From: Dehalogenimonas alkenigignens
GTDB lineage: Bacteria; Chloroflexota; Dehalococcoidia; Dehalococcoidales; Dehalococcoidaceae
DNA: 64,000 nucleotides
Assembly: GCF_001466665.1 (NCBI RefSeq)
Contig: NZ_KQ758903.1
Span: 369,684-433,683, forward strand
Direction of reading: 5' to 3'
Of this stretch, positions 1-64,000 are shown in pieces. The notes under the pieces are model-generated. The model made no database searches. It was not told where the DNA came from and worked only from the letters and a program-made list of their open reading frames with translations. Positions within the stretch are counted from its first letter, which is position 1, and each line of letters begins with the position of its first letter. The position numbers and the translations under genes are program-made.

Positions 1-2527
1 CCTGGCGGGAAGACCAGGCCGGGGTGGTGGCGGCGAAGTCATAGGAGAATAGACCACCGGTGGCTTCAGTAGCCCAAACGACATCATTGGAGCCGGTCCG
101 GAAAGCAACCATCAGGCTGGTGGCGCCGGTGAGGGCGGCAGTCGAGGTTGTCCAGGTGGCGCCGAGGTCGGTGGACTTGGACAGGCGGCCCTGATCGGTG
201 CCGACTACCAGAGCGGTGCCGTCGGACGAGCGGGCCATGGAGGTGATGTTACCAGTGGTGCCGCCGGTGGGGGCAGCGATGGTAACGTTGGTCCAGGTGA
301 AGCCGTTGTCAAGGGTCTTGGTCACGACGCCGGAGTTGCCGCCGACGACGTAAACATTCTTGTCAAGGACGATCAGGGTGTTGGCAACAACCGGGGTGGC
401 TCCACCGGGAGCGACGAGTTGAGCGGTGAAGAGGGTACCGTTGTTGTTGGAGACCATGATCTTGTTGTTGGTGCCCTTGGTGGTGAAGACAACAGTCTGG
501 TCGGTGGCGTAGTTGGGCGACAGGCGGAGCATGTTGATGGCGGCGGCATCAGTGCCGCTGAAGTAAACGCGCTCCCAGTTGTCGCCGGTCTTGCGCCACA
601 GGCTGTTGGCATAAACGGTGGTGCCGGCAGTAACCGCGGCTGCCAGGCTGATGGGTGAGGTGGTCGAGGCGGTAGCAGTGGTCAGGGCAAAGGTGCCAGC
701 AGCGGCCACAGCGCCGGTCTGGGTGATGGTGGCGGTGGGATTAGCGGTGTCCATGGTGACGTTAACCGGGAAGGCATCGACACCGAAAGTGTAGGTGCCG
801 TTACCAGTGGCCGCACCAGTGACGGTGACGGCGCCAGCGGTCAGGGTGATGGCGATAGAACCAGCCACGACACCCGGGGTAGCGCTAGCGGCATCGGGCA
901 GGCTGAAAGAGCCAACACCGGGCAGAACAGCCGGGGGAACAACGATAGCGTTAGCGGTGCCGAGAAGATCCTCAACAACAGCTAACACAACGGAACCGGC
1001 GCCCAAACCCTGAATATCAATCGAGCCACTGGTTCCAGCGGCTGTAGCGGTCAGGGTAGCTGAATCACCGGCGCCAAGGAAGATGACGTTGCCTACAATG
1101 GCTGCACCAGCGCTAGAGCCGGCATTAATAGCGGCACTAACCGAACCGGTAGCAACATTGAAGGTAGCAGTTAAACCATCGGTCGCATGACCATTAGTAA
1201 TGGTCAGCTTGTCAGCCGCGATAGCGGTACTAGTGGTATTACCAGTAGCGGTGAAAGAACCGGCGGGAGAAGAACCGACGCCGGCAGTCGCGCGGCTGGT
1301 GGCCAGCCAGGTGACGGTGGAAGTGGCAGCCATGTCGTTGATGGCCGAGAATGAATCATTCAGCAGGCTAACGGCGCTGAAGTTCTTGGCCTGGTCAACG
1401 CTCAGGCTGAAACCGGACTGGTCGTTCTGGGCCAAGCCCATGCCGCCCTGGAGAGCGTAGGCAACACCAGAGGTGGCGAAGTCGCTCTTGAGGGCGACCA
1501 TGGTCATGCCAGCGAAGGGGGTCAGCTTCTTGGCAGCGGTGAAGTTGGCGCCGCCGTCAGTGCTGAGGAAAGCCTTGCCATTGGAAGTGCCGGCAAAGAT
1601 GGTGGCGCCGGAGAAGGTGCCAAGAACATCAATGCTGACAACCGGCTGGGCAGTACCGAAGAAGGGCAGCTGCAGGATGGACGGGGTGGAGGCATTGCCC
1701 ATCACGCGGTAGACGCCGCCGTTGGTGCCGTTAAGGCCGGCATAGAAGAACGGAGCGGTGGACATGTTGAAGTCAGACGGGAAATCAATGGAAACGACAG
1801 TGTTGTCGGTGGCAGCAACAATCTGAACATCTTTAAGAGTGGTGTTGAAGCCGAAGCCATTAACGGAGAAGCTAGCGATGGGGGCTGCACCAGCAGCCTT
1901 TTTGATGACGATAATGCCCAGGTCAGTGGCGAAGTTGGGGGAAAGCTTGAGGGCTTGGACATTAAAGCCAGCGGTGTTCAGGAAGGCGGTGGCGTCGAAG
2001 ACGGGGAAGAGTTCGCCTTCGTTCTGGTAGAAGACGCCGTTGCCAGTACCAATGAACACCTTGTAGCTGCCGCCGGCGAGGGCGGCGCCGATGGCGGTGA
2101 TAGTGCCAGCGGCAGTGCCGCGGTTGGCGAAGGTGGCGCCGCTATCGGTGGACTTGTACAGGGTGGCTCCCTGGGCGACGTAAACAACGTTCGCCTCGTT
2201 GGGGGAGCAGAAGACGGCGGTGGCGGCCTGGGTCTGGTCCGGCAGGTTGGCCATGGTCCAGGAGCGGCCGCCGTTGGTGGACTTAATCAGTTTGTACTGA
2301 TTGCTGGAGTGATTGACCTGAGCATAAGCGTAAAGGGTGCCGTCAATGCCCATGGTCATGAAACCGGTCTGGAGATAGTCGTTGGGCATGACTTCGCCGG
2401 TGTGAGCCGGTACGGAGACCGCGCTCCAGGCGTTGTCAGCAGCGCTGACAGGAACAGCCGCGATCAGCATGCTGGCCGCGATGGCTACTGTCAACACGAC
2501 GCTAAAGATTTTGTTTAACTTTTTCAT
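1..2527 (-). CDS. Secreted Asp-box (BNR) repeat surface protein, S-layer candidate (3' end outside window)
   Basis: At least 842 codons are open on the minus strand, and the C-terminus lies beyond the window start. It begins with a clear signal peptide (residues 1-29: MKKLNKIF, a hydrophobic core, then cleavage near VSA-A). Several Asp-boxes of the S-x-D-x-G-x-x-W/F type follow: STNGGRSW (about 83-90), STDSGATF (about 126-133), and further copies STDGGANF, SNNNGTLF, TLDNGFTW and STDLGATW. These mark beta-propeller blades as in sialidase and sortilin folds. The middle is rich in Thr, Ala, Gly and Val with no Asp-boxes. The ATG follows the SD-like GAAAGGTC. Abundant cell-surface proteins of Dehalococcoidia have this make-up, so an S-layer role is inferred. 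Catalytic activity cannot be claimed from Asp-boxes. Confidence 0.8.
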   Translation of the reverse strand, partial: MKKLNKIFSVVLTVAIAASMLIAAVPVSAADNAWSAVSVPAHTGEVMPNDYLQTGFMTMGIDGTLYAYAQVNHSSNQYKLIKSTNGGRSWTMANLPDQTQAATAVFCSPNEANVVYVAQGATLYKSTDSGATFANRGTAAGTITAIGAALAGGSYKVFIGTGNGVFYQNEGELFPVFDATAFLNTAGFNVQALKLSPNFATDLGIIVIKKAAGAAPIASFSVNGFGFNTTLKDVQIVAATDNTVVSIDFPSDFNMSTAPFFYAGLNGTNGGVYRVMGNASTPSILQLPFFGTAQPVVSIDVLGTFSGATIFAGTSNGKAFLSTDGGANFTAAKKLTPFAGMTMVALKSDFATSGVAYALQGGMGLAQNDQSGFSLSVDQAKNFSAVSLLNDSFSAINDMAATSTVTWLATSRATAGVGSSPAGSFTATGNTTSTAIAADKLTITNGHATDGLTATFNVATGSVSAAINAGSSAGAAIVGNVIFLGAGDSATLTATAAGTSGSIDIQGLGAGSVVLAVVEDLLGTANAIVVPPAVLPGVGSFSLPDAASATPGVVAGSIAITLTAGAVTVTGAATGNGTYTFGVDAFPVNVTMDTANPTATITQTGAVAAAGTFALTTATASTTSPISLAAAVTAGTTVYANSLWRKTGDNWERVYFSGTDAAAINMLRLSPNYATDQTVVFTTKGTNNKIMVSNNNGTLFTAQLVAPGGATPVVANTLIVLDKNVYVVGGNSGVVTKTLDNGFTWTNVTIAAPTGGTTGNITSMARSSDGTALVVGTDQGRLSKSTDLGATWTTSTAALTGATSLMVAFRTGSNDVVWATEATGGLFSYDFAATTPAWSSRQ

Positions 2528-2600
2528 TTCGACCTTTCGGTTAACCTTTCAATATATTTTATGGTTATTGTCTATCGGTTTTGGTTATTTCCCTTAGACT

Positions 2601-2654
2601 ATGGGGTGGCAATGGTTGCTGTTTTTGCCTTGCGGCTCATCTTTCTAATCCCAT
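2601..2654 (-). promoter_or_regulatory. Structured RNA element in the leader of the Asp-box protein gene
   Basis: On the minus strand an outer stem (ATGGG at 2654-2650 with CCCAT at 2605-2601) encloses two hairpins. The first is GCC-GCAA-GGC (2636-2627), with a GNRA tetraloop. The second is GCAA-CCA-TTGC (2619-2609). Together they form a small three-way junction about 75 nt before the start codon. It could stabilise the mRNA, control translation or bind a ligand. I do not recognise it as a known riboswitch class. Confidence 0.35.
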
Positions 2655-2723
2655 CACCTGCCTTTCTTAATTAATCTAACAAATATGCGTAAAGCCAAGC
2701 AGTGCACGGACTTATACCTGCAC

Positions 2724-2750
2724 TAGTATCAATGATACCACGCGTGTCAA
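2724..2750 (-). promoter_or_regulatory. Possible promoter of the Asp-box protein gene
   Basis: A perfect TTGACA (2750-2745) is followed by ATACTA at 15 nt spacing; GATACT would lie at 14 nt. The spacing is short, so the -10 choice is uncertain. Use of this promoter would give a 5' leader of about 190 nt. The rest of 2756-2914 shows no gene that I can support. Confidence 0.3.
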
Positions 2751-2914
2751 TAGGTTTAGACCAGCTTCATGGGGGTACGATGGTACCGATTTGCGGTAGC
2801 CATCTTCAGGTAATATAACGGGCGGCGGGGCGGAGTGTTAGGGACGAAGATATTATGTAGAGTGATTGGCAGTACAGTCAGACGCTGATAAACAATCAGA
2901 TACAGGTCGGATCG

Positions 2915-2958
2915 GATTGCCACGGACTTGCCCTTCAAGGCAAGTCCTCGCAAAGACA
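2915..2958. repeat. GATTGC...TCGCAA-flanked hairpin repeat, copy 1
   Basis: The flanks are GATTGCCACG on the left and TCGCAAAGACA on the right. Between them lies a perfect 9-bp inverted repeat (GGACTTGCC / GGCAAGTCC, loop of 6). The same flanks recur at 45449-45483 with a different hairpin core. Confidence 0.6.
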
Positions 2959-2993
2959 GGCTAGAAAGACGCCGGGTGGTGCCCTCACCCTAC

Positions 2994-3019
2994 CCTCTCC
3001 CGCGAGGCCGCGGGAGAGG
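2994..3019 (-). terminator. rho: Long GC-rich hairpin after rho
   Basis: A perfect 11-bp inverted repeat (CCTCTCCCGCG / CGCGGGAGAGG, loop AGGC) starts 7 nt after the rho stop codon. No T-run follows on the minus strand, so it may protect the 3' end or be a palindromic repeat rather than an intrinsic terminator. Confidence 0.45.
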
Positions 3020-3025
3020 AGTTGC

Positions 3026-4375
3026 CTACTCTTTGCCGCGCTGGAGGTTATCCAGGAACTCCACGTTGTTGCGGGATTTCTTGAGCTTGTCCAGGACGCG
3101 CTCGGTGACCTCGGCGAAGTGGGTGGCGTCATCGGCGATGAGGGCGACCATACGGCGCAGCAGCTGCACCTGGCGGAAGGTGGTGTCCGACATCAAAAGC
3201 TCCTCGCGGCGGGTGCCGGAGCGGGGAATGTCGAAGGCGGGGAAAATCCTGCGCTCGGCCAGGCGGCGGTCGAGGTGGAGCTCCATGTTGCCGGTGCCCT
3301 TGAATTCTTCATATATAAGATCGTCCATGCGCGAGCCGGTGTCCACCAGGCAGGTGGCGATGATGGTCAGCGAACCGCCCTCGGCGGTGTTGCGCGCGGC
3401 GCCGAAGAACTTCTTGGCCGGGTGCAGGGCGACCGGGTCGAGGCCGCCGGACAGAGTGCGGCCTGACGGCGGCATGGCCAGGTTGTAGGCGCGGGTGAGG
3501 CGGGTGATGCCGTCAAGGAGGATGAGCACATCCTTGCCGGACTCCACCATGCGCTTGGCGCGCTCAAGGGCCAGCTCGGCGACGCGGGTCTGGTTCTCCA
3601 CCGCCTCGTCGAAGGTGGCGGCCATGACCTCGCCCTTCACGGAGCGGCGCATATCGGTGACCTCTTCCGGCCGCTCGCCGATGAGGACGACCATCAGGTG
3701 GATATCGTTATAGTTGCCGGTGGCGGCGTTGGCGATGTTTTTGAGGAGCATCGTCTTGCCGGCTTTAGGCGGGGAGACGATCATGCCGCGCTGGCCGCGG
3801 CCGATGGGGGCGATGAGATTGATGAGGCGGGTCGAAAGCTGGAGGGGTTCGATCTCCAGGTTGATCATCTTGTCCGGGAAGGTCGGCGTCAAGGAGCCGA
3901 AGTGCGGCCGCTGCTTGGCGACGTCCGGGTTGAGATCGTTGATGGCCTCGACCCGGAGCAGCGAATAGTACTTTTCACCCGGCTTGGCGTGCCGCGACTG
4001 GCCGATGATCATATCGCCGGTCCGCAGGCCGAAGCGGCGGATCTGGGACTGGGAGATGTAAATGTCCGAGTTTGACGGCAGGAGAGAAGCCTGGCGCAGG
4101 AAGCCGTAGCCGTCCGGCATGATCTCCAGGATGCCGGAGCAGAAGATGTTGCCCTGCTGCTCGGTGGAGGCCTGCAGCAGCCGCAGCACGATCTCCTGCT
4201 TTTTGGCGCCGGTGACGCCGGTGAGCTTCATCCGCTTGGCCAGCTCCAGCAGGTCTTCCCGGCTCATCGTCTCCAGGGTGGACAGGCCCAGCGGCGGAGG
4301 CGGCGGCGGCGGGGCGGGGGGCTCCGGGCGGACTTCCACCGGTTCGATGCTGTTGATGGGATCGATTTCGGACAT
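3026..4375 (-). CDS. rho: Transcription termination factor Rho
   Basis: This is the hexameric RNA-dependent ATPase that ends transcription and can release RNA polymerase from untranslated RNA. At 449 residues it is close to the usual Rho length. A Pro-rich N-terminal tail (about 16-30) precedes the Rho_N helical domain (about 32-70) and the OB-fold RNA-binding domain (about 75-150). Walker A is PPKAGKT (202-208), Walker B LILLDGITR (284-292), and the secondary RNA-binding loop contains LSGGLDP. The conserved block GTGNMELHLDR (361-370) is intact. It is the last gene of pyrG-transaldolase-rho, 15 nt after the transaldolase gene. The polyproline tail is unusual but lies outside the conserved domains. 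Confidence 0.97.
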   Translation of the reverse strand: MSEIDPINSIEPVEVRPEPPAPPPPPPPLGLSTLETMSREDLLELAKRMKLTGVTGAKKQEIVLRLLQASTEQQGNIFCSGILEIMPDGYGFLRQASLLPSNSDIYISQSQIRRFGLRTGDMIIGQSRHAKPGEKYYSLLRVEAINDLNPDVAKQRPHFGSLTPTFPDKMINLEIEPLQLSTRLINLIAPIGRGQRGMIVSPPKAGKTMLLKNIANAATGNYNDIHLMVVLIGERPEEVTDMRRSVKGEVMAATFDEAVENQTRVAELALERAKRMVESGKDVLILLDGITRLTRAYNLAMPPSGRTLSGGLDPVALHPAKKFFGAARNTAEGGSLTIIATCLVDTGSRMDDLIYEEFKGTGNMELHLDRRLAERRIFPAFDIPRSGTRREELLMSDTTFRQVQLLRRMVALIADDATHFAEVTERVLDKLKKSRNNVEFLDNLQRGKE

Positions 4376-4390
4376 GGAACTCTCCTAAAA

Positions 4391-5056
4391 TTACTGGTTC
4401 GAAGCGCCGCTTGTTTTCCAGTCGGCTAAAAACCGTTCGATGCCGATATCGGTCAGCGGGTGCTTCAGCATCTGTTCAAGTACTTTATAAGGTATGGTGG
4501 CGATATGGGCGCCCATCCTGGCCGCCTGGACGCAGTGCAGCGGGTGGCGGATGGAGGCGGCGATGACCTCGGTTTTAAACTCATAGTTGCTGTAAATATC
4601 GAGGATATCCTTGACCAGCGCCATGCCGTCATGGCCGATGTCGTCCAACCGGCCGACGAACGGGCTGACGAAGGCGGCGCCGGCGTGGGCGGCCAGCAGC
4701 GCCTGGTTGGCGGAGAAGCACAGCGTCATATTGACCCGAATGCCGCTGTCAGCCAGTTCACGCGTCGCCTGGAGGCCTTCCGCCGAGGTCGGCAGTTTGA
4801 CCACCACGTTCTCCGGCGCCCACTTGAAAAAGCGTTTGCCATCGGCCGCCATCTGGGCGGCGGTGTCGCTGACCACTTCGACGGAGATGGGAGCGCCGGC
4901 GGGGATGATCGCGGCGATCTGGCGCACCACCGACTGGTAATCCTTGTGGCCTTCTTTGGCAACGAGCGACGGGTTGGTGGTCACGCCGTGCACCACACCC
5001 ATGGCGGCGCCTTTTCTGATTTCGGCGATGTTGGCGGTATCGAGGAACAGCTTCAT
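4391..5056 (-). CDS. Small transaldolase / fructose-6-phosphate aldolase family protein
   Basis: A TIM-barrel Schiff-base aldolase of the short TalC/Fsa type, 221 residues, a typical length. Landmarks are MKLFLDTANI with Asp6, VTTNPSL (about 25-31), the Schiff-base lysine in VVVKLP (Lys87), TLCFSANQALLAAHAGA and SPFVGRLDDIG. It transfers dihydroxyacetone units in the non-oxidative pentose phosphate pathway, or cleaves fructose 6-phosphate. Sequence alone does not separate the two activities; family members in bacteria without a classical transaldolase usually act as transaldolase. The start follows the SD AGGAG. It lies 48 nt after pyrG, probably in one transcript. Confidence 0.9.
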   Translation of the reverse strand: MKLFLDTANIAEIRKGAAMGVVHGVTTNPSLVAKEGHKDYQSVVRQIAAIIPAGAPISVEVVSDTAAQMAADGKRFFKWAPENVVVKLPTSAEGLQATRELADSGIRVNMTLCFSANQALLAAHAGAAFVSPFVGRLDDIGHDGMALVKDILDIYSNYEFKTEVIAASIRHPLHCVQAARMGAHIATIPYKVLEQMLKHPLTDIGIERFLADWKTSGASNQ

Positions 5057-5104
5057 TGAAAACTCCTGCTGAAATTAAAAAGTAATACGGCGCGGTCTAA
5101 ATTT

Positions 5105-6742
5105 CTATTCGGCTGCAAGCGGCAGCGCCGCCTGCGACCCCTCCCGCAGCACGTCTTTGGCGGCGCCGATGAAGTCCCGGAACAGCGGCTGCGGCTTGCC
5201 GGGCCGCGAGGTGAACTCCGGGTGGAACTGGCAGGCCACCATCCACGGGTGATCGGCCAGTTCGCAAACTTCCACCAGCTTGCGGTCCGGCGACAGGCCG
5301 GAGAAGACCATGCCGGCGGCGCGGTAGCTGTCGAGGTAGCGGTTGTTGAACTCGAAGCGGTGGCGGTGACGTTCATAGACGAGCTCTTTGCCGTAGGCCG
5401 CGGCGGCTTTAGTACCGGGCACTACCTGGCACGGCCAGTTGCCGAGTCTCATGGTGCCGCCCTTGCCGCAAACCACCTTCTGTTCCGGCATGATGTCGAT
5501 GACCGGGTGAGCGGTACCGGCGTCGAACTCGGTGGAGTTGGCTCGGGCGGCCGACAGCACGTGGCGGCCGAACTCGATGACCATGATCTGCAGGCCCAGG
5601 CACAGGCCGAAGTAGGGCACTTTATGAACGCGGGCGTACTTGGCGGCCTTGATCATGCCTTCGATGCCGCGGTCGCCGAAGCCGCCGGGGACGATAATGC
5701 CCTGGGCATGCTCCAGCAGCTTTTCGCCGCCGGGGCGCTCCAGGTCTTCCGACTGCACCCAGTCAATCTGGAGCTTGCGGCCGTGATGCATGGCGGCGTG
5801 GGTGAGCGCTTCCCGCACCGAGTAATAGGCGTCTTTCAGTTCGACGTATTTGCCGACCAGGGCGATGCGGACGGTGTCGCAGGCGCCGCTGAAGCAGGAT
5901 ACCATTTCCCGCCACGAGTCGAGCTGCGGCGGGTGGGCTTTCAGATCCAATTTGCGGACCATGAAGTCGCCCAGGCCTTCGGATTCCAGCACCAGGGGTA
6001 CTTCATAGATGGAATTGACCGTCGGGCAGAAGATGACCGCTTCGCGGTCAACGTCGCAGAAGAGCGAGATTTTGTCGCGGATGGCTTCGGGGATGGAAAT
6101 ATCAGAGCGGCAGACGATAACGTCCGGCTGAATGCCGATGCGCCGCAGTTCGTTGACGCTGTGCTGGGTCGGTTTGGTCTTGAGCTCCTGGGTAGGTCCT
6201 ATATAAGGAAGAAGGGTCACATGGACGTACAGCACGTTGTCGCGGCCGACGTCCTTGCGCATCTGGCGGATCGCCTCAAGGAAGGGCTGGCCTTCGATAT
6301 CGCCGACGGTTCCGCCGACCTCGATAAGGAGTACGTCAGCTTTGGATTTATCCGCCAGTTTGCGGAAGCGGTCTTTGATCTCGCCGGTCAAATGGGGCAC
6401 CACCTGGATGGTGCCGCCCAGAAAATCGCCGCGCCGTTCTTTGGCGATGACGGCTGAGTACACCTGGCCTGAGGTGGTGTTGGATTCCGCGGTCAGGTCA
6501 ATATCGATGAACCGTTCATAGTTGCCCAGATCGAGATCGGTTTCCGCGCCGTCGCCGGTGACAAAAACCTCGCCGTGCTGGTAGGGGGACATGGTGCCGG
6601 GGTCGACGTTTAAGTATGGATCCAGCTTCTGGACGGAGACGGAAATACCGCGGCTCTTAAGAACGGTGCCGATGCTGGCGACGGTGATGCCCTTGCCGAC
6701 CGAGCTGACCACGCCGCCGGTAACAAAGATGTATTTAGTCAT
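5105..6742 (-). CDS. pyrG: CTP synthase
   Basis: It converts UTP to CTP using ATP and glutamine, the last step of de novo pyrimidine synthesis. At 545 residues it is full length. The N-terminal synthetase domain opens with [16 protein letters not shown] (P-loop) and carries [19 protein letters not shown]. The C-terminal class I glutamine amidotransferase domain has the nucleophile in FGLCLGLQ (near 380) and the His-Glu pair in [10 protein letters not shown] (near 517). It is the first gene of the operon and is preceded by a near-perfect promoter (6819-6855). The 77-nt leader starts with GGGC, which is of interest for CTP-sensing control. Confidence 0.97.
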
Positions 6743-6818
6743 CCAAAAGCATGCTCGAATTTATGAATGGGATTTGGTGTGTCATGCGGAATAGCTGCGG
6801 GGCGGACTCGTTCAAGCC

Positions 6819-6855
6819 CGTGCCGTATTATAGATTCAGGGATTTGGGTTGTCAA
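6819..6855 (-). promoter_or_regulatory. pyrG: Consensus sigma-70 type promoter of pyrG with GGGC start
   Basis: TTGACA (6855-6850), a 17-nt spacer and TATAAT (6832-6827) match the consensus exactly. A 7-nt discriminator leads to GGGCTT beginning at 6819, the best-placed purine start. The promoter begins about 30 nt after the T-run of the upstream clp terminator. Confidence 0.85.
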
Positions 6856-6885
6856 CACCTTTGCGGAAGCGGTCATGCCTGCTTA

Positions 6886-6925
6886 GAAAAACTTAGCCGG
6901 CAGCCGCTTCCCAGGGCTGCCGGCT
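6886..6925 (-). terminator. Intrinsic terminator of the dnaJ-hspR-clp operon
   Basis: An 11-bp GC-rich stem (AGCCGGCAGCC / GGCTGCCGGCT, 6925-6895) with a 9-nt loop is followed on the minus strand by AAGTTTTT. It starts 18 nt after the clp stop codon and insulates the clp operon from the pyrG promoter. Confidence 0.85.
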
Positions 6926-6943
6926 CTCAATACTGACAACGCC

Positions 6944-9439
6944 TTACCCGGCCGGGTCAGCTTTAGCGTTGCGGCGCTTTTTGGGGCTGACTTTAACCGG
7001 GGGAGCTTCATCGCTCTTGGGTTTGAAGGTCAGGCCGTCGGCTTCAACGTCGACGATGACGGTGGAACCTTCTTTGAAGTCGCCCTTCAGAATGCGCGTC
7101 GCCAGCGGGTTCTCGACATGTTTTTCAATGGCGCGGCGCAGCGGCCGGGCGCCGTAAACCGGGTCGTACCCCACTTTCGCCAGCCATCCTTTTGCCGACT
7201 CGGTGATCTCCAGCCCGATTTCCAGGTCTTCCAGCCTCTGTTCGACTTCCCGGGCCATCAGGTCAACGATATGCCGCAACTGCTCCTGGCCAAGTTCGTG
7301 GAAGACGATGATCTCATCGACCCGGTTCAAAAACTCCGGCCTGAACGCCTTGCGCACTTCGGCCATGACCTTGTCACGCATGCGGTCATAGTTTTCTCTG
7401 CCGTCGCCGCCGGCGGCGGTGACAAAGCCGAGTTTAGATTCCCGCCGGATAGTTTCAACGCCGGCGTTGCTCGTCATGATCACCACGGTGTTCTTAAAGT
7501 CAACCGTTCGGCCGTGGCCGTCGGTCAGGCGGCCGTCGTCCAGCAGCTGCAGCAGGGCGTTGAAGACTTCCGGGTGGGCTTTCTCAATTTCATCCAGCAG
7601 GATGACCCGGTAAGGCCGCTTTCTAACCGCCTCGGTAAGCTGGCCGCCCTCTTCGAAGCCGATATAGCCGGGCGGGGCGCCGATCATGCGCGACACGGTA
7701 TGCCGCTCCTGGTATTCCGACATGTCGATGCGGACCATGGCCGTGTCGTCACCGAACAGGAACCAGGCCAGCGAACGCGCCAGTTCGGTCTTGCCGACGC
7801 CGGTCGGCCCCAGGAAAAGGAAACTGCCGATGGGGCGGCGCGGATCTTTGAGGCCAGCCCGGGAGCGGCGGATGGCCTCGGAGATGGCGACCACGGCTTC
7901 GTTCTGGTCAACGAACCTTTCGTGAATGCGGTCTTCCATGTGCACCAGCTTCTGGGCTTCCGCCTCCAGCATCTGGGACACCGGGATGCCGGTGGCGGCG
8001 GCGATAAGGCCGGCGATATGTTCGGCGCTGACTTCCCCGGATATCTTTTCTCTGGCGACCCAGGCTTCTCGTTCTTTTTTATATTCGTCGTCAAGGCGAA
8101 GCCGCTCGCTCCGGGCATTGGCGGCGGCGGGGTAATCATTACGCTGGGAGGCGGCTTCTTCCTCTGACTGCAGCTGCTGCACTTTGTTCTCCAGTTCGCG
8201 GATAGCCGGAGGGGTGCTCTCCAGATCCAATCGCAGCTTGGAGGCAGCTTCATCAATCAGGTCTATGGCCTTGTCAGGCAGATGCCGGTCGGTGACATAA
8301 CGCTGGGATAAACGGACCGCGGCATCCAGCGCTTCGTCGGAGATTTTGATTTTATGGTGAGCTTCGTACCGGGGCCTCAAACCTTTGAGAATTTCGATAG
8401 CGTCTTCGATGCCGGGTTCGTCAACGAACACCGGCTGCAGGCGCCGCTCCAGAGCTTTGTCTTTTTCAATATATTTGCGGTAATCATCCGAGGTGGTAGC
8501 GCCGATAACCTGCAGCTCGCCCCGGGCCAGCGCCGGTTTCAGCATATTGCTGGCATCGAGGGCCCCCTCAGTCGCCCCGGCGCCGACCAGGGTGTGTATC
8601 TCATCGATGAAGAGGATAATCTCACCCTGAGATGAGCGGGCTTCGTCCATCACCGCCTTCAGCCGTTCTTCAAATTCACCCCGGAATTTGGCTCCGGCCA
8701 ATAGCGCGCCCATATCAAGGGCGACAACCCTGCGCCCTTTCAACGACGAGGGAACGTCTCCGGAGACGATTTTCAGGGCAACGCCCTCGGCTATCGCGGT
8801 TTTACCGACGCCGGCTTCACCGACGATGACAGGATTATTTTTGGTCCGCCGGGTGATGATCTGCATCACCCGCCTGATTTCCGCCTCCCGGCCGATCACG
8901 GGATCCAGCCTGCCCTGTTCGGCCATCTCATTCAGATCACGCGAATATTTAGCCAACGAACGGTATTTACTCTCGGCCCGGGCGTCGGTCACCCGGTGGC
9001 TGCCGCGAATCTTCTGCAGCGCGATATAAACCTTCTCTTTATCGATGCCGAAGCTTCTCAGAATAGCCGCCGAAACGCCTTTCGCCTCGCTGGCGATAGC
9101 GATGAATATATGCTCGGTCCCAATGAATTCATCCTTCAGTCGCTGTGCCTCCTGAGAAGCCTCCAGCCCAACCTGCTGGATCCGCGGCGTGGGATAGATC
9201 TGCTGGGCGTCGTAGCCCAGTTTGGGAACCTTGGACAGCACGGCATCAACCTCGGTTTTTATGGCGTCAGCATCGGCGCCGAGTTCTTTGATTATCTCTC
9301 CGACCAGGCCTTTCTCCTGCCCGAGCAACGCCAGCAGCAGATGTTCGACATCCCACTGGTTATGCTGGTACTGGCGAACCAGCTGTTGCGAGGAAGCGAC
9401 TGCCTCCTGCGCCTGTTCGGTGAATTTTTCCTGTCGCAT
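6944..9439 (-). CDS. Hsp100/Clp ATPase, ClpC-like with LGF loop
   Basis: An 831-residue double AAA+ unfoldase. The N-terminal Clp repeat domain (about 1-145) precedes AAA-1 (Walker A GEAGVGKT 207-214, Walker B LFIDE about 276-280) and AAA-2 (Walker A GPTGVGKT 544-551, LLDE about 614-617). The middle domain is short (about 405-465), as in ClpC, whereas ClpB has a long coiled-coil arm. An LGF tripeptide at 670-672 sits where ClpC and ClpA bind ClpP. The N-terminus and the HspR context resemble ClpB loci, so annotation pipelines may call it clpB. I favour a ClpP-partner unfoldase. It overlaps hspR by one base (TAATG). The Lys/Pro-rich C-terminal tail is an extra. Confidence 0.9.
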
Positions 9440-9753
9440 TATAAATTCCCTTCTTGAAGCCGAGTGAGTTGGGCGCGCAGCTTCTCGTTTTCCTTGATCA
9501 GATCGTTCATTTTCAACAGCATGTTGGTGATCACTTCTACTCCGGCCAGGTTCACGCCAAGGTCTTCCATTAAACTCCGTACCCGGCGCAGGGTCTCAAT
9601 ATCGCTCTCGGAGTAGAGGCGGATGTTGCCGGATGAACGCTGCGGCTTCACCAGCCCGGAGCGCTCATAGTAGCGTAGTGTATGAGTCTTAACGCCGATA
9701 AGTTCGGCGGCGACGTGAATGACGTAGCGCGGGCGGTATCTTTCTTCGTTCAA
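9439..9753 (-). CDS. hspR: HspR-type MerR-family heat-shock repressor
   Basis: This 104-residue protein has a MerR-type winged helix (about 10-80; the recognition region includes THTLRYYERSGLVKPQRS) and a C-terminal coiled coil (about 80-104). The position between a DnaJ homologue and a Clp ATPase is the classic HspR arrangement, in which HspR with DnaK as co-repressor silences its own operon. It starts 17 nt after the DnaJ gene, and its stop codon overlaps the clp start. I see no clear HAIR operator (CTTGAG...CTCAAG). A different palindrome covers the -10 box of the operon promoter. Confidence 0.85.
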   Translation of the reverse strand: MNEERYRPRYVIHVAAELIGVKTHTLRYYERSGLVKPQRSSGNIRLYSESDIETLRRVRSLMEDLGVNLAGVEVITNMLLKMNDLIKENEKLRAQLTRLQEGNL

Positions 9754-9770
9754 TCTTTTCCTCCCCCGGA

Positions 9771-10700
9771 TCAGTCAGAGGCGCTTAATTTCGACAGTTC
9801 AGTGAATAGTTCTTTTTCTCGGCCTGTCAAATTTGTAGGCAGAACAACATTTACCCGGGCGATCAGGTCGCCGTAGCCTGTCCGGCCAAGATGCGGCATA
9901 CCCTGCCCGGCAAGCTTAATTGTCCGGCCATTTTGAGTCCCGGGCGGAATCTTCAAAGCCAGATTTTTTCCTTTTATGGTGGGCACGTGGATCTCGCCGC
10001 CCAGTATCGCGGTATAGAGCGGAAGATCAACAGTGACGTGAAGGTCATCTTCCTTGCGCTCGAATCGGCTGTGCGGCGTCACCTTAACCACTAAATACAA
10101 ATCGCCCCGGGGCCCGCCCCCGGAACCCTCTCCGCCTTTTCCGGCCAGACGCACTTTAGAGCCGGTGGTTACGCCGGCTGGAATTTTAATTTCCAGCTTC
10201 TCGGCTTTGGCCCCCTGCATCGCCAGAGTACGCTGGGTGCCGTGGTAGGCTTCTTCCAGCGTTACCTCAACCTCGTAATCAACGTCTTCGCCCCGGCGCG
10301 GCCGGCGGCGGCCGCCCCCGCCCCGGAGAATCTGCTCAAAAATATCCCCGACATCGTCGCCGGGATAAGAGCCGGTGAACGGGCCGCCTGAAGTACGATA
10401 TTCAAACCCCCCGAACGGATTTTGGGTTCCCTCGTACTGGTGAAAGCCGGCGCTGGCCTTCTCATAAGCTTCGGCATGCTGCCAGTTCTCACCGTATTTA
10501 TCATACTTCGCGCGTTTTTCTTTGTCCGATAATACCTCGTGAGCCTCGTTGATCTCTTTGAACTTGGCTTCAGCGGCTTTATCGCCCGGATTTACGTCCG
10601 GATGATATTTTCGGGCCAGCTTGCGAAAGGCTTTTTTTATCTCGTCGGCGGTGGCTGCCCGCCCGATGCCGAGGGTGCCGTAATAGTCTTTAGCGGCCAT
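9771..10700 (-). CDS. DnaJ/CbpA-type J-domain co-chaperone
   Basis: It stimulates DnaK ATPase and hands over unfolded clients. The J-domain (about residues 3-68) has the HPD motif in [12 protein letters not shown] Gly/Phe region with [11 protein letters not shown] follows, then two C-terminal beta-sandwich domains (DnaJ_C) without the Cys-rich zinc finger, so it is class II (CbpA-like). I start it at ATG 10700, preceded by GAAAAGAGGG. An upstream in-frame TTG at 10715 lies before this SD and is unlikely. It is the first gene of dnaJ-hspR-clp. Confidence 0.9.
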
Positions 10701-10722
10701 AAGCCCTCTTTTCAACGATTAT

Positions 10723-10761
10723 CAATGATTCATTGTACCAGCAGTCTAGCTTTTTTGTCCA
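10723..10761 (-). promoter_or_regulatory. Promoter of dnaJ-hspR-clp with palindromic operator candidate
   Basis: TGGACA (10761-10756), an 18-nt spacer and TACAAT (10737-10732). A perfect 13-nt inverted repeat, CAATGATTCATTG (10723-10735), overlaps the -10 box and the start point. That is where a repressor such as HspR would block transcription. The sequence is not the HAIR consensus. Confidence 0.55.
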
Positions 10762-10909
10762 GCAGGTATCATCTTTCTTAATACTCATTTATCAATTAGG
10801 TCTTCTCGGACAAGAGTCACCATTTTCTATCAGCAACTTATCCGGGAACTCAAAGCCGCCGGCATCGCCAGGCGCGGAAGGTCTGCCGTCTTGGCCGCCA
10901 GTTTGTGAA

Positions 10910-10938
10910 TTGCGGCCTGTGGCTGTTGATGCTATCAT
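10910..10938 (+). promoter_or_regulatory. purM: Probable promoter of purM
   Basis: TTGCGG (10910-10915), a 17-nt spacer and TATCAT (10933-10938). The expected start point near 10945 gives a leader of about 20 nt that carries the SD AAGGAGA (10953-10959). Confidence 0.5.
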
Positions 10939-10965
10939 TTCGGCATCATTCCAAGGAGAAATTCC

Positions 10966-11979
10966 ATCAAACAGGACGCTTACGCCGCCGCCGGCGTATC
11001 CATCGACGCCGCGGTCCAGGCCAAAGAACGGATCAAGGAACTGGCTAAGGCCACCTTCACCCCGGGGGTGTTGGGTGGCCCGGGGTTTTTCGGCGGTATG
11101 TTCGAATTGCCGTCAGGCTTTAATAAACCGGTGCTTGTCTCCAGTTGCGATGGCGTCGGCACCAAGCTGAAGATCGCCGCGGCGATGGGCAAACATGACA
11201 CGGTGGGTATCGATATCGTCAACCACAGCGTCGACGATATCCTGACCTGCGGCGCCGAGCCGCTGTTTTTCCTCGACTATATCGCCATGGGCAAGCTCGA
11301 CCCGGTGATAGTGGCCGACGTTGTCAAAGGCCTGTCCATGGCATGTCAAGAGGTTTCCTGCGCCCTCGTCGGCGGCGAGACGGCTGAAATGCCCGGGCTG
11401 TACCACGGCAACGACTACGACCTGGCCGGCTTCATCGTCGGCATCGTCGAGAAGGACCGCATCCTTCACGGCCGCTCGATCAGACCCGGCGATGCCGTCC
11501 TGGGTTTGCCGTCAACGGGGCTGCATACCAACGGCTATTCTCTGGCCAGGAACGTCCTGGGTGAATCACCTTCGGCGATGGCTGCCCGCTACTCCACTCT
11601 GGACACCCCGGTCGGCGAGGCGCTGCTCAAGCCCCACCGCTCTTACCTGGCTGATTTGAAGCCGGTGCTTGGGGATGTCAAGGGGTTAGCCCACATTACC
11701 GGCGGCGGCTTTACCGACAACATCCCCCGCACCCTGCCGCCGGGCACCGCCGTCCGTATTAGCAAGGGCGCCTGGGAAGTGCTGCCGATTTTTGAACTCA
11801 TACAGAAGATCGGCGGCGTGGCCGAAGCCGAGATGTACCGGGTGTTCAACATGGGCATCGGCATGGTCGTCTTCGCCGACCCGTCGAAGGTTGCCGCGCT
11901 TATGCAGTCCATGCCGGAGGCTAAGATTATCGGCGAAGTCGCCGCCGACACCGGCGGCGGCCGGGTCATCCTCGAATAG
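10966..11979 (+). CDS. purM: Phosphoribosylformylglycinamidine cyclo-ligase (AIR synthetase), AUC start codon proposed
   Basis: It closes the imidazole ring of AIR in purine synthesis. The frame encodes the whole family: DAYAAAGVSIDAAVQAKERIK at the N-terminus, GGFGGMF-type loop, VSSCDGVGTKLKIA, GGETAEMPG, GLHTNGYSL, and THITGGGF-type (AHITGGGFTDNIPR). No ATG, GTG or TTG occurs between an in-frame stop at 10927 and GTG 11068. Starting at 11068 would remove 34 conserved residues and has no SD. AAGGAG lies 7 nt before ATC 10966, exactly where ATG is expected, giving 337 residues, the normal length. I therefore propose AUC initiation. A sequence error at this codon is the alternative. It is followed by purH at 51 nt. 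Confidence 0.9.
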   Translation: MKQDAYAAAGVSIDAAVQAKERIKELAKATFTPGVLGGPGFFGGMFELPSGFNKPVLVSSCDGVGTKLKIAAAMGKHDTVGIDIVNHSVDDILTCGAEPLFFLDYIAMGKLDPVIVADVVKGLSMACQEVSCALVGGETAEMPGLYHGNDYDLAGFIVGIVEKDRILHGRSIRPGDAVLGLPSTGLHTNGYSLARNVLGESPSAMAARYSTLDTPVGEALLKPHRSYLADLKPVLGDVKGLAHITGGGFTDNIPRTLPPGTAVRISKGAWEVLPIFELIQKIGGVAEAEMYRVFNMGIGMVVFADPSKVAALMQSMPEAKIIGEVAADTGGGRVILE

Positions 11980-12030
11980 CCAGGTCATTATTGCCTCGAC
12001 AAGCACAGAATAATATCCAGGAGGACACAG

Positions 12031-13566
12031 ATGCGGGCAATCCTCTCCGTTTCCGATAAAACCGGCCTTGAGGCTTTCGCTGTTGAACTGGGCAAACTGG
12101 GTTGGGAGATTTTCTCCACCGGCGGCACCAAGAAATCCTTAACCCAGGCCGGAGTGCCGGTACACGCAATCTCGGACATCACCGGCTTCCCGGAAATCCT
12201 CGACGGCCGGGTCAAGACGCTGCATCCCATGGTCCACGGCGGCATCCTGGCCCGCCGCGACAAGGCAGACCATATGTCTCAACTGTCGGAGAACAAGATA
12301 ACCCCGATCGATATGGTGGTAGTCAACCTTTATCCCTTTGTCCAGACCGTGTCCAGGGCGGGCGTGTCGCTGGAGGAGGCTCTGGAGAACATCGACATCG
12401 GCGGACCCGCTATGATCCGGGCATCGGCCAAGAATTACCCGGGTGTCATCATCGTCACCGATCCCGCCGACTACCCGCTCCTCATCGAGAAATTGCGGGG
12501 CGGCGGCTTATCCCCGGATGAGCGGAAGCGCCTTGCCCAGAAAGCTTTCCAGCATACCGCGATGTACGATACTGCCATCGCCCAGTACCTGTGGCAGGGC
12601 AGCGCAGGCTTCCCGGACAACATGACTTTAGCCCTTAAAAAGCGCTATAACCTGCGCTACGGCGAGAACCCTCACCAGGCTGCCGCTTTCTACGCCGAGC
12701 ATCGCGTCGGCGCCGGGCAGAATTCCGGCATCACCTGGGCGGAGCAGCTGTGGGGCAAGGAATTATCATTCAACAACATCCTGGACGCCGACGCCGCCTG
12801 GGCGACGGCCACCGATTTCGAAGCGCCGACAGTGGCCATTGTCAAACATACCAACCCCTGCGGCCTGGCCAGCCGGGATGACGTTGCCGAGGCTTATCAG
12901 CGAGCTTTTGAAGGCGACCCGGTATCAGCCTATGGCGGCATTGTGGCAGTCAACCGGACACTTACCGCCGGGATGGCCGAGGCAATGCGCGGCACCTTCT
13001 ACGAAATCTCGATCGCCCCGGATTACGAAGAAGCGGCGCTGGTAATCCTCAGGAAACGCAAAGACCTGCGCATCTTGAAGGCAAGGCTGCCGGCGGCAGA
13101 GACGCAGCCGGCGCTCAATTACCGCCATGTTAAGGGTGGATTGCTGGTACAGCAGGCTGACGCCCTGCCGGAAGACCAGATTACCCTGAAGCCGGTGACC
13201 AGGCGCCAACCGACTAAAGAAGAATACGAGGACCTGCGCTTTGCCTTCAGGGCAGTGAAGCACATCAAGTCCAACGCTATCGTCCTGGTTAAGGATAAAA
13301 TGCTTTTGGGCATGGGCGCCGGACAGCCCAACCGGGTGACCAGCGTGGACATCGCTGTCAAGCGGGCCGGCGAGAAGGCTAAGGGCAGCGTCATGGCCTC
13401 CGACGCCATGTTCCCTTTCAACGATTCGGTGCTCCAGGCTGCGGCGGCCGGTATTGCTGCCATCGTCCAGCCCGGCGGTTCTATCCGTGACGAGGACTCC
13501 ATCAAAGCGGCGGATGAGAACGGCATCGCGATGGTCGTCACCGGCGTCAGACATTTCCTGCATTAA
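12031..13566 (+). CDS. purH: Bifunctional AICAR formyltransferase / IMP cyclohydrolase
   Basis: It catalyses the last two steps of purine synthesis: formyl transfer to AICAR from 10-formyl-THF, and ring closure to IMP. At 511 residues it is a normal length. The N-terminal MGS-like cyclohydrolase domain (1 to about 190) has FSTGGTKK, DGRVKTLHP and NIDIGGPAMIRASAKN. The transformylase domain has LRYGENPHQ, KHTNPCGLA, KSNAIVLVKD and the C-terminal AIVQPGGS. The SD AGGAGG precedes ATG. It is the second gene of purM-purH; both are conserved purine genes and probably cotranscribed. Confidence 0.97.
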   Translation: MRAILSVSDKTGLEAFAVELGKLGWEIFSTGGTKKSLTQAGVPVHAISDITGFPEILDGRVKTLHPMVHGGILARRDKADHMSQLSENKITPIDMVVVNLYPFVQTVSRAGVSLEEALENIDIGGPAMIRASAKNYPGVIIVTDPADYPLLIEKLRGGGLSPDERKRLAQKAFQHTAMYDTAIAQYLWQGSAGFPDNMTLALKKRYNLRYGENPHQAAAFYAEHRVGAGQNSGITWAEQLWGKELSFNNILDADAAWATATDFEAPTVAIVKHTNPCGLASRDDVAEAYQRAFEGDPVSAYGGIVAVNRTLTAGMAEAMRGTFYEISIAPDYEEAALVILRKRKDLRILKARLPAAETQPALNYRHVKGGLLVQQADALPEDQITLKPVTRRQPTKEEYEDLRFAFRAVKHIKSNAIVLVKDKMLLGMGAGQPNRVTSVDIAVKRAGEKAKGSVMASDAMFPFNDSVLQAAAAGIAAIVQPGGSIRDEDSIKAADENGIAMVVTGVRHFLH

Positions 13567-13629
13567 ACTACGATACGGGCTCGTATGACCGGACCAGGCT
13601 AATATTCTGGGCGGCGGAAGGCGGCACCG

Positions 13630-14655
13630 ATGGCTGATATCAGGGAGATCCAAAACTCGGCTTGGTCGAAATTCCGCCCGTCTGAAGCCGTCCTGCGGGG
13701 CGATTCAGCCGATGTCTACTTCCATCGCACCATCCACATCCTGGAAAAAGAAGGTCTCAACCCTATTTCCGTCATGGAGGTCTTTCCCAACGGCGGCGGC
13801 ATTATCTGCGGCATGGACGAGGCGCTGGCTTTGCTTGATCGGGTGCTGCCCGCGAATAACCGTGAAGTCTGGGCCCTCCAGGACGGAAACGCCGTGATCT
13901 CGAAAGAGGTCGCTCTGCGTATCAAAGCGCCTTACCTCAGGTTCGGACTATACGAAACGGCCATTTGCGGCATTCTGGCAGCATCGACCGGTTGGGCAAC
14001 GGCGGCCCGGGAGTGCGCCCAGGCCGCCGGAGAAATCCCCTGTATCAGCTTCGGGGCGCGGCACGTCCACCCGTTCGTTTCCGGGCGCATGGACTACGCG
14101 GCGATGGTTGGCGGCTGTAAGGGCTGCTCCAGCGTCGAGGGGGCGCGCCTGGCTGATATCGAACCATCCGGAACCATGCCCCACGCCTTAATCATCGTCA
14201 TGGGCGACACGGTCAAAGCCACGCTGGCTTTCGATAAGCACATCGACTCGGGCGTGTCCAGGGTGTCGCTGGTCGATACATTCAAGGATGAAGCCGAGGA
14301 GAGCCTGCGGGTGGCGGCAGCCCTGGGCAATAAACTCAAGGCGGTGCGTCTCGACACGCCGGTCGAGCGCGGCCGGGTCACCGCTGAACTGGTTAAGGAG
14401 GTCCGCGCCCGGCTTGACCAGGCTGGACATTCTCACGTCGACGTCTTTGTCAGCGGCGGAATCACCCCGGACCGCATCAGGTATTTTGTCGAGGGCGGGG
14501 CACCGGTGGCTGGTTTCGGTATCGGCAGCTATATTTCCGGGGCAAAACCCATTGACTATACCGCTGACCTGCATGAGGTTGACGGAAAACCCATTGCCAA
14601 ACGCGGCAGGATACCTGGGATCACCGAGAATCCACGCCTGCAACGTGTTATGTAA
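13630..14655 (+). CDS. Nicotinate phosphoribosyltransferase family protein
   Basis: This 341-residue protein belongs to the short bacterial/archaeal NAPRTase family, which makes nicotinate mononucleotide from nicotinate and PRPP for NAD salvage. Landmarks are the HRTIHILEKEG region, ETAICGILAASTGWAT, SFGARHVHPFVS, and the phosphate-binding C-terminal motif FVSGGITPDRI...GFGIGSYIS of the type II phosphoribosyltransferase barrel. The catalytic His region (RHVHP) is present. It starts 63 nt after purH behind a weak SD. The link to purine synthesis may simply be shared PRPP chemistry. It ends 18 nt before a convergent gene. Confidence 0.85.
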   Translation: MADIREIQNSAWSKFRPSEAVLRGDSADVYFHRTIHILEKEGLNPISVMEVFPNGGGIICGMDEALALLDRVLPANNREVWALQDGNAVISKEVALRIKAPYLRFGLYETAICGILAASTGWATAARECAQAAGEIPCISFGARHVHPFVSGRMDYAAMVGGCKGCSSVEGARLADIEPSGTMPHALIIVMGDTVKATLAFDKHIDSGVSRVSLVDTFKDEAEESLRVAAALGNKLKAVRLDTPVERGRVTAELVKEVRARLDQAGHSHVDVFVSGGITPDRIRYFVEGGAPVAGFGIGSYISGAKPIDYTADLHEVDGKPIAKRGRIPGITENPRLQRVM

Positions 14656-14673
14656 ACTCGCCTGGCCCGAAGC

Positions 14674-15243
14674 TCAACCGGGTTTGACATTGTCCTGCGC
14701 CCGGCTAACGACCTGGGTAATCCTCAAGCGCCTGGTACCCTCGGTCCGGGCATTTTCGACCCAGCGGATATACATATTGCGGGAATTGTTTGGTAAGCTC
14801 AAGAAATTGAGGGCCGCGGTCTTGTCTGATTCCAGGGCTTGTCGAAGATCTTCAGGGATAACCAGAACCGCCCGGTTGGAATAAGCGCTGTCCCAATTTC
14901 CATTGGCCCTGGCTGTTTCGACTGCGGCCATCCCCGCCTGCGCCATCTTGCCCTGCCTGATCAGGCCGCTGGCGATGTCTTTGTTTCTTTGAGACCAAAC
15001 ACTGTTTAACTTTCTTGGAGTATAGCGCAGCATGAAACGGTCGTCGCCCAGGCTCTTCATTTTGCCATCGATCCAACCGTAGGCGATGGCTGCTCTAAGG
15101 GCTTCACCATATCGGAGCCCGGGGAGCGGACTCTTAACCTTGTAATGGACCACCCAGGCTTCTCCAGCCTTATCATGGTTGGCGGCCAGCCATGATTTCC
15201 ATCCAGCGGCATCGGCAAACACCAGAGGTTCGATGTTCGGCAC
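14674..15243 (-). CDS. YdeI/OmpD-associated family protein
   Basis: A 189-residue cytoplasmic protein of the YdeI (OmdA) family, with the hallmark blocks GEAWVVHYKV, YGEALRAAIAYGWIDGK and RYTPRKLNSVWSQRNKD. Biochemical function is not established; some members are linked to bacteriocin or peptide resistance. The start is GTG at 15243 without an SD. A TATAAT box lies 6 nt upstream (15250-15255), so the mRNA is probably leaderless. A distant relative with an N-terminal DUF1905-like part lies at 43987-44466. Confidence 0.8.
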   Translation of the reverse strand: MPNIEPLVFADAAGWKSWLAANHDKAGEAWVVHYKVKSPLPGLRYGEALRAAIAYGWIDGKMKSLGDDRFMLRYTPRKLNSVWSQRNKDIASGLIRQGKMAQAGMAAVETARANGNWDSAYSNRAVLVIPEDLRQALESDKTAALNFLSLPNNSRNMYIRWVENARTEGTRRLRITQVVSRAQDNVKPG

Positions 15244-15295
15244 AGGAATATTATACAGGGAATGTCGAGTTTGCTCCGGCGGACTAAAATATTCT

Positions 15296-15324
15296 TTGAC
15301 TTTTCTGATTCTTCTGATTATACT
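15296..15324 (+). promoter_or_regulatory. Promoter of the AbrB-like/arsM pair
   Basis: TTGACT (15296-15301), a 17-nt spacer made of CTGATT-type repeats, and TATACT (15319-15324). The start point near 15331 gives a short leader with the SD GGAGTTGGAG before ATG 15349. Confidence 0.75.
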
Positions 15325-15348
15325 GATTGTTGATAACTGGAGTTGGAG

Positions 15349-15606
15349 ATGACAAAAGCTTTAAAAAGAAGCTGTTGCGAGACCGGCGAATGTTACAGTG
15401 TTGAGGCCGTTGTTTCAATCGATGGGCGCGGCCAGGTGGTCTTGCCCAAGGGAATCCGCGACGGGCTTGGGCTGGCCGCCGGGGACAAATTAGCTCTGGT
15501 GACTCTAGCCCGGGAAGGCAGGCCATGCTGCCTGATGGTAATGAAAGCCGACCGGCTGGCTAGAGGCGCTCGTGAATTCTTAAGTCCGATAATAAATGAG
15601 ATTTGA
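15349..15606 (+). CDS. Cys-rich AbrB/SpoVT-fold protein next to arsM (HgcAB-associated-protein type)
   Basis: An 85-residue protein with an N-terminal Cys cluster (CCETGEC, residues 9-15), a swapped-hairpin AbrB/MazE core (about 20-55: [18 protein letters not shown], then GDKLALVT), a second Cys pair (CC, near 60) and a short helical tail. Paired cysteines at both ends suggest thiol binding of a metal or metalloid ion, and the AbrB fold suggests DNA binding. Similar proteins are annotated as HgcAB-associated and are often found beside ArsM-type methyltransferases. I recall the family, but the match is not verified here. I take ATG 15349 over TTG 15343 because of the SD. arsM starts 13 nt downstream. 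Confidence 0.7.
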
Positions 15607-15619
15607 AAAGGAGCCTTTG

Positions 15620-16447
15620 ATGAAAGACACCGAGATCAAGAATTACGTCAAAGAACGCTACGGCGGCATCGCCCGCAGCGGCGGCGGCTGCGGCTGTGGG
15701 ACAGGTTGTTGCGGCGACCCTTCCCCGGACCTCATTTCCCGGGCGATCGGGTATTCCGACGAGGATCTGTCGGCGGTGCCCGAAGGTGCCAACCTCGGCT
15801 TGGGTTGCGGCAATCCCACCGCCATCGCCGCTTTGAAACCTGGGGAGACGGTGCTGGATCTGGGGTCCGGTGCCGGCTTCGATGCCTTCCTGGCGGCTCG
15901 GCAGGTAGGCCCGGCCGGCAAGGTTATCGGTGTAGACATGACCCCGGATATGGTGTCCAGGGCTCGAGAGAACGCCCGAAAAGGGGACATCACCAATGTG
16001 GAATTCAGACAGGGCGAGATCGAAAACCTGCCGGTGGCTTCAGGAACGGTGGATACCATCATCTCAAACTGCGTCATCAACCTGTCGCCGGACAAACCCA
16101 AAGTGTTTGCCGAGGCTTTCCGGGTGTTGAAGCCTTGCGGCCGCATCGCGGTGTCGGATATTGTGTTGACCGAACCCCTCCCGGAGTATATCCGCGACTC
16201 CGTGGCCGCCTACACCGCTTGCGTGGCCGGTGCGGTTTTGAAGGAGGAGTACCTTGCCGCTATCCGGGACGCGGGTTTCGAAAAGGTTCAAATCATCGGC
16301 GAGACATGCTTCGACCTTGATTTCATCGAGATGGCCCCCGGCTTGATGCTGGAAGCTGAGTCGCTCGGCTTGACCGAGGCAAAGATCCAGCACATCTCCG
16401 AGACTATTATGAGCATTAAGGTTTCGGCGGTGAAGCCGGCTTCTTAG
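15620..16447 (+). CDS. arsM: ArsM-type arsenite (metalloid) methyltransferase
   Basis: A 275-residue SAM-dependent methyltransferase. The N-terminus is Cys-rich ([11 protein letters not shown]; Cys24, 26, 30, 31). Motif I is [10 protein letters not shown] (79-88), with GVDMTPDMV following. The ArsM-type cysteines are seen in [14 protein letters not shown] (Cys151) and in YTACVAGA (Cys201). Family members methylate As(III) to less toxic or volatile species. I start it at ATG 15620 after AAAAGGAG; the in-frame upstream ATG at 15596 overlaps the preceding gene. The stop TAG interlocks with the TAA of tilS on the other strand. Cotranscription with the AbrB-like gene suggests metalloid-responsive control. 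Confidence 0.9.
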
Positions 16448-17874
16448 GCGGAACGGCGCTCAAATTCCAGCCTTAAAATTCTCGCCGTCGCCGGTGAGAC
16501 TTTGACCCGTTCGTCGAGGCGGCAGCCCGCCACCCAGACGATCTGTCTAGGGTTGACAACGATGGGAACGCGGGATCGCCGGTCTTGTGGAATTTTGGCG
16601 TCGATGAAGAAGTCCTTGAGCTTCTTTTCAGCGCCCATACCCAGCGGCACGAAACAGTCCCCCGGCCGTCGGGCGCGTACCATCAGTTCGCCGCCGGCAG
16701 CGCCGAAATCCAATGACTGGGCGTATGGACTCGCCTCTTTTTCCGGCGGGTTTTCGGTGACCGAGTCTTTAATGCTCGCGACAACCCGCCAACCGTCAAT
16801 ATCCGTCACCCCGGGAATATTCAGCGGATGCGCGCCTTCAATCGTCGGCAGCAGGGTCAAAGCATTCAAATCGCGGCCGAGCAACACTTCCGAATAGCCG
16901 GCGGAGAACGCCAGACCCCCGGGAAGATCTATGCTGCGGCCGGCACCGCCGCTGGCGATCTCCAGCATGTCTTCGATGTGGACCGCCTCGATGTCTTTAG
17001 GACTCCCCAGCGCCGCCACCAGCAGCCGCCGCAGTACGGCGCGCCGCAGGGCGGGGTGAAGGCCGCCCAGGCCGGACTTGTCGATAGCCACGACCGGGCC
17101 GTTCTTCTTTACCAGGCTTTCAATGGCGTTCGCGGCTGCCGTTTCGATGAAATCAACCTCATCGGCGGCAAGTCTCGACAAACGAGATATTGCCTCGTCA
17201 ACGGCCGGATTGAAGTGTTCACGGATCATGGGCAATAGTTCAAGCCTGATGCGGTTGCGTGTCGGGGTTAGCGATTCATTAGTGAAGTCAGCGCGGAATG
17301 ACAGGTCGTGTTCGCGGCAATAGAGTTCAACTTCTTCACGCGACAGGCAAAGCAGCGGCCGGATGATACGCAGCGGATTAACATCCCTAGAGTGGAATTC
17401 GCTGGCAGCTTTCAGCCCCACCAGGCCTGTCAGTCCGGTGCCCCGGAGCAAGTGCAGCAGCACTGTTTCCACGTGGTCATTTTTGGTATGCGCTACGGCC
17501 ACAGAGGCGGCGCCGGTTCGTCGGGCCGTTTCTTCCAGAAACTGGTAGCGGACGTCGCGCGCGGCTTCCTCCGGCGAGAGCCGGTGCTTCTTTCGGTAAC
17601 TCTGAACATCCCTCCGGTCGATGGTGAATGGCAGGCCGAGGTCCTGGGCTAAGGCGGCGACGTAATCGGCGTCGGCGGCGGATTCCGGCCTCAGCCCGTG
17701 GTCCAGGTGAGCAACATGCAGCTCAATTCCGAGTTCGCTTTTGACTTTATGTAATATGTGCAACAAGGTGACCGAATCGGCACCGCCGGAGACCGCTGCC
17801 ACCACCCTGTCACCCCTGGACACCAGGCTGTGACCGCGGAGGATGTCAAGAACTCTTTTGTCAATCAAGTCCAT
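16444..17874 (-). CDS. tilS: tRNA(Ile)-lysidine synthase
   Basis: It modifies the CAU anticodon of a minor tRNA-Ile to lysidine, so that it reads AUA. The N-terminal N-type ATP pyrophosphatase domain has the P-loop SGGADS (29-34) and [13 protein letters not shown]. The C-terminal TilS domains include [22 protein letters not shown] choose ATG 17874, giving 476 residues, rather than GTG/ATG upstream, because the longer form adds a tail with no family match and an extended -10 box (TGCTATAAT) ends 7 nt before ATG 17874. It is probably leaderless. The neighbouring phosphatase ends 42 nt upstream. Confidence 0.92.
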
Positions 17875-17881
17875 TGATAAG

Positions 17882-17890
17882 ATTATAGCA
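17882..17890 (-). promoter_or_regulatory. tilS: Extended -10 promoter of tilS
   Basis: TGCTATAAT reads on the minus strand, and TATAAT ends 7 nt before the ATG. No convincing -35 box is seen. The expected start point is at or next to the start codon, which implies a leaderless mRNA. Confidence 0.6.
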
Positions 17891-17915
17891 GTTAGAGGAA
17901 GCGGCGGCAGTCTGC

Positions 17916-18542
17916 CTACCAGGGCTGGCTGTCTACCTGGAAGCATGACTCGTTGAAGACGACCAATTTGGCGTTTAGCTCGGGGTCGACCTCAATAACT
18001 GACAGGCTGCCGGTGTTCAGGCGAAATTTCCGGATGTCGCCTTCAGCTAAACCCAGTACCCGACAAACCAGAGACAGAACTACGAAATAGTGGGTTACGA
18101 TGAGTGCCTCGCCATCCGGGAAACGCCGTACCAGAGTCTCTACGACGTCCCAGGCGCGTGCCCTGACATCGGCCAGGGATTCGCCTCCGGGCAGCTTCGG
18201 CAGGCCTTCGGCAGTGGCGGCGGTCAACAGTTTTCCTAGGCTGCCGCCGATCTCGGTCACGGAACGTCCCTCCAGGTCTCCGGCATCAATTTCTCGCAAT
18301 CCGTGCTCGAGTTCGACTGCCATCTGACCGTGCTCCCGGGCGATAGCTTCGGCCGTTGCCCGGGCGCGGCCCAGTGGACTGGATACAATAGCGGATAGCT
18401 TCTCGTTTGCCAGACGTCCCGCCAGGCACTTGACCTGCTTAAGACCGGTCTCGTTCAGTGGCGTGTCAGATCCTCCGCCCTGGATGCGCTTCAGGCGGTT
18501 CCATTCGGTCTCGGCGTGACGGGCAATAAAGATTCGTGTCAT
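17916..18542 (-). CDS. Histidine phosphatase family protein (phosphoglycerate mutase-like)
   Basis: A 208-residue member of the branch-1 histidine phosphatases. The phospho-accepting histidine is in RHAETEW (8-14). Other landmarks are the SSPLGRARATAEAI block, the acid residue in LREIDAGDLEG, and the second histidine in LIVTHYFVV. Candidate activities include cofactor-dependent phosphoglycerate mutase, alpha-ribazole phosphatase (CobC), or a broad-specificity phosphatase. The Dehalococcoidia dependence on cobamides makes CobC attractive, but the sequence does not decide. It sits between DUF2344 and tilS on the minus strand. Confidence 0.85.
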   Translation of the reverse strand: MTRIFIARHAETEWNRLKRIQGGGSDTPLNETGLKQVKCLAGRLANEKLSAIVSSPLGRARATAEAIAREHGQMAVELEHGLREIDAGDLEGRSVTEIGGSLGKLLTAATAEGLPKLPGGESLADVRARAWDVVETLVRRFPDGEALIVTHYFVVLSLVCRVLGLAEGDIRKFRLNTGSLSVIEVDPELNAKLVVFNESCFQVDSQPW

Positions 18543-18603
18543 TACCAGTTATGCCACTTGAAATTTGTTTCTGATTTCCCTGTCCTCAACCAGCTGACTC
18601 ATC

Positions 18604-19263
18604 CTAATTGTCTTGAGCCAGCACTAATCGCACCCGGTGAATTGCCATGGGGTGCTGGGCGAAACCCAGGGCTAATGCCACCTGTTCAGGGCGGCCGGAA
18701 CCGGAAGGGTCGTTCTTAAGCCGCATGGACAGGTTCACACTATCCCGGCCGAAAGCCTCGACGGTGATGTCGTCGATCTGGGTGCGCAGGTCGTAATGCC
18801 GGGTTTCATCGTCACGCTTATGGCTCCATTCGAGGGTGGCCTGGCCAAGCAGGTCGCCGACGGCTTTATTAATTACCTCTGCCGGCCGGTCCAGCGGCAG
18901 CGTCACCCGGTACTCGGCAAAACGCATCATTGACTGCAGCGACGGCCCCTCCAGCGGCAGAAAAATCCCCTGATCGATGGTCAGCCCCTCCGGAAGCACG
19001 GCTGACAGCAGCCCCAGCGCCGTCTGGACCGCCGGCGGGTTCTCCAGCCAGACCTCCATCAGTTCGGCCTCGCCGGTCCAACCTACCGCCAGCGGCGAGG
19101 CAACCGCCAGCCGGGGGTGGGCGTTGAAGCCCTCGGAATAGGCAATGCCGAGTCCGGCGCGGCGGAACAGCCGCGGCCACAGCCGCATCATATCCAGGTG
19201 CGAGATGAATTTCAGGCATTCGCCGCGGGCGAAAAGCAGACGGAAACGGCGGGTGTTGATCAA
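18604..19263 (-). CDS. DUF2344 (TIGR03936) protein
   Basis: A 219-residue protein of the radical-SAM-linked DUF2344 family, recognised from RLLFARGECLKFISHLDMMRLW, RRAGLGIAYSEGFNAHPR and the ASPLAVG block. In many bacteria this domain is fused or adjacent to a radical SAM protein and RNase E/G. No such partner lies nearby here. The family role is unknown, with an RNA-related function suspected from genomic context elsewhere. The start is TTG 19263 with AGAAGG 7 nt before it. Confidence 0.85.
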   Translation of the reverse strand: MINTRRFRLLFARGECLKFISHLDMMRLWPRLFRRAGLGIAYSEGFNAHPRLAVASPLAVGWTGEAELMEVWLENPPAVQTALGLLSAVLPEGLTIDQGIFLPLEGPSLQSMMRFAEYRVTLPLDRPAEVINKAVGDLLGQATLEWSHKRDDETRHYDLRTQIDDITVEAFGRDSVNLSMRLKNDPSGSGRPEQVALALGFAQHPMAIHRVRLVLAQDN

Positions 19264-19304
19264 TTTCGAACCTTCTTAAACCGAGATGAACGGCGGGATG
19301 GCGA

Positions 19305-20633
19305 TTATTTACCTGCGGTCTGCGGCGGAGTGCCGGCGACAGGCTGGACGGGGGACGTCGCCGCTGTCTGTTCAGGCTTTTTTTCCTTGGTAATCAGCAC
19401 GTCCTCGATCTTTTTGCCGCGCATGCGGGTAACTACCAGCTTCAAGCCGTCATGCCGCAGCACCTGTCCCTGCCGGGGTATCTGGCCTAACTTTTTCATG
19501 ATGAATCCGGCTACCGTCTCATAGTCTTCGCCTTCGGGCAAGTTTAGCTCCAGTTCTTCGTTCAAGTCATTGACCCGCATGCCGCCGTCCACCTGGAAGG
19601 TGTATTCATTGATGGACTCATAGTCCTTTTCGGCGCGGGACAGTTCATCGCCGACCGGACCTACGATCTCTTCCATCAGCCGGGACAGGGAGACAACCCC
19701 CGCGGTCCCGCCGTGCTCATCAATGACCACGCACATACGGAAATTCTTGTCGCGCATCTCATTGAACAGCTCGCCTATTGGTTTGGATTCCGGGGCAAAA
19801 TAGGCGGGGCGCATCAAGCCGTCGACCAAATCATCCGGTTTGACCTCACCCCGCGCCTGCGCCATCAGCACGTCTTTAATCGACAGGATGCCGACAACAT
19901 TGTCCATGTTCTCCTCGTAGACCGGAAACCGCGACATCGGGGATTTTTCGTAAATATCGAAGAACTCCTTCATCGAGCTGCCTTTTTCTACCGCCACCAC
20001 CTCCGGCCGAGGCACCAGCACCTCAGATACCGGCCGGTCGCGGAAATCGAAGACGGCATGCAGCATCTCGGCCTCAGCCATCTCCACCGTCCCTTCTTTG
20101 TGGCCGACATCGATCATCGAGCGGATTTCTTCCTCGTTGAAGAGAGAGCGGTGGTAAGCCTTGCCGCCGCCAAACAGGCGCATGAAGCCCGATGCAATCC
20201 ATGACAAAAAGGCGACTCCGGGTGCAAACAACCAGGCGATGAAGCTGATCGGACGGGCAAAGGCCAGGGTGACCTTCTCAGAATGCCGTGTTGCCACCGT
20301 CTTGGGCGTCACCTCTGCGAAAATTAGAATGACAACGGTTAAGGCGATGGTGGCAACCAGTACCCCGTATTCCTCACCGAGCGCATCGATGGCGATTACC
20401 GTAGCTAAAGCAGACGCGGCAATGTTGACAAAGTTGTTGCCCAACAAGACGGTGGACAACAGTCTTTCCGGTTTTTCCACCAGGCGGGCGACAATGTCAG
20501 CGCCTTTCACCTTTTCGTCAAGCATCGTTTGCAGGCGAAACTTGGAAAGGGAGATAAAAGCCGTTTCCGAGCTGGAGAAAAAAGCGGACAGAAGCAGGCA
20601 GATTACGAGCAGAATTAAATAGGTATTTTCCAT
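19305..20633 (-). CDS. CNNM/CorC-type membrane protein with CBS pair (hemolysin C family)
   Basis: A 442-residue protein with an N-terminal DUF21/CNNM membrane domain (three to four segments between about 1 and 150, including FFSSSETAFISLSKFRL and AEVTPKTVATRHSEKV). A tandem CBS pair follows (about 200-330; VPRPEVVAV, GILSIKDVLM, FRMCVVIDEHGGTAGVVSL), then a CorC_HlyC domain (about 345-420) and a Pro/Thr-rich tail. Relatives mediate Mg2+ (or Co2+) efflux or homeostasis regulated by ATP-Mg binding at CBS. It is not a true hemolysin. It starts 42 nt upstream of the DUF2344 gene and may share its transcript. Confidence 0.9.
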   Translation of the reverse strand: MENTYLILLVICLLLSAFFSSSETAFISLSKFRLQTMLDEKVKGADIVARLVEKPERLLSTVLLGNNFVNIAASALATVIAIDALGEEYGVLVATIALTVVILIFAEVTPKTVATRHSEKVTLAFARPISFIAWLFAPGVAFLSWIASGFMRLFGGGKAYHRSLFNEEEIRSMIDVGHKEGTVEMAEAEMLHAVFDFRDRPVSEVLVPRPEVVAVEKGSSMKEFFDIYEKSPMSRFPVYEENMDNVVGILSIKDVLMAQARGEVKPDDLVDGLMRPAYFAPESKPIGELFNEMRDKNFRMCVVIDEHGGTAGVVSLSRLMEEIVGPVGDELSRAEKDYESINEYTFQVDGGMRVNDLNEELELNLPEGEDYETVAGFIMKKLGQIPRQGQVLRHDGLKLVVTRMRGKKIEDVLITKEKKPEQTAATSPVQPVAGTPPQTAGK

Positions 20634-20751
20634 TAAGAAGCGACGCGCCGGCCAGAATCAGAGCTAATTTCGCCTGATAATAACACTTTTACCGAAAGGT
20701 TGCACTTGTTTGGCTGTCTAGTCACCCTGGTCAATCGTGTTCCTGGAGAAG

Positions 20752-21765
20752 TCAACAGATCCGCGGCAGCAGTTCCCCGGAGAGCATGTCCACGATGCGC
20801 CGGGCGCCTAACGCGGTCTTTAACACCACTCGGCCAGGATGTCCGCTTACCACTTCACCGATAATTGATGCCTTGCTGCCGTAGGAGTTGCGCCGCATCG
20901 CCTCCAGGACTTTATCGGCATCTTCGGGAGCGACAATGGCGATCATTTTACCTTCGTTAGCCACATAAAGCGGGTCGAAGCCTAAAAGCTCGCAGGCGGC
21001 GCCAACGGCGTCCTTCACCGGTATTTTCGTTTCGTCGATGTCGATGCCGACATTCGACTGGGCGGCGATCTCGTTCAGAGTGGTGGCCAGCCCGCCGCGA
21101 GTGGGGTCACGCAGTACATGAATATTTTTAGACGCCTCAAGCATCGTTGTAACCATGCCGTTCAGGGGAGCGCAGTCGCTTTCCACCGGCACCTTGAAGT
21201 TGAAACCTTCCCGTTGAGCCATGATTGCCATGCCGTGGTCGCCGATGCTGCCGCTTAACATAACTATATCTCCCGGCTTAGCGTTGCATCCCGAAATGTT
21301 AATCCCGTCCGGCACGATCCCGACGCCGGAGGTGTTGATGAACAGTCTGTCGGCTTTACCCCGGTTGACCACCTTGGTATCTCCGGTAACGATGCAGACG
21401 CCGGCCTCTGAGGAAGCGGCTTTGATACTGTTGACTACCCTTGCCAGGTCTTCCAGAGGCAATCCTTCTTCGATAATGAATGCGAGGCTGAGGAACTTCG
21501 GAGCCGCCCCGGCTGTGGCCAGATCGTTAACCGTGCCGCAAACCGCGAGCTTGCCGATATCGCCGCCGGGGAAAAATATCGGGCTGACCACATAGCTGTC
21601 GGTGGTAAAAGCTAGCCTTCCCCCGTTAAGACTGAAACAGGCGGCGTCGTCCAGCCTGGACAATGTTTCGTTGGCCAGTTCACCGACGAACATCTTCCGC
21701 ACCAGGTCCTGCGATAGTTTGCCGCCGGAACCATGGGCCAGCAGCACTGTTTTACTCGCGTCCAA
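20752..21765 (-). CDS. hypE: Hydrogenase maturation factor HypE
   Basis: It dehydrates the S-carbamoyl group on its C-terminal cysteine to a thiocyanate, the source of the CN ligands of [NiFe] hydrogenase. At 337 residues the PurM-like ATP-binding fold is complete (LAHGSGGKLSQDL, FTTDSYVVSPIFFPGGDIGKLAV, TGDTKVV, RDPTRGGLATTLNE). The required C-terminal cysteine is the last residue (LLPRIC). It is the last gene of hypABFCDE, 22 nt after hypD. Intact catalytic tails in HypE and HypF imply a working cyanide pathway. The structural hydrogenase genes are not in the window. Confidence 0.97.
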   Translation of the reverse strand: MDASKTVLLAHGSGGKLSQDLVRKMFVGELANETLSRLDDAACFSLNGGRLAFTTDSYVVSPIFFPGGDIGKLAVCGTVNDLATAGAAPKFLSLAFIIEEGLPLEDLARVVNSIKAASSEAGVCIVTGDTKVVNRGKADRLFINTSGVGIVPDGINISGCNAKPGDIVMLSGSIGDHGMAIMAQREGFNFKVPVESDCAPLNGMVTTMLEASKNIHVLRDPTRGGLATTLNEIAAQSNVGIDIDETKIPVKDAVGAACELLGFDPLYVANEGKMIAIVAPEDADKVLEAMRRNSYGSKASIIGEVVSGHPGRVVLKTALGARRIVDMLSGELLPRIC

Positions 21766-21787
21766 ATGTTAACTCCGTGATCCGATA

Positions 21788-22882
21788 TTAGCCGATGGCT
21801 TCGGCGAAATGATAATAAGCAGCGCAGGAACCTTCGCTGGAAACCATGCAGGGACCGACCGGATTTTCCGGGGTGCAGGCTTTACGGAACAGTTTACAGT
21901 CCTCGGGAGTCTTGACCGCCCGGATAACCTCGCCGCAGAGGCAGCCGGCCGGCTCCCGCGGTTCCCGTTCGAGCTTTATCTCGAAAACCTTTTCGGCGTC
22001 ATGAGCCGCGAACTCTTCCCGTATTGCTAAACCGCTCTCCGGAATACTGCCGACACCCCGCCAGTCGGCAGGGGCGACTTCGAATACGCGGTCGAGCATC
22101 GCCAGTGCCTGGGGATTGCCTTCAGCCCTGACGGCCCGGCTGTAAGCTGTCTGGACTCGGGGAGCGCCGGACTCTATCTGGTCGATAATCATATCAACGC
22201 AATGGAGAATATCCAGCGGTTCAAAACCGGAGACAGCGCAAGCGATGCCGTACCGGCCGGGGATGAAATACCACGCGTCGGCGCCGATGATAGCTGAAAC
22301 GTGCCCGGGGCAGATGATGCCCTGGATCTTTACCTCGCCGGCATCAAGAAGGGCCCGGGTAACCGGCGGCGTCACCTTATGCAGGGAAATGACTGAGAAG
22401 TTTTGCAGTTTTTCGGCATCTGCCTGGAGGATGGCGGCGGCCACTGTCGGCGCGGTCGTCTCGAAACCTATCCCGACGAAGACCACTTTTTTGCCCGGGT
22501 TATTACGGGCGATGTCCAGGGCGTCCAGGGTGGAATATACCGTGCGGACATCGGCGCCGGCGGCACGGGCGCGATCGAGGGATCCGTAGCTGGCCGGCAC
22601 CTTGATCAGGTCGCCGAAGGTTGTGATGGTCACGCCCGGAATTCGCGCCAGAGCCATCACCTTGTCGAGATCGGCCGTCGAGGTCACGCATACCGGGCAG
22701 CCCGGCCCGGACAGCAGTTTCAAATGCGGAGGAAGCAAATCACGCAGGCCGTAGCGGAAGATGGCCACGGTGTGCCCGCCGCAGAACTCCATGATGTTGG
22801 CCGGTCTGGTGGATTTCCGGCGAATGCCGTCGAGGAGCTTCTTGGCCAGCGCCGAATCGCGGAACTCGGTGGCGAACTTCAT
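21788..22882 (-). CDS. hypD: Hydrogenase maturation factor HypD
   Basis: A [4Fe-4S] scaffold protein on which, with HypC, the Fe(CN)2CO group of [NiFe] hydrogenase is built. At 364 residues it is a typical length. Conserved motifs are MEFCGGHTVAIFRYGL, LLSGPGCPVCVT, GFETTAPTVA, CPGHVSAIIG, and the C-terminal cluster ligands in GCLCGEVIRAVKTPEDCKLF and ACTPENPVGPCMVSSEGSC. Its start ATG overlaps the hypC stop by 4 bases (ATGA), which indicates translational coupling of the two partner proteins. Confidence 0.97.
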   Translation of the reverse strand: MKFATEFRDSALAKKLLDGIRRKSTRPANIMEFCGGHTVAIFRYGLRDLLPPHLKLLSGPGCPVCVTSTADLDKVMALARIPGVTITTFGDLIKVPASYGSLDRARAAGADVRTVYSTLDALDIARNNPGKKVVFVGIGFETTAPTVAAAILQADAEKLQNFSVISLHKVTPPVTRALLDAGEVKIQGIICPGHVSAIIGADAWYFIPGRYGIACAVSGFEPLDILHCVDMIIDQIESGAPRVQTAYSRAVRAEGNPQALAMLDRVFEVAPADWRGVGSIPESGLAIREEFAAHDAEKVFEIKLEREPREPAGCLCGEVIRAVKTPEDCKLFRKACTPENPVGPCMVSSEGSCAAYYHFAEAIG

Positions 22883-23106
22883 GAGGCCTCCGGGATCATC
22901 TCCATCTCTTTGAAAAGTTTCAACGTCTCAAGCGCCTCGTGCTCATCCAGCACCTGAATTGCAAAACCGGTGTGCAGCAGAACGTAATCGCCGATCTTGG
23001 CCTCCGGCACCATCACCAGACTGGCGCGAACGGTGGTGCCCGCCATATCCACTTCGGCGATGACGCCGTCAATCTTCACGATTTGAGCCGGGACAGCCAA
23101 ACACAT
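22879..23106 (-). CDS. hypC: Hydrogenase maturation chaperone HypC
   Basis: A small OB-fold chaperone that binds HypD and the hydrogenase large-subunit precursor. It needs Cys2 after removal of Met1. I set the start at ATG 23106, giving MCLAVPAQIVKI, because GGAGG lies upstream and the extra MD of an in-frame TTG start would bury the essential cysteine. It has 75 residues, with GDYVLLHTGFAIQVLDEHEA near the end. It overlaps hypD by 4 nt and follows hypF by 14 nt. Confidence 0.95.
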   Translation of the reverse strand: MCLAVPAQIVKIDGVIAEVDMAGTTVRASLVMVPEAKIGDYVLLHTGFAIQVLDEHEALETLKLFKEMEMIPEAS

Positions 23107-23120
23107 ATCCAACCTCCAAA

Positions 23121-25424
23121 CTAGATGTTCTTTACATAATGCGCGGCGACGGCGACCTGTCCTAAAGAAATGCCGCCGTCATTAGTCGGTACTTCCCGAT
23201 GGGCGTAAACCCGGAAACCGGCTTGCCCAAGGCGCTCAATACTGCGTCTCAGCAGCCGCCGGTTCATAAAACAGCCCCCGGACAAAGCCACCGAGCCCAA
23301 CCCGGTGTCGCCTCTAATAATCTCACACACTTTTACGATTATGTCAACGACAGCGTTGTGGAAGCGTGCCGCCATTTCGGGCACCCTGACTCCTCCATGG
23401 ATATCGTCAAGGAGACCCTCGAATAGTCGACGCAGCCGGATGACCCGGTGCCCACCCTCCGCCGCGATGTCAAAGGGGTAGCTGCCGCCGGTCTCCACTC
23501 CGTCGGCGGCCATCTCCAGCTCAACCGCCGCCTGAGCGTCGTATTGGATTTCTCGTCTCACCCCTAGCAGCGCGGATACGGCATCGAACAGCCGGCCGGC
23601 GCTCGAGGTCTCCGGCGTATTCAAGCCGCGGTCGACCTGGAGCTTGATCAGGTCGAGTTCCGACCCATCGACACACCTTAGACAGGCGGCTGCCTGTGTC
23701 AATCCTTCTGCGCCGAAAAGACGGTAAAAATATCCGGCGGCGGTGCGGTATGGCTTTTTGACCGCCGCCTCTCCCCCGGGCAGCGGGAGATACTCCAGGT
23801 GGGCGATTCGATCAATCCCTGCGGCGTCGGCAACTGAAAACTCGCCGCCCCAGATTTTCCCATCGGATCCGTAGCCGGTTCCGTCCAGAGCCACGCCAAT
23901 GACTTTGCCGGAAACGCCGTTTTCGGCCAGACAGGAAGCAATATGGGCATGATGATGCTGGACTTTAACCAGCGGAATATCAAGCCGGGCCGATTCCTCG
24001 GCTGCCCATTTGGAGGTGGCATAATCAGGATGCAGGTCGCAGGTAATGGTCTGCGGCTCGATGCGGAACATTCTTTTGTACAGGCTTAACGTTTGTTCGA
24101 AATGCTCGATTGTTTCGAGATTCTCCATATCGCCGATGTGCTGCGAGACGAAGGCATTGTCGTCGCGGGTCAGGCAAAAGGTATTCTTTTCTTGCGCTCC
24201 AACACCCAAGATTTGCGGCACCGCGGAAGTTAACCTCACCGGGTAGGGAGCAAAGCCGCGGGCCCGCCGCAGCACCCGCTTTTCGCAAGCTTCATGCATG
24301 ACCACCGAGTCGTCGTAGCGCGAAAATATCTCGCGATTGTGGAGGATAAAATAATCGGCGATGCCGCCAAGGCGGGACAAAGCTTCGTCATTGTCCCTGG
24401 CAATTGGTTCTTCCGAAAGATTCCCTGAAGTCATCACCAGCGGCCGGCCGGCTCCAGTCATAATCAAGTGATGAAGCGGGGTATAAGGCAGCATGACGCC
24501 CAGGTACTTCAGTCCGGGGGCAACTGCCGAGGCGATGTCTGTACCTTCGTTCAATCTGAGAAGGACGATAGGCGCCGCCGCCGAGATCAAAAGCCGCCTT
24601 TCCTCCACCGACAATTCGCAGCGGGGCTCTATCTCGTCCAGGCTGGACAGCATCACGGCGAATGGTTTGGCCGGCCGCCGCTTGCGCCGTCTCAATTCTT
24701 CAACCACAGTTTGACTGGTAGCGTCACTGGCGAGCAGGAAACCGCCCAGGCCACGGACAGCCAGAATCTTACCCTGCCGCAACAGTTCGGCAGCCTTTTC
24801 GATAACGTCGGCAGCCTCAACTCGCCGCCCGGAGCTGTCCACCAGCCAGAGTTTCGGTCCGCACACCGGACATGCGTTAGGCTGGGCGTGGAAACGCCGG
24901 TCCAGCGGGTCTTCATATTCGCGGCGGCATTCCGGGCATATCGGGAAGACCTTCATCGTGGTTAACGGCCGGTCGTACGGAATGTCTTCAATGATGGTGA
25001 AGCGCGGCCCGCAGTTGGTACAATTGGTAAACGGGTAGTGGAAGCGCCGGTCCTCTGGATCGTAAATCTCCCGGCGGCAGTCCGAGCAGGTGGCCAGGTC
25101 CGGGGAGATAAGCTGGTATCTACCGGCTTCAATCAGGCTGTCGCGGATTTCGAATCGGTCATATCCAGCCGGAGCCAACCATGTTGACATAATACTTGTA
25201 ATGCGCGACTGGGGAGGCGCCTCGGCCTCTAAACTCCGGCGAAAGGCTTGAACCGCCTCAGATGAACCTTCGACCTCGATGCGGACTTCTCCGGAGGTGT
25301 TGGTCACCCAGCCGGTCAGGCCGAAGCGGCGCGCCATCTGGTAAACGAAAGGCCGGAAGCCCACCCCCTGGACAACACCTTTGACAGAAATAGCCAGGCG
25401 CTGGGAGGTTTTAGCCGGAGGCAC
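23121..25424 (-). CDS. hypF: Carbamoyltransferase HypF
   Basis: It uses carbamoyl phosphate and ATP to load the HypE cysteine. At 767 residues it is full length. It has an N-terminal acylphosphatase domain (about 10-95: VKGVVQGVGFRPFVYQMAR), two zinc fingers made of four CxxC pairs (CSDC, CTNC, CPEC, CPVC; about 110-190), a YrdC-like domain (about 200-380, KRRPAKPFAVM), and a Kae1-like domain with VQHHHAHIASCLAEN, GVALDGTGYGSDG and ALSGGCFMNR. The start is GTG 25424, one base after the hypB stop. Confidence 0.97.
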   Translation of the reverse strand: MPPAKTSQRLAISVKGVVQGVGFRPFVYQMARRFGLTGWVTNTSGEVRIEVEGSSEAVQAFRRSLEAEAPPQSRITSIMSTWLAPAGYDRFEIRDSLIEAGRYQLISPDLATCSDCRREIYDPEDRRFHYPFTNCTNCGPRFTIIEDIPYDRPLTTMKVFPICPECRREYEDPLDRRFHAQPNACPVCGPKLWLVDSSGRRVEAADVIEKAAELLRQGKILAVRGLGGFLLASDATSQTVVEELRRRKRRPAKPFAVMLSSLDEIEPRCELSVEERRLLISAAAPIVLLRLNEGTDIASAVAPGLKYLGVMLPYTPLHHLIMTGAGRPLVMTSGNLSEEPIARDNDEALSRLGGIADYFILHNREIFSRYDDSVVMHEACEKRVLRRARGFAPYPVRLTSAVPQILGVGAQEKNTFCLTRDDNAFVSQHIGDMENLETIEHFEQTLSLYKRMFRIEPQTITCDLHPDYATSKWAAEESARLDIPLVKVQHHHAHIASCLAENGVSGKVIGVALDGTGYGSDGKIWGGEFSVADAAGIDRIAHLEYLPLPGGEAAVKKPYRTAAGYFYRLFGAEGLTQAAACLRCVDGSELDLIKLQVDRGLNTPETSSAGRLFDAVSALLGVRREIQYDAQAAVELEMAADGVETGGSYPFDIAAEGGHRVIRLRRLFEGLLDDIHGGVRVPEMAARFHNAVVDIIVKVCEIIRGDTGLGSVALSGGCFMNRRLLRRSIERLGQAGFRVYAHREVPTNDGGISLGQVAVAAHYVKNI

Positions 25425-25425
25425 G

Positions 25426-26082
25426 TTAACTGCCTCGTCCTGGTATCTGTGACTTCAGGAAGGCGATCCAGTCGCTGAAGCCATGCCCCGTTCGGGCGGA
25501 CAGGGGAAAGACGCGGATACCTGGTTTCAGACCTTCAACCGACCGGGTGAACTTGCCGAGGTCGAAATCAAAATAGGGCAGGATATCGGTCTTGGTAACG
25601 ATCACCGCGTCGGCCGACGCGAACATGCCGGGGTACTTGAATGGTTTGTCATCGCCCTCCGGTACGGAAAGCAGGACTACCCGAAGGTGCTCGCCGAGTT
25701 TGAATTCCGACGGGCAGACCAAATTGCCGACGTTCTCGATGAATAATACATCAATATTTTCCAGCGGCAGGTTGTCCAGGCCGGCGGAGACCTGCCCGGC
25801 GTCCAGATGGCAGCCGCCGCCGGTGTTGATCTGAACCACCGGCGCGCCTTTCTGGGCAACCTTCTCGGAGTCTATCTGGGAGGCGATGTCGCCTTCGATA
25901 ACGCCGACGCGAGCATCAGGCCGAAATCCGTCGATCGTAGCCAGGATAAACGTGGTCTTGCCGGCGCCGGGCGAAGCCATGATATTGACTCCCAGAATGC
26001 CATGGTTATCGAGGCGGGCGCGGTTGGCTTCAGCGGTGGCCGTATTAGCGGCCATTATGTCCTTAAGCACTTTTATCTGCAT
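25426..26082 (-). CDS. hypB: Hydrogenase nickel-insertion GTPase HypB
   Basis: A SIMIBI GTPase that drives nickel insertion with HypA. I start it at ATG 26082 (MQIKVLKDIMAANTATAEAN), giving 218 residues. An upstream in-frame extension to 26193 is read-through of hypA in another frame and carries no family motif. The P-loop is ASPGAGKTT, with EGDIASQIDSEK, TGGGCHLDA (Cys/His metal site), DVLFIENVGNLVCPSEF and VTKTDILPY. It lacks the N-terminal CxxCGC and His-rich nickel stores seen in some HypB proteins. It overlaps hypA by 20 nt. Confidence 0.95.
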   Translation of the reverse strand: MQIKVLKDIMAANTATAEANRARLDNHGILGVNIMASPGAGKTTFILATIDGFRPDARVGVIEGDIASQIDSEKVAQKGAPVVQINTGGGCHLDAGQVSAGLDNLPLENIDVLFIENVGNLVCPSEFKLGEHLRVVLLSVPEGDDKPFKYPGMFASADAVIVTKTDILPYFDFDLGKFTRSVEGLKPGIRVFPLSARTGHGFSDWIAFLKSQIPGRGS

Positions 26083-26422
26083 CGTCCACCTCGATCGAAT
26101 CGACATAAAATTCTTTGCCGGCGATGACCTCCGCCTGCCACAGACCGCATTTGGGACAAATCCACTCGTTGGGTGAGGTGATGAACTCTTCACCGCAAGC
26201 GCGGCATTTCATTCTGGCGGGGATGCGTTTGAAATGAAGCATGGATCCCTCGGCGATGGTGCCTTTTGTCATAAAGTCGAAATAGAACTGGATGGAGTCG
26301 TCGACCAAGCCGGAAAGTTCGCCGATGACCAGGGTAACAGTGTTCACCCTTTTAGCGCCGGCTTTTCCGGCTTCTTTGAGAACGATATCAAGAAGGCTCT
26401 GGGTCACCGCCAGTTCGTGCAT
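26063..26422 (-). CDS. hypA: Hydrogenase nickel metallochaperone HypA
   Basis: A nickel chaperone for [NiFe] hydrogenase. At 119 residues it is a normal length. The N-terminal MHELAVTQSLLDIVL holds the nickel ligand His2 and Glu3. The zinc site is formed by CxxC pairs at Cys73/Cys76 and Cys89/Cys92. It is the first gene of the hypABFCDE operon. The start follows TAGGACTG and is 32 nt downstream of a TATAAT box. Confidence 0.95.
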   Translation of the reverse strand: MHELAVTQSLLDIVLKEAGKAGAKRVNTVTLVIGELSGLVDDSIQFYFDFMTKGTIAEGSMLHFKRIPARMKCRACGEEFITSPNEWICPKCGLWQAEVIAGKEFYVDSIEVDDADKSA

Positions 26423-26453
26423 TCACAGTCCTAATACTTAAGTACAACTTATA

Positions 26454-26482
26454 ATTATATCGCGATCTTAACGACCGGACAA
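26454..26482 (-). promoter_or_regulatory. Promoter of the hypABFCDE operon
   Basis: TTGTCC (26482-26477), an exact 17-nt spacer and TATAAT (26459-26454), followed by a leader of about 25 nt. It is not a sigma-54 site. No palindromic operator is evident around it. Confidence 0.7.
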
Positions 26483-26561
26483 TCGTCACACCGTCATTGC
26501 CCCGGTTCAGCGGATCGGAATCGGCTGTCGTAATCGCTGATTCCCTTTTTCGGGGCAAAGA

Positions 26562-26589
26562 AGAGAGCCGCCTTAAGGGGCGGCTCTCT
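26562..26589 (-). terminator. groL: Hairpin after groEL
   Basis: An 11-bp stem (AGAGAGCCGCC / GGCGGCTCTCT) with a 6-nt loop, starting 22 nt after the groEL stop. On the minus strand it is followed by TCTTTG, a weak U-run. It is a probable terminator of groESL. Confidence 0.6.
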
Positions 26590-26610
26590 TCTGAAAGGAG
26601 TCTTTATTTT

Positions 26611-28224
<1,614 letters not shown>

Positions 28225-28246
28225 TTATCCTCTTTCTCGTTGCCGT

Positions 28247-28540
28247 TTAGTAGATTTTCTTGGCCAGAACTTGATTTTCCGGCATGATGATCATTTCTAC
28301 GCCTTCGACTTTGATCTCGGTGCCGCCGAATTTGGGATAGATCACATAGTCGCCGACTTTTACATCCATTACCTCGCGGGTGTTGTCCTTGCCAAGACGG
28401 CCGGGGCCGGCGGCGACGACCTGCCCTTCCTGAGCTTTTTCCTGAGCGGTGTCCGGGATGACGATGCCGCTGCGCATCTCTTCCTTTTTGCCGGGTTTAA
28501 CCAGGATGAAGTTCTGCAGCGGTTGCACGTTGATTGCCAT
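28247..28540 (-). CDS. groS: Co-chaperonin GroES
   Basis: The lid of the GroEL chamber. It has 97 residues with the usual landmarks LQNFILVKPGKKEEMRSGIVIPD (mobile loop region), EGQVVAAGPG, VGDYVIYPKFGGTEIK and the final beta hairpin. I start it at ATG 28540 (MAINVQPL), preceded by AAGAAGGAGG; the in-frame upstream extension to 28573 lies before that SD. It is the first gene of groES-groEL. Confidence 0.96.
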   Translation of the reverse strand: MAINVQPLQNFILVKPGKKEEMRSGIVIPDTAQEKAQEGQVVAAGPGRLGKDNTREVMDVKVGDYVIYPKFGGTEIKVEGVEMIIMPENQVLAKKIY

Positions 28541-28577
28541 GAATGCCTCCTTCTTTTCTCTCTTTTTACTCAATTTT

Positions 28578-28604
28578 TTAGCAGTCTCAGCCCGAGACTG
28601 CTAA
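28578..28604. promoter_or_regulatory. CIRCE operator variant upstream of groES
   Basis: TTAGCAGTC-N9-GACTGCTAA is a perfect inverted repeat with the exact CIRCE geometry. The consensus is TTAGCACTC-N9-GAGTGCTAA, so one base pair in each arm is swapped (C to G). It lies just after the predicted start point of groES. HrcA is the expected repressor; no hrcA gene is in the window. Confidence 0.85.
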
Positions 28605-28612
28605 CATCACCA

Positions 28613-28641
28613 ATAATATCCTATGTCTCCGACGACGGCAA
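28613..28641 (-). promoter_or_regulatory. Promoter of groESL
   Basis: TTGCCG (28641-28636), a 17-nt spacer and TATTAT (28618-28613). The start point would fall near 28606, directly before the CIRCE operator, as is typical for HrcA control. Confidence 0.7.
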
Positions 28642-28789
28642 CCCATTCTGTGGCATTCGGCAACGATTTATACCTGTTCTCAGGGATTCCTAATGCCTTT
28701 TCGTAAGTATTTTCGCCTTTTCTCGCTGAATACTAATATATCATGTATGCTATAGCTGTTTATACTGCGGGTCTGACAGGTATCTGGTC

Positions 28790-28798
28790 TGCTATAAT
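28790..28798 (+). promoter_or_regulatory. tsaD: Extended -10 promoter of tsaD
   Basis: TGCTATAAT ends 6 nt before the tsaD ATG. CTGACA lies 14 nt upstream of TATAAT, too close for a normal -35 box. The geometry implies a leaderless mRNA. The rest of 28605-28789 holds only the groES promoter region and no gene. Confidence 0.6.
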
Positions 28799-28804
28799 AC
28801 GCCC

Positions 28805-29797
28805 ATGCGCGTATTAGGCATCGAAAGTTCCTGTGACGAAACGGCGGCCGCCATCGTCGAAGACGGGATCAGTGTAATCGCGAGCGAAGTGGCTTCCCAG
28901 GTGGATATCCACGCCCGGTACGGCGGCGTGGTGCCCGAAGTCGCCTCGCGCCAGCACCTGCTGTCGGTGGCGCCGGTGGTGGCTAAATGCCTGGACGGCG
29001 CCGCGATGAAACTGGCCGAAATCGACGCCGTGGCGGTAACCTGCGGCCCGGGACTGGCCGGGTCGCTTCTGGTAGGCGTCAATTTCGCCAAAGCTCTCGC
29101 TATGGCTTTGGATAAACCCTTGATTGGCATCAACCACCTTGAGGGGCACATTTACGCCAATTGGCTGACGGGCAGCGTTCCGGAGTTCCCGGCGCTGGCG
29201 CTCATCGTTTCCGGCGGCCACACCGACCTGGTGTTGATGAGAGGCCACGGCGACTACCGGCTGGTCGGCCGCACCCGGGACGATGCCGCCGGCGAAGCCT
29301 TCGACAAAGCCGCCCGACTCTTGAACCTTGGTTACCCCGGCGGTCCGGCGGTCGAAAAAGCCGCCGGCCTGGGGAAACCGACCCTCAGGCTGCCCCGCAG
29401 TATCATCCGCGGCAGTTTCGATTTCAGCTTTTCCGGGCTTAAAACAGCCCTCTACCGTCTGGCCGAAACGGGCCAGATTGATTCGCCAAACGATGCCGCC
29501 GCCAGCTTTCAGGAAGCCGTGGTGGGAATCCTGGTCAAAAGGACGATCGCCGCGGCCGAGGAACTGGGCGTGCGCCAGATTCTTGTGGCGGGCGGTGTAG
29601 CCGCCAACTCCCGCCTGCGGCAGAAATTTCTCGCCGATTCACCGCTGCCGGTGCTTATCCCCCCCTTAAGACTTTGCACCGATAACGCCGCCATCATCGC
29701 CGGCTGCGGCTGCTTTCACCTGGCAAAAGGGGAGCGGTCGGGACTGGATCTTGACGTTTATCCCAGTCTGCCGTTTGCTTCAATCTCCCCCAATTAG
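28805..29797 (+). CDS. tsaD: tRNA N6-adenosine threonylcarbamoyltransferase
   Basis: It transfers the threonylcarbamoyl group to A37 of ANN-reading tRNAs (t6A), together with TsaB, TsaC and TsaE. It has 330 residues, a normal length. The ASKHA-fold motifs are [26 protein letters not shown], the metal-binding [28 protein letters not shown], and [10 protein letters not shown] near the C-terminus. The ATG has no SD and follows TATAAT by 6 nt. The lysidine enzyme TilS, also probably leaderless, is another tRNA modification gene in this window. Confidence 0.96.
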
Positions 29798-29910
29798 GTT
29801 GCCTTCGACAAATATTATTCCGCGCAACATCAACCGCCCAGGCCGATACTCAATCTATCCGATTTGGTTACTAGAGGTTAACAAGGTAAAATCTCCTTAG
29901 AGGTTCAATA

Positions 29911-31176
29911 ATGTTCCAGAAGACAGTGCTCCCATCCGGCCTCAGGCTGCTGACCCAGGAAATGCCCAACACCCGCTCGGCGTGCATCTGCATCTTTGTC
30001 GGCACAGGGTCCCGCTACGAGACCGACAAACAGGCCGGAATTTCTCATTTCATTGAACACGTCCTCTTCCGCGGCACCGAGAAACGGCCGACTTCGCGGG
30101 ATATCTCTGAATCCGTTGAGGGCGTCGGCGGCATCCTTAACGGCGGCACCGACCGAGAGACCACGGTATACTGGGCCAAAGCCTCCTGTGACCACTTCGC
30201 GTCCACCCTTGACACTCTGTGCGATATCCTGCTCCATTCACGCTTCGACGACGGCGACATCGAAAAAGAACGCCAGGTCATTGTGGAAGAAATCCACATG
30301 TCGGAGGATCAGCCGGACCAGAAAGCCTGTCAACTGGTCGACACCGTGCTCTGGCCGAATCATCCGCTGGGCCGGGATATCGCCGGCACCGAGGCCACTG
30401 TCAACGCTGTCTCCCGGGTTGATCTGCTGGACTATATGGGCCGCCATTATCTTCCGGGCAACACCGTGGTTGCCATAGCCGGCGGTGTCAGCCATCAGGA
30501 CGTTATCGCCGCAGTCGATGACAAATTGGGCGCCTGGCAGCCTGTTGCGGCGGCACCGGTCTTCACGCCGTTCGTATCGGCCAACGGCCGCCGCCTGGTA
30601 GTGGAGAAGCGCGATATCGAACAGGACCATTTCCTGCTTGCCCTGCCGGCGCTGTCCATCGCGGATCCCCGGCGTTATGTCGAGAGCCTGCTGAACGTGA
30701 TACTGGGCGAAGGTATGAGCAGCCGCCTGTTTACCGAGATCCGCGACAGGATGGGACTGGCTTATGCCATTCACAGCTACACCGATTTCCTGCAGGATAC
30801 CGGCGCCCTGACGGTAGCTGCCAGCGTGGATCCGTCCAACCTGAGGAAGGCTGTCAGCGCCGTCATCAGGGAACTCGATTTGTTGAAAACAACTTTAACG
30901 CCCCATGAATTGTCAAAGGCTAAGGAGTTGTCCAAGGGCAGGCTGGCTTTAAGGCTTGAAGACTCCCGGCATGTTGCTTCCTGGCTGGGCGGCCAGGAGA
31001 TACTGACCGGCGAGGTATTGACCCCGGAGGACGTCATTCGCAAAATCGATGCGGTCACCCTTGACGATCTGAGGAACCTGGCCGGCGACCTCATTCAAAC
31101 GGAAAAGCTCCGTCTGTCGGTGGTTGGTCCGGTGGTTGATGAGCAGCCGTTGAAGGATATGATCGCAGCCGCGTAG
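29911..31176 (+). CDS. M16 family zinc metallopeptidase (pitrilysin/processing-peptidase type)
   Basis: A 421-residue protein with the inverted zinc motif HFIEH (His46, Glu49, His50), followed by the active-domain block ERQVIVEEIHMSEDQPD with the third zinc ligand. The second, inactive half contains LFTEIRDRMGLAYAIHSYTDF. Bacterial relatives degrade small peptides or process presequence-like peptides; some are listed as YmxG-type. It has no signal peptide, so it is probably cytoplasmic. The SD is TTAGAGG, with ATG 29911 after it. It appears to be a single-gene unit after tsaD. Confidence 0.9.
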   Translation: MFQKTVLPSGLRLLTQEMPNTRSACICIFVGTGSRYETDKQAGISHFIEHVLFRGTEKRPTSRDISESVEGVGGILNGGTDRETTVYWAKASCDHFASTLDTLCDILLHSRFDDGDIEKERQVIVEEIHMSEDQPDQKACQLVDTVLWPNHPLGRDIAGTEATVNAVSRVDLLDYMGRHYLPGNTVVAIAGGVSHQDVIAAVDDKLGAWQPVAAAPVFTPFVSANGRRLVVEKRDIEQDHFLLALPALSIADPRRYVESLLNVILGEGMSSRLFTEIRDRMGLAYAIHSYTDFLQDTGALTVAASVDPSNLRKAVSAVIRELDLLKTTLTPHELSKAKELSKGRLALRLEDSRHVASWLGGQEILTGEVLTPEDVIRKIDAVTLDDLRNLAGDLIQTEKLRLSVVGPVVDEQPLKDMIAAA

Positions 31177-31272
31177 CCGGGTGAATTTCCGGGGTGATGC
31201 CTCAGGAATAACTTGCGGCGGCAATTATTTTCAGATTCGCTTCAGATTGCGCAAGTGAATTCCGGTTTCAGC

Positions 31273-31674
31273 CTACACCAGCCCCCAGTCCCGATAGCCC
31301 TGCTGTAATATTGCCAGGTATTCCGGGGCCGGCTTGCTCTCGGCGGTCTGATGCGCCGGTACATAGGTGAAACAACTTATCGATTCACCGGTCTCGGTGT
31401 TGACCACGAGGTTAATTTTAGCGTTCTGCGCCGGGAAGCCTTCGGCGGCATCCAGCTTTTTCAGCCATGCCTCGGGAACCTCGTAGATGCCGCCTTTGAC
31501 CTGCGATCCCCGCAGCGGCTTGAGCGACGCCGTGCCGCCGCGGAAAACCCTGGACCATCCGGTGAAGGATAATTGATAGTGCGGCAGGGCGGCTGATACC
31601 TTTGGCTTGCATCCGGGACAACGTTCAGCCATGTATCGGCGGGACAGGGCGGCGCCGTAGGCGAAAAACAACAT
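31273..31674 (-). CDS. Gamma-glutamylcyclotransferase-like (AIG2) protein
   Basis: A 133-residue protein of the GGCT/AIG2 beta-barrel family. It starts LFFAYGAALSRRYMAERCPG, the substrate-binding YG.. loop. GGIYEVPEAWLKKLDAAEG gives the conserved region with the general acid/base Glu, and YLAILQQGYRDWGL closes it. Related enzymes form 5-oxoproline from gamma-glutamyl peptides or amines; the substrate here is unknown. The start ATG lies 6 nt after TATAAT in the extended -10 box TGCTATAAT (31681-31689), so it is probably leaderless. Confidence 0.8.
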   Translation of the reverse strand: MLFFAYGAALSRRYMAERCPGCKPKVSAALPHYQLSFTGWSRVFRGGTASLKPLRGSQVKGGIYEVPEAWLKKLDAAEGFPAQNAKINLVVNTETGESISCFTYVPAHQTAESKPAPEYLAILQQGYRDWGLV

Positions 31675-31680
31675 AGGTGT

Positions 31681-31689
31681 ATTATAGCA
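31681..31689 (-). promoter_or_regulatory. Extended -10 promoter of the cyclotransferase-like gene
   Basis: TGCTATAAT reads on the minus strand, with TATAAT ending 6 nt before the ATG. No SD is possible in so short a leader. Confidence 0.6.
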
Positions 31690-31738
31690 ACAAACTTAGC
31701 CTCGTACTTAAACGAGGCAGGCGCAACGATTGGTCAGG

Positions 31739-31767
31739 TTGACTTTTAATTTTGAGCGTCTTATATT
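31739..31767 (+). promoter_or_regulatory. Promoter of the 332-residue unknown gene
   Basis: TTGACT (31739-31744), a 17-nt spacer and TATATT (31762-31767). It points away from the cyclotransferase-like gene. The leader is about 25 nt. A small hairpin (CCTCGT/ACGAGG, 31700-31717) lies between the two divergent promoters. Confidence 0.65.
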
Positions 31768-31799
31768 GGCGATGATTTTCCGGAACGGGTGGACGCCGC

Positions 31800-32798
31800 A
31801 TGCGGACTGCCGATGAACCCATTGTCGTCGAAAGTTTGGGCCGGCTGAACGAGTACGGCGCGGACGACCTTTTGATCTGCTGCGCCTCCTTCGAAGATCG
31901 GAGCATTTCGGCGGTGGAACGCCTTTCCGGGAACTTCAGGGTGCGTTACTCCATCATCTTCGTCATTGAAGAATCCCGGTACCAGCCGGCGATAGACGCC
32001 AATCTGTTGAAAATCCAGTCCGTACTCTCACGTAAAACGTCCGAAGGTGTTTTTGTTATCCGATGCCAGCGTGAAGATCCGGTTGAAGGCATAAATCAGC
32101 TCAAGGCCATTTGGAAACGCTGCCGTCCCAAGGATATCGAAGAGCCGTTCATCACCCTCGATATCTCCGGATTCTCCAAGGTTTACCTGCTCGGCCTGCT
32201 GCATTACCTGGTGGCTGAGCTGAATATGGGATTGCCCCGGATCATTCATACCACTCAAACTTACGCCCCGTCGCGTCTCACGCAAGGCGTCCACCAGATC
32301 ACCACCATCGCCAATTTCTTCGGGTCCTTCTCGATAGAAAAAGAAACTGTGTTGGTGCTGTTTTTGGGCTTCGAGGCTGAACGTTCACTGTCCGTTTGGA
32401 AGCAATTCAACCCCGTACGCACGATTTGCCTGATCACTACGCCCAGGGATGGCAACGACGAATACGTGCGCTACGCCGAAAAAAACAACGAGGTTTTACT
32501 GGCCCAGCCCAATGTGGAAATCCGGCAGGTGGCCGCAGACTCGCCATACCACATCAGGAACACGCTTGAATCGATATACGAGGAGTTCAAGACTACCGCC
32601 AACATGATCATCGGGCCGTTCGGCACCAAACCGCAAACAGTCGGCATCTTCGTCTTCTGGCTTGAACATCCCAGGGTTCAGGTCGTCTATTCTTTCCCCA
32701 GCGAGTACACCAAGAGTTATCTAAACCGCAAACCTGGCAGGACTATAATGCTGCCCCTGTCGAATGTCACCCGCGGCACTATTGAGCCCCGTTTTTAA
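31800..32798 (+). CDS. Uncharacterised two-lobed alpha/beta protein with internal duplication
   Basis: I do not recognise this 332-residue protein. It has no signal peptide and no clear membrane segment. Two halves start with similar strand-helix blocks: DLLICCASFEDRSISAVERL (about 22-41) and VLVLFLGFEAERSLSVWKQF (about 181-200), each followed by a second hydrophobic strand (YSIIFVIEES and RTICLITTPR). This suggests two Rossmann-like lobes from a duplication. Other conserved-looking pieces are FITLDISGFSKVYLL, THTTQTYAPSR-like (IHTTQTYAPSR) and IIGPFGTKPQTVGIF, which could line a ligand pocket. It has its own promoter and is followed by marC. The function is unknown; a nucleotide-sensing or effector role would be speculation. 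Confidence 0.8.
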   Translation: MRTADEPIVVESLGRLNEYGADDLLICCASFEDRSISAVERLSGNFRVRYSIIFVIEESRYQPAIDANLLKIQSVLSRKTSEGVFVIRCQREDPVEGINQLKAIWKRCRPKDIEEPFITLDISGFSKVYLLGLLHYLVAELNMGLPRIIHTTQTYAPSRLTQGVHQITTIANFFGSFSIEKETVLVLFLGFEAERSLSVWKQFNPVRTICLITTPRDGNDEYVRYAEKNNEVLLAQPNVEIRQVAADSPYHIRNTLESIYEEFKTTANMIIGPFGTKPQTVGIFVFWLEHPRVQVVYSFPSEYTKSYLNRKPGRTIMLPLSNVTRGTIEPRF

Positions 32799-32871
32799 TT
32801 CGGTTGTAAAGCCTCCGCGAACCGGAATATAATGGAATCGATTCCGCCCGGAAGGATTTTACGTCTATCTG

Positions 32872-33474
32872 ATGGCCGATTTCTGGCAGCCCTTCCTCCT
32901 AACCTTCGTCCCCCTTTTCATCGTCATCGATGCCATCGGCAACCTGCCATTTGTCATTGCGCTGACCGAAGATTCCACCCGGGAAGAACGCCGCCGGATT
33001 ATCAACCTGGCTACCGTTACCGCTGCCGGCGTCGGGCTGATTTTCCTGTTTCTGGGCCGATTCATCCTGAGTGCCATGGACATCTCTGTCGGCGCCTTCG
33101 CCATTTCCGGCGGGATAATCCTGATGATCTTCGCCGTCCGTTATATGACCACCGGGCACATGGTCGAAGCTATCAAAGAAGAAATGGTGGCCGTCGTCCC
33201 GATAGGCACGCCTCTAACGGTCGGCCCGGCGACAATCACCACCCTCCTGCTGCTGTCAACCCAATTCGACCTTTATATCGTACTTATCTCTTTCGGGTTA
33301 AATATATTTATCGCCTGGGCCACATTTGTCGCCGCCGGCTTCTTCATGCGGGTCATGGGCCGGGGCGGGTTGCGCGCTGTCTCCCGCGTTTTCAGCCTTC
33401 TCCTGGCGGCTCTGGCGGTGAACATGGTCATCAAGGGTCTGGAATTGATCGGCGTTCTTCCAGCCGCCGCCTGA
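32872..33474 (+). CDS. MarC family integral membrane protein
   Basis: A 200-residue protein with six predicted membrane segments, of the MarC (UPF0056) family: the opening FLLTFVPLFIVIDAIGNLPF, TREERRRIINLATV, AISGGIILMIFAVRYM and the loop VVPIGTPLTVGPATITTLLL are family hallmarks. The early link of MarC to multiple antibiotic resistance was not upheld, and its transport role is unknown. The SD is GGAAGGATTTTACG upstream, with a TATAAT box near 32829. It is transcribed in the same direction as the preceding unknown gene. Confidence 0.9.
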   Translation: MADFWQPFLLTFVPLFIVIDAIGNLPFVIALTEDSTREERRRIINLATVTAAGVGLIFLFLGRFILSAMDISVGAFAISGGIILMIFAVRYMTTGHMVEAIKEEMVAVVPIGTPLTVGPATITTLLLLSTQFDLYIVLISFGLNIFIAWATFVAAGFFMRVMGRGGLRAVSRVFSLLLAALAVNMVIKGLELIGVLPAAA

Positions 33475-33583
33475 GCGCAGAAAAATGCCTCGACCCCAGC
33501 TATAAAAATATTTCCCTCAAACGTCTTGACAATCGTGTTAGCTTGGGCTATCGTATATTCAAATCTGCGAAGGAGGCTATTTA

Positions 33584-33724
33584 ATGGAAGGTTATTGCAT
33601 GAAATGCCGCACCAAGAGAGTGATGAAGGGCGCCAAGGCCATCACCATGAAGAACGGCCGGCCCGCTACTCAAGGGGTTTGCCCCGTCTGCGGCACCAAG
33701 ATGTTCAAAATCGGCAAAGCCTAA
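33584..33724 (+). CDS. 46-residue zinc-ribbon protein (DUF5679-like)
   Basis: A small basic protein with two Cys pairs: YCMKCRTKR (Cys5, Cys8) and VCPVCGTKMF (Cys33, Cys36), with an intervening lysine-rich hairpin. This fits a one-ribbon zinc finger. The SD AAGGAGG precedes ATG 33584. TTGACA with TATCGT at 17-nt spacing lies at 33528-33556, and a strong terminator follows. It is thus an independent monocistronic unit. Related small ribbons occur in Chloroflexota and archaea. The function is unknown; nucleic acid binding is plausible from the charge. Confidence 0.85.
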   Translation: MEGYCMKCRTKRVMKGAKAITMKNGRPATQGVCPVCGTKMFKIGKA

Positions 33725-33748
33725 CAAGCCTAGAACGAGCATTCAAAA

Positions 33749-33777
33749 AGCCGAGCGTTGAGACGCTCGGCTTTTTT
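33749..33777 (+). terminator. Intrinsic terminator after the zinc-ribbon gene
   Basis: A 10-bp stem (AGCCGAGCGT / ACGCTCGGCT) with a 4-nt loop TGAG and a run of six T, 24 nt after the stop codon. Confidence 0.92.
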
Positions 33778-33803
33778 ATTCGCAGTTACTTAAGCGCCGA
33801 GCC

Positions 33804-33832
33804 TTGACACCCTGACCACCCCCTAATATAAT
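33804..33832 (+). promoter_or_regulatory. Consensus promoter of the first TetR gene
   Basis: Perfect TTGACA (33804-33809), a 17-nt spacer and perfect TATAAT (33827-33832). Only 7 nt separate TATAAT from the ATG, so the transcript should begin at the start codon. Confidence 0.85.
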
Positions 33833-33839
33833 CCGGCCG

Positions 33840-34475
33840 ATGAGTGAACATTCAATGAAACCTGAACCCCACCGTCGCGCAACCTGGCGCGACGAAAAGG
33901 CTGAAGAACGCCGCCAGCAACTCATCGATACCGCCCTTCAGGTCTTCGCCCGTAAAGGGTTTGACAAAACCTCGGTTCGCGAACTGGCCGCTGCCGCCGG
34001 CGTCGCTCAAGGGCTCATGTACCACTACTTCAAGAGCAAGGATAAATTGCTGGAAGCGGTAGTGGAACGCCACAGCTTCATGCCTCAGCTTAAAACCCTT
34101 CTCAGCACTCTCCACGACGAGCCGGCCCCGAAAGTTCTTAAGGTGGTGGGGAAACAGTTCTTCGAGCTGTTAGGCCAAAAAGAGAGCCTGATGAACATAT
34201 TTTTCCACGAGACGCAAAGCCACCCCATCGTGCCAAGAATATGGCGGGGCATTATGAACGAGGGCATCTCCTTGTTCCAGAATTACCTTGACGAACGGGT
34301 CAAACTGGGCGAACTGCGGCCTCACAACACCGATGTTTCCGCCCGGACCCTGGCCTATACCATTGTCCTTCTCCGGGGCACCGCCACTGCGTTCCCCCAC
34401 CGGACACGCGCCGATGAGTTCATCTCCCATTTAGTGGATAACACACTGAGCGGAATCGCCGCGCCGGCCGGCTGA
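33840..34475 (+). CDS. TetR family transcriptional regulator (first of tandem pair)
   Basis: A 211-residue regulator. The N-terminal HTH (about 18-65: RRQQLIDTALQVFARKGFDKTSVRELAAAAGVAQGLMYHYFKSKDKLLEAV) is a textbook TetR domain. The rest is a helical ligand domain. It is preceded by a basic N-terminal extension. The neighbour at 34561 is a clear paralogue: both ligand domains carry the RPHNT element (LRPHNTDVSARTL versus LRPHNTEVTVRAL) and end similarly. The gene is probably leaderless. The pair precedes an MMPL exporter, which is the likely target. Confidence 0.92.
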   Translation: MSEHSMKPEPHRRATWRDEKAEERRQQLIDTALQVFARKGFDKTSVRELAAAAGVAQGLMYHYFKSKDKLLEAVVERHSFMPQLKTLLSTLHDEPAPKVLKVVGKQFFELLGQKESLMNIFFHETQSHPIVPRIWRGIMNEGISLFQNYLDERVKLGELRPHNTDVSARTLAYTIVLLRGTATAFPHRTRADEFISHLVDNTLSGIAAPAG

Positions 34476-34560
34476 ATCCCCGTTTACATATATTTTTTAT
34501 CCTTAAGGTCTTGTTTTACCTTTGATCTGGTGGCATAATTAATTGATTACTCAGTCAGTT

Positions 34561-35205
34561 ATGAGCGCCAGCAAGACCGATGGCAGGATTACAAAGGGCG
34601 AGGCCACCCGGCAGCGGTTGGTCAGCGCCGCGTTGAAGGTATTCGCCGAACTCGGCTTTTCACGAGCGACCATCAAGGATATCGGCGCCGCCGCCGGCGT
34701 TTCGCCGGCCCTGCTGTACCATTATTTCCCGAGTAAAGAAGACCTGCTCAACGCTGTAGTAGAGCGTTTCGGGCCGATCGGCGATGTCCGCCGTTTTATC
34801 GAACAATACGAAGCCTTGCCGGCTGCCGACTTCATTAGAAAACTCGCCAGGCATTTCTACGACCTCCTCGGCGAGCGCCTGGATCTGGTGCGCATCTTTC
34901 TGCGGGAAGGCACTTCCAACGGATCCGTCGCCGATGCCTGGCGCGGCATGATCCAGCGGGGACTGCCGATTATCCAGGGTTATTTTCTGCGGCAGGTGCT
35001 CATGGGCAGGCTGCGGCCGCACAATACCGAGGTCACCGTTCGCGCCCTGAGCACCACCATCGTCATGCTGCGGTTCAGCGAAAACGTTTTTCCGCTGCAG
35101 ACATTAACCGGGCACCAATTTATAGATGAATTCATCGACAATCTTATGGCCGGCCTGCGGCCTGACATTCCTGAGATCTTCGGACATAACACCGCCGCGA
35201 GTTAG
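34561..35205 (+). CDS. TetR family transcriptional regulator (second of tandem pair)
   Basis: A TetR regulator of 214 residues from ATG 34561; an in-frame TTG at 34543 would add six residues that look like promoter sequence. The HTH is RLVSAALKVFAELGFSRATIKDIGAAAGVSPALLYHYFPSKEDLLNAV. The ligand domain shares the LRPHNTEVTVRALSTTIVMLR block with the upstream paralogue. A CATAAT box with TTGTTT at 17-nt spacing (34510-34538) lies just upstream. It ends 15 nt before the MMPL gene, so it is probably cotranscribed with it. Confidence 0.9.
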   Translation: MSASKTDGRITKGEATRQRLVSAALKVFAELGFSRATIKDIGAAAGVSPALLYHYFPSKEDLLNAVVERFGPIGDVRRFIEQYEALPAADFIRKLARHFYDLLGERLDLVRIFLREGTSNGSVADAWRGMIQRGLPIIQGYFLRQVLMGRLRPHNTEVTVRALSTTIVMLRFSENVFPLQTLTGHQFIDEFIDNLMAGLRPDIPEIFGHNTAAS

Positions 35206-35220
35206 AAAGGGGCAACGCTT

Positions 35221-37422
35221 ATGGATAAAATCGCCGGATTTGTGACCCGACGCCCTAAAATCATCATCGCCATTGTTGCCCTGACCAACCTGGCGGCGCT
35301 GCTGTCCTTCTTCCGCTTCAGCCTGGACACCGAATTCCTCAACTTCTTCGACCCGGACAACGAGGAAGTGGCGGCGTACCATCAGCTTAATCTGGAATAC
35401 GGCACCGGCGAGGCGGTGACCGTGCTGGTGGAAAGCGATAATAGCCTCCTTGAGCGGGCCAATCTGCTGGCGGTATTTGACTTTCAGTCCCAAAGCAGCC
35501 GGATTCCTGGCGTGCAGCAGGTCCAGAGCTACATCCCTGCCCAGATGCTGTCCGGCTCCCTCCTCTTGCCGGTCAATGCCGAGTTCATCCAATCCAACGC
35601 CGAAGCCCTGGGCCAATTTGTTGACCAGCGTTATTTTTTAACCGATCAATTTCTCTCCGGAGACCGTAAAAGCGCCGTGGTGGTGGTGAGCCTGGATGTC
35701 GGGGCGGATTCGGGCCCGGCGGTCGATGCCTTAAGGCAGGCCATAGATGATTATCCGGGACTTCGGTTGTCGATAGCCGGCAACCCGGTGATTAAAGATA
35801 CGGTTGTCGGCTACCTGGCCAATATTCTGTTTATCCTGCTGCCTTTTGCCATCGGCTTGATCCTGCTGGTCTTCTATTTCATTTTGAGACACAAACGGTT
35901 GACACCCCTGGCCATGCTGCCCGCGGCTTTCGGCGCCCTCTGGACCTTCGGGACTATCTTCTACAGCGGACACGAGTTGTCGCTGGTGACTGTCATAAGT
36001 CCGATTTTCATCATAGTCATGGGATCGGCTTACGGCCTGCACTATGTCAGCCATTTTCAGGAAAACCTCGCCAAATCCGGGAACAGCCTGGAAGCTACCC
36101 ATCTGACTATGAAAATGGTCGGCTTGCCGATTATTTTGGCCACCCTGACGACCATGGCCGGTTTTGCCTCCCTCATCTGGAGCGAAGCAATACCCATGCG
36201 CCAGATGGGTATTTTCGTTACCCTGGGCATCGGATACGCGGGTCTGCTGGCCATCTTCTTCCTGCCGGCGCTCATCTCCCACCTGAAGCTATCAGTCATC
36301 CATCCGCCGGAGGAATCCCGAAGGCTCGGGCAAACGATAAATCAGGCCTCAACCCATCGGGTACCTATCATCCTGGGCTGCGTCGCCGTAATAATCGCGT
36401 CGGCGGTGTTTATCCCGAAGCTTGAGGTCGTGTCCGACCAGTTGATGTTTTTTAAAGAGAGTTCCGAGATCCGCCAGGCTTCGGCGCGTATTGAAGCCAC
36501 TTTCGGCAGCGCCCAACCGTTAATAGGGCAGATGGTCTCTCCAGACGGTTCGGCGGCTTTGTTTAACCCGGCGGAGGCTGCCCGTTTGCTGGCAGTTGAA
36601 CGGCAGCTGGAAGCCCAACCGGGCATTAAAAGCGTGATATCGGTGTTCGATCTGGCCGTCGGATTCAACCGAATGACTACCGGCACCGCGAGTTATCCTC
36701 AGAACCCCGCGGTGGTTCAGGCTTTTATCGGCCAACTTGGCGAAGATGGCATGAAAGCCTGGGTAAACCAGAATGGTTTTCGCCTGCTGGTCCGTCCGGT
36801 CGGGCTTGAAACTGATGAGATCAAGAATATTAAGACCTGGACTGCCGGCGAGCCCGCGGTCCAGGCTCTGACCGGGATGCCGATGCTTTTTGATGAATTC
36901 AACCGCATCGTGGTCAACAGCCAGATCAGCAGCCTGGGACTGGCGCTGGCGCTGGTCTTTGTGATGCTGGTAATCAGCCTGCGCAGCCTGAAGGCCGCCC
37001 TGGTCGGCATGCTGCCCATCGTCCTAACCATCGGAGTGGTGCTGACCTTCCTGGTCATCAGCGGCTTCAATCTGAACATTCTGACCGCCAACCTGTCCGC
37101 TATCGTCATCGGAGTCGGCGTGGATTATTCCATACACCTGATTTCCGGTATTTACTATTTCCGCCGATCCGGATTGTCGGAAAACCAGGCCGTCGCCTCA
37201 GCCATCGGTTCGGTATCGCGGCCGGTGCTCGCCAACGCCTTCGGGCTTTCCCTGGGGCTATCGGTGCTCTTTTTCTCGCCCCTGCTGATTCATATCCAGG
37301 CAGCGGCGGTCATGTGGGTGGCGATGGTCTTTTCCTCCATCGCGGCGCTGCTGGTCATCCCGCAGTTCTACCGCGGCGATAAAAGAGGAAAAGCTTCAAC
37401 CGGGCCGGCCGCCGGCCGTTGA
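35221..37422 (+). CDS. MMPL/RND superfamily exporter
   Basis: A 733-residue membrane protein with the two-fold RND layout: TM1 (about 12-32), an outer loop domain (33-205), five clustered TM helices (about 207-355), TM7 (about 380-400), a second outer domain (400-560) and five more TM helices (about 565-720). MMPL/SSD-type signatures include IIVMGSAYGLHYVSHF and IVIGVGVDYSIHLISGIYYF in matching places of the two halves, with proton-relay candidate Asp in GVDYSIH. Substrates of relatives are lipids, hopanoids or drugs. The two TetR genes upstream probably regulate it. The SD is AAAGGGG. Its stop TGA lies inside the TTGACA of the tRNA promoter. Confidence 0.92.
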   Translation: MDKIAGFVTRRPKIIIAIVALTNLAALLSFFRFSLDTEFLNFFDPDNEEVAAYHQLNLEYGTGEAVTVLVESDNSLLERANLLAVFDFQSQSSRIPGVQQVQSYIPAQMLSGSLLLPVNAEFIQSNAEALGQFVDQRYFLTDQFLSGDRKSAVVVVSLDVGADSGPAVDALRQAIDDYPGLRLSIAGNPVIKDTVVGYLANILFILLPFAIGLILLVFYFILRHKRLTPLAMLPAAFGALWTFGTIFYSGHELSLVTVISPIFIIVMGSAYGLHYVSHFQENLAKSGNSLEATHLTMKMVGLPIILATLTTMAGFASLIWSEAIPMRQMGIFVTLGIGYAGLLAIFFLPALISHLKLSVIHPPEESRRLGQTINQASTHRVPIILGCVAVIIASAVFIPKLEVVSDQLMFFKESSEIRQASARIEATFGSAQPLIGQMVSPDGSAALFNPAEAARLLAVERQLEAQPGIKSVISVFDLAVGFNRMTTGTASYPQNPAVVQAFIGQLGEDGMKAWVNQNGFRLLVRPVGLETDEIKNIKTWTAGEPAVQALTGMPMLFDEFNRIVVNSQISSLGLALALVFVMLVISLRSLKAALVGMLPIVLTIGVVLTFLVISGFNLNILTANLSAIVIGVGVDYSIHLISGIYYFRRSGLSENQAVASAIGSVSRPVLANAFGLSLGLSVLFFSPLLIHIQAAAVMWVAMVFSSIAALLVIPQFYRGDKRGKASTGPAAGR

Positions 37423-37448
37423 CAACGGCGAAGAGCTTACGCTATGCT
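37419..37448 (+). promoter_or_regulatory. Promoter of the tRNA cluster
   Basis: Perfect TTGACA (37419-37424), an 18-nt spacer and TATGCT (37443-37448), 27 nt before tRNA-Trp. The -35 box overlaps the MMPL stop codon. Confidence 0.65.
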
Positions 37449-37475
37449 AATTACCCGCGCCTACATCGTGGTTGT

Positions 37476-37551
37476 AGGAGTGTAGCTCAGTTGGTAGAGC
37501 AGTGGTCTCCAAAACCACCGGTCGAGGGTTCGAATCCTTCCACTCCTGCCA
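37476..37551 (+). tRNA. tRNA-Trp (CCA)
   Basis: A cloverleaf with acceptor stem AGGAGTG/CACTCCT, anticodon loop CTCCAAA (anticodon CCA), T-arm GGGTTCGAATCC and an encoded 3' CCA. It is the first of four closely spaced tRNA genes. Confidence 0.97.
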
Positions 37552-37554
37552 GCG

Positions 37555-37641
37555 GCCGAGATGGTGGAATGGTAGACACGCTAGCTTGAGGGGCTAGTGA
37601 GTGATGAGCTCGTGGGAGTTCAAATCTCCCTCTCGGCACCA
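37555..37641 (+). tRNA. tRNA-Leu (GAG)
   Basis: A class II tRNA with a long variable arm, acceptor GCCGAGA/TCTCGGC, anticodon stem CTAGC/GCTAG around loop TTGAGGG (anticodon GAG), and an encoded CCA. It begins 3 nt after tRNA-Trp. Confidence 0.96.
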
Positions 37642-37667
37642 ACCTGTGTAAAAAAAACGGTCACCGG

Positions 37668-37742
37668 GCGGAAGTAGTTCAGTGGTAGAACGCCTCCTTG
37701 CCAAGGAGGAGGTCGCGAGTTCGAGCCTCGTCTTCCGCTCCA
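37668..37742 (+). tRNA. tRNA-Gly (GCC)
   Basis: Acceptor GCGGAAG/CTTCCGC, anticodon loop TTGCCAA (anticodon GCC), T-loop TTCGAGC and an encoded CCA. Confidence 0.97.
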
Positions 37743-37781
37743 TCTTTTCAAATATTCAGCTTTACCGGGCTGATTCGATAC

Positions 37782-37856
37782 GGCGACGTAGCCAAGTGGC
37801 AAGGCGGGGGTCTGCAAAACCCCTATTCACCGGTTCGAATCCGGTCGTCGCCTCCA
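37782..37856 (+). tRNA. tRNA-Cys (GCA)
   Basis: Acceptor GGCGACG/CGTCGCC, anticodon stem GGGGT/ACCCC around CTGCAAA (anticodon GCA), T-arm CGGTTCGAATCCG and an encoded CCA. Confidence 0.97.
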
Positions 37857-37892
37857 GTTATTTCTCGCGCTCAAGAACACTGATTTGTTCAG

Positions 37893-38294
37893 TCACCCTT
37901 TTCTCAGATGGAATCCGGCTGAAGACAGCAACGCGGTAACCAGAAAATAGCTCCCCAGCAGGACGTCCGGATTGACGTTGAGGTTGAGTGGCTCCGCTAA
38001 CCCGAGGATGATCAGCGGCCCGATTATTGCGCCTAACACCGCCAGCCAGATCGTGCCCTGGTATTTATAAACCTTGCTGAAAACCAGAATGCCCAGCACT
38101 ACGCCGATGGGATACCCGATGACCATACCCATCAAGGCGCCAACCAGGTCTTCAAAACCGCCGAGGCTGTTATCGGCAAGGACCCTCGAACCGATGAGTA
38201 TGCCGGGAACAGCGGTCATAAAGCCCCCGAACGCCCCGGCTAAAGTCAGCCAGAAAAAACTTTTAACAGTGCGTTTTTCTATCGGTTGAACCAT
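37893..38294 (-). CDS. Small membrane protein of unknown function
   Basis: A 133-residue protein with four predicted membrane helices (about 12-32, 48-70, 75-95 and 105-125), Gly-rich and short-looped. I recognise no family. I start it at ATG 38294 because AAGGAG lies 6 nt before it; the earlier in-frame ATG 38300 touches that SD. An extended -10 box, TGTTATAAT (38319-38327), lies about 25 nt upstream. It faces the tRNA cluster tail to tail. Confidence 0.7.
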   Translation of the reverse strand: MVQPIEKRTVKSFFWLTLAGAFGGFMTAVPGILIGSRVLADNSLGGFEDLVGALMGMVIGYPIGVVLGILVFSKVYKYQGTIWLAVLGAIIGPLIILGLAEPLNLNVNPDVLLGSYFLVTALLSSAGFHLRKG

Positions 38295-38371
38295 TGACAT
38301 CTCCTTGTTTAGTGCCCCATTATAACACGGAGCATTGACTCCTCCATCGAGGAAAGATCGAGCCGGGGACG

Positions 38372-38752
38372 ATGGACTTTATCCTCGCCATCCTGATGGT
38401 CATAATCGGCGCCGGCATTCCGGCGTACTGGTTGAATTACTGGGCTTCGGGTCGGCTGCCCCTGGGCTTTCGCACCATAGTCAACGGCAGCTATATCGTT
38501 TTTCACATCCTTGCCGAGCTTGTTACCGCCGGCTTGTGCCTGGCCGCTGGCGCAGTCATCGTGTTCCACGGTTTTCCTCAGGCAAGGGCGCTGGTGTTTT
38601 TAGCCTCTGGGGCATTAATCTACGCCGGTGTTAACTCGCTCGGCTGGAGCTCGCTGACCGACCACAGGATGGTTATCATCTTTCTTCTGGTGAGCCTCAT
38701 CGCCGTCGCTGCGGCCTTATACGCTCAAACTGGCTGGCAACAATTCGGCTGA
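38372..38752 (+). CDS. Small membrane protein of unknown function
   Basis: A 126-residue protein with four predicted membrane helices (about 3-20, 38-62, 68-88 and 98-118). The N-terminus is hydrophobic without a cleavage site. RLPLGFRTIVNGSYIVFHI is the most polar segment. No family is recognised. It is divergent from the membrane protein gene at 37893. A weak SD, GGGGACG, precedes ATG 38372. Confidence 0.7.
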   Translation: MDFILAILMVIIGAGIPAYWLNYWASGRLPLGFRTIVNGSYIVFHILAELVTAGLCLAAGAVIVFHGFPQARALVFLASGALIYAGVNSLGWSSLTDHRMVIIFLLVSLIAVAAALYAQTGWQQFG

Positions 38753-38757
38753 ACCCC

Positions 38758-38787
38758 TTGACACCCCCTTGTCAGGCCGGATACACT
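38758..38787 (+). promoter_or_regulatory. Promoter of the HTH/coiled-coil gene
   Basis: Perfect TTGACA (38758-38763), an 18-nt spacer and TACACT (38782-38787), ending 11 nt before ATG 38799. The leader would be only about 4 nt long. Confidence 0.65.
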
Positions 38788-38798
38788 ATGCCACGCCG

Positions 38799-39275
38799 AT
38801 GAACAGTATGCCCAGCTTCACCATTCCCCAGGCCGCCGCCAAGTTGGGCGTTTCGACGCGCACCATCCGCCGCTATATCAAGGCGGGCAAACTGCGGGCT
38901 GATCTGGTCAACGGCCCCTTCGGCGAGGAATACCGCATCCGAGAACTGCCGGACGATCTAAAAAAACTTGAAACCCCAGATAATTTCACTGCCCTCGACA
39001 GGCATGATCCCTTCGCCGGCGCATCTTCGGAAGCCGTGGCAGTGCTTCGCGACCTGCAGGAGAAGAACCTGGCGCTGGCCGCCCAGCTCGGAGCGGCGAC
39101 CGAGCGCATCCGTCAACTTGAAAGCCAGTTGAAACAGGTCACCGACGGCAGACCGCCCCGGACCCCCTGGTGGCAAAGGTGGTATGCGGGGCTAAAGGCG
39201 CGGTTCTCGGGTAAGCCGAAAGCAGAGAAATCAGCCGCCGGTCCGCCGCCGGAACAGGTAGAAACCATCTTCTGA
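38799..39275 (+). CDS. MerR/excisionase-like HTH protein with coiled coil
   Basis: About 158 residues. The N-terminal winged HTH (about 4-45: FTIPQAAAKLGVSTRTIRRYIKAGKLRADLVNGPFGEEYRI) resembles MerR and HTH_17 excisionase-type domains. An acidic linker follows, then a coiled coil (about 75-115, LRDLQEKNLALAAQLGAATERIRQLESQL) and a basic tail with WWQRWYAGLKARF. There is no effector domain. It could be a chromosome-associated regulator. The start is placed at ATG 38799, just downstream of the -10 box; ATG 38808 is also possible. No integrase is nearby, so an excisionase role is unlikely. Confidence 0.75.
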   Translation: MNSMPSFTIPQAAAKLGVSTRTIRRYIKAGKLRADLVNGPFGEEYRIRELPDDLKKLETPDNFTALDRHDPFAGASSEAVAVLRDLQEKNLALAAQLGAATERIRQLESQLKQVTDGRPPRTPWWQRWYAGLKARFSGKPKAEKSAAGPPPEQVETIF

Positions 39276-39319
39276 ACCCGCCCGGCACCCTTTTTGAGAG
39301 CGCCGACGAGAATCTTTCG

Positions 39320-39622
39320 CTAGTTCCTTTTTGACTTCGAAGCCCGGGCCGGGCCGCCGAAGATGATGCTGCAGCCGAAAACAAACCCGAAATTATACCA
39401 GCCGCCGTTGTTATGCACCTCGTAGATGTTCACGGAATCAGAAAACAGCGAGATGATGAAGGTGAACGGCGAGATGAAGCCGTGCCACAGCCCTGACCAG
39501 AAACCGTCCAGGGTGCCGCCGCTCACCGGCACGTCCTCGGCCAGGTTGGCGCCGGCGGCGCAGCCGGCTGCCAGCAGCGCCAGCGCTAGACAAACAAGGA
39601 TCAGCAGAGTTCGCTTCTTCAT
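39320..39622 (-). CDS. Small lipoprotein
   Basis: A 100-residue protein starting MKKRTLLILVCLALALLAAGC, a lipoprotein signal peptide with lipobox LAAGC (Cys21). The mature part is short and unusual: GTLDGFWSGLWHGFISPFTF, then LFSDSVNIYEVHNNGGWYNF and a hydrophobic Gly-rich end. The aromatic block WxGLWHGxIxPFTFIxSLF looks membrane-associated. I have the impression of a widespread unnamed family but cannot name it. The SD is GAGAGG. The gene lies just downstream of tRNA-Leu(UAA) on the same strand. Confidence 0.75.
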   Translation of the reverse strand: MKKRTLLILVCLALALLAAGCAAGANLAEDVPVSGGTLDGFWSGLWHGFISPFTFIISLFSDSVNIYEVHNNGGWYNFGFVFGCSIIFGGPARASKSKRN

Positions 39623-39650
39623 CGGTTGCCTCTCAAAGACCGATACAAGT

Positions 39651-39735
39651 TGGTGCCGGGAGAGGGGATCGAACCCACACGACCGAAGTCGGCGGATTTT
39701 AAGTCCGCTGCGTCTGCCAGTTCCGCCATCCCGGC
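39651..39735 (-). tRNA. tRNA-Leu (TAA)
   Basis: A class II tRNA on the minus strand: acceptor GCCGGGA/TCCCGGC, anticodon loop CTTAAAA (anticodon TAA), a long variable arm, T-loop TTCGATC and an encoded CCA. The extended -10 box TGCTATAAT (39746-39754) lies 10 nt upstream. Confidence 0.96.
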
Positions 39736-39745
39736 GCCGCCAGAG

Positions 39746-39754
39746 ATTATAGCA
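39746..39754 (-). promoter_or_regulatory. Extended -10 promoter of tRNA-Leu(UAA)
   Basis: TGCTATAAT reads on the minus strand, 10 nt before the mature tRNA end. The same nonamer precedes tilS, tsaD and the cyclotransferase-like gene. Confidence 0.6.
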
Positions 39755-39786
39755 TAAGCTTGAGTAATTTCGAGGGCTTTTACTGC

Positions 39787-40425
39787 TTAGAGCACCGCGC
39801 CCAGGACGACGCCGAAGTGGATGAGCGCCCCGATGATGATCCACAGGTGGAAGATGTCGTGAAAGCCGAAGACGCCCGGAAAAGGGTTGGGGCGTTTCAG
39901 GGCGTAAATAACGGCGCCGATGCTGTAGGCGACGCCCCCGGCGACGAGGCCCCAGAAAGCCGGGGGCGGCATCGAGAGCCACAATTCCCTGAGGGGCACC
40001 AGCGCCAGCCAGCCCATGCCCAGGTACATAATCGGCGAAATCACCCGCGGCGCCCGGATCCAGAACAATTTGAAAAAGACGCCGAGGGCTACTAAAGACC
40101 AGGGAATGACGATCATGCTCCACCGCCAGACGCCGTCGAGATAGATATAAACCAGCGGCGTATAGCTGCCGGCGATCATGATGAAGATAGCTATATGATC
40201 CAGTTTGCGCCAGATGGAGGTCTCATTATCCCTTCGTTTAAGGGCATGATAAACGGCGCTGAAGGAAAACAGGATTGAGGCCGCCACGCCGTAGACGGCG
40301 ATCACCGCCAGGTAGTCCCAGCGGCCCCAGGTCAGGGCGAGCAGCACCAGCAAACCGATAACAAAAGCGGCCGCGCCGCCCAAATGGGAGTAGAAAGCAA
40401 AACGCTCGGATCTGTTGGCGACGAT
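39787..40425 (-). CDS. Hemolysin III / TrhA family membrane protein, AUC start codon proposed
   Basis: A seven-helix membrane protein of the PAQR/hemolysin III family (YqfA/TrhA). Typical motifs are the SAVYHALKRRDNETSIWRKLDHIAIFIMIAG block, TPLVYI, and the C-terminal HDIFHLWIIIGALIHF with metal-binding histidines. Bacterial members affect membrane energetics and fluidity; hemolysis is not established. No ATG, GTG or TTG fits. GTG 40467 lies upstream of the TATAAT box (40448-40453), and the next TTG falls after the conserved NRSERFAFYSHLGG. GGAGG lies 6 nt before ATC 40425, so I propose AUC initiation (212 residues). A CTG at 40440, 7 nt after the -10 box, is a second option. Confidence 0.85.
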   Translation of the reverse strand: MVANRSERFAFYSHLGGAAAFVIGLLVLLALTWGRWDYLAVIAVYGVAASILFSFSAVYHALKRRDNETSIWRKLDHIAIFIMIAGSYTPLVYIYLDGVWRWSMIVIPWSLVALGVFFKLFWIRAPRVISPIMYLGMGWLALVPLRELWLSMPPPAFWGLVAGGVAYSIGAVIYALKRPNPFPGVFGFHDIFHLWIIIGALIHFGVVLGAVL

Positions 40426-40447
40426 ATGACACCTCCGCAGAGGGATT

Positions 40448-40453
40448 ATTATA
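40448..40453 (-). promoter_or_regulatory. -10 box of the hemolysin III gene
   Basis: A TATAAT on the minus strand. A start point near 40440 leaves a leader of about 15 nt that contains CGGAGG. This excludes the upstream GTG as a start codon. No good -35 box is seen. Confidence 0.5.
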
Positions 40454-40503
40454 GCGGGGGCGCCCACCCTTTACCACCAGGGTAATTAACATAATATGTC
40501 CAG

Positions 40504-40533
40504 TTGACTGGAACGACCCGGTTCTGTTTTAAT
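40504..40533 (+). promoter_or_regulatory. rplY: Promoter of rplY
   Basis: TTGACT (40504-40509), an 18-nt spacer and TTTAAT (40528-40533). A leader of about 30 nt carries the SD AAGGGAGG before ATG 40572. Confidence 0.6.
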
Positions 40534-40571
40534 TACCATTTGTTTGTTGAATTAAGGGAGGTCTACTTTTC

Positions 40572-41231
40572 ATGGATAAGATCGCTGTTAAGCTCTCACC
40601 GCGAGTAACTACCGGCAAGAAGACCCGTTTCCTGCGCCGCTCCGGCGTCACGCCATGCCATCTTTTCGGCCACAACCTGGCTTCGGAATCCCTTCAGGCC
40701 GCCACCAGCGAACTGGAGCGCGTCATCGCCGTGGCCGGCACCACCCGCCTGGTAGCCCTGGAAGCCGGCGGCAAGAAGACGCGCATGGCTTTCGTCCGCG
40801 AAATCCAGCGGACCCCCGTCGGCGGCGACCTGCTGCACGTTGATTTTTACCAGGTAAATATGGATGAGCCGATCAAAGCCGAGATCCCGCTGCACCTGAC
40901 CGGCGAAGCCCCGGCTCTCAAGACCAAAGGGCGCATCCTGGTCCACCCGATGGGTCATATCGAGGTCGAAAGCCTGCCGGCCAAACTGCCGGCCACTATC
41001 AGCGTCAACCTGTCCACGCTGGAAACCCTTGACGACGCCATCCACGTCCGCGACCTGGTCGTCGATCCTGCGGTCACCATACTGACCGACGGCGATCAGC
41101 TGGTGGCCAAGGTTTCCGAGATTTCGGTCAAGGCCGAAGAGGCTGAGGTGGTCGCCCCGACCGCTGAGGGCGCCCCGGCCGGAACTGAAGCGGCTGCGTC
41201 CGCCGAAGGCGCCGAAGCCAAGAAAGAGTAG
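40572..41231 (+). CDS. rplY: 50S ribosomal protein L25/Ctc (long form)
   Basis: It binds 5S rRNA in the central protuberance. The 219 residues form the long Ctc-type protein: an N-terminal L25 domain (about 3-92: RVTTGKKTRFLRRSGVTPCHLFG, LLHVDFYQVNMDE) and a C-terminal beta domain (about 95-185: EIPLHLTGEAP, VESLPAKLPATISVNLSTLE, LPDG-like TDGDQLVAKV). A disordered Ala/Glu-rich acidic tail follows. The gene stands alone between divergent and co-oriented neighbours, with its own promoter and a hairpin after it. Ctc forms are stress-linked in Firmicutes; that is not shown here. Confidence 0.95.
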   Translation: MDKIAVKLSPRVTTGKKTRFLRRSGVTPCHLFGHNLASESLQAATSELERVIAVAGTTRLVALEAGGKKTRMAFVREIQRTPVGGDLLHVDFYQVNMDEPIKAEIPLHLTGEAPALKTKGRILVHPMGHIEVESLPAKLPATISVNLSTLETLDDAIHVRDLVVDPAVTILTDGDQLVAKVSEISVKAEEAEVVAPTAEGAPAGTEAAASAEGAEAKKE

Positions 41232-41253
41232 TTCCAAGCGTCTGCAATACTCA

Positions 41254-41280
41254 CAGCAGCCGGGGATGACCCGGCTGCTG
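41254..41280 (+). terminator. rplY: Hairpin after rplY
   Basis: A perfect 11-bp stem (CAGCAGCCGGG / CCCGGCTGCTG) with a 5-nt loop, 22 nt after the stop codon. No T-run follows, so it may be Rho-assisted or serve 3' end protection. Confidence 0.5.
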
Positions 41281-41384
41281 GTCTAAAGACAGCTTTCCCC
41301 GGCCCTTCGGCGGTTGTCGCCCGGGTCCAATTCAATTATCATTTGTCCCATATCCGCTCCCGAGCTGAAAGTCCCAGAGGTACC

Positions 41385-42278
41385 ATGCAGGCAGTAAAAC
41401 TATCCGGCGTCACCAAGACGTACGGCGAGAAAAGGGTCGTTGACGGGGTCTCTTTCGAGGTCAATCCCGGCGAGATCTTCGCCTTGATCGGTCCCAACGG
41501 CGCCGGCAAATCCACATCTATCCGCATGATGATGGATATCATCAAACCGGACTCCGGCGATATCCTCATCATGGGCGAACATCTTTCCGAGAAATCCAAA
41601 AACTGCATCGGCTACCTGCCGGAGGAACGCGGCCTTTACCGCAAGCTCCGCATCATGGATACCATCGCCTACCTGGCCTCGCTCAAGGGCGCCGACCGCG
41701 CCGCCGCCGCCGGCCGCGCCGAGGCGCTGCTCAAGAAATTTGATCTTTACGACCACCGGCACAAGAAGATCGAGGAGCTGTCCAAGGGCATGGGCCAGCT
41801 CATCCAGTTCGTCGTCACCGTGGCCCACAACCCGGGACTGGTCATCCTGGACGAGCCTTTCGCCGGGCTGGATCCGGTCAACTCCCGCCTGCTCAAGAAC
41901 ACCATCAAAGAGCTCCGCGCCGAAGGCAAGGCTATTATTCTATCAACCCACCGCATGAACGAGGTTCAGGAGATGTGCGACCGGCTGTTCATGATCAACA
42001 AAGGGCGGCAGGTCCTTTACGGCGCGCTGGCAGATATCCGCCGCCAGTATAAGAGTCATGCCGTCATCGTCGAGAGTCCTTCGCCGCTGCCTGAGACGCT
42101 GCCGGGCGTCGTCGGGCGGAGGGCAGCCGGGCCGGGCTTTGAGCTTGAACTGGATGAAGCCACCGAACCGCAGGCCGTCTTAGAGCTTCTGGTACGGGAC
42201 GGCATCCCGTTGGAGCGGTTCGAGGTGGCCCTGCCATCGCTCGACGAAATCTTCGTCCGGGTGGTAAAGAAGCAGTGA
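41385..42278 (+). CDS. ABC-2 exporter ATP-binding subunit (NatA/YhaQ type)
   Basis: An ABC ATPase of 297 residues from ATG 41385, after SD AGAGG. Walker A is GPNGAGKS, the Q-loop region is IGYLPEERGLY, the signature is the family variant LSKGMGQ, Walker B is LVILDEPFAGLDP, and the H-loop is STHRM. A C-terminal DUF4162 domain (about 205-295) is typical of the NatA/YhaQ group, linked to Na+ or drug extrusion. Substrate is not predictable. It overlaps the permease gene by 4 nt (GTGA), so the two subunits are translationally coupled. Confidence 0.93.
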   Translation: MQAVKLSGVTKTYGEKRVVDGVSFEVNPGEIFALIGPNGAGKSTSIRMMMDIIKPDSGDILIMGEHLSEKSKNCIGYLPEERGLYRKLRIMDTIAYLASLKGADRAAAAGRAEALLKKFDLYDHRHKKIEELSKGMGQLIQFVVTVAHNPGLVILDEPFAGLDPVNSRLLKNTIKELRAEGKAIILSTHRMNEVQEMCDRLFMINKGRQVLYGALADIRRQYKSHAVIVESPSPLPETLPGVVGRRAAGPGFELELDEATEPQAVLELLVRDGIPLERFEVALPSLDEIFVRVVKKQ

Positions 42279-43501
42279 ACAAGACCGCCATCATCTTCAA
42301 GCACGAATTCCTGACCCTCATCCGGCGCACCGGCTTCATCATCATGACCGTCGCTATCCCCCTGCTCGCCCTGGTCTTCATCGCCGGCGGCGAAATCCTG
42401 TCCGCCATCACCGGCGGCGAACCGGGACCGGCCGATACCGTGGAAATCGGTTACGTGGACCCTTCATCGGTCATCTCCGGCCACGAGGAGCAGGGCTTCA
42501 TCAAGTTCATCCGCTTCGAGTCGATCGAAGCCGCCAACAGCAATCTCGTCGCCGGCGACATCGCCGAATATATCGTCATCGACCCCGACTACCTTGACAG
42601 CGGCGCCGTTGCCCGCTTCACGCCCTCCCGCGAACTGGAAGTGCCCGGCGACCGCTTCGTTGCCATCCGCGACTTCCTGCTGGACAATCTCCTCGGCCCG
42701 GCCGTCTCCCCGGATCTGCTGGACCGCGCTAAAGCGCCGGTGAACCTTTCCAGCATCCGCGTTGACCCGGCCACCGGCCTGCCGTCCGAGGACCAGGGCG
42801 GCTTCGCGGCGCTGGTGCTGCCGTACCTCTTCAGCATCCTCCTGGTCATGGCTATCTTCACCTCCTCCGGCTACCTGCTGCAAGGCCTGGCCGAGGAGAA
42901 GGAGAACCGGGTCATGGAGGTGCTGCTGTCGTCGGTATCCGCCAGGGAGCTTATCACCGGCAAAGTGCTGGGGCTGGGCGCCGCCGGGCTGGCGCAGATG
43001 GCGGTTTGGCTGCTGTCCGCCCGGTTCCTGGCCGATATGGCTTCCCAGAATTTTGCCGATGTTCTGGGGGCGCTGGAGGTTTCGGTCTACTTTGTCACTG
43101 TCGCCCTGGCGTATTTCATCATGGGGTACCTGCTGTATGCCATTATCATGGCCGCCGTCGGCTCCATTACTTCCACCGTGCGGGAAAGCCAGCAGCTGGC
43201 CACCATCTTCAGCCTGTTGGCGGTATCGCCGCTGTGGGGGCTGGTCTTTCTGGTGGAGAACCCGGACCACCCGGCGGCGGTGTTCCTGACGCTCTTTCCG
43301 TTCACCGCGCCTATCGCCACCATCATCCGCATTGGCGCTACAGAGGTTCCGTTGTGGCAGATCGCCGCCAGCATGGGGCTCATGGCGGCTACCACCATCG
43401 GCCTGCTGCTTCTGTCCGCCAAGGTCTTCCGCGCCTTCCTCCTGATGTACGGCAAGACGCCGAAGCTTGGCGAAATCGTGCGCATGCTGCGGCAGGCATA
43501 G
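42275..43501 (+). CDS. ABC-2 exporter permease (NatB/YhaP type)
   Basis: A 408-residue permease. One membrane helix lies near the N-terminus (about 20-42), a large extracytoplasmic loop spans about 45-170, and five to six helices follow between about 185 and 395. This is the NatB/YhaP-like layout. The conserved cytosolic block EEKENRVMEVLLSSVSARELITGKVLGLG is the ABC-2 signature at the coupling helix. The start is GTG 42275, overlapping the ATPase stop. No other gene shares the operon. Confidence 0.92.
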   Translation: MNKTAIIFKHEFLTLIRRTGFIIMTVAIPLLALVFIAGGEILSAITGGEPGPADTVEIGYVDPSSVISGHEEQGFIKFIRFESIEAANSNLVAGDIAEYIVIDPDYLDSGAVARFTPSRELEVPGDRFVAIRDFLLDNLLGPAVSPDLLDRAKAPVNLSSIRVDPATGLPSEDQGGFAALVLPYLFSILLVMAIFTSSGYLLQGLAEEKENRVMEVLLSSVSARELITGKVLGLGAAGLAQMAVWLLSARFLADMASQNFADVLGALEVSVYFVTVALAYFIMGYLLYAIIMAAVGSITSTVRESQQLATIFSLLAVSPLWGLVFLVENPDHPAAVFLTLFPFTAPIATIIRIGATEVPLWQIAASMGLMAATTIGLLLLSAKVFRAFLLMYGKTPKLGEIVRMLRQA

Positions 43502-43780
43502 CCGGCGCCCGCGCCTCCCCGGCAAAAAAACGACTGAAACGACTCATTTCCCGGGCTGCCGGTGAACAGCGGTTTGTTTATTCCAATAACATAATTCTTT
43601 TTGCGGAACGAATCATCGCCGGTCGTATTCGGTTTGAACGCAAAGTTCGTTTTCAAGAACGAGTCACTCCCAACGGGAAAAAATAAAGCGCGCCGATCCG
43701 GGCCGGGGCTGACGGCCGCCGCTGGTCGCGGTCAAGCGCCCGGTGTCTGATAGAGCATTTGTTCTGTACATCGGGCGGGT

Positions 43781-43811
43781 ATTATAGCACCCCGGTTCAG
43801 CGTTCCGTCAA
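43781..43811 (-). promoter_or_regulatory. Orphan promoter on the minus strand
   Basis: TTGACG (43811-43806), a 19-nt spacer and TATAAT (43786-43781) within the extended form TGCTATAAT. The expected start near 43773 leads into about 270 nt without a recognisable gene. A 35-codon ORF starting ATG 43771 lies within it but has no coding character that I can see. Confidence 0.5.
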
Positions 43812-43881
43812 GGGACTTTTGTCGTTTTTCGACGCATATTTTTTATGTCGATCGCATTGAAAACGGGCAAGGTATGAGTCG

Positions 43882-43892
43882 CCCCCCCCCCC
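43882..43892 (+). repeat. Homopolymer of 11 C
   Basis: An uninterrupted C11 tract, about 95 bp before the start of the YdeI-like gene at 43987. It is prone to slippage in replication and to sequencing error. Confidence 0.9.
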
Positions 43893-43918
43893 GCGAGCCC
43901 TCGATTCGACCACCATGG

Positions 43919-43938
43919 ATTCCCGCCTGCGCGGGAAT
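43919..43938. repeat. Palindromic repeat of the ATTCCCGC-GCGGGAAT type
   Basis: A perfect 8-bp inverted repeat with a 4-nt loop (CTGC), flanked by CCATGG on the left and GACA on the right. It matches a class of dispersed extragenic palindromes seen in many bacterial genomes. Only one copy is in this window. Confidence 0.6.
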
Positions 43939-43986
43939 GACAATTCGATGAGGCGGCTTGAATGCCGGAAAGTGTTAGGGTATGGT

Positions 43987-44466
43987 ATGGCCGAGGCCAC
44001 AGCCCCGATGCCTGAGTTCAACGCCGTAATCCAGAGCCCGCCCGACGCTCCCCGCGCCGCGTTTATCCGCGTGCCGTTCGACGTTAAAGCCGCCTTCGGC
44101 ACCAGGGCCGGGGTCGCCGTTAAAGGCGCGTTTGACGGCCGGGAGTACCGGGGCACCATCCAGCCCATGACAGGCGGCCATGTCATAGGCCTGAGCGCCG
44201 GAATGAGAAAAGCGCTGGGCAAGACCACCGGCGACACGATTCACGTCACGATGGAAAGGGACACCGAAGAACGGGCCGTGGAGGTCCCCGCCGACCTGTC
44301 GACAGCCCTGGACAGCCAGCCCGCCGCCCGCGACTATTTCAACAAGCTGCCCTACAGCCACCAGAAGGAATACGTCGAGCATATCACCGAGGCCAAGAAG
44401 CCGGAGACCCGGGCGAGAAGGGTGAAGAATACGGTGGAAATGCTGGCGCAAGCACCCCTTGAGTGA
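43987..44466 (+). CDS. DUF1905/YdeI-like protein
   Basis: About 159 residues. An N-terminal DUF1905 beta-barrel-like part (about 8-95: FNAVIQSPPDAPRAAFIRVPFDV, GRRE-type KGAFDGREYRGTIQPM, IGLSAGMRKALGKTTGDTIHVTMERD) is followed by a YdeI-type C-terminal helical part (YFNKLPYSHQKEYVEHITEAKKPETRARR). The function is not established. I start it at ATG 43987 (ATG 44008 is also possible). The longer in-frame ORF from 43915 is read from the palindromic repeat and is not real protein. A second YdeI family member is at 14674-15243. Confidence 0.82.
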   Translation: MAEATAPMPEFNAVIQSPPDAPRAAFIRVPFDVKAAFGTRAGVAVKGAFDGREYRGTIQPMTGGHVIGLSAGMRKALGKTTGDTIHVTMERDTEERAVEVPADLSTALDSQPAARDYFNKLPYSHQKEYVEHITEAKKPETRARRVKNTVEMLAQAPLE

Positions 44467-44473
44467 TGATAGC

Positions 44474-45361
44474 CTACGCCAGTTTCTTGGAACTGGTAAC
44501 CCCCAGCGATTTGTAGATCTGAAGGGTGGCGTCGGACTTGTTCAGGGTGTAGAAGTGGATGCCGTCAACGCCCTTGTCCACCAGGTCCCGCACCTGCTCC
44601 GCCGCCCAGTGGACGCCCACGTCCCTGACGCACTCCTCATTCTCCGCCCGTTCGATGGCGCGTAAAAGCGGCGCCGGGAAATGGGTGCCGGCAGCCAGGT
44701 CGGCCATTCTTTTCATCATCTTGACCGAGGTAATGGGCGAGATGCCGGCGACGATGGGCACATTTATGCCGGCCAGGGCGCAGCGCTCGCGGAAATCATA
44801 GAAGTCGCGGTTGTCGAAGAAAAGCTGGGTGCAGATGTAGTCCGCCCCGGCGTCCACCTTGGCTTTCAGGTACTGGATCTCGGTGAGGCGGTTGGGGGTC
44901 TGGGGGTGGCCTTCCGGGTAGCCGGCCACGCCGACGCCCATCTCCGGGAAGTTGTCCTTGATGAACCGCACCAGCTCGATGGCGTAGCTGAAGCCGCCGA
45001 CCTCCGGAACGAAGCTGGTCTGCCCCTTGGGCGGGTCGCCACGGAGGGCCAGGATGTTCTCTATGCCTGATGCGCGGTATTTTTCCAAAATCTGGCAGAT
45101 CTCAGCCCGCGTCGAGCCGACGCAGGTCAGGTGGGAGATGACGGTAAGATCGGTCTCCTTGTGGATGCGGACGAGGAGGTCATGGGTCAGTTCCCGCGTC
45201 GAGCCGCCGGCGCCGTAGGTCACGGAGACGCAGGAAAGCTCCAGCGGCTTGAGGTCTTTAATGGTGGTGAACAGTTCCTCGGCGGCTTCTTCGGTCTTGG
45301 GCGGGAATAGCTCGAAGCTGAAGACGATGCCTTTTTTATTGTAAATGTCGCGGACGTTCAT
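44474..45361 (-). CDS. metF: 5,10-methylenetetrahydrofolate reductase
   Basis: A flavin TIM-barrel enzyme reducing methylene-THF to methyl-THF. At 295 residues it is full length. Landmarks are VFSFELFPPKTEEAAEELF (catalytic Glu), SVTYGAGGSTRE, THLTCVGS-type HLTCVGSTR, NILALRGDPPKG (FAD site), GVAGYPEGHP, GADYICTQLFFD and GISPITS. It supplies methyl-THF for methionine synthesis, and it can be the last reductive step of the methyl branch of the Wood-Ljungdahl pathway. A single-gene unit with no partner metV or hdrA nearby. Confidence 0.95.
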   Translation of the reverse strand: MNVRDIYNKKGIVFSFELFPPKTEEAAEELFTTIKDLKPLELSCVSVTYGAGGSTRELTHDLLVRIHKETDLTVISHLTCVGSTRAEICQILEKYRASGIENILALRGDPPKGQTSFVPEVGGFSYAIELVRFIKDNFPEMGVGVAGYPEGHPQTPNRLTEIQYLKAKVDAGADYICTQLFFDNRDFYDFRERCALAGINVPIVAGISPITSVKMMKRMADLAAGTHFPAPLLRAIERAENEECVRDVGVHWAAEQVRDLVDKGVDGIHFYTLNKSDATLQIYKSLGVTSSKKLA

Positions 45362-45448
45362 ATGCGCCTCCCCGGGTTCCTTTGGGTCAATACCATATTA
45401 ATCCGTTCGCGGTCAGCTTGTCGAACCAGGGATAGGTCTATTCGGGAA

Positions 45449-45483
45449 GATTGCCGCGGCCGCCGTGCGGCCTCGCAATGACA
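45449..45483. repeat. GATTGC...TCGCAA-flanked hairpin repeat, copy 2
   Basis: GATTGCCGCG and TCGCAATGACA flank a hairpin core GGCCGC-CGT-GCGGCC. The flanks match copy 1 (2915-2958) in 9 of 10 and 10 of 11 positions, while the core is different. Confidence 0.6.
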
Positions 45484-45492
45484 AGGAAACGA

Positions 45493-46104
45493 TCAAATAA
45501 CCGCCTGCAAGCCGGAAACGATGAACCAGCCGCCGAAGCCGATGAGGAGCAGCGAGCACAGGGTGAACACCGCCGTCTGGAAAGCGGGAGCCCACAGCCG
45601 GTGGGTTTTGTAAACCAGCCCGGAGACAATCGAAAGCCAGACCAAATCTGTTGACCAGTGGGTCAGGATTAGCGCCCAGAGGCCGCCTGAGCCGAATTCA
45701 GCCGCCTGCAGTACCAGGAGGGCTCCAACGGTCGCCCACCACAGAATGAAGAACGGATTGCCCGCCGAAAGCATGATGCCGGCGGTAAAGGCGTTGTAGC
45801 GGGTATCTTTCTGCCCGGAGGATAGGGATTTGCGGGCGCGGAACATGCCGACGCCCATCCACACCACCATGCCGCCGCCGGCGACGCCGAGGATGAACCT
45901 GACCGCGGCCTGGTCGAAAAACGCGGCGGCGCCGAAGTAGATGAGAAGGATCAGCGGCACCTCGACGACGGCGTGCCCCATTGAGGCCTGGGCGCCGGCC
46001 CACGGCGACTTGTAGCTTTTAGCCAGCACCGTGGCGAACATCGGCCCGGGCATCAGGGCGCCGGACAGCGAAATGACGAAGACAGAGGCCAGAAGCGCCA
46101 GCAT
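45493..46104 (-). CDS. LysE/RhtB family amino-acid exporter
   Basis: A 203-residue membrane protein with six predicted helices. LysE family features include SLSGALMPGPMFATVLAKS at the N-terminus (the conserved PGP), a GHAVVEVPL segment in the second helix, and AGIMLSAGNPFFILWW with the conserved NP. Relatives export basic or neutral amino acids. The substrate is not predictable. It begins 6 nt after yajQ on the minus strand, so the two are probably cotranscribed. Confidence 0.88.
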   Translation of the reverse strand: MLALLASVFVISLSGALMPGPMFATVLAKSYKSPWAGAQASMGHAVVEVPLILLIYFGAAAFFDQAAVRFILGVAGGGMVVWMGVGMFRARKSLSSGQKDTRYNAFTAGIMLSAGNPFFILWWATVGALLVLQAAEFGSGGLWALILTHWSTDLVWLSIVSGLVYKTHRLWAPAFQTAVFTLCSLLLIGFGGWFIVSGLQAVI

Positions 46105-46110
46105 CGCGGC

Positions 46111-46602
46111 CTACCGCTTCATATTCACGAACTGAAGCGGGATATCATAGTCCTGGGCCCTGAGCTGAGCCATGACGGACTGGAGGTCGTCAATCTGCTT
46201 GCCGGTGATCCGGAGCTGGTCTTCCTGAATGGCCGGCTCCACCTTGACCTTCAGGCCTTTGATGAATTTCACCATCTTCTGGGCAAGCTCCCGCGGGATG
46301 CCCTCTTTGATCTTGACCGTCATTTCGGCGCCGCCCTGGGCGGTGGACTCCATTTTGCCGAAGTCCAGGCACTTGGCGTCCAGGCCGAAGCGGATGACCT
46401 GGCCGATGAGCATCTCGGTCATGGCCTTGACCTTGAGGTCGTCGGCGGACTCCAGGTGGATGGTCTTCTCCTTGCGGTTCAAAGAAATCTCGGACTTGAT
46501 GTTGCGGAAATCGTAGCGGGTGGTGATATCCCGCTTGACGTTGTTGATGGCGTTGTCCAGCGCCTGCAGATCCACGGCGCTGACCACATCTACCGACGGC
46601 AT
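46111..46602 (-). CDS. YajQ family (DUF520) nucleotide-binding protein
   Basis: A 163-residue protein with the family signature VDVVSAVDLQALDNAINNVKRDITTRYDFRN, KTIHLESADDLKVKAM and the C-terminal block KGLKVKVEPAIQEDQLRITGKQIDDLQSVM. YajQ proteins have two RNP-like folds and bind nucleotides; a Xanthomonas member binds cyclic di-GMP. The start is ATG 46602 after the SD AAGGAGG. An extended -10 box TGCTACAAT (46631-46639) lies upstream. Divergent from the MBL hydrolase gene. Confidence 0.93.
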   Translation of the reverse strand: MPSVDVVSAVDLQALDNAINNVKRDITTRYDFRNIKSEISLNRKEKTIHLESADDLKVKAMTEMLIGQVIRFGLDAKCLDFGKMESTAQGGAEMTVKIKEGIPRELAQKMVKFIKGLKVKVEPAIQEDQLRITGKQIDDLQSVMAQLRAQDYDIPLQFVNMKR

Positions 46603-46661
46603 GTCTAAGCCTCCTTGAAGCGATGGCGAATATTGTAGCATGAATACCCAGCCTTTGCCCC

Positions 46662-46690
46662 TTGCCCGCCGCCGGGCGAAAGACTATTAT
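46662..46690 (+). promoter_or_regulatory. Promoter of the MBL hydrolase gene
   Basis: TTGCCC (46662-46667), a 17-nt spacer and TATTAT (46685-46690), ending 9 nt before ATG 46700. The leader would be one to three bases. Confidence 0.6.
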
Positions 46691-46699
46691 GGGCGGCGT

Positions 46700-47377
46700 A
46701 TGGAGATCTTCCCCGGCATCCACTGGCTGAAAGGCGTCATCGGCGGCAACTCCTGGCTGGTGATGGAGACCGGATACGCTTTTGTCATCGACACCGGTTC
46801 GCCCGGCAACGCCCACCACATCCTCCGCTGCGCTCAGAACCTGGGCGTGGGCGATAAACTCAAATATATCGTCCTGACCCATGCCGACATCGACCACGCC
46901 GGCTCGGCGGCGGAGTTGAAGAAGCTGACCGGCGCCGCCATCGCCGTTCATACCGCGGAGGTGCCGTTCATGGCGGAAAAATCCAACCTGCCCGGCGCCC
47001 TGCGCTGGCTGGGCGGCGTCTTCCCCAAGATGAGCCGCTGCGCCCGGTTCGAGCCTGACCAGCTGCTGAACGAGGGCGATGTCATCGGCGCCTACGAGGT
47101 GGTCCATGTACCCGGCCATACCCCCGGCAGCATCTGCCTCTACGAACCGCGGAAACTTATCTTCACCGGCGACGCCCTGCGCACCCACGCCCATGACAGG
47201 CTGCTGCCGCCGTCAAGGCCCACCGCCCTGAACCTGCGGCAGGCGACCGATTCGATGCGAAAGATCGCCGGCCTGGATTTCTACGCCCTGTTCGGCGGCC
47301 ACGGCCCGCCGGTCATCGGCAACGCCGGCGCCAAGCTGCGGGACATGATCTCCCGCCTGCCGCGCGAGGCGTTTTGA
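46700..47377 (+). CDS. Metallo-beta-lactamase fold hydrolase
   Basis: 225 residues from ATG 46700 (MEIFPGIHWLKGVIGGNSW). The metal motif is LTHADIDHAG, in which the usual THxHxDH has Ala in place of the first inner His (T-H-A-D-I-D-H). HVPGHTPGSICLY and FTGDALRTH supply further ligands, and GGHGPPV the last. The family covers glyoxalase II-like thioesterases, lactonases and quorum-quenching enzymes; the substrate is unknown. An upstream in-frame ATG at 46640 lies ahead of the promoter and is rejected. The altered inner His may shift metal binding. Confidence 0.88.
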   Translation: MEIFPGIHWLKGVIGGNSWLVMETGYAFVIDTGSPGNAHHILRCAQNLGVGDKLKYIVLTHADIDHAGSAAELKKLTGAAIAVHTAEVPFMAEKSNLPGALRWLGGVFPKMSRCARFEPDQLLNEGDVIGAYEVVHVPGHTPGSICLYEPRKLIFTGDALRTHAHDRLLPPSRPTALNLRQATDSMRKIAGLDFYALFGGHGPPVIGNAGAKLRDMISRLPREAF

Positions 47378-47384
47378 CGTCAGA

Positions 47385-47445
47385 TTTCGAAGCCCGGATT
47401 GGTTTCGGATTTCGATGTTCGTATTTCGGATTTGCATATTGGGGT
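47385..47445. repeat. Degenerate GATTTCG-type short repeat
   Basis: Units such as AGATTTCG, GGTTTCGG, ATTTCGATGTTCG, TATTTCGG and ATTTGC are strung together between the MBL and nurA genes. This is an extragenic low-complexity repeat. It is AT-richer than its neighbours. The rest, to 47505, has a TATACT box and the SD GGGGGAC for nurA. Confidence 0.5.
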
Positions 47446-47505
47446 TGTCCCTCATTACCGCATAAACTATACTAAGTCCGAATAATCGGGCCGGGGGACT
47501 TAAAC

Positions 47506-48711
47506 GTGTCGCTGGACATCACCAGGGTCGCCGCCCAGATAAACGCCATGGCCGAAAAGCTGGCCGAAAACGGCGCCCAGCACCGCGCCCGCCTGGCGGC
47601 CGCCGCCGAACGGCTGGGCAGCGCCGGCGACCCGGCCGCCCTGCGCGACAAGGTGCGCCTCAGCCGGACCAGTTTCCTCCTGGCTGCCCCCTTGACAACC
47701 CTGGACGAACGGCACTGCCCCGCCGGCCCCCCGGCGGCTTATTCCGTTATAGCCGCCGACGGCTCGCATATAGACGTCGACCGCAATTACTCCACGCCCT
47801 GTTCGCTGATCAACATCGGCACGGTGCGCCTGGACTACGGCGCCGAGGCCGGCGCCTGGCTCGACAGCCGGCCGCGGCTCCTCTCCGATGAATCCGACCT
47901 GGTCATCGCCGAGCCGGGCGGCGCCGGGCGGGTCCCGGTCAAGGGCCCGCTCCTGGGCATCAAGCGGGATGTCGAGGAGTGCGCCGCCCTGGCGGCGCTG
48001 GCGGCGGCCCTGCCGCCGGAGAGGCCGGCCCTGGCGCTGGCCGACGGCACGCTCATCCGCTGGAATCTGACGACCCAGAACTACGAACCTTATGTCATCC
48101 GGGAGCTGCTCGACGAGGGATACCTGAAATGCCTGTCGGCGTTCCACAGCCTGTGCGCCCAACGGCCCCTCGGGGTGGCATCGTACATTTCATCCCCCGG
48201 CGGCGAGGAAGTGGTCAATACCCTGCGGCTGACGCTGTGCCCTTATGAACCGGCCAACTGCGACCGCTGCTGCGGCAGGCTGGGGTACGGCGAAAGGCCG
48301 TGCGACCCGGTCTCCGGCGTATCGGACGCCGAGCTTTTCGGGAGGTTCCTGGCCGCCGGCGAACGGTCGGCCATATTCGAAAGCACCTCGAAGGTTATCG
48401 GCCAGTACTACGGCGAGCACCGCATCTGCTTTTTCTACCTGAGACTCGAAGATGAGATAGCCCGGGTCGAGCTGCCGGTGTGGCTGGCAACCGACCCGGA
48501 CCGCGTCGGCCTCATCCATACCTTGGTCCTCGAACAGGTGAAAAAAGGCCACGGCTACCCGGTGGCCCTCTCCGAAGCCCACGAGCAGGCGGTGGTCACC
48601 GGCGCCGACCGGGAAGTCTTCTACGAGGTGATAGACGCCTATCTGGCCGACCGCGGCCTGGCCTCCGCCGTGTCAGCCAAGAGCTTCTCCAAAAAAGCGA
48701 GGTGGATCTAG
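47506..48711 (+). CDS. nurA: NurA domain 5'-3' nuclease
   Basis: A 401-residue NurA protein, the RNase H-like nuclease that works with HerA in DNA end resection. The first catalytic block is YSVIAADGSHIDVDR (acidic metal ligand in ADGS). ALALADGTLIRW is the second, and a C-terminal region holds the last acidic ligands and PVALSEAHEQAVVTG. A CxxC pair, CDRCCG, sits in an insert (about 247). The N-terminus is a long helical arm. The start is GTG 47506 after GGGGGAC. herA lies 1.4 kb downstream on the same strand, with three small genes in between. Confidence 0.9.
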   Translation: MSLDITRVAAQINAMAEKLAENGAQHRARLAAAAERLGSAGDPAALRDKVRLSRTSFLLAAPLTTLDERHCPAGPPAAYSVIAADGSHIDVDRNYSTPCSLINIGTVRLDYGAEAGAWLDSRPRLLSDESDLVIAEPGGAGRVPVKGPLLGIKRDVEECAALAALAAALPPERPALALADGTLIRWNLTTQNYEPYVIRELLDEGYLKCLSAFHSLCAQRPLGVASYISSPGGEEVVNTLRLTLCPYEPANCDRCCGRLGYGERPCDPVSGVSDAELFGRFLAAGERSAIFESTSKVIGQYYGEHRICFFYLRLEDEIARVELPVWLATDPDRVGLIHTLVLEQVKKGHGYPVALSEAHEQAVVTGADREVFYEVIDAYLADRGLASAVSAKSFSKKARWI

Positions 48712-48741
48712 TTTCCTCTCCGGTGAAAGGAGCAAACAACG

Positions 48742-49050
48742 ATGCGCGAACTGGATAAAGCGAGGGTCCTGGCCGTAGCCCGTGAAGCGGCGGCCAAACG
48801 CGGCTTTGTGACCTATGCCGATTTCAATGATTACCTGCGGGAGCTGATCATCAAGAAAAAACTTCAGCCTATTGAGGGCGGCAGGGCGCAGTGGACGCTC
48901 AAAAAGATGCTGGTCGACGCCGCCAACCCGGTGGACGACCGCTACGTCTATTCCCACACCGGCACCAAAACGATGTTCTATCCCGCGGCCTTCGTTGAGG
49001 CCAACCCGATGATGAAAAGCGCGGCCTCGAGGCAGGCCAAACTGGAATAG
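48742..49050 (+). CDS. Uncharacterised 102-residue protein between nurA and herA
   Basis: A basic, mostly helical cytoplasmic protein with no cysteine: EARVLAVAREAAAKRGFVTYADFNDYLRELIIKKKLQP looks like a helical DNA-binding or winged-helix core, and YVYSHTGTKTMFYPAAFVE a beta-rich end. I do not recognise the family. It starts after the strong SD GAAAGGAG, 30 nt downstream of nurA, so it is likely cotranscribed and may assist the NurA-HerA machine. Confidence 0.65.
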   Translation: MRELDKARVLAVAREAAAKRGFVTYADFNDYLRELIIKKKLQPIEGGRAQWTLKKMLVDAANPVDDRYVYSHTGTKTMFYPAAFVEANPMMKSAASRQAKLE

Positions 49051-49054
49051 TAGA

Positions 49055-49474
49055 TTGAATACATCATGGGAAATCTCAACAAGTAATTGGCTCTCGTTCA
49101 GCGCGGTTGGCATTTTTTTCGGGATAATATTGGCTTGGTTTTGGATTAGAGGCAGGGTTTTTGAACATATACATCGCGGGGGCAAAAAGCCCTCTTGGTT
49201 TGTTTTAAAGGTCAAACCGAAAGAACAGCGAATAATCCCAGACGACTATGGGGGGATGCCTCCAAAAATATTTTCAATAATCGGTTTAGCTGCCAGTATT
49301 GTAGGGTATCATGTTTATGTGGTACTTCCAGCATCTCAAAGTGGAATTGCTGGATTTTTGTGGGCAGAAACCAGCGGCACATTGTTTTTTTTACTCACCT
49401 GGATTTCGTTAACGGTATTGGTGGACAAATCATTAACAAAGTCTCTCTCGAGGTCCAAAATCAAGGAGGACTAG
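49055..49474 (+). CDS. Low-GC membrane protein inserted in the nurA-herA locus
   Basis: A 139-residue protein with three likely membrane helices (about 13-33, 73-93 and 103-123), separated by a basic cytosolic segment (HRGGKKPSWFVLKVKPKEQR). The start is TTG 49055 without a good SD; no ATG lies in frame near the N-terminus. Codon use is clearly AT-richer than its neighbours (AAT, ATA, TTT, AAA), which suggests recent acquisition. No family is recognised. Confidence 0.55.
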   Translation: MNTSWEISTSNWLSFSAVGIFFGIILAWFWIRGRVFEHIHRGGKKPSWFVLKVKPKEQRIIPDDYGGMPPKIFSIIGLAASIVGYHVYVVLPASQSGIAGFLWAETSGTLFFLLTWISLTVLVDKSLTKSLSRSKIKED

Positions 49475-49475
49475 T

Positions 49476-50081
49476 TTGCCTGAACTGATATACTCAAAAC
49501 TCGCCGAGGTCATCGAAACCTCATCAACCGGCTTCACCGCCCAGTGCTACGACCTGAACGCCGCCCCGGCGCTGGGGTCGCTGGTGAAAACGTCGCTTGA
49601 TGGAATGACCGTTTACGCCGTCGTAGCCTATGTCTCGACCACGTCTCTGGAACCGGGGCGAAAGCCGGTGGCCCGCGGCAAGGATATCGAGACTGAGGAA
49701 GCCATTTTCCAGGCGAATCCCCAACTCGAAAAGCTACTGCGGTGCGAGGTCGCCGCGATTATCGTCGGGCACCAGCTCGACGGCGAGGTGAAACACTACC
49801 TGCCGCCGCGGCCCGCCCGCCTCCACGGCTTTGTCCACGCCTGCGACGACGCCGAGGTCAGGGCTTTCTCGCAAAAAACGGGGTTCATCAGCCTGCTGCT
49901 CGCGGCCCAGACAGATGTCTCGGCCGAGGAGATGACCGCCGCGGTCATTCGCCGGATGAGCGCCAGTTACGAAGGCGACGGGCGGCGGCAGTTCCTGGTG
50001 ACGGCCGGCAAGGCGCTGGCGCAGCTCCTTTCAGCCGACTATAATCGGCTGAAATCCATCCTGGAAAGGCTGGCCGCATGA
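49476..50081 (+). CDS. HerA-associated protein, probable HAS-barrel type
   Basis: A 201-residue protein whose first part (about 5-110: AEVIETSSTGFTAQCYDLNAAPALGSLVKT, VYAVVAYVSTTS, RGKDIETEEAIFQANPQLEKLLR) looks like the beta-barrel (HAS-barrel) that fronts HerA-like ATPases. It is followed by a helical part ending with KALAQLLSADYNRLKSILERL. Its stop overlaps the herA start by 4 nt (ATGA). I infer a subunit that assembles with HerA. HerA itself also has an N-terminal barrel. The start codon is TTG 49476. Confidence 0.7.
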   Translation: MPELIYSKLAEVIETSSTGFTAQCYDLNAAPALGSLVKTSLDGMTVYAVVAYVSTTSLEPGRKPVARGKDIETEEAIFQANPQLEKLLRCEVAAIIVGHQLDGEVKHYLPPRPARLHGFVHACDDAEVRAFSQKTGFISLLLAAQTDVSAEEMTAAVIRRMSASYEGDGRRQFLVTAGKALAQLLSADYNRLKSILERLAA

Positions 50082-51655
50082 CCGAGAAACTGGGCATCGT
50101 CACCGCCGGGTCGCTCAACAAAGGCATCGAGGTCAAGCTCGACGGCGCCGCCTCAATCGAGGACATGGCCGTCGGCCGCTACGTCACCATCGAGGGCCGG
50201 AAACGCCGCTTCTTCGGCATGATCACCGACGTCTCTTTGGGCGTCACCGACCTCAACCTGACCGTGTCGCCGCCGTCGGGCGATGATTTCCTGTCCGAGG
50301 TGCTGTCAGGGACTTCGGCGTACGGCTCGCTGCACGTGGCGCCCTACCTCACCATCGGCGGCGATGCCAAATCAATCGTCGAGGGCGCTCAACCGGTCAA
50401 GACGATTCCGAGCCATTTTTCGGTCGTCAAAGAGGCCTCGGCCGAGGATATCGAGTCGGTCTTCGGCAAGGAGGACAAGGAGAAGTTCTGGATCGGCAAC
50501 CCCCTGGATATGGAGGTGAAGCTGTGCCTGGACCTGCCGACTCTGGCCAAAAGGTCCAACGGCATCTTCGGCAAGAGCGGCACGGGCAAAACCTTCCTCA
50601 CCCGGATGCTGCTCATCGGCCTGCTGCAGAAGTCGGCGGCGGTCAACCTGGTTTTTGACATGCACTCCGAGTACGGCTGGGCCGGGACGAGCGAAAAGAA
50701 GCGCCAGGTCAAGGCGCTGAAGCAATTATTCCCGTCCAGAGTGGCTGTCTTCACCCTGGACGAGCAGAACTCCCGCGCCCGCGGCGTTTCCACCGACTAC
50801 GTGGTGCAGATCGGCTTCGAGGAGATAGAGCCTGAGGATATCTCCCTGCTGCGGCAGACCCTGAACCTGACCGACCAGGCGGTGGAGGCCGTTTATCAGC
50901 TGCGGCGGCATTACGGCCGGGGCTGGATCGCGGCCGCCCAGAAGATAGAGGATTCCGAGACCCTGGAAGAGCTGAAAATCCACGAGAGCACCTTCCAGAA
51001 CCTGCGCCGCGGCCTCAACACCATTCAAAGGCTGCCGTTCATTTCATCGAATGCCCCGGGCGACGTCGTCGAGCGCATCCTGGCTTATCTCGAATCCGGC
51101 AAGCACGTCGTGCTGGAGTTCGGCCGCTACACCGACATCACCGCCTACATCCTGGTGGCCAACATGCTGACCCGGCGCATCTACGCCCGCTACCGCGACC
51201 GGACGGAGAAAGCCATCGCCGCGGACTCCGGCTACCCCACGCCCCTGGTCATCACCATCGAGGAGGCGCACAAGTTCCTGAACCCGGCCGTCGCCTCGCA
51301 AACGATCTTCGGCACCATCGCCCGGGAGATGCGCAAGTACTCGGTGACGCTGTTAATCATCGACCAGCGGCCGTCGGGCATCGACGAGGAGATCATGTCC
51401 CAGATGGGCACCAAGATCACCTGCCTGCTCGATTCCGAACGCGACATTGACGCCGTGCTGTCCGGCGTCTCCGGCAAAGGGGAGCTCAAGAATGTCCTGG
51501 CCAAACTCTCGGCGCGGCAGCAGGCGCTTATCTTCGGCCACGCCGTGCCCATGCCCGTGGCTTTCGTGCCGCGGGAATACGGCCAGAGCTACGGCGACTG
51601 GGGCGAGCAGGCGGCCAAGGTGACCGACCGGGAAATCGAGGACCTTTGGACGTAG
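50078..51655 (+). CDS. herA: HerA-like DNA translocase ATPase (DUF87)
   Basis: A 525-residue hexameric FtsK/HerA ATPase. The N-terminal HAS-barrel (about 1-95) is followed by the RecA-like domain: Walker A FGKSGTGKT, the DMHSEYGW motif typical of HerA, Walker B VITIEEAHKFL, and the sensor region LIIDQRPSGIDEEIMSQMGTKI. HerA pumps DNA into NurA for end resection. Pairing with NurA on the same strand, and coupling to the HAS-barrel-like gene, support a DNA repair role. HerA also pairs with other nucleases in defence systems; here NurA is the only nuclease seen. Confidence 0.93.
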   Translation: MTEKLGIVTAGSLNKGIEVKLDGAASIEDMAVGRYVTIEGRKRRFFGMITDVSLGVTDLNLTVSPPSGDDFLSEVLSGTSAYGSLHVAPYLTIGGDAKSIVEGAQPVKTIPSHFSVVKEASAEDIESVFGKEDKEKFWIGNPLDMEVKLCLDLPTLAKRSNGIFGKSGTGKTFLTRMLLIGLLQKSAAVNLVFDMHSEYGWAGTSEKKRQVKALKQLFPSRVAVFTLDEQNSRARGVSTDYVVQIGFEEIEPEDISLLRQTLNLTDQAVEAVYQLRRHYGRGWIAAAQKIEDSETLEELKIHESTFQNLRRGLNTIQRLPFISSNAPGDVVERILAYLESGKHVVLEFGRYTDITAYILVANMLTRRIYARYRDRTEKAIAADSGYPTPLVITIEEAHKFLNPAVASQTIFGTIAREMRKYSVTLLIIDQRPSGIDEEIMSQMGTKITCLLDSERDIDAVLSGVSGKGELKNVLAKLSARQQALIFGHAVPMPVAFVPREYGQSYGDWGEQAAKVTDREIEDLWT

Positions 51656-51710
51656 CAAATAGCCTCCGTCGACAACGGGTGGAGATTAGGAATTTCATCC
51701 GGAGAGGGTT

Positions 51711-52043
51711 ATGGCCCGAAATGTTGGGATAGCGGTGATGCTGCTGACGGCAGCGGCTATCCTCGTAACATCGCTCGTTAGCTGGAATTGGCTTGCCGGG
51801 ATAGCTGGCGGGGCGTTTCTGTTGACGGGCTTGGCGAGTTGGAAATGGCAAGCAGGAATTAATTATGCCTTCGGCGTAGGTATTATTTTACTTCTGTCTT
51901 CGATCCCCTTTCTATTCTCGAGCGAATCACCGTGGTATTACGGCACTCTCGGCACGCTTTCTAGCGCCGTTTTTATAATCGGAGCATTGATTACATTCCG
52001 ATTCGACCAAAAGAATAACCAGGTAAGGGGTATGTCGCCATGA
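51711..52043 (+). CDS. Small membrane protein of unknown function
   Basis: A 110-residue protein with four predicted helices (about 5-24, 28-45, 52-70 and 80-100). Composition is AT-richer than its neighbours, as for 49055-49474. It follows the SD GGAGAGGG. The stop overlaps the GNAT start by 4 nt (ATGA). No family is recognised. Confidence 0.6.
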   Translation: MARNVGIAVMLLTAAAILVTSLVSWNWLAGIAGGAFLLTGLASWKWQAGINYAFGVGIILLLSSIPFLFSSESPWYYGTLGTLSSAVFIIGALITFRFDQKNNQVRGMSP

Positions 52044-52684
52044 CCAGCCCGCCGCTACCCGTCCGCAACCTGGGTTTCGATGACATCGAAATCGTCGGCA
52101 CCAATATAAAACTGCGGCCGATGACCCCGGCTGACGCCGATGCCGCCTGGGACCTGGTTCACGATAACCGGGAAATCCTGAAATGGCTGCTGTGGGACGG
52201 CCCGACCGACAAAACCGAATTCGCCCGCCGCTACGCCGAGGATTTTCCGGAAGACATGCGGCAGGGCAGGAGCTACCGCTTCGCCATCGAACCGCTGGCC
52301 GGCCCGGAGTTCGCCGGCAGCATCAGCGTCAAGCTGCCGTACTACCCCAATTCGGCCGACCTGGGCTACTGGCTGGGCATCCCCTTCTGGAACCGGGGCT
52401 ATATGACCGAGGCTATCGGCCTGGCCTGCTACTTCGCTTTCACCTGCCTGGACTGCGTCCGGGTGTCCTCGACCGTCTTTACCGACAATATGGCCTCCCG
52501 CCGGGCGCTGGAGAAGAACGGCTTCATCGTCGACGGGCAGCTGCGGCGCGACGTCTTCAAATACGGCCGGTGGCAGGACACTTACTTCATGACCCTGCTT
52601 TCCGAGGAATGGTGCCGGTCCCGCTTCGAGCCGGTTTCCATCAGGCTGACGCCCCACGTCGAGCCGCCGGGGACGGCGGCGTGA
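52040..52684 (+). CDS. GNAT family N-acetyltransferase (RimJ/RimL type)
   Basis: A 214-residue acetyltransferase. IKLRPMTPADADAAWDLV at the start, GYWLGIPFWNRGYMTEAIGLAC (acetyl-CoA pyrophosphate loop, W..RGYMTEA), and VSSTVFTDNMASRRALEKNGF are classic RimJ/RimL features. Likely substrates are N-terminal amines of ribosomal proteins or small amines; specificity is unknown. It overlaps both neighbours by 4 nt (ATGA and GTGA), which places it in one operon from 51711 to 53493. Confidence 0.9.
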   Translation: MTSPPLPVRNLGFDDIEIVGTNIKLRPMTPADADAAWDLVHDNREILKWLLWDGPTDKTEFARRYAEDFPEDMRQGRSYRFAIEPLAGPEFAGSISVKLPYYPNSADLGYWLGIPFWNRGYMTEAIGLACYFAFTCLDCVRVSSTVFTDNMASRRALEKNGFIVDGQLRRDVFKYGRWQDTYFMTLLSEEWCRSRFEPVSIRLTPHVEPPGTAA

Positions 52685-53493
52685 AACTGGGGCTGGCCCT
52701 GTCCGGAGGCGCCGCCCGCGGCCTGGCCCACGTCGGCGTCATCGGAGTGCTGGAGCGCGAAGGCATCCAGGTTGATATGCTGGCCGGGACGTCCATGGGC
52801 GCCATCGTCGGCGCCGCCTATGCCCGCGGCGCCTCGGCGGCGGAACTCAAAGCCTACGCCCTGGACCTGACCTGGCCCAAGCTGGTGCGCCTGTTCGATT
52901 TCAACCCGTTCAAGACCAGCGGTCTCTCCGGCACCCGCCGCATCCGGGACAAATTGAAAGAGATTATCGGCGACCTGGATTTTTCAGAGCTGAAGCGGCC
53001 GTTTGCCTGCGTCGCCACCGATCTGATTTCCGGCGAAGAAGTGGTTTTCACCCGGGGCAGAGTCCTGGACGCGGTGCTGGCCAGCATGTCCCTGCCGCTG
53101 GTGTTCCGGGTGCCGCGGCTGGGCCGCCGCTACCTGGTGGACGGCGGCCTGTGCGATCCGCTGCCGGTCGGACCGGCGCGCCGTCTGGGAGCCGACAGGG
53201 TTCTGGCGGTGAACGTCCTGAAAAATTTAGGCATACTGCCGCCCCGGCGGGCGGCGTCCAAACGGCGGGTCCCGCCCAACATGTTCCGCGTGGCCGAGCA
53301 GGTGATATACATCGCCTCGGCCCACCTGGCCGAAGCCGGCGCCCGGGACGCCGACGCCGTCATCGAACCGGATATGACCGGCATACATCTGGAGGACTTC
53401 GGACTTGCCGGCGAGGCTATCGCCAGGGGAGAGAAGGCGGCGGAGAATTACCTGGCCCAACTGGTTAGCAAAACTGCCGCCGAAAAGGCATAA
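52681..53493 (+). CDS. Patatin-like phospholipase / RssA-type hydrolase
   Basis: A 270-residue cytoplasmic patatin-fold hydrolase. The oxyanion loop is SGGAARGLAHVG, the nucleophile serine is in GTSMGA, and the catalytic Asp in DGGLCDPLP. I start it at GTG 52681, which overlaps the GNAT stop (GTGA); the much longer ORF upstream in this frame is the shadow of the GNAT gene. Lipid acyl hydrolase activity is inferred from the Ser-Asp dyad. The next ATPase gene starts 12 nt downstream. Confidence 0.92.
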   Translation: MKLGLALSGGAARGLAHVGVIGVLEREGIQVDMLAGTSMGAIVGAAYARGASAAELKAYALDLTWPKLVRLFDFNPFKTSGLSGTRRIRDKLKEIIGDLDFSELKRPFACVATDLISGEEVVFTRGRVLDAVLASMSLPLVFRVPRLGRRYLVDGGLCDPLPVGPARRLGADRVLAVNVLKNLGILPPRRAASKRRVPPNMFRVAEQVIYIASAHLAEAGARDADAVIEPDMTGIHLEDFGLAGEAIARGEKAAENYLAQLVSKTAAEKA

Positions 53494-53505
53494 TATCCTT
53501 TGACC

Positions 53506-54507
<1,002 letters not shown>

Positions 54508-55299
54508 ATGGCCGGGCTGTTCCGCGCCGTTTGGGTCACCGCCTACCGGGAGCTCATCCGCTTCTATTCGGACGGGGCGCGCGTTTTCTCCTCCTTCGCC
54601 ATGCCGGTGCTGTTCCTGTTCGTCCTCGGTTCGGGCTTCTCGCGCACCATCGGCGCGCTGATGCCCGGCGTCGATTTCCTGCAGTTCATGTACCCCGGCA
54701 TCGTCGCCCTGATCGCCTTCCAGACATCCCTCCAGAGCGGCCTCTCCATTGTCTGGGACCGCGAGTTCGGCTTCCTGAAGGAGGTGCTGGTGGCGCCGCT
54801 GCCCCGCCACGGCATCGTCTTCGGCAAGGCGCTGGGGACGGCGGTCATCGCGCTGTTCCAGGGCATGATCCTGCTCATCCTGGCGCCGATAGTCGGCGTG
54901 GAGCTGAGCCTCGGCGCCGTGGCGCAGCTGATGCCGGTGCTGATACTCATTTCGCTGTCGATCTCCGGGCTGGGGCTGCTCATCGCTTCCGGCATGCGCA
55001 GCATGTCGGGCTTCCAGATGGCCACCCAACTGGTGGTCTTCCCCACCATGTTCGCCTCCGGGGCGTTCTTCCCGCTCAACAACGTGCCGGGCTGGCTGGC
55101 CGCCCTGGCCAAAATCAACCCCCTGACCTACGGCGTAGATGCCGTCCGCCACCTGCTGCTGGGCAGCGAGGCCGCCGCCGCCTTCGGCGTCCGCCTGTTC
55201 GGCAGGAGCCTCAGCTTCAGTCAGGACCTGGTGATCATCGCCGGCATCGGTTTGGTCTTCATCAGTCTGGCGGCGCTGTCCTTCGGCCGCCGGGACTGA
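54508..55299 (+). CDS. ABC-2 exporter permease (DrrB family)
   Basis: 263 residues with six membrane helices: a first helix near 30-50, then helices between about 60 and 250. ABC-2 features include LIAFQTSLQSGLSIVWDREFGFLKEVLVAPLPR (coupling helix region) and the MSGFQMATQLVVFPTMFASGAFFPLNNVPGWLA block. No gap separates it from the DrrA-like ATPase, so the two form one transporter. It differs from the NatAB-type exporter at 41385 in size and layout. Confidence 0.93.
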   Translation: MAGLFRAVWVTAYRELIRFYSDGARVFSSFAMPVLFLFVLGSGFSRTIGALMPGVDFLQFMYPGIVALIAFQTSLQSGLSIVWDREFGFLKEVLVAPLPRHGIVFGKALGTAVIALFQGMILLILAPIVGVELSLGAVAQLMPVLILISLSISGLGLLIASGMRSMSGFQMATQLVVFPTMFASGAFFPLNNVPGWLAALAKINPLTYGVDAVRHLLLGSEAAAAFGVRLFGRSLSFSQDLVIIAGIGLVFISLAALSFGRRD

Positions 55300-55356
55300 G
55301 ACTTGGGGTTCAGCTGTGCCGGACAGCACAAATATTATCCGGGGGGTGAGCCATCG

Positions 55357-55563
55357 ATGATCAGCGCGCGCAACCAATTCGAAGGCAAAATCAAGAGCCT
55401 CAAACTGGGCGCGGTCATGGCTGAGGTCATCATCGATGTAAATGGCATGGAGATCGTCAGCTTGATCTCCCGCACCTCCGCCGCCTCGATGGATTTATAG
55501 TTCGGCGCCGCGGTGACCGCCATCGTCAAGTCCACCGATGTCATGGTCGCCAGGGAGAAGTAA
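55357..55563 (+). pseudogene. Molbindin (Mop/TOBE) gene interrupted by an amber codon
   Basis: The frame encodes a molybdate/tungstate-binding Mop domain of 68 codons: ISARNQFEGKIKSLKLGAVMAEVIIDV, then ISRTSAASMDL, a TAG at 55498-55500, then FGAAVTAIVKSTDVMVAREK and TAA. Family members read ...LGLKVG..V.AVIKASSVM, so TAG replaces the Lys position and both sides are in the same frame. It has an intact SD (GGGGGGTGAG). Either it is a recent pseudogene or the codon is read through. The 47-residue product would lack the last strands. Confidence 0.85.
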
Positions 55564-55587
55564 TCCTCCGGCCGGGCCCGGTTGCCG

Positions 55588-55616
55588 TTGCGGCACCGGC
55601 CGGCGGTTGTTACAAT
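55588..55616 (+). promoter_or_regulatory. Promoter of the amidohydrolase gene
   Basis: TTGCGG (55588-55593), a 17-nt spacer and TACAAT (55611-55616), ending 6 nt before the GTG start codon. This implies a leaderless transcript. Confidence 0.6.
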
Positions 55617-55622
55617 CCAGGC

Positions 55623-56462
55623 GTGATCATTGATTTCCACAGCCACATCTTCCCGCCGCCGCTTATTGCCGCGCGGGATAAATACCTGTCCGATCCCTGC
55701 TTCCGGCTGCTGTACTCCAGTCACAAAGCCCGCCTGGCCGCCGCCGATGATCTTATCTCCGAAATGGACGCATCCGGCGTCAATAAAGCCGTCATCCAGA
55801 ACATCGGCTGGGCTTCTCATGACCTGTGCGTCCGCACCAACGACTACCTGCTGGAAGCGGCCGCCAGATTCCCCGCCCGGCTCATCCCCTTCATCGCCGT
55901 CCAGCCGCTGGCCGGGACGAAAGCCCTCGGTGAGATCGAGCGCTGCGCCGCCGCGGGCGCCCGCGGTGTCGGCGAATTGCGGCCGGATGTCCAGGGTTTC
56001 GGTCTCGGCGATGATCGAGTCATCAAACCCTTCGTCGAAACCGTGGCCGGGAATAACCTGGTGCTGCTGCTGCACGCCGACGAGCCGGCCGGCTACGCCT
56101 ATCCCGGCAAGGGCGCCGTGACGCCCGGCGTGCTCTACCCCTTCATCGCCGCCAACCCGGACTTGAAGCTGGCGCTGGCCCACTGGGGCGGCGGCTTACC
56201 GTTCTACGCCCTGATGCCGGAGGTCGGGGCGGCGCTCAAAAACACCTGGTTCGACAGCGCCGCCACGCCCTACCTTTACCGGCCGGAGGTATACGAACGC
56301 GCCGCCGATCTGGTCGGGGAGAACAGAATCCTTTTCGGCTCGGACTGGCCGCTCTTGGGCCAGCGTCGCTGCCTGGATGAGTTGAAGGCGCTTAATCTGT
56401 CGACCCAGACGCTCAACGCCATCCTGGGCGGCAATGCCGCCGCCCTGCTGGGGCTGGAATGA
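55623..56462 (+). CDS. Amidohydrolase family metal-dependent hydrolase
   Basis: A 279-residue TIM-barrel of the amidohydrolase-2 type: the metal motif DFHSHIF (Asp4, His6, His8), GARGVGELRP, LLHADEPAGY, LALAHWGGGLPF and the C-terminal FGSDWPLL with the catalytic Asp. Relatives are decarboxylases or hydrolases of aromatic and other small substrates. The substrate is unknown. The start is GTG 55623, with no SD. The stop overlaps thpR by 4 nt (ATGA). Confidence 0.9.
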   Translation: MIIDFHSHIFPPPLIAARDKYLSDPCFRLLYSSHKARLAAADDLISEMDASGVNKAVIQNIGWASHDLCVRTNDYLLEAAARFPARLIPFIAVQPLAGTKALGEIERCAAAGARGVGELRPDVQGFGLGDDRVIKPFVETVAGNNLVLLLHADEPAGYAYPGKGAVTPGVLYPFIAANPDLKLALAHWGGGLPFYALMPEVGAALKNTWFDSAATPYLYRPEVYERAADLVGENRILFGSDWPLLGQRRCLDELKALNLSTQTLNAILGGNAAALLGLE

Positions 56463-57070
56463 CTGAAGCGCTTTCAATCCGCGCCTTCATCGCCATCGAG
56501 CTGCCGGAAGCGGTTAAACAGGAACTCGCGGCTCTGCAGCGCGGCCTGGCCGTGGAGCCGGCGGCGGGTATCAAATGGGTGTCCCCCGGCGGCATTCACC
56601 TGACGCTCAAATTCCTGGGTCAGGCGGCGCCGGGCAAGATCGAAGCCGTTGGGGCGGCGCTGGCCGCGGCTGTCGAGGCGGTCCCCGCCTTCGAACTGGG
56701 GCTTTCCGGGCTTGGCGCTTTCCCCAACCTGCGGCGGATGAACGTCGTCTGGTGCGGCCTGTCCGGCGGCCTGGATCGTCTGGCCGAGCTGCAGCGGGCA
56801 GTTGAAGCCAGAGTGTCGGTGCTGGATTTCCCGGCTGAAAACAGGGCTTTTTCACCCCACCTTACCCTGGCCCGCCTGCGCGATGACGTTGCCCCGGAAG
56901 CGCGGCTGGCGCTGGCCAAAAAGCTGGCCGCCACGACATTCGAGCCAGGCTTGAAGATCCCCGTCGTTGAGGTCAGCCTGATGCAGAGTACCCTGCTGCC
57001 CCGGGGCGCCGAATACCGCCGGCTGGCCTCTTTCCCCCTGGCCGGGCCCGGCAAGCGGCGGGGGCAATGA
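56459..57070 (+). CDS. thpR: RNA 2',3'-cyclic phosphodiesterase (LigT/ThpR)
   Basis: A 203-residue 2H phosphoesterase. The two HxTL motifs are HLTLKFLG (near 43-50) and HLTLARLR (near 133-140), and the N-terminal IRAFIAIELPEAVKQEL is typical. It hydrolyses 2',3'-cyclic RNA ends to 2'-phosphates and shows reverse ligase activity in vitro. It overlaps the amidohydrolase and the next unknown gene by 4 nt each (ATGA), so the three are translationally linked. Confidence 0.93.
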   Translation: MTEALSIRAFIAIELPEAVKQELAALQRGLAVEPAAGIKWVSPGGIHLTLKFLGQAAPGKIEAVGAALAAAVEAVPAFELGLSGLGAFPNLRRMNVVWCGLSGGLDRLAELQRAVEARVSVLDFPAENRAFSPHLTLARLRDDVAPEARLALAKKLAATTFEPGLKIPVVEVSLMQSTLLPRGAEYRRLASFPLAGPGKRRGQ

Positions 57071-57855
57071 ATACCTCCGCGGCAGCCGGTTCGGGGCACG
57101 TCGCTATTGAGCCGCCGCCGGATTTGAATCCGGAACTCATCGCCCGGGCGGCGGCGGTCCTGGACCGGGCGCCCTGTGACGCCCGGCTGCTGCTGGCCGG
57201 CAGAGTCCCGAAGCTCATCGCCCATTTCGACAATTTTACCCGGGCGGAGGCCGTCGCCGGGCATCTCCGCGCCGCCGGCTTGACGGCGCTGGCATTTGAT
57301 GACCTGTCGCTCAAATGCCAACAGCCGGTTTTCATGGCCAGGGAGATTGATTTTACCGCCGGGGAACTGGTTTTTACCGGGGACGCCGGGCTGCGGCGGG
57401 TGATGGAAAAAGAGAAGGTGTTTCTCATTATCGAAGGCGTCGGCCGCCGCGCCGAAAGAGTCGAGACCGCGGTCCAGAAAACCCGGTTTTCCCCGGGCGC
57501 GACGATTCTCGCCGGGGGCATCCCGATCTGGCGCACCCGGACCGAGACCTCAAGTTCCGAGTCGGTCACCGCCGAGCCCTTCATCCGCCTTTACGAGGCT
57601 TCGCCCCGGGCGCCGCCGGTTGCCGTCAGCCGGGACGCGTTAAAAAGCTTCGCTTTCCTCGGCGGCGGCATTGCCGGGTCTTCGACGGTCAACCTGCGGA
57701 AAACAGCCGAACTGCTGCGGTCGGAATGCCCGCAGGCGGGATATGACAGCCGCCTGTCCAAACCGGCCGCGGCCGTAAGCTACACCGGGCGCCCGAAAGA
57801 GGACCTGGAGCTTAACTGCCGTCTCATTTTCCTGTTCCGCGCGGCGCAGGCTTAG
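57067..57855 (+). CDS. Uncharacterised 262-residue protein downstream of thpR
   Basis: I do not recognise it. There is no signal peptide and no long hydrophobic helix. An N-terminal alpha/beta part (LIAHFDNFTRAEAVAGHLRAAGLTALAFDD) resembles a ferredoxin-like strand-helix-strand of the SPOR or ACT size. A central strand-rich part follows (LVFTGDAGLRRVMEKEKVFLIIEG), then a Ser/Thr-rich linker and a C-terminal part with SFAFLGGGIAGSSTVNLRKTAELLRSECP. It starts within thpR (ATGA). The stop TAG interlocks with the TAA of the convergent gene. RNA-related function is only a guess from the neighbour. Confidence 0.7.
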   Translation: MNTSAAAGSGHVAIEPPPDLNPELIARAAAVLDRAPCDARLLLAGRVPKLIAHFDNFTRAEAVAGHLRAAGLTALAFDDLSLKCQQPVFMAREIDFTAGELVFTGDAGLRRVMEKEKVFLIIEGVGRRAERVETAVQKTRFSPGATILAGGIPIWRTRTETSSSESVTAEPFIRLYEASPRAPPVAVSRDALKSFAFLGGGIAGSSTVNLRKTAELLRSECPQAGYDSRLSKPAAAVSYTGRPKEDLELNCRLIFLFRAAQA

Positions 57856-58544
57856 CTTCTGACGGAACCGACCCTGACATGGCGCCAGGCAACGACGGTG
57901 ACCGCCGCGGTCAGCGACAGGATGATGACATCGACGAAGACCATGGCGTCGCGCCAGAAGCCGCCGGGAAACAGCATGATCAGATAGTCAGTGGCCGGAT
58001 TCAACAGCCAGAAGTCGTTGACGAAGCTGACCATGTGGAACTGGACGAAGAAGGCGTCGAAATCGACGATGGCGATGACCGCCCTGGAGATGACGATCCC
58101 GAGCGCCAGCATTCCGCCCCAGAAAAGCGGCGCCGCCAGCCGCTGCGGCTCGCGGCGCCGGACCATGATGGCCGACACGGCTGCGGCATAAGCCAGGCTC
58201 AAAGCTAAAACCCAGTAATCGAGCCGGATCAGTCCTTTGACGTCATAGAGGTGGACGATCTCCCGGTCGTTGAACAGGGCGAACGGGCGGCCGTCTTTTT
58301 CGACGGTGAGGTCGATGAACTCGGCGCCGGAGTTGAAGTAATCGATGAGGCCCCGGGCCGCCTTCGATAGTTCGGCTTCTGATAACCCCGTAGTCCGGCC
58401 GACGTCGTAGCGGTCGAAGCCGTACTCGTACAGCGGCTGGAAATTGACGGCGAAGGCGATGACGGCGCCGGTGATTAACAGCGGCACCGCCGGCACCAGG
58501 CCCCAGGCCGCCGCCCTGAGAGCCAGCCGGCCGAGTTTATTCAT
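57852..58544 (-). CDS. TIGR01906 (DUF1461) integral membrane protein
   Basis: A 230-residue membrane protein with a helix near the N-terminus (about 10-32), an extracytoplasmic loop with YDVGRTTGLSEAELSKAARGLIDYFNSG and HLYDVKGLI, then four helices. This layout and these motifs are those of TIGR01906. The function is unknown. I start it at ATG 58544, overlapping the upstream DUF2007-like gene by 8 nt; the longer ORF to 58706 is that gene in another frame. Confidence 0.88.
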   Translation of the reverse strand: MNKLGRLALRAAAWGLVPAVPLLITGAVIAFAVNFQPLYEYGFDRYDVGRTTGLSEAELSKAARGLIDYFNSGAEFIDLTVEKDGRPFALFNDREIVHLYDVKGLIRLDYWVLALSLAYAAAVSAIMVRRREPQRLAAPLFWGGMLALGIVISRAVIAIVDFDAFFVQFHMVSFVNDFWLLNPATDYLIMLFPGGFWRDAMVFVDVIILSLTAAVTVVAWRHVRVGSVRS

Positions 58545-58771
58545 CCGGATTTTCAGGCTGCTCGTCGGCCGGCTCGATCTCTTCCAGCAGCCTTTTGGCC
58601 TCTTCCAAGCGGTCTTCCGGCACCATGACGCTGGCCGGCAGGATGGCCGAGGCGACCAGAAAAGTCGCCGCTTCCGACTCCCGGACGAAAGCCGGTATGC
58701 CGGCATCGATCAGGATATCCCGCCACAGGGTAGCGGCGAATTCATTGGGCGCCGAAGCCGCGGCGGCCCAT

Positions 58772-58782
<11 letters not shown>
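58537..58782 (-). CDS. DUF2007-like small protein
   Basis: An 81-residue cytoplasmic protein: TLWRDILIDAGIPAFVRESEA, a short strand, then SVMVPEDRLEEAKRLLEEIE. This is the fold and pattern of DUF2007 (putative signal-transducing, GlnB-like ferredoxin fold). The acidic C-terminal tail is probably disordered. It overlaps dnaE by 11 nt and the TIGR01906 gene by 8 nt, so the three are one operon with tight coupling. Confidence 0.75.
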
Positions 58783-62416
<3,634 letters not shown>

Positions 62417-62432
62417 CGGAAACTCGGCGCCC

Positions 62433-62441
62433 ATTATACCA
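62433..62441 (-). promoter_or_regulatory. dnaE: Extended -10 promoter of dnaE
   Basis: TGGTATAAT reads on the minus strand, with TATAAT ending 16 nt before the ATG. It is back to back with the radC promoter. No clear -35 box is seen. Confidence 0.5.
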
Positions 62442-62501
62442 TCGGCGGCGGGACGCGTCCCGCCCGACGGGCAGATCTCCAGCTTCCGCGGTCTAAAAAT
62501 T

Positions 62502-62530
62502 TTGTTGCCGCGTACAAAAAGTGGTATAAG
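62502..62530 (+). promoter_or_regulatory. radC: Promoter of radC
   Basis: TTGTTG (62502-62507), a 17-nt spacer and TATAAG (62525-62530), ending 10 nt before the ATG. The leader would be about 3 nt. Confidence 0.5.
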
Positions 62531-62540
62531 TTCCGCAGCT

Positions 62541-63269
62541 ATGGGCGACGATAAAAACAGCCGCGGCGACGGCCACCGCGGCCGGCTGCGGGAACGGTTC
62601 AAAAAGGGCGGCCTATCCGCCCTGGCCGACTACGAGGCCGTTGAACTGCTGCTGACCCTCGGCCAGCCCCGCAGCGACTGCAAACCAGCCGCCAAGGAAG
62701 CCCTCAAGCGTTTCAAGACACTCCGGGGCGTCCTTGAGGCATCGCCCGAGGAATTACAGCAGGTCCCGGGCATCGGGCCCAATAACTGCGTCGCCATCCG
62801 CCTCATCGCCGAGGTCTCTCGGGAATTACTGAAAGAGAAAGCCGTCGGCGAGCCCTGCGTCGGCGCGCCGGAGCAGGTGCTGGACTACCTGAACGCCTCG
62901 ATGGGCGGCCTTAAAAAAGAGGTCTTCAAGGTCATCTACCTGGACAACCAGAACCGCGTCATCGAGGCGGCCGACATGTTCCACGGCACGGTCAACGCTT
63001 CCGCGGTGTGGGTGCGGGAGGTCATCGAGGGGGCGCTCAAGCGGCAGGCGGCGGCTATGATCTTCGTCCACAACCACCCGTCAGGGTCGACGACCCCCAG
63101 CCCTCAGGACCGTGACATCACCCGCGACCTGGTGCTGGCGGCCTCGGCGGTGGGCATCCGCGCGTTGGACCACATCATCGTCGGCGGCGACAAGCACTAC
63201 AGCATGGCCGCCGAAGGCATTTTCGACCGCTATGTTGCGGAGTTCCAGGGGCTGCGGGGTCGGCGGTAA
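62541..63269 (+). CDS. radC: RadC family JAB-domain protein
   Basis: 242 residues from ATG 62541. An N-terminal helix-hairpin-helix region (about 25-95; RLRERFKKGGLSALADYEAVELLLTL, then QQVPGIGPNNCVAIRLI) precedes a C-terminal JAB1/MPN-like domain. That domain has the metal motif HNHPSGSTTPSPQD (EVIEGALKR...FVHNHPSG) and the ending IGVRALDHIIVGG-type block. The DNA-repair role once given to RadC is doubtful; biochemical activity is unknown. It is divergent from dnaE. Confidence 0.93.
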   Translation: MGDDKNSRGDGHRGRLRERFKKGGLSALADYEAVELLLTLGQPRSDCKPAAKEALKRFKTLRGVLEASPEELQQVPGIGPNNCVAIRLIAEVSRELLKEKAVGEPCVGAPEQVLDYLNASMGGLKKEVFKVIYLDNQNRVIEAADMFHGTVNASAVWVREVIEGALKRQAAAMIFVHNHPSGSTTPSPQDRDITRDLVLAASAVGIRALDHIIVGGDKHYSMAAEGIFDRYVAEFQGLRGRR

Positions 63270-63309
63270 CTGCCTCCTCCTTTGTAACAGGGGGAGAGGG
63301 GCCGAATAA

Positions 63310-63338
63310 TTGAACGCTTGCCCAATGAGTGGCATAAT
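63310..63338 (+). promoter_or_regulatory. Promoter of the YmdB-type gene
   Basis: TTGAAC (63310-63315), a 17-nt spacer and CATAAT (63333-63338). The leader is about 40 nt and carries the SD AAGGA before ATG 63384. Confidence 0.6.
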
Positions 63339-63383
63339 AGAGCGTTTTCGGATACTATCCGTAGAGGGCGTTTTTAAGGACTC

Positions 63384-64000
63384 ATGAAGATTCTGGCCAT
63401 CGGCGATATCATCGGCAAGCCCGGGCGGCGGGCGGTCAAAGAACTGCTGCCGGCCTTGAAGCTGGGGCTGGGGATAGACTTCGTCATCGCCAACGGCGAG
63501 AACGCCGCCGGCGGCAAGGGGCTGACCCCGGAGACCGCCGAGGAACTATTTTCCTGCGGCGTCGACGTCATCACCTCCGGCAACCATATCTGGGCGCAGC
63601 AGGAGATTTACCCGATGCTGGAAGGCTCCGCCCCGGTGCTGCGGCCATTGAACTACCCGCCGGGAGTGCCGGGCAAGGGATTCGTCACCGTCAAGGGGGT
63701 GATGGTGGTCAGCCTGATGGGCCGGACCTTTATCAATACCATTGACTGCCCCTTCCGCGCCATGGATGCCCTCCTGTCAAGCCTTGACAGGAAGCCGGGC
63801 CACATCATCGTTGACTTCCACGCCGAGGCCACCTCGGAGAAGCAGGCCATGGGCTGGCACCTGGACGGCAAAGTGTCCGCCGTGGTCGGCACCCACACCC
63901 ACGTCGGCACCGTCGACGCCCGCGTCCTGCCCGGCGGCACCGCCTGCGTCTCCGATATCGGTATGGTCGGGCCGTGGCACTCCATCATCGGCGATGACAA
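63384..64000 (+). CDS. YmdB family metallophosphoesterase (3' end outside window)
   Basis: At least 205 residues, cut by the window end. The calcineurin-like di-metal site is complete: ILAIGDIIGKPGR (Asp8), IANGENAAGG (Asn/Glu), SGNHIW, VDFHAEATSEKQAMGW, VVGTHTHVGT and a following SDIGMVGP. This matches the YmdB/TIGR00282 family, shown in Bacillus to hydrolyse 2',3'-cAMP and to affect RNA turnover with RNase Y. rny often lies next to ymdB, but that region is beyond the window. The SD is AAGGA. Confidence 0.93.
   Translation, partial: MKILAIGDIIGKPGRRAVKELLPALKLGLGIDFVIANGENAAGGKGLTPETAEELFSCGVDVITSGNHIWAQQEIYPMLEGSAPVLRPLNYPPGVPGKGFVTVKGVMVVSLMGRTFINTIDCPFRAMDALLSSLDRKPGHIIVDFHAEATSEKQAMGWHLDGKVSAVVGTHTHVGTVDARVLPGGTACVSDIGMVGPWHSIIGDD

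Follow-up and report, generated by a model that had tools for sequence, protein, structure and literature searches.

To our knowledge, very few bacterial genes other than infC start with AUU or AUC, and these are scattered single cases. The pcnB gene of E. coli, which has an AUU start, shares with the purM gene described here the property of being a non-infC gene with an AUH start codon. The infC gene itself starts with ATT in E. coli and with ATC in Streptomyces, and such codons are disfavoured by IF3 (PMC5472188). Like infC, which is autoregulated through its AUU or AUC start, purM is an essential gene with a rare AUH codon, but it is a metabolic gene outside the initiation machinery, so that no direct feedback loop is evident. 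A second described case is Streptomyces sigR, which has a GTC start in 32 of 34 species examined and was shown by experiment to be repressed by IF3 (PMC5472188). Both sigR and purM are non-infC genes with a conserved non-canonical start, which in sigR is accompanied by an extensive ribosome-binding site; they differ in that sigR is a sigma-factor gene with a GTC codon conserved in one genus and an experimentally established effect of IF3, whereas the ATC of purM is predicted as a start from sequence comparison. Conserved non-AUG starts have also been proposed to tune the output of chloroplast genes (PMC9845219); these resemble purM in their conservation, but belong to plastids.

The purM gene considered here (phosphoribosylformylglycinamidine cyclo-ligase, 337 residues) is located at 10966..11979 on the forward strand of the window, the stretch of 64,000 nucleotides of Dehalogenimonas alkenigignens that was analysed, with its stop codon read from the sequence at 11977–11979. 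The host genome is a single contig of 1,851,576 bases with 56% G+C. An in-frame TGA stop is present at 10927..10929, and the first canonical in-frame codon is a GTG at 11068..11070. A scan of the sequence bore out the original prediction that the purM frame contains no ATG, GTG or TTG between these two positions; when all frames were scanned, none was found between an ATG at 10929 and this GTG. As had also been noted, a Shine-Dalgarno (SD) sequence AAGGAG (10953..10958) is separated by seven nucleotides (AAATTCC) from an ATC codon (10966..10968), and no SD precedes the GTG. Further upstream, a predicted -35-like element TTGCGG (10910..10915) is followed at a distance of 17 nucleotides by a predicted extended -10-like element TGCTATCAT (10930..10938). 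The combination TTGCGG-17-TATCAT looks like a sigma-70-type promoter, which would place the 5' end of the mRNA near 10945, about 20 nucleotides before the ATC. The downstream gene, identified from its sequence as purH (12031..13566, forward strand), has an ordinary ATG start and a leader that contains AGGAGG.

Several lines of evidence place the N-terminus of PurM at or close to the ATC. The frame read from this codon matches the NCBIfam purM profile TIGR00878 at positions 2–330 of 332 with 378.7 bits (cut-off 236.35), and it also matches the PDB entries 2z01 and 1cli. In solved full-length PurM chains, their own residues 3–14 align with residues 4–6 onward of the query, which puts the ATC at, or a few residues from, Met1, in line with the position assigned to it originally. 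If initiation occurs at this AUC, the protein would be expected to begin with the peptide KQDAYAAAGVSIDAAVQAK, either Met-initiated or in des-Met form. The pattern of nucleotide substitution among the eight genomes of the genus points to the same place. Codons 2–34 contain 53 variable sites, of which 30 are at third positions, 13 at first and 10 at second positions, whereas the variable sites in the 36 nucleotides before the ATC (5/7/8) have no third-position pattern; coding thus starts at about this point.

These data also bear on the possibility that the GTG at 11068 starts a functional PurM of 303 residues and that the similarity upstream of it is a relict. The shortened frame still scores 355 bits, far over the family cut-off of 236, although its match begins at profile position 35, which drops positions 2–34 and costs 24 bits. 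Nevertheless, the third-position bias in codons 2–34 and the invariant residues encoded by 18 of these 33 codons in the genus argue against a relict, as does the placement of the SD, which is found before the ATC in all eight genomes, none being present before the GTG of the window. Among five genus loci that were read at the place of the GTG, only one besides that of the window has GTG or is otherwise comparable. We therefore consider a start at the GTG very improbable. The earlier statement that it would remove 34 conserved residues is too strong for a segment in which 18 of 33 codons encode an invariant residue.

Comparison of PurM proteins and their upstream DNA among close relatives, as proposed with the original prediction, revealed AAGGAG and ATC at the equivalent place in all eight genomes of the genus (8/8), with PurM identities of 74–100%, and this strongly supports AUC as the purM start. 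The promoter-like elements are also common to the eight genomes, with TTGCG kept at equal distance and TGYTATCATT likewise kept in each. Within the first 120 codons, six further positions are isoleucine in all genomes and show a mixture of ATC, ATT and ATA, whereas codon 1 is ATC throughout; with so few codons compared, this uniformity is suggestive only. A single base change would make the codon ordinary, and an error of sequencing or assembly with ATG as the true codon could be imagined on that ground. The occurrence of ATC in eight separate genomes, and of ATT, ATC, ATA or CTG in dozens more, makes such an error next to impossible. Three family mates with smaller genomes have an in-frame TTG, not preceded by an SD, five codons upstream of the ATC, and the start of their purM is therefore ambiguous.

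The analysis was extended to 104 purM genes of the order, which were anchored on the motif Tyr-x-x-Ala/Ser-Gly and for which the possible starts were listed back to the stop codon. By definitions of our own for both the SD rule and the start classes, a start was called non-canonical if no ATG, GTG or TTG was present within 15 codons before the Tyr and an SD was followed by ATT, ATC, ATA or CTG at position -4 or -5. This resulted in 47 non-canonical, 47 canonical, 9 ambiguous and 1 unclear case, the non-canonical codons being ATT (30), ATC (11), ATA (4) and CTG (2). At least one non-canonical purM was found in 22 of the 32 families of the order. By a similar rule, which accepted canonical codons up to 30 codons upstream, no non-canonical start was found among 38 purM genes from other phyla. 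Taken together, it is very likely from these sequence comparisons that AUC initiation of purM is real, and that it is an old and conserved trait that extends beyond one genome.

The relatives also allow a judgement on whether translation could begin at a canonical codon farther upstream, combined with a frameshift, or could read through the TGA at 10927. The genome does have a tRNA-SeC gene, and the ATG at 10929 is in another frame. In six purM loci (L027, L032, L226, L254, L265 and L276), however, a TAG or TAA directly abuts the ATT, so that no upstream in-frame start is possible there. Moreover, the candidate codons in the window are situated within the conserved promoter-like element or before it, and no third-position pattern exists upstream of the ATC. 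A start of this kind is hardly credible.

Family tree analysis of the PurM proteins suggests that the start state has been passed on by descent and was gained or lost repeatedly, as 16 changes of state are required on the tree against at least 25 in each of 100 shuffles, the tree being a FastTree reconstruction with many weak forks. Ordinary ATG starts of purM are present in sister lineages, and with an ordinary start in 47 of the 104 genes of the order the weak start is not indispensable. A strong SD was found for 43 of the 47 non-canonical starts versus 16 of the 47 canonical ones (Fisher p 7e-9), a contrast that is partly built in, since an SD is demanded by the definition of the non-canonical class. 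These observations are in part those expected if the AUC is real but merely tolerated, a strong SD making the codon nearly irrelevant in slow-growing organisms, with neither regulation nor selection for weakness: the roughly 16 state changes, the association of strong SDs with non-canonical starts and the ordinary starts in sister lineages all favour it. We regard tolerance as a substantial possibility, yet one that we would sooner doubt than accept, because only a handful of the approximately 1,750 predicted genes is affected, because the same genes are affected across genera, and because the codon of purD turns over among weak codons.

These other genes, for which the names purD, rplU, hisA, infC and pyrE rest on well-known N-terminal motifs, emerged from several scans of the genome. 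In a codon-bias scan, which ranked the approximately 1,750 predicted genes according to the coding signal that precedes the first canonical codon, purD and purM were the top clear genes, with rplU and hisA lower in the ranking; several further entries resemble shadow ORFs or broken genes. The start region of purD is TTAAGGAG-ACTGCG-CTG, with CTG in all 11 genomes of the family (eight of the genus and three others). Elsewhere CTG, ATA, ATC, TTG or ATG is found at the equivalent place, and in G043, G026 and G149 an ATA or ATC immediately follows a stop codon. For rplU the start region is TGGAGG-TGCGCC-ATT. In 24 of 24 genomes matched, the codon that precedes the conserved Tyr-Ala, scored on its last two bases, is NTT; it is thus neither ATG, GTG nor TTG. 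The hisA gene has ATC with an SD CGGAG, and the codon at this place is ATC or ATA in 11 of 11 family genomes. In infC, GGGAGGTAG is followed by ATA-ATT-AAG-GAA, and the gene seems, from its sequence, to have no canonical start at its N-terminus and to use a weak one; a pattern search for infC in relatives matched few genomes. Finally, the pyrE start is probably the ATC at 787292, as judged from the sequence.

In a loose scan for an SD followed by a near-cognate codon, 30 near-cognates were observed against 34 expected, and this lack of an overall excess indicates that a handful of genes is concerned rather than a general laxity. When the scan was made strict, purM, purD and rplU were recovered, together with about 17 other codon types, one to three times each; by itself it is therefore no proof, and the relatives carry the argument. 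A tblastn comparison with 540 kb from a family mate yielded chiefly overlaps that were out of frame, and no additional gene stood out clearly. Weak starts look otherwise very rare in the D. alkenigignens genome. Apart from these genes, two near-identical ORFs on the minus strand outside the window, at G000:C1:613206 and 1739567 (435 and 432 codons from that point), have a coding signal that extends for 34 codons ahead of the first canonical start, with an ATC after TAAGG, and possibly represent a mobile gene that is repeated and begins at a non-canonical codon.

We propose that the AUC at 10966 would be read by the ordinary fMet initiator tRNA, and that its intrinsic weakness may be offset by a good, optimally spaced SD, on a leader of about 20 nucleotides that is short and weakly structured and would be transcribed from a promoter of its own. 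The combination of a weak codon and a strong SD would then give a low, adjustable output of PurM, and the weak start may have been kept in the order because such an output is favoured. The leader had no match in Rfam at E ≤ 1 and no marked structure in folding (z -0.94), and an RNA element in it was accordingly rejected. A dedicated initiator tRNA with an isoleucine anticodon was likewise considered: ARAGORN, judging by anticodon, identified one tRNA-Ile(GAT) and three CAT tRNAs, and gave no hint of one.

IF3 is encoded in the genome by one gene with an IF3_C domain (107.5 bits). Since IF3 represses such codons in E. coli and Streptomyces (PMC5472188), and since infC apparently has a weak start here too, sensitivity to IF3 is to be expected, and by analogy with infC it is plausible that purM is regulated by IF3. 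On this proposal infC, rplU, purM, purD, hisA and probably pyrE would form a small set of genes whose initiation should be IF3-sensitive. We consider the account as a whole likely, i.e. an fMet start at AUC with a strong SD, an old weak start kept for low or adjustable PurM, and membership of an IF3-sensitive set. A more far-reaching version, that these six genes with AUH or CUG starts constitute an ancient regulon in which the level of IF3 or the supply of free 30S subunits sets the synthesis of ribosomal protein L21 and of the enzymes of nucleotide and histidine synthesis together with IF3 itself, appears to us rather unlikely.

A non-canonical start is of a kind already known from infC and sigR. 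As far as could be found, the new features are that it occurs in a metabolic gene, that it reaches deep into the phylogeny and that purD, rplU and hisA share it. No report of an AUC or AUU start of purM, or of non-canonical starts in Dehalococcoides, was found in the open-licence literature. Gene finders limited to ATG, GTG and TTG will truncate such proteins, and the set of weak-start genes lends itself to asking whether starts discriminated by IF3 make up a regulon.

In addition, stop codons inside or directly before reading frames were observed outside the window. The tRNA-SeC gene is located at 453398–453492, and adjoining it, in the region G000:C1:452638-452961, is a selD-like ORF whose open frame starts directly behind a stop, at AAKIGPGDLAK, possibly a SelD with a selenocysteine of its own. 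A thioredoxin-like protein has an in-frame TGA at G000:C1:877162-877164 (...MFTGDW-TGA-GYCPFASRA..., a UxxC-type motif), and is possibly an overlooked selenoprotein. Finally, a ribonucleotide-reductase-like gene on the minus strand has an in-frame TAA at G000:C1:667389-667391 (TGCGEQAMLP-stop-ESCPLGSINLAQ), at a position that is Tyr in a family mate, and represents either a broken gene or an error.
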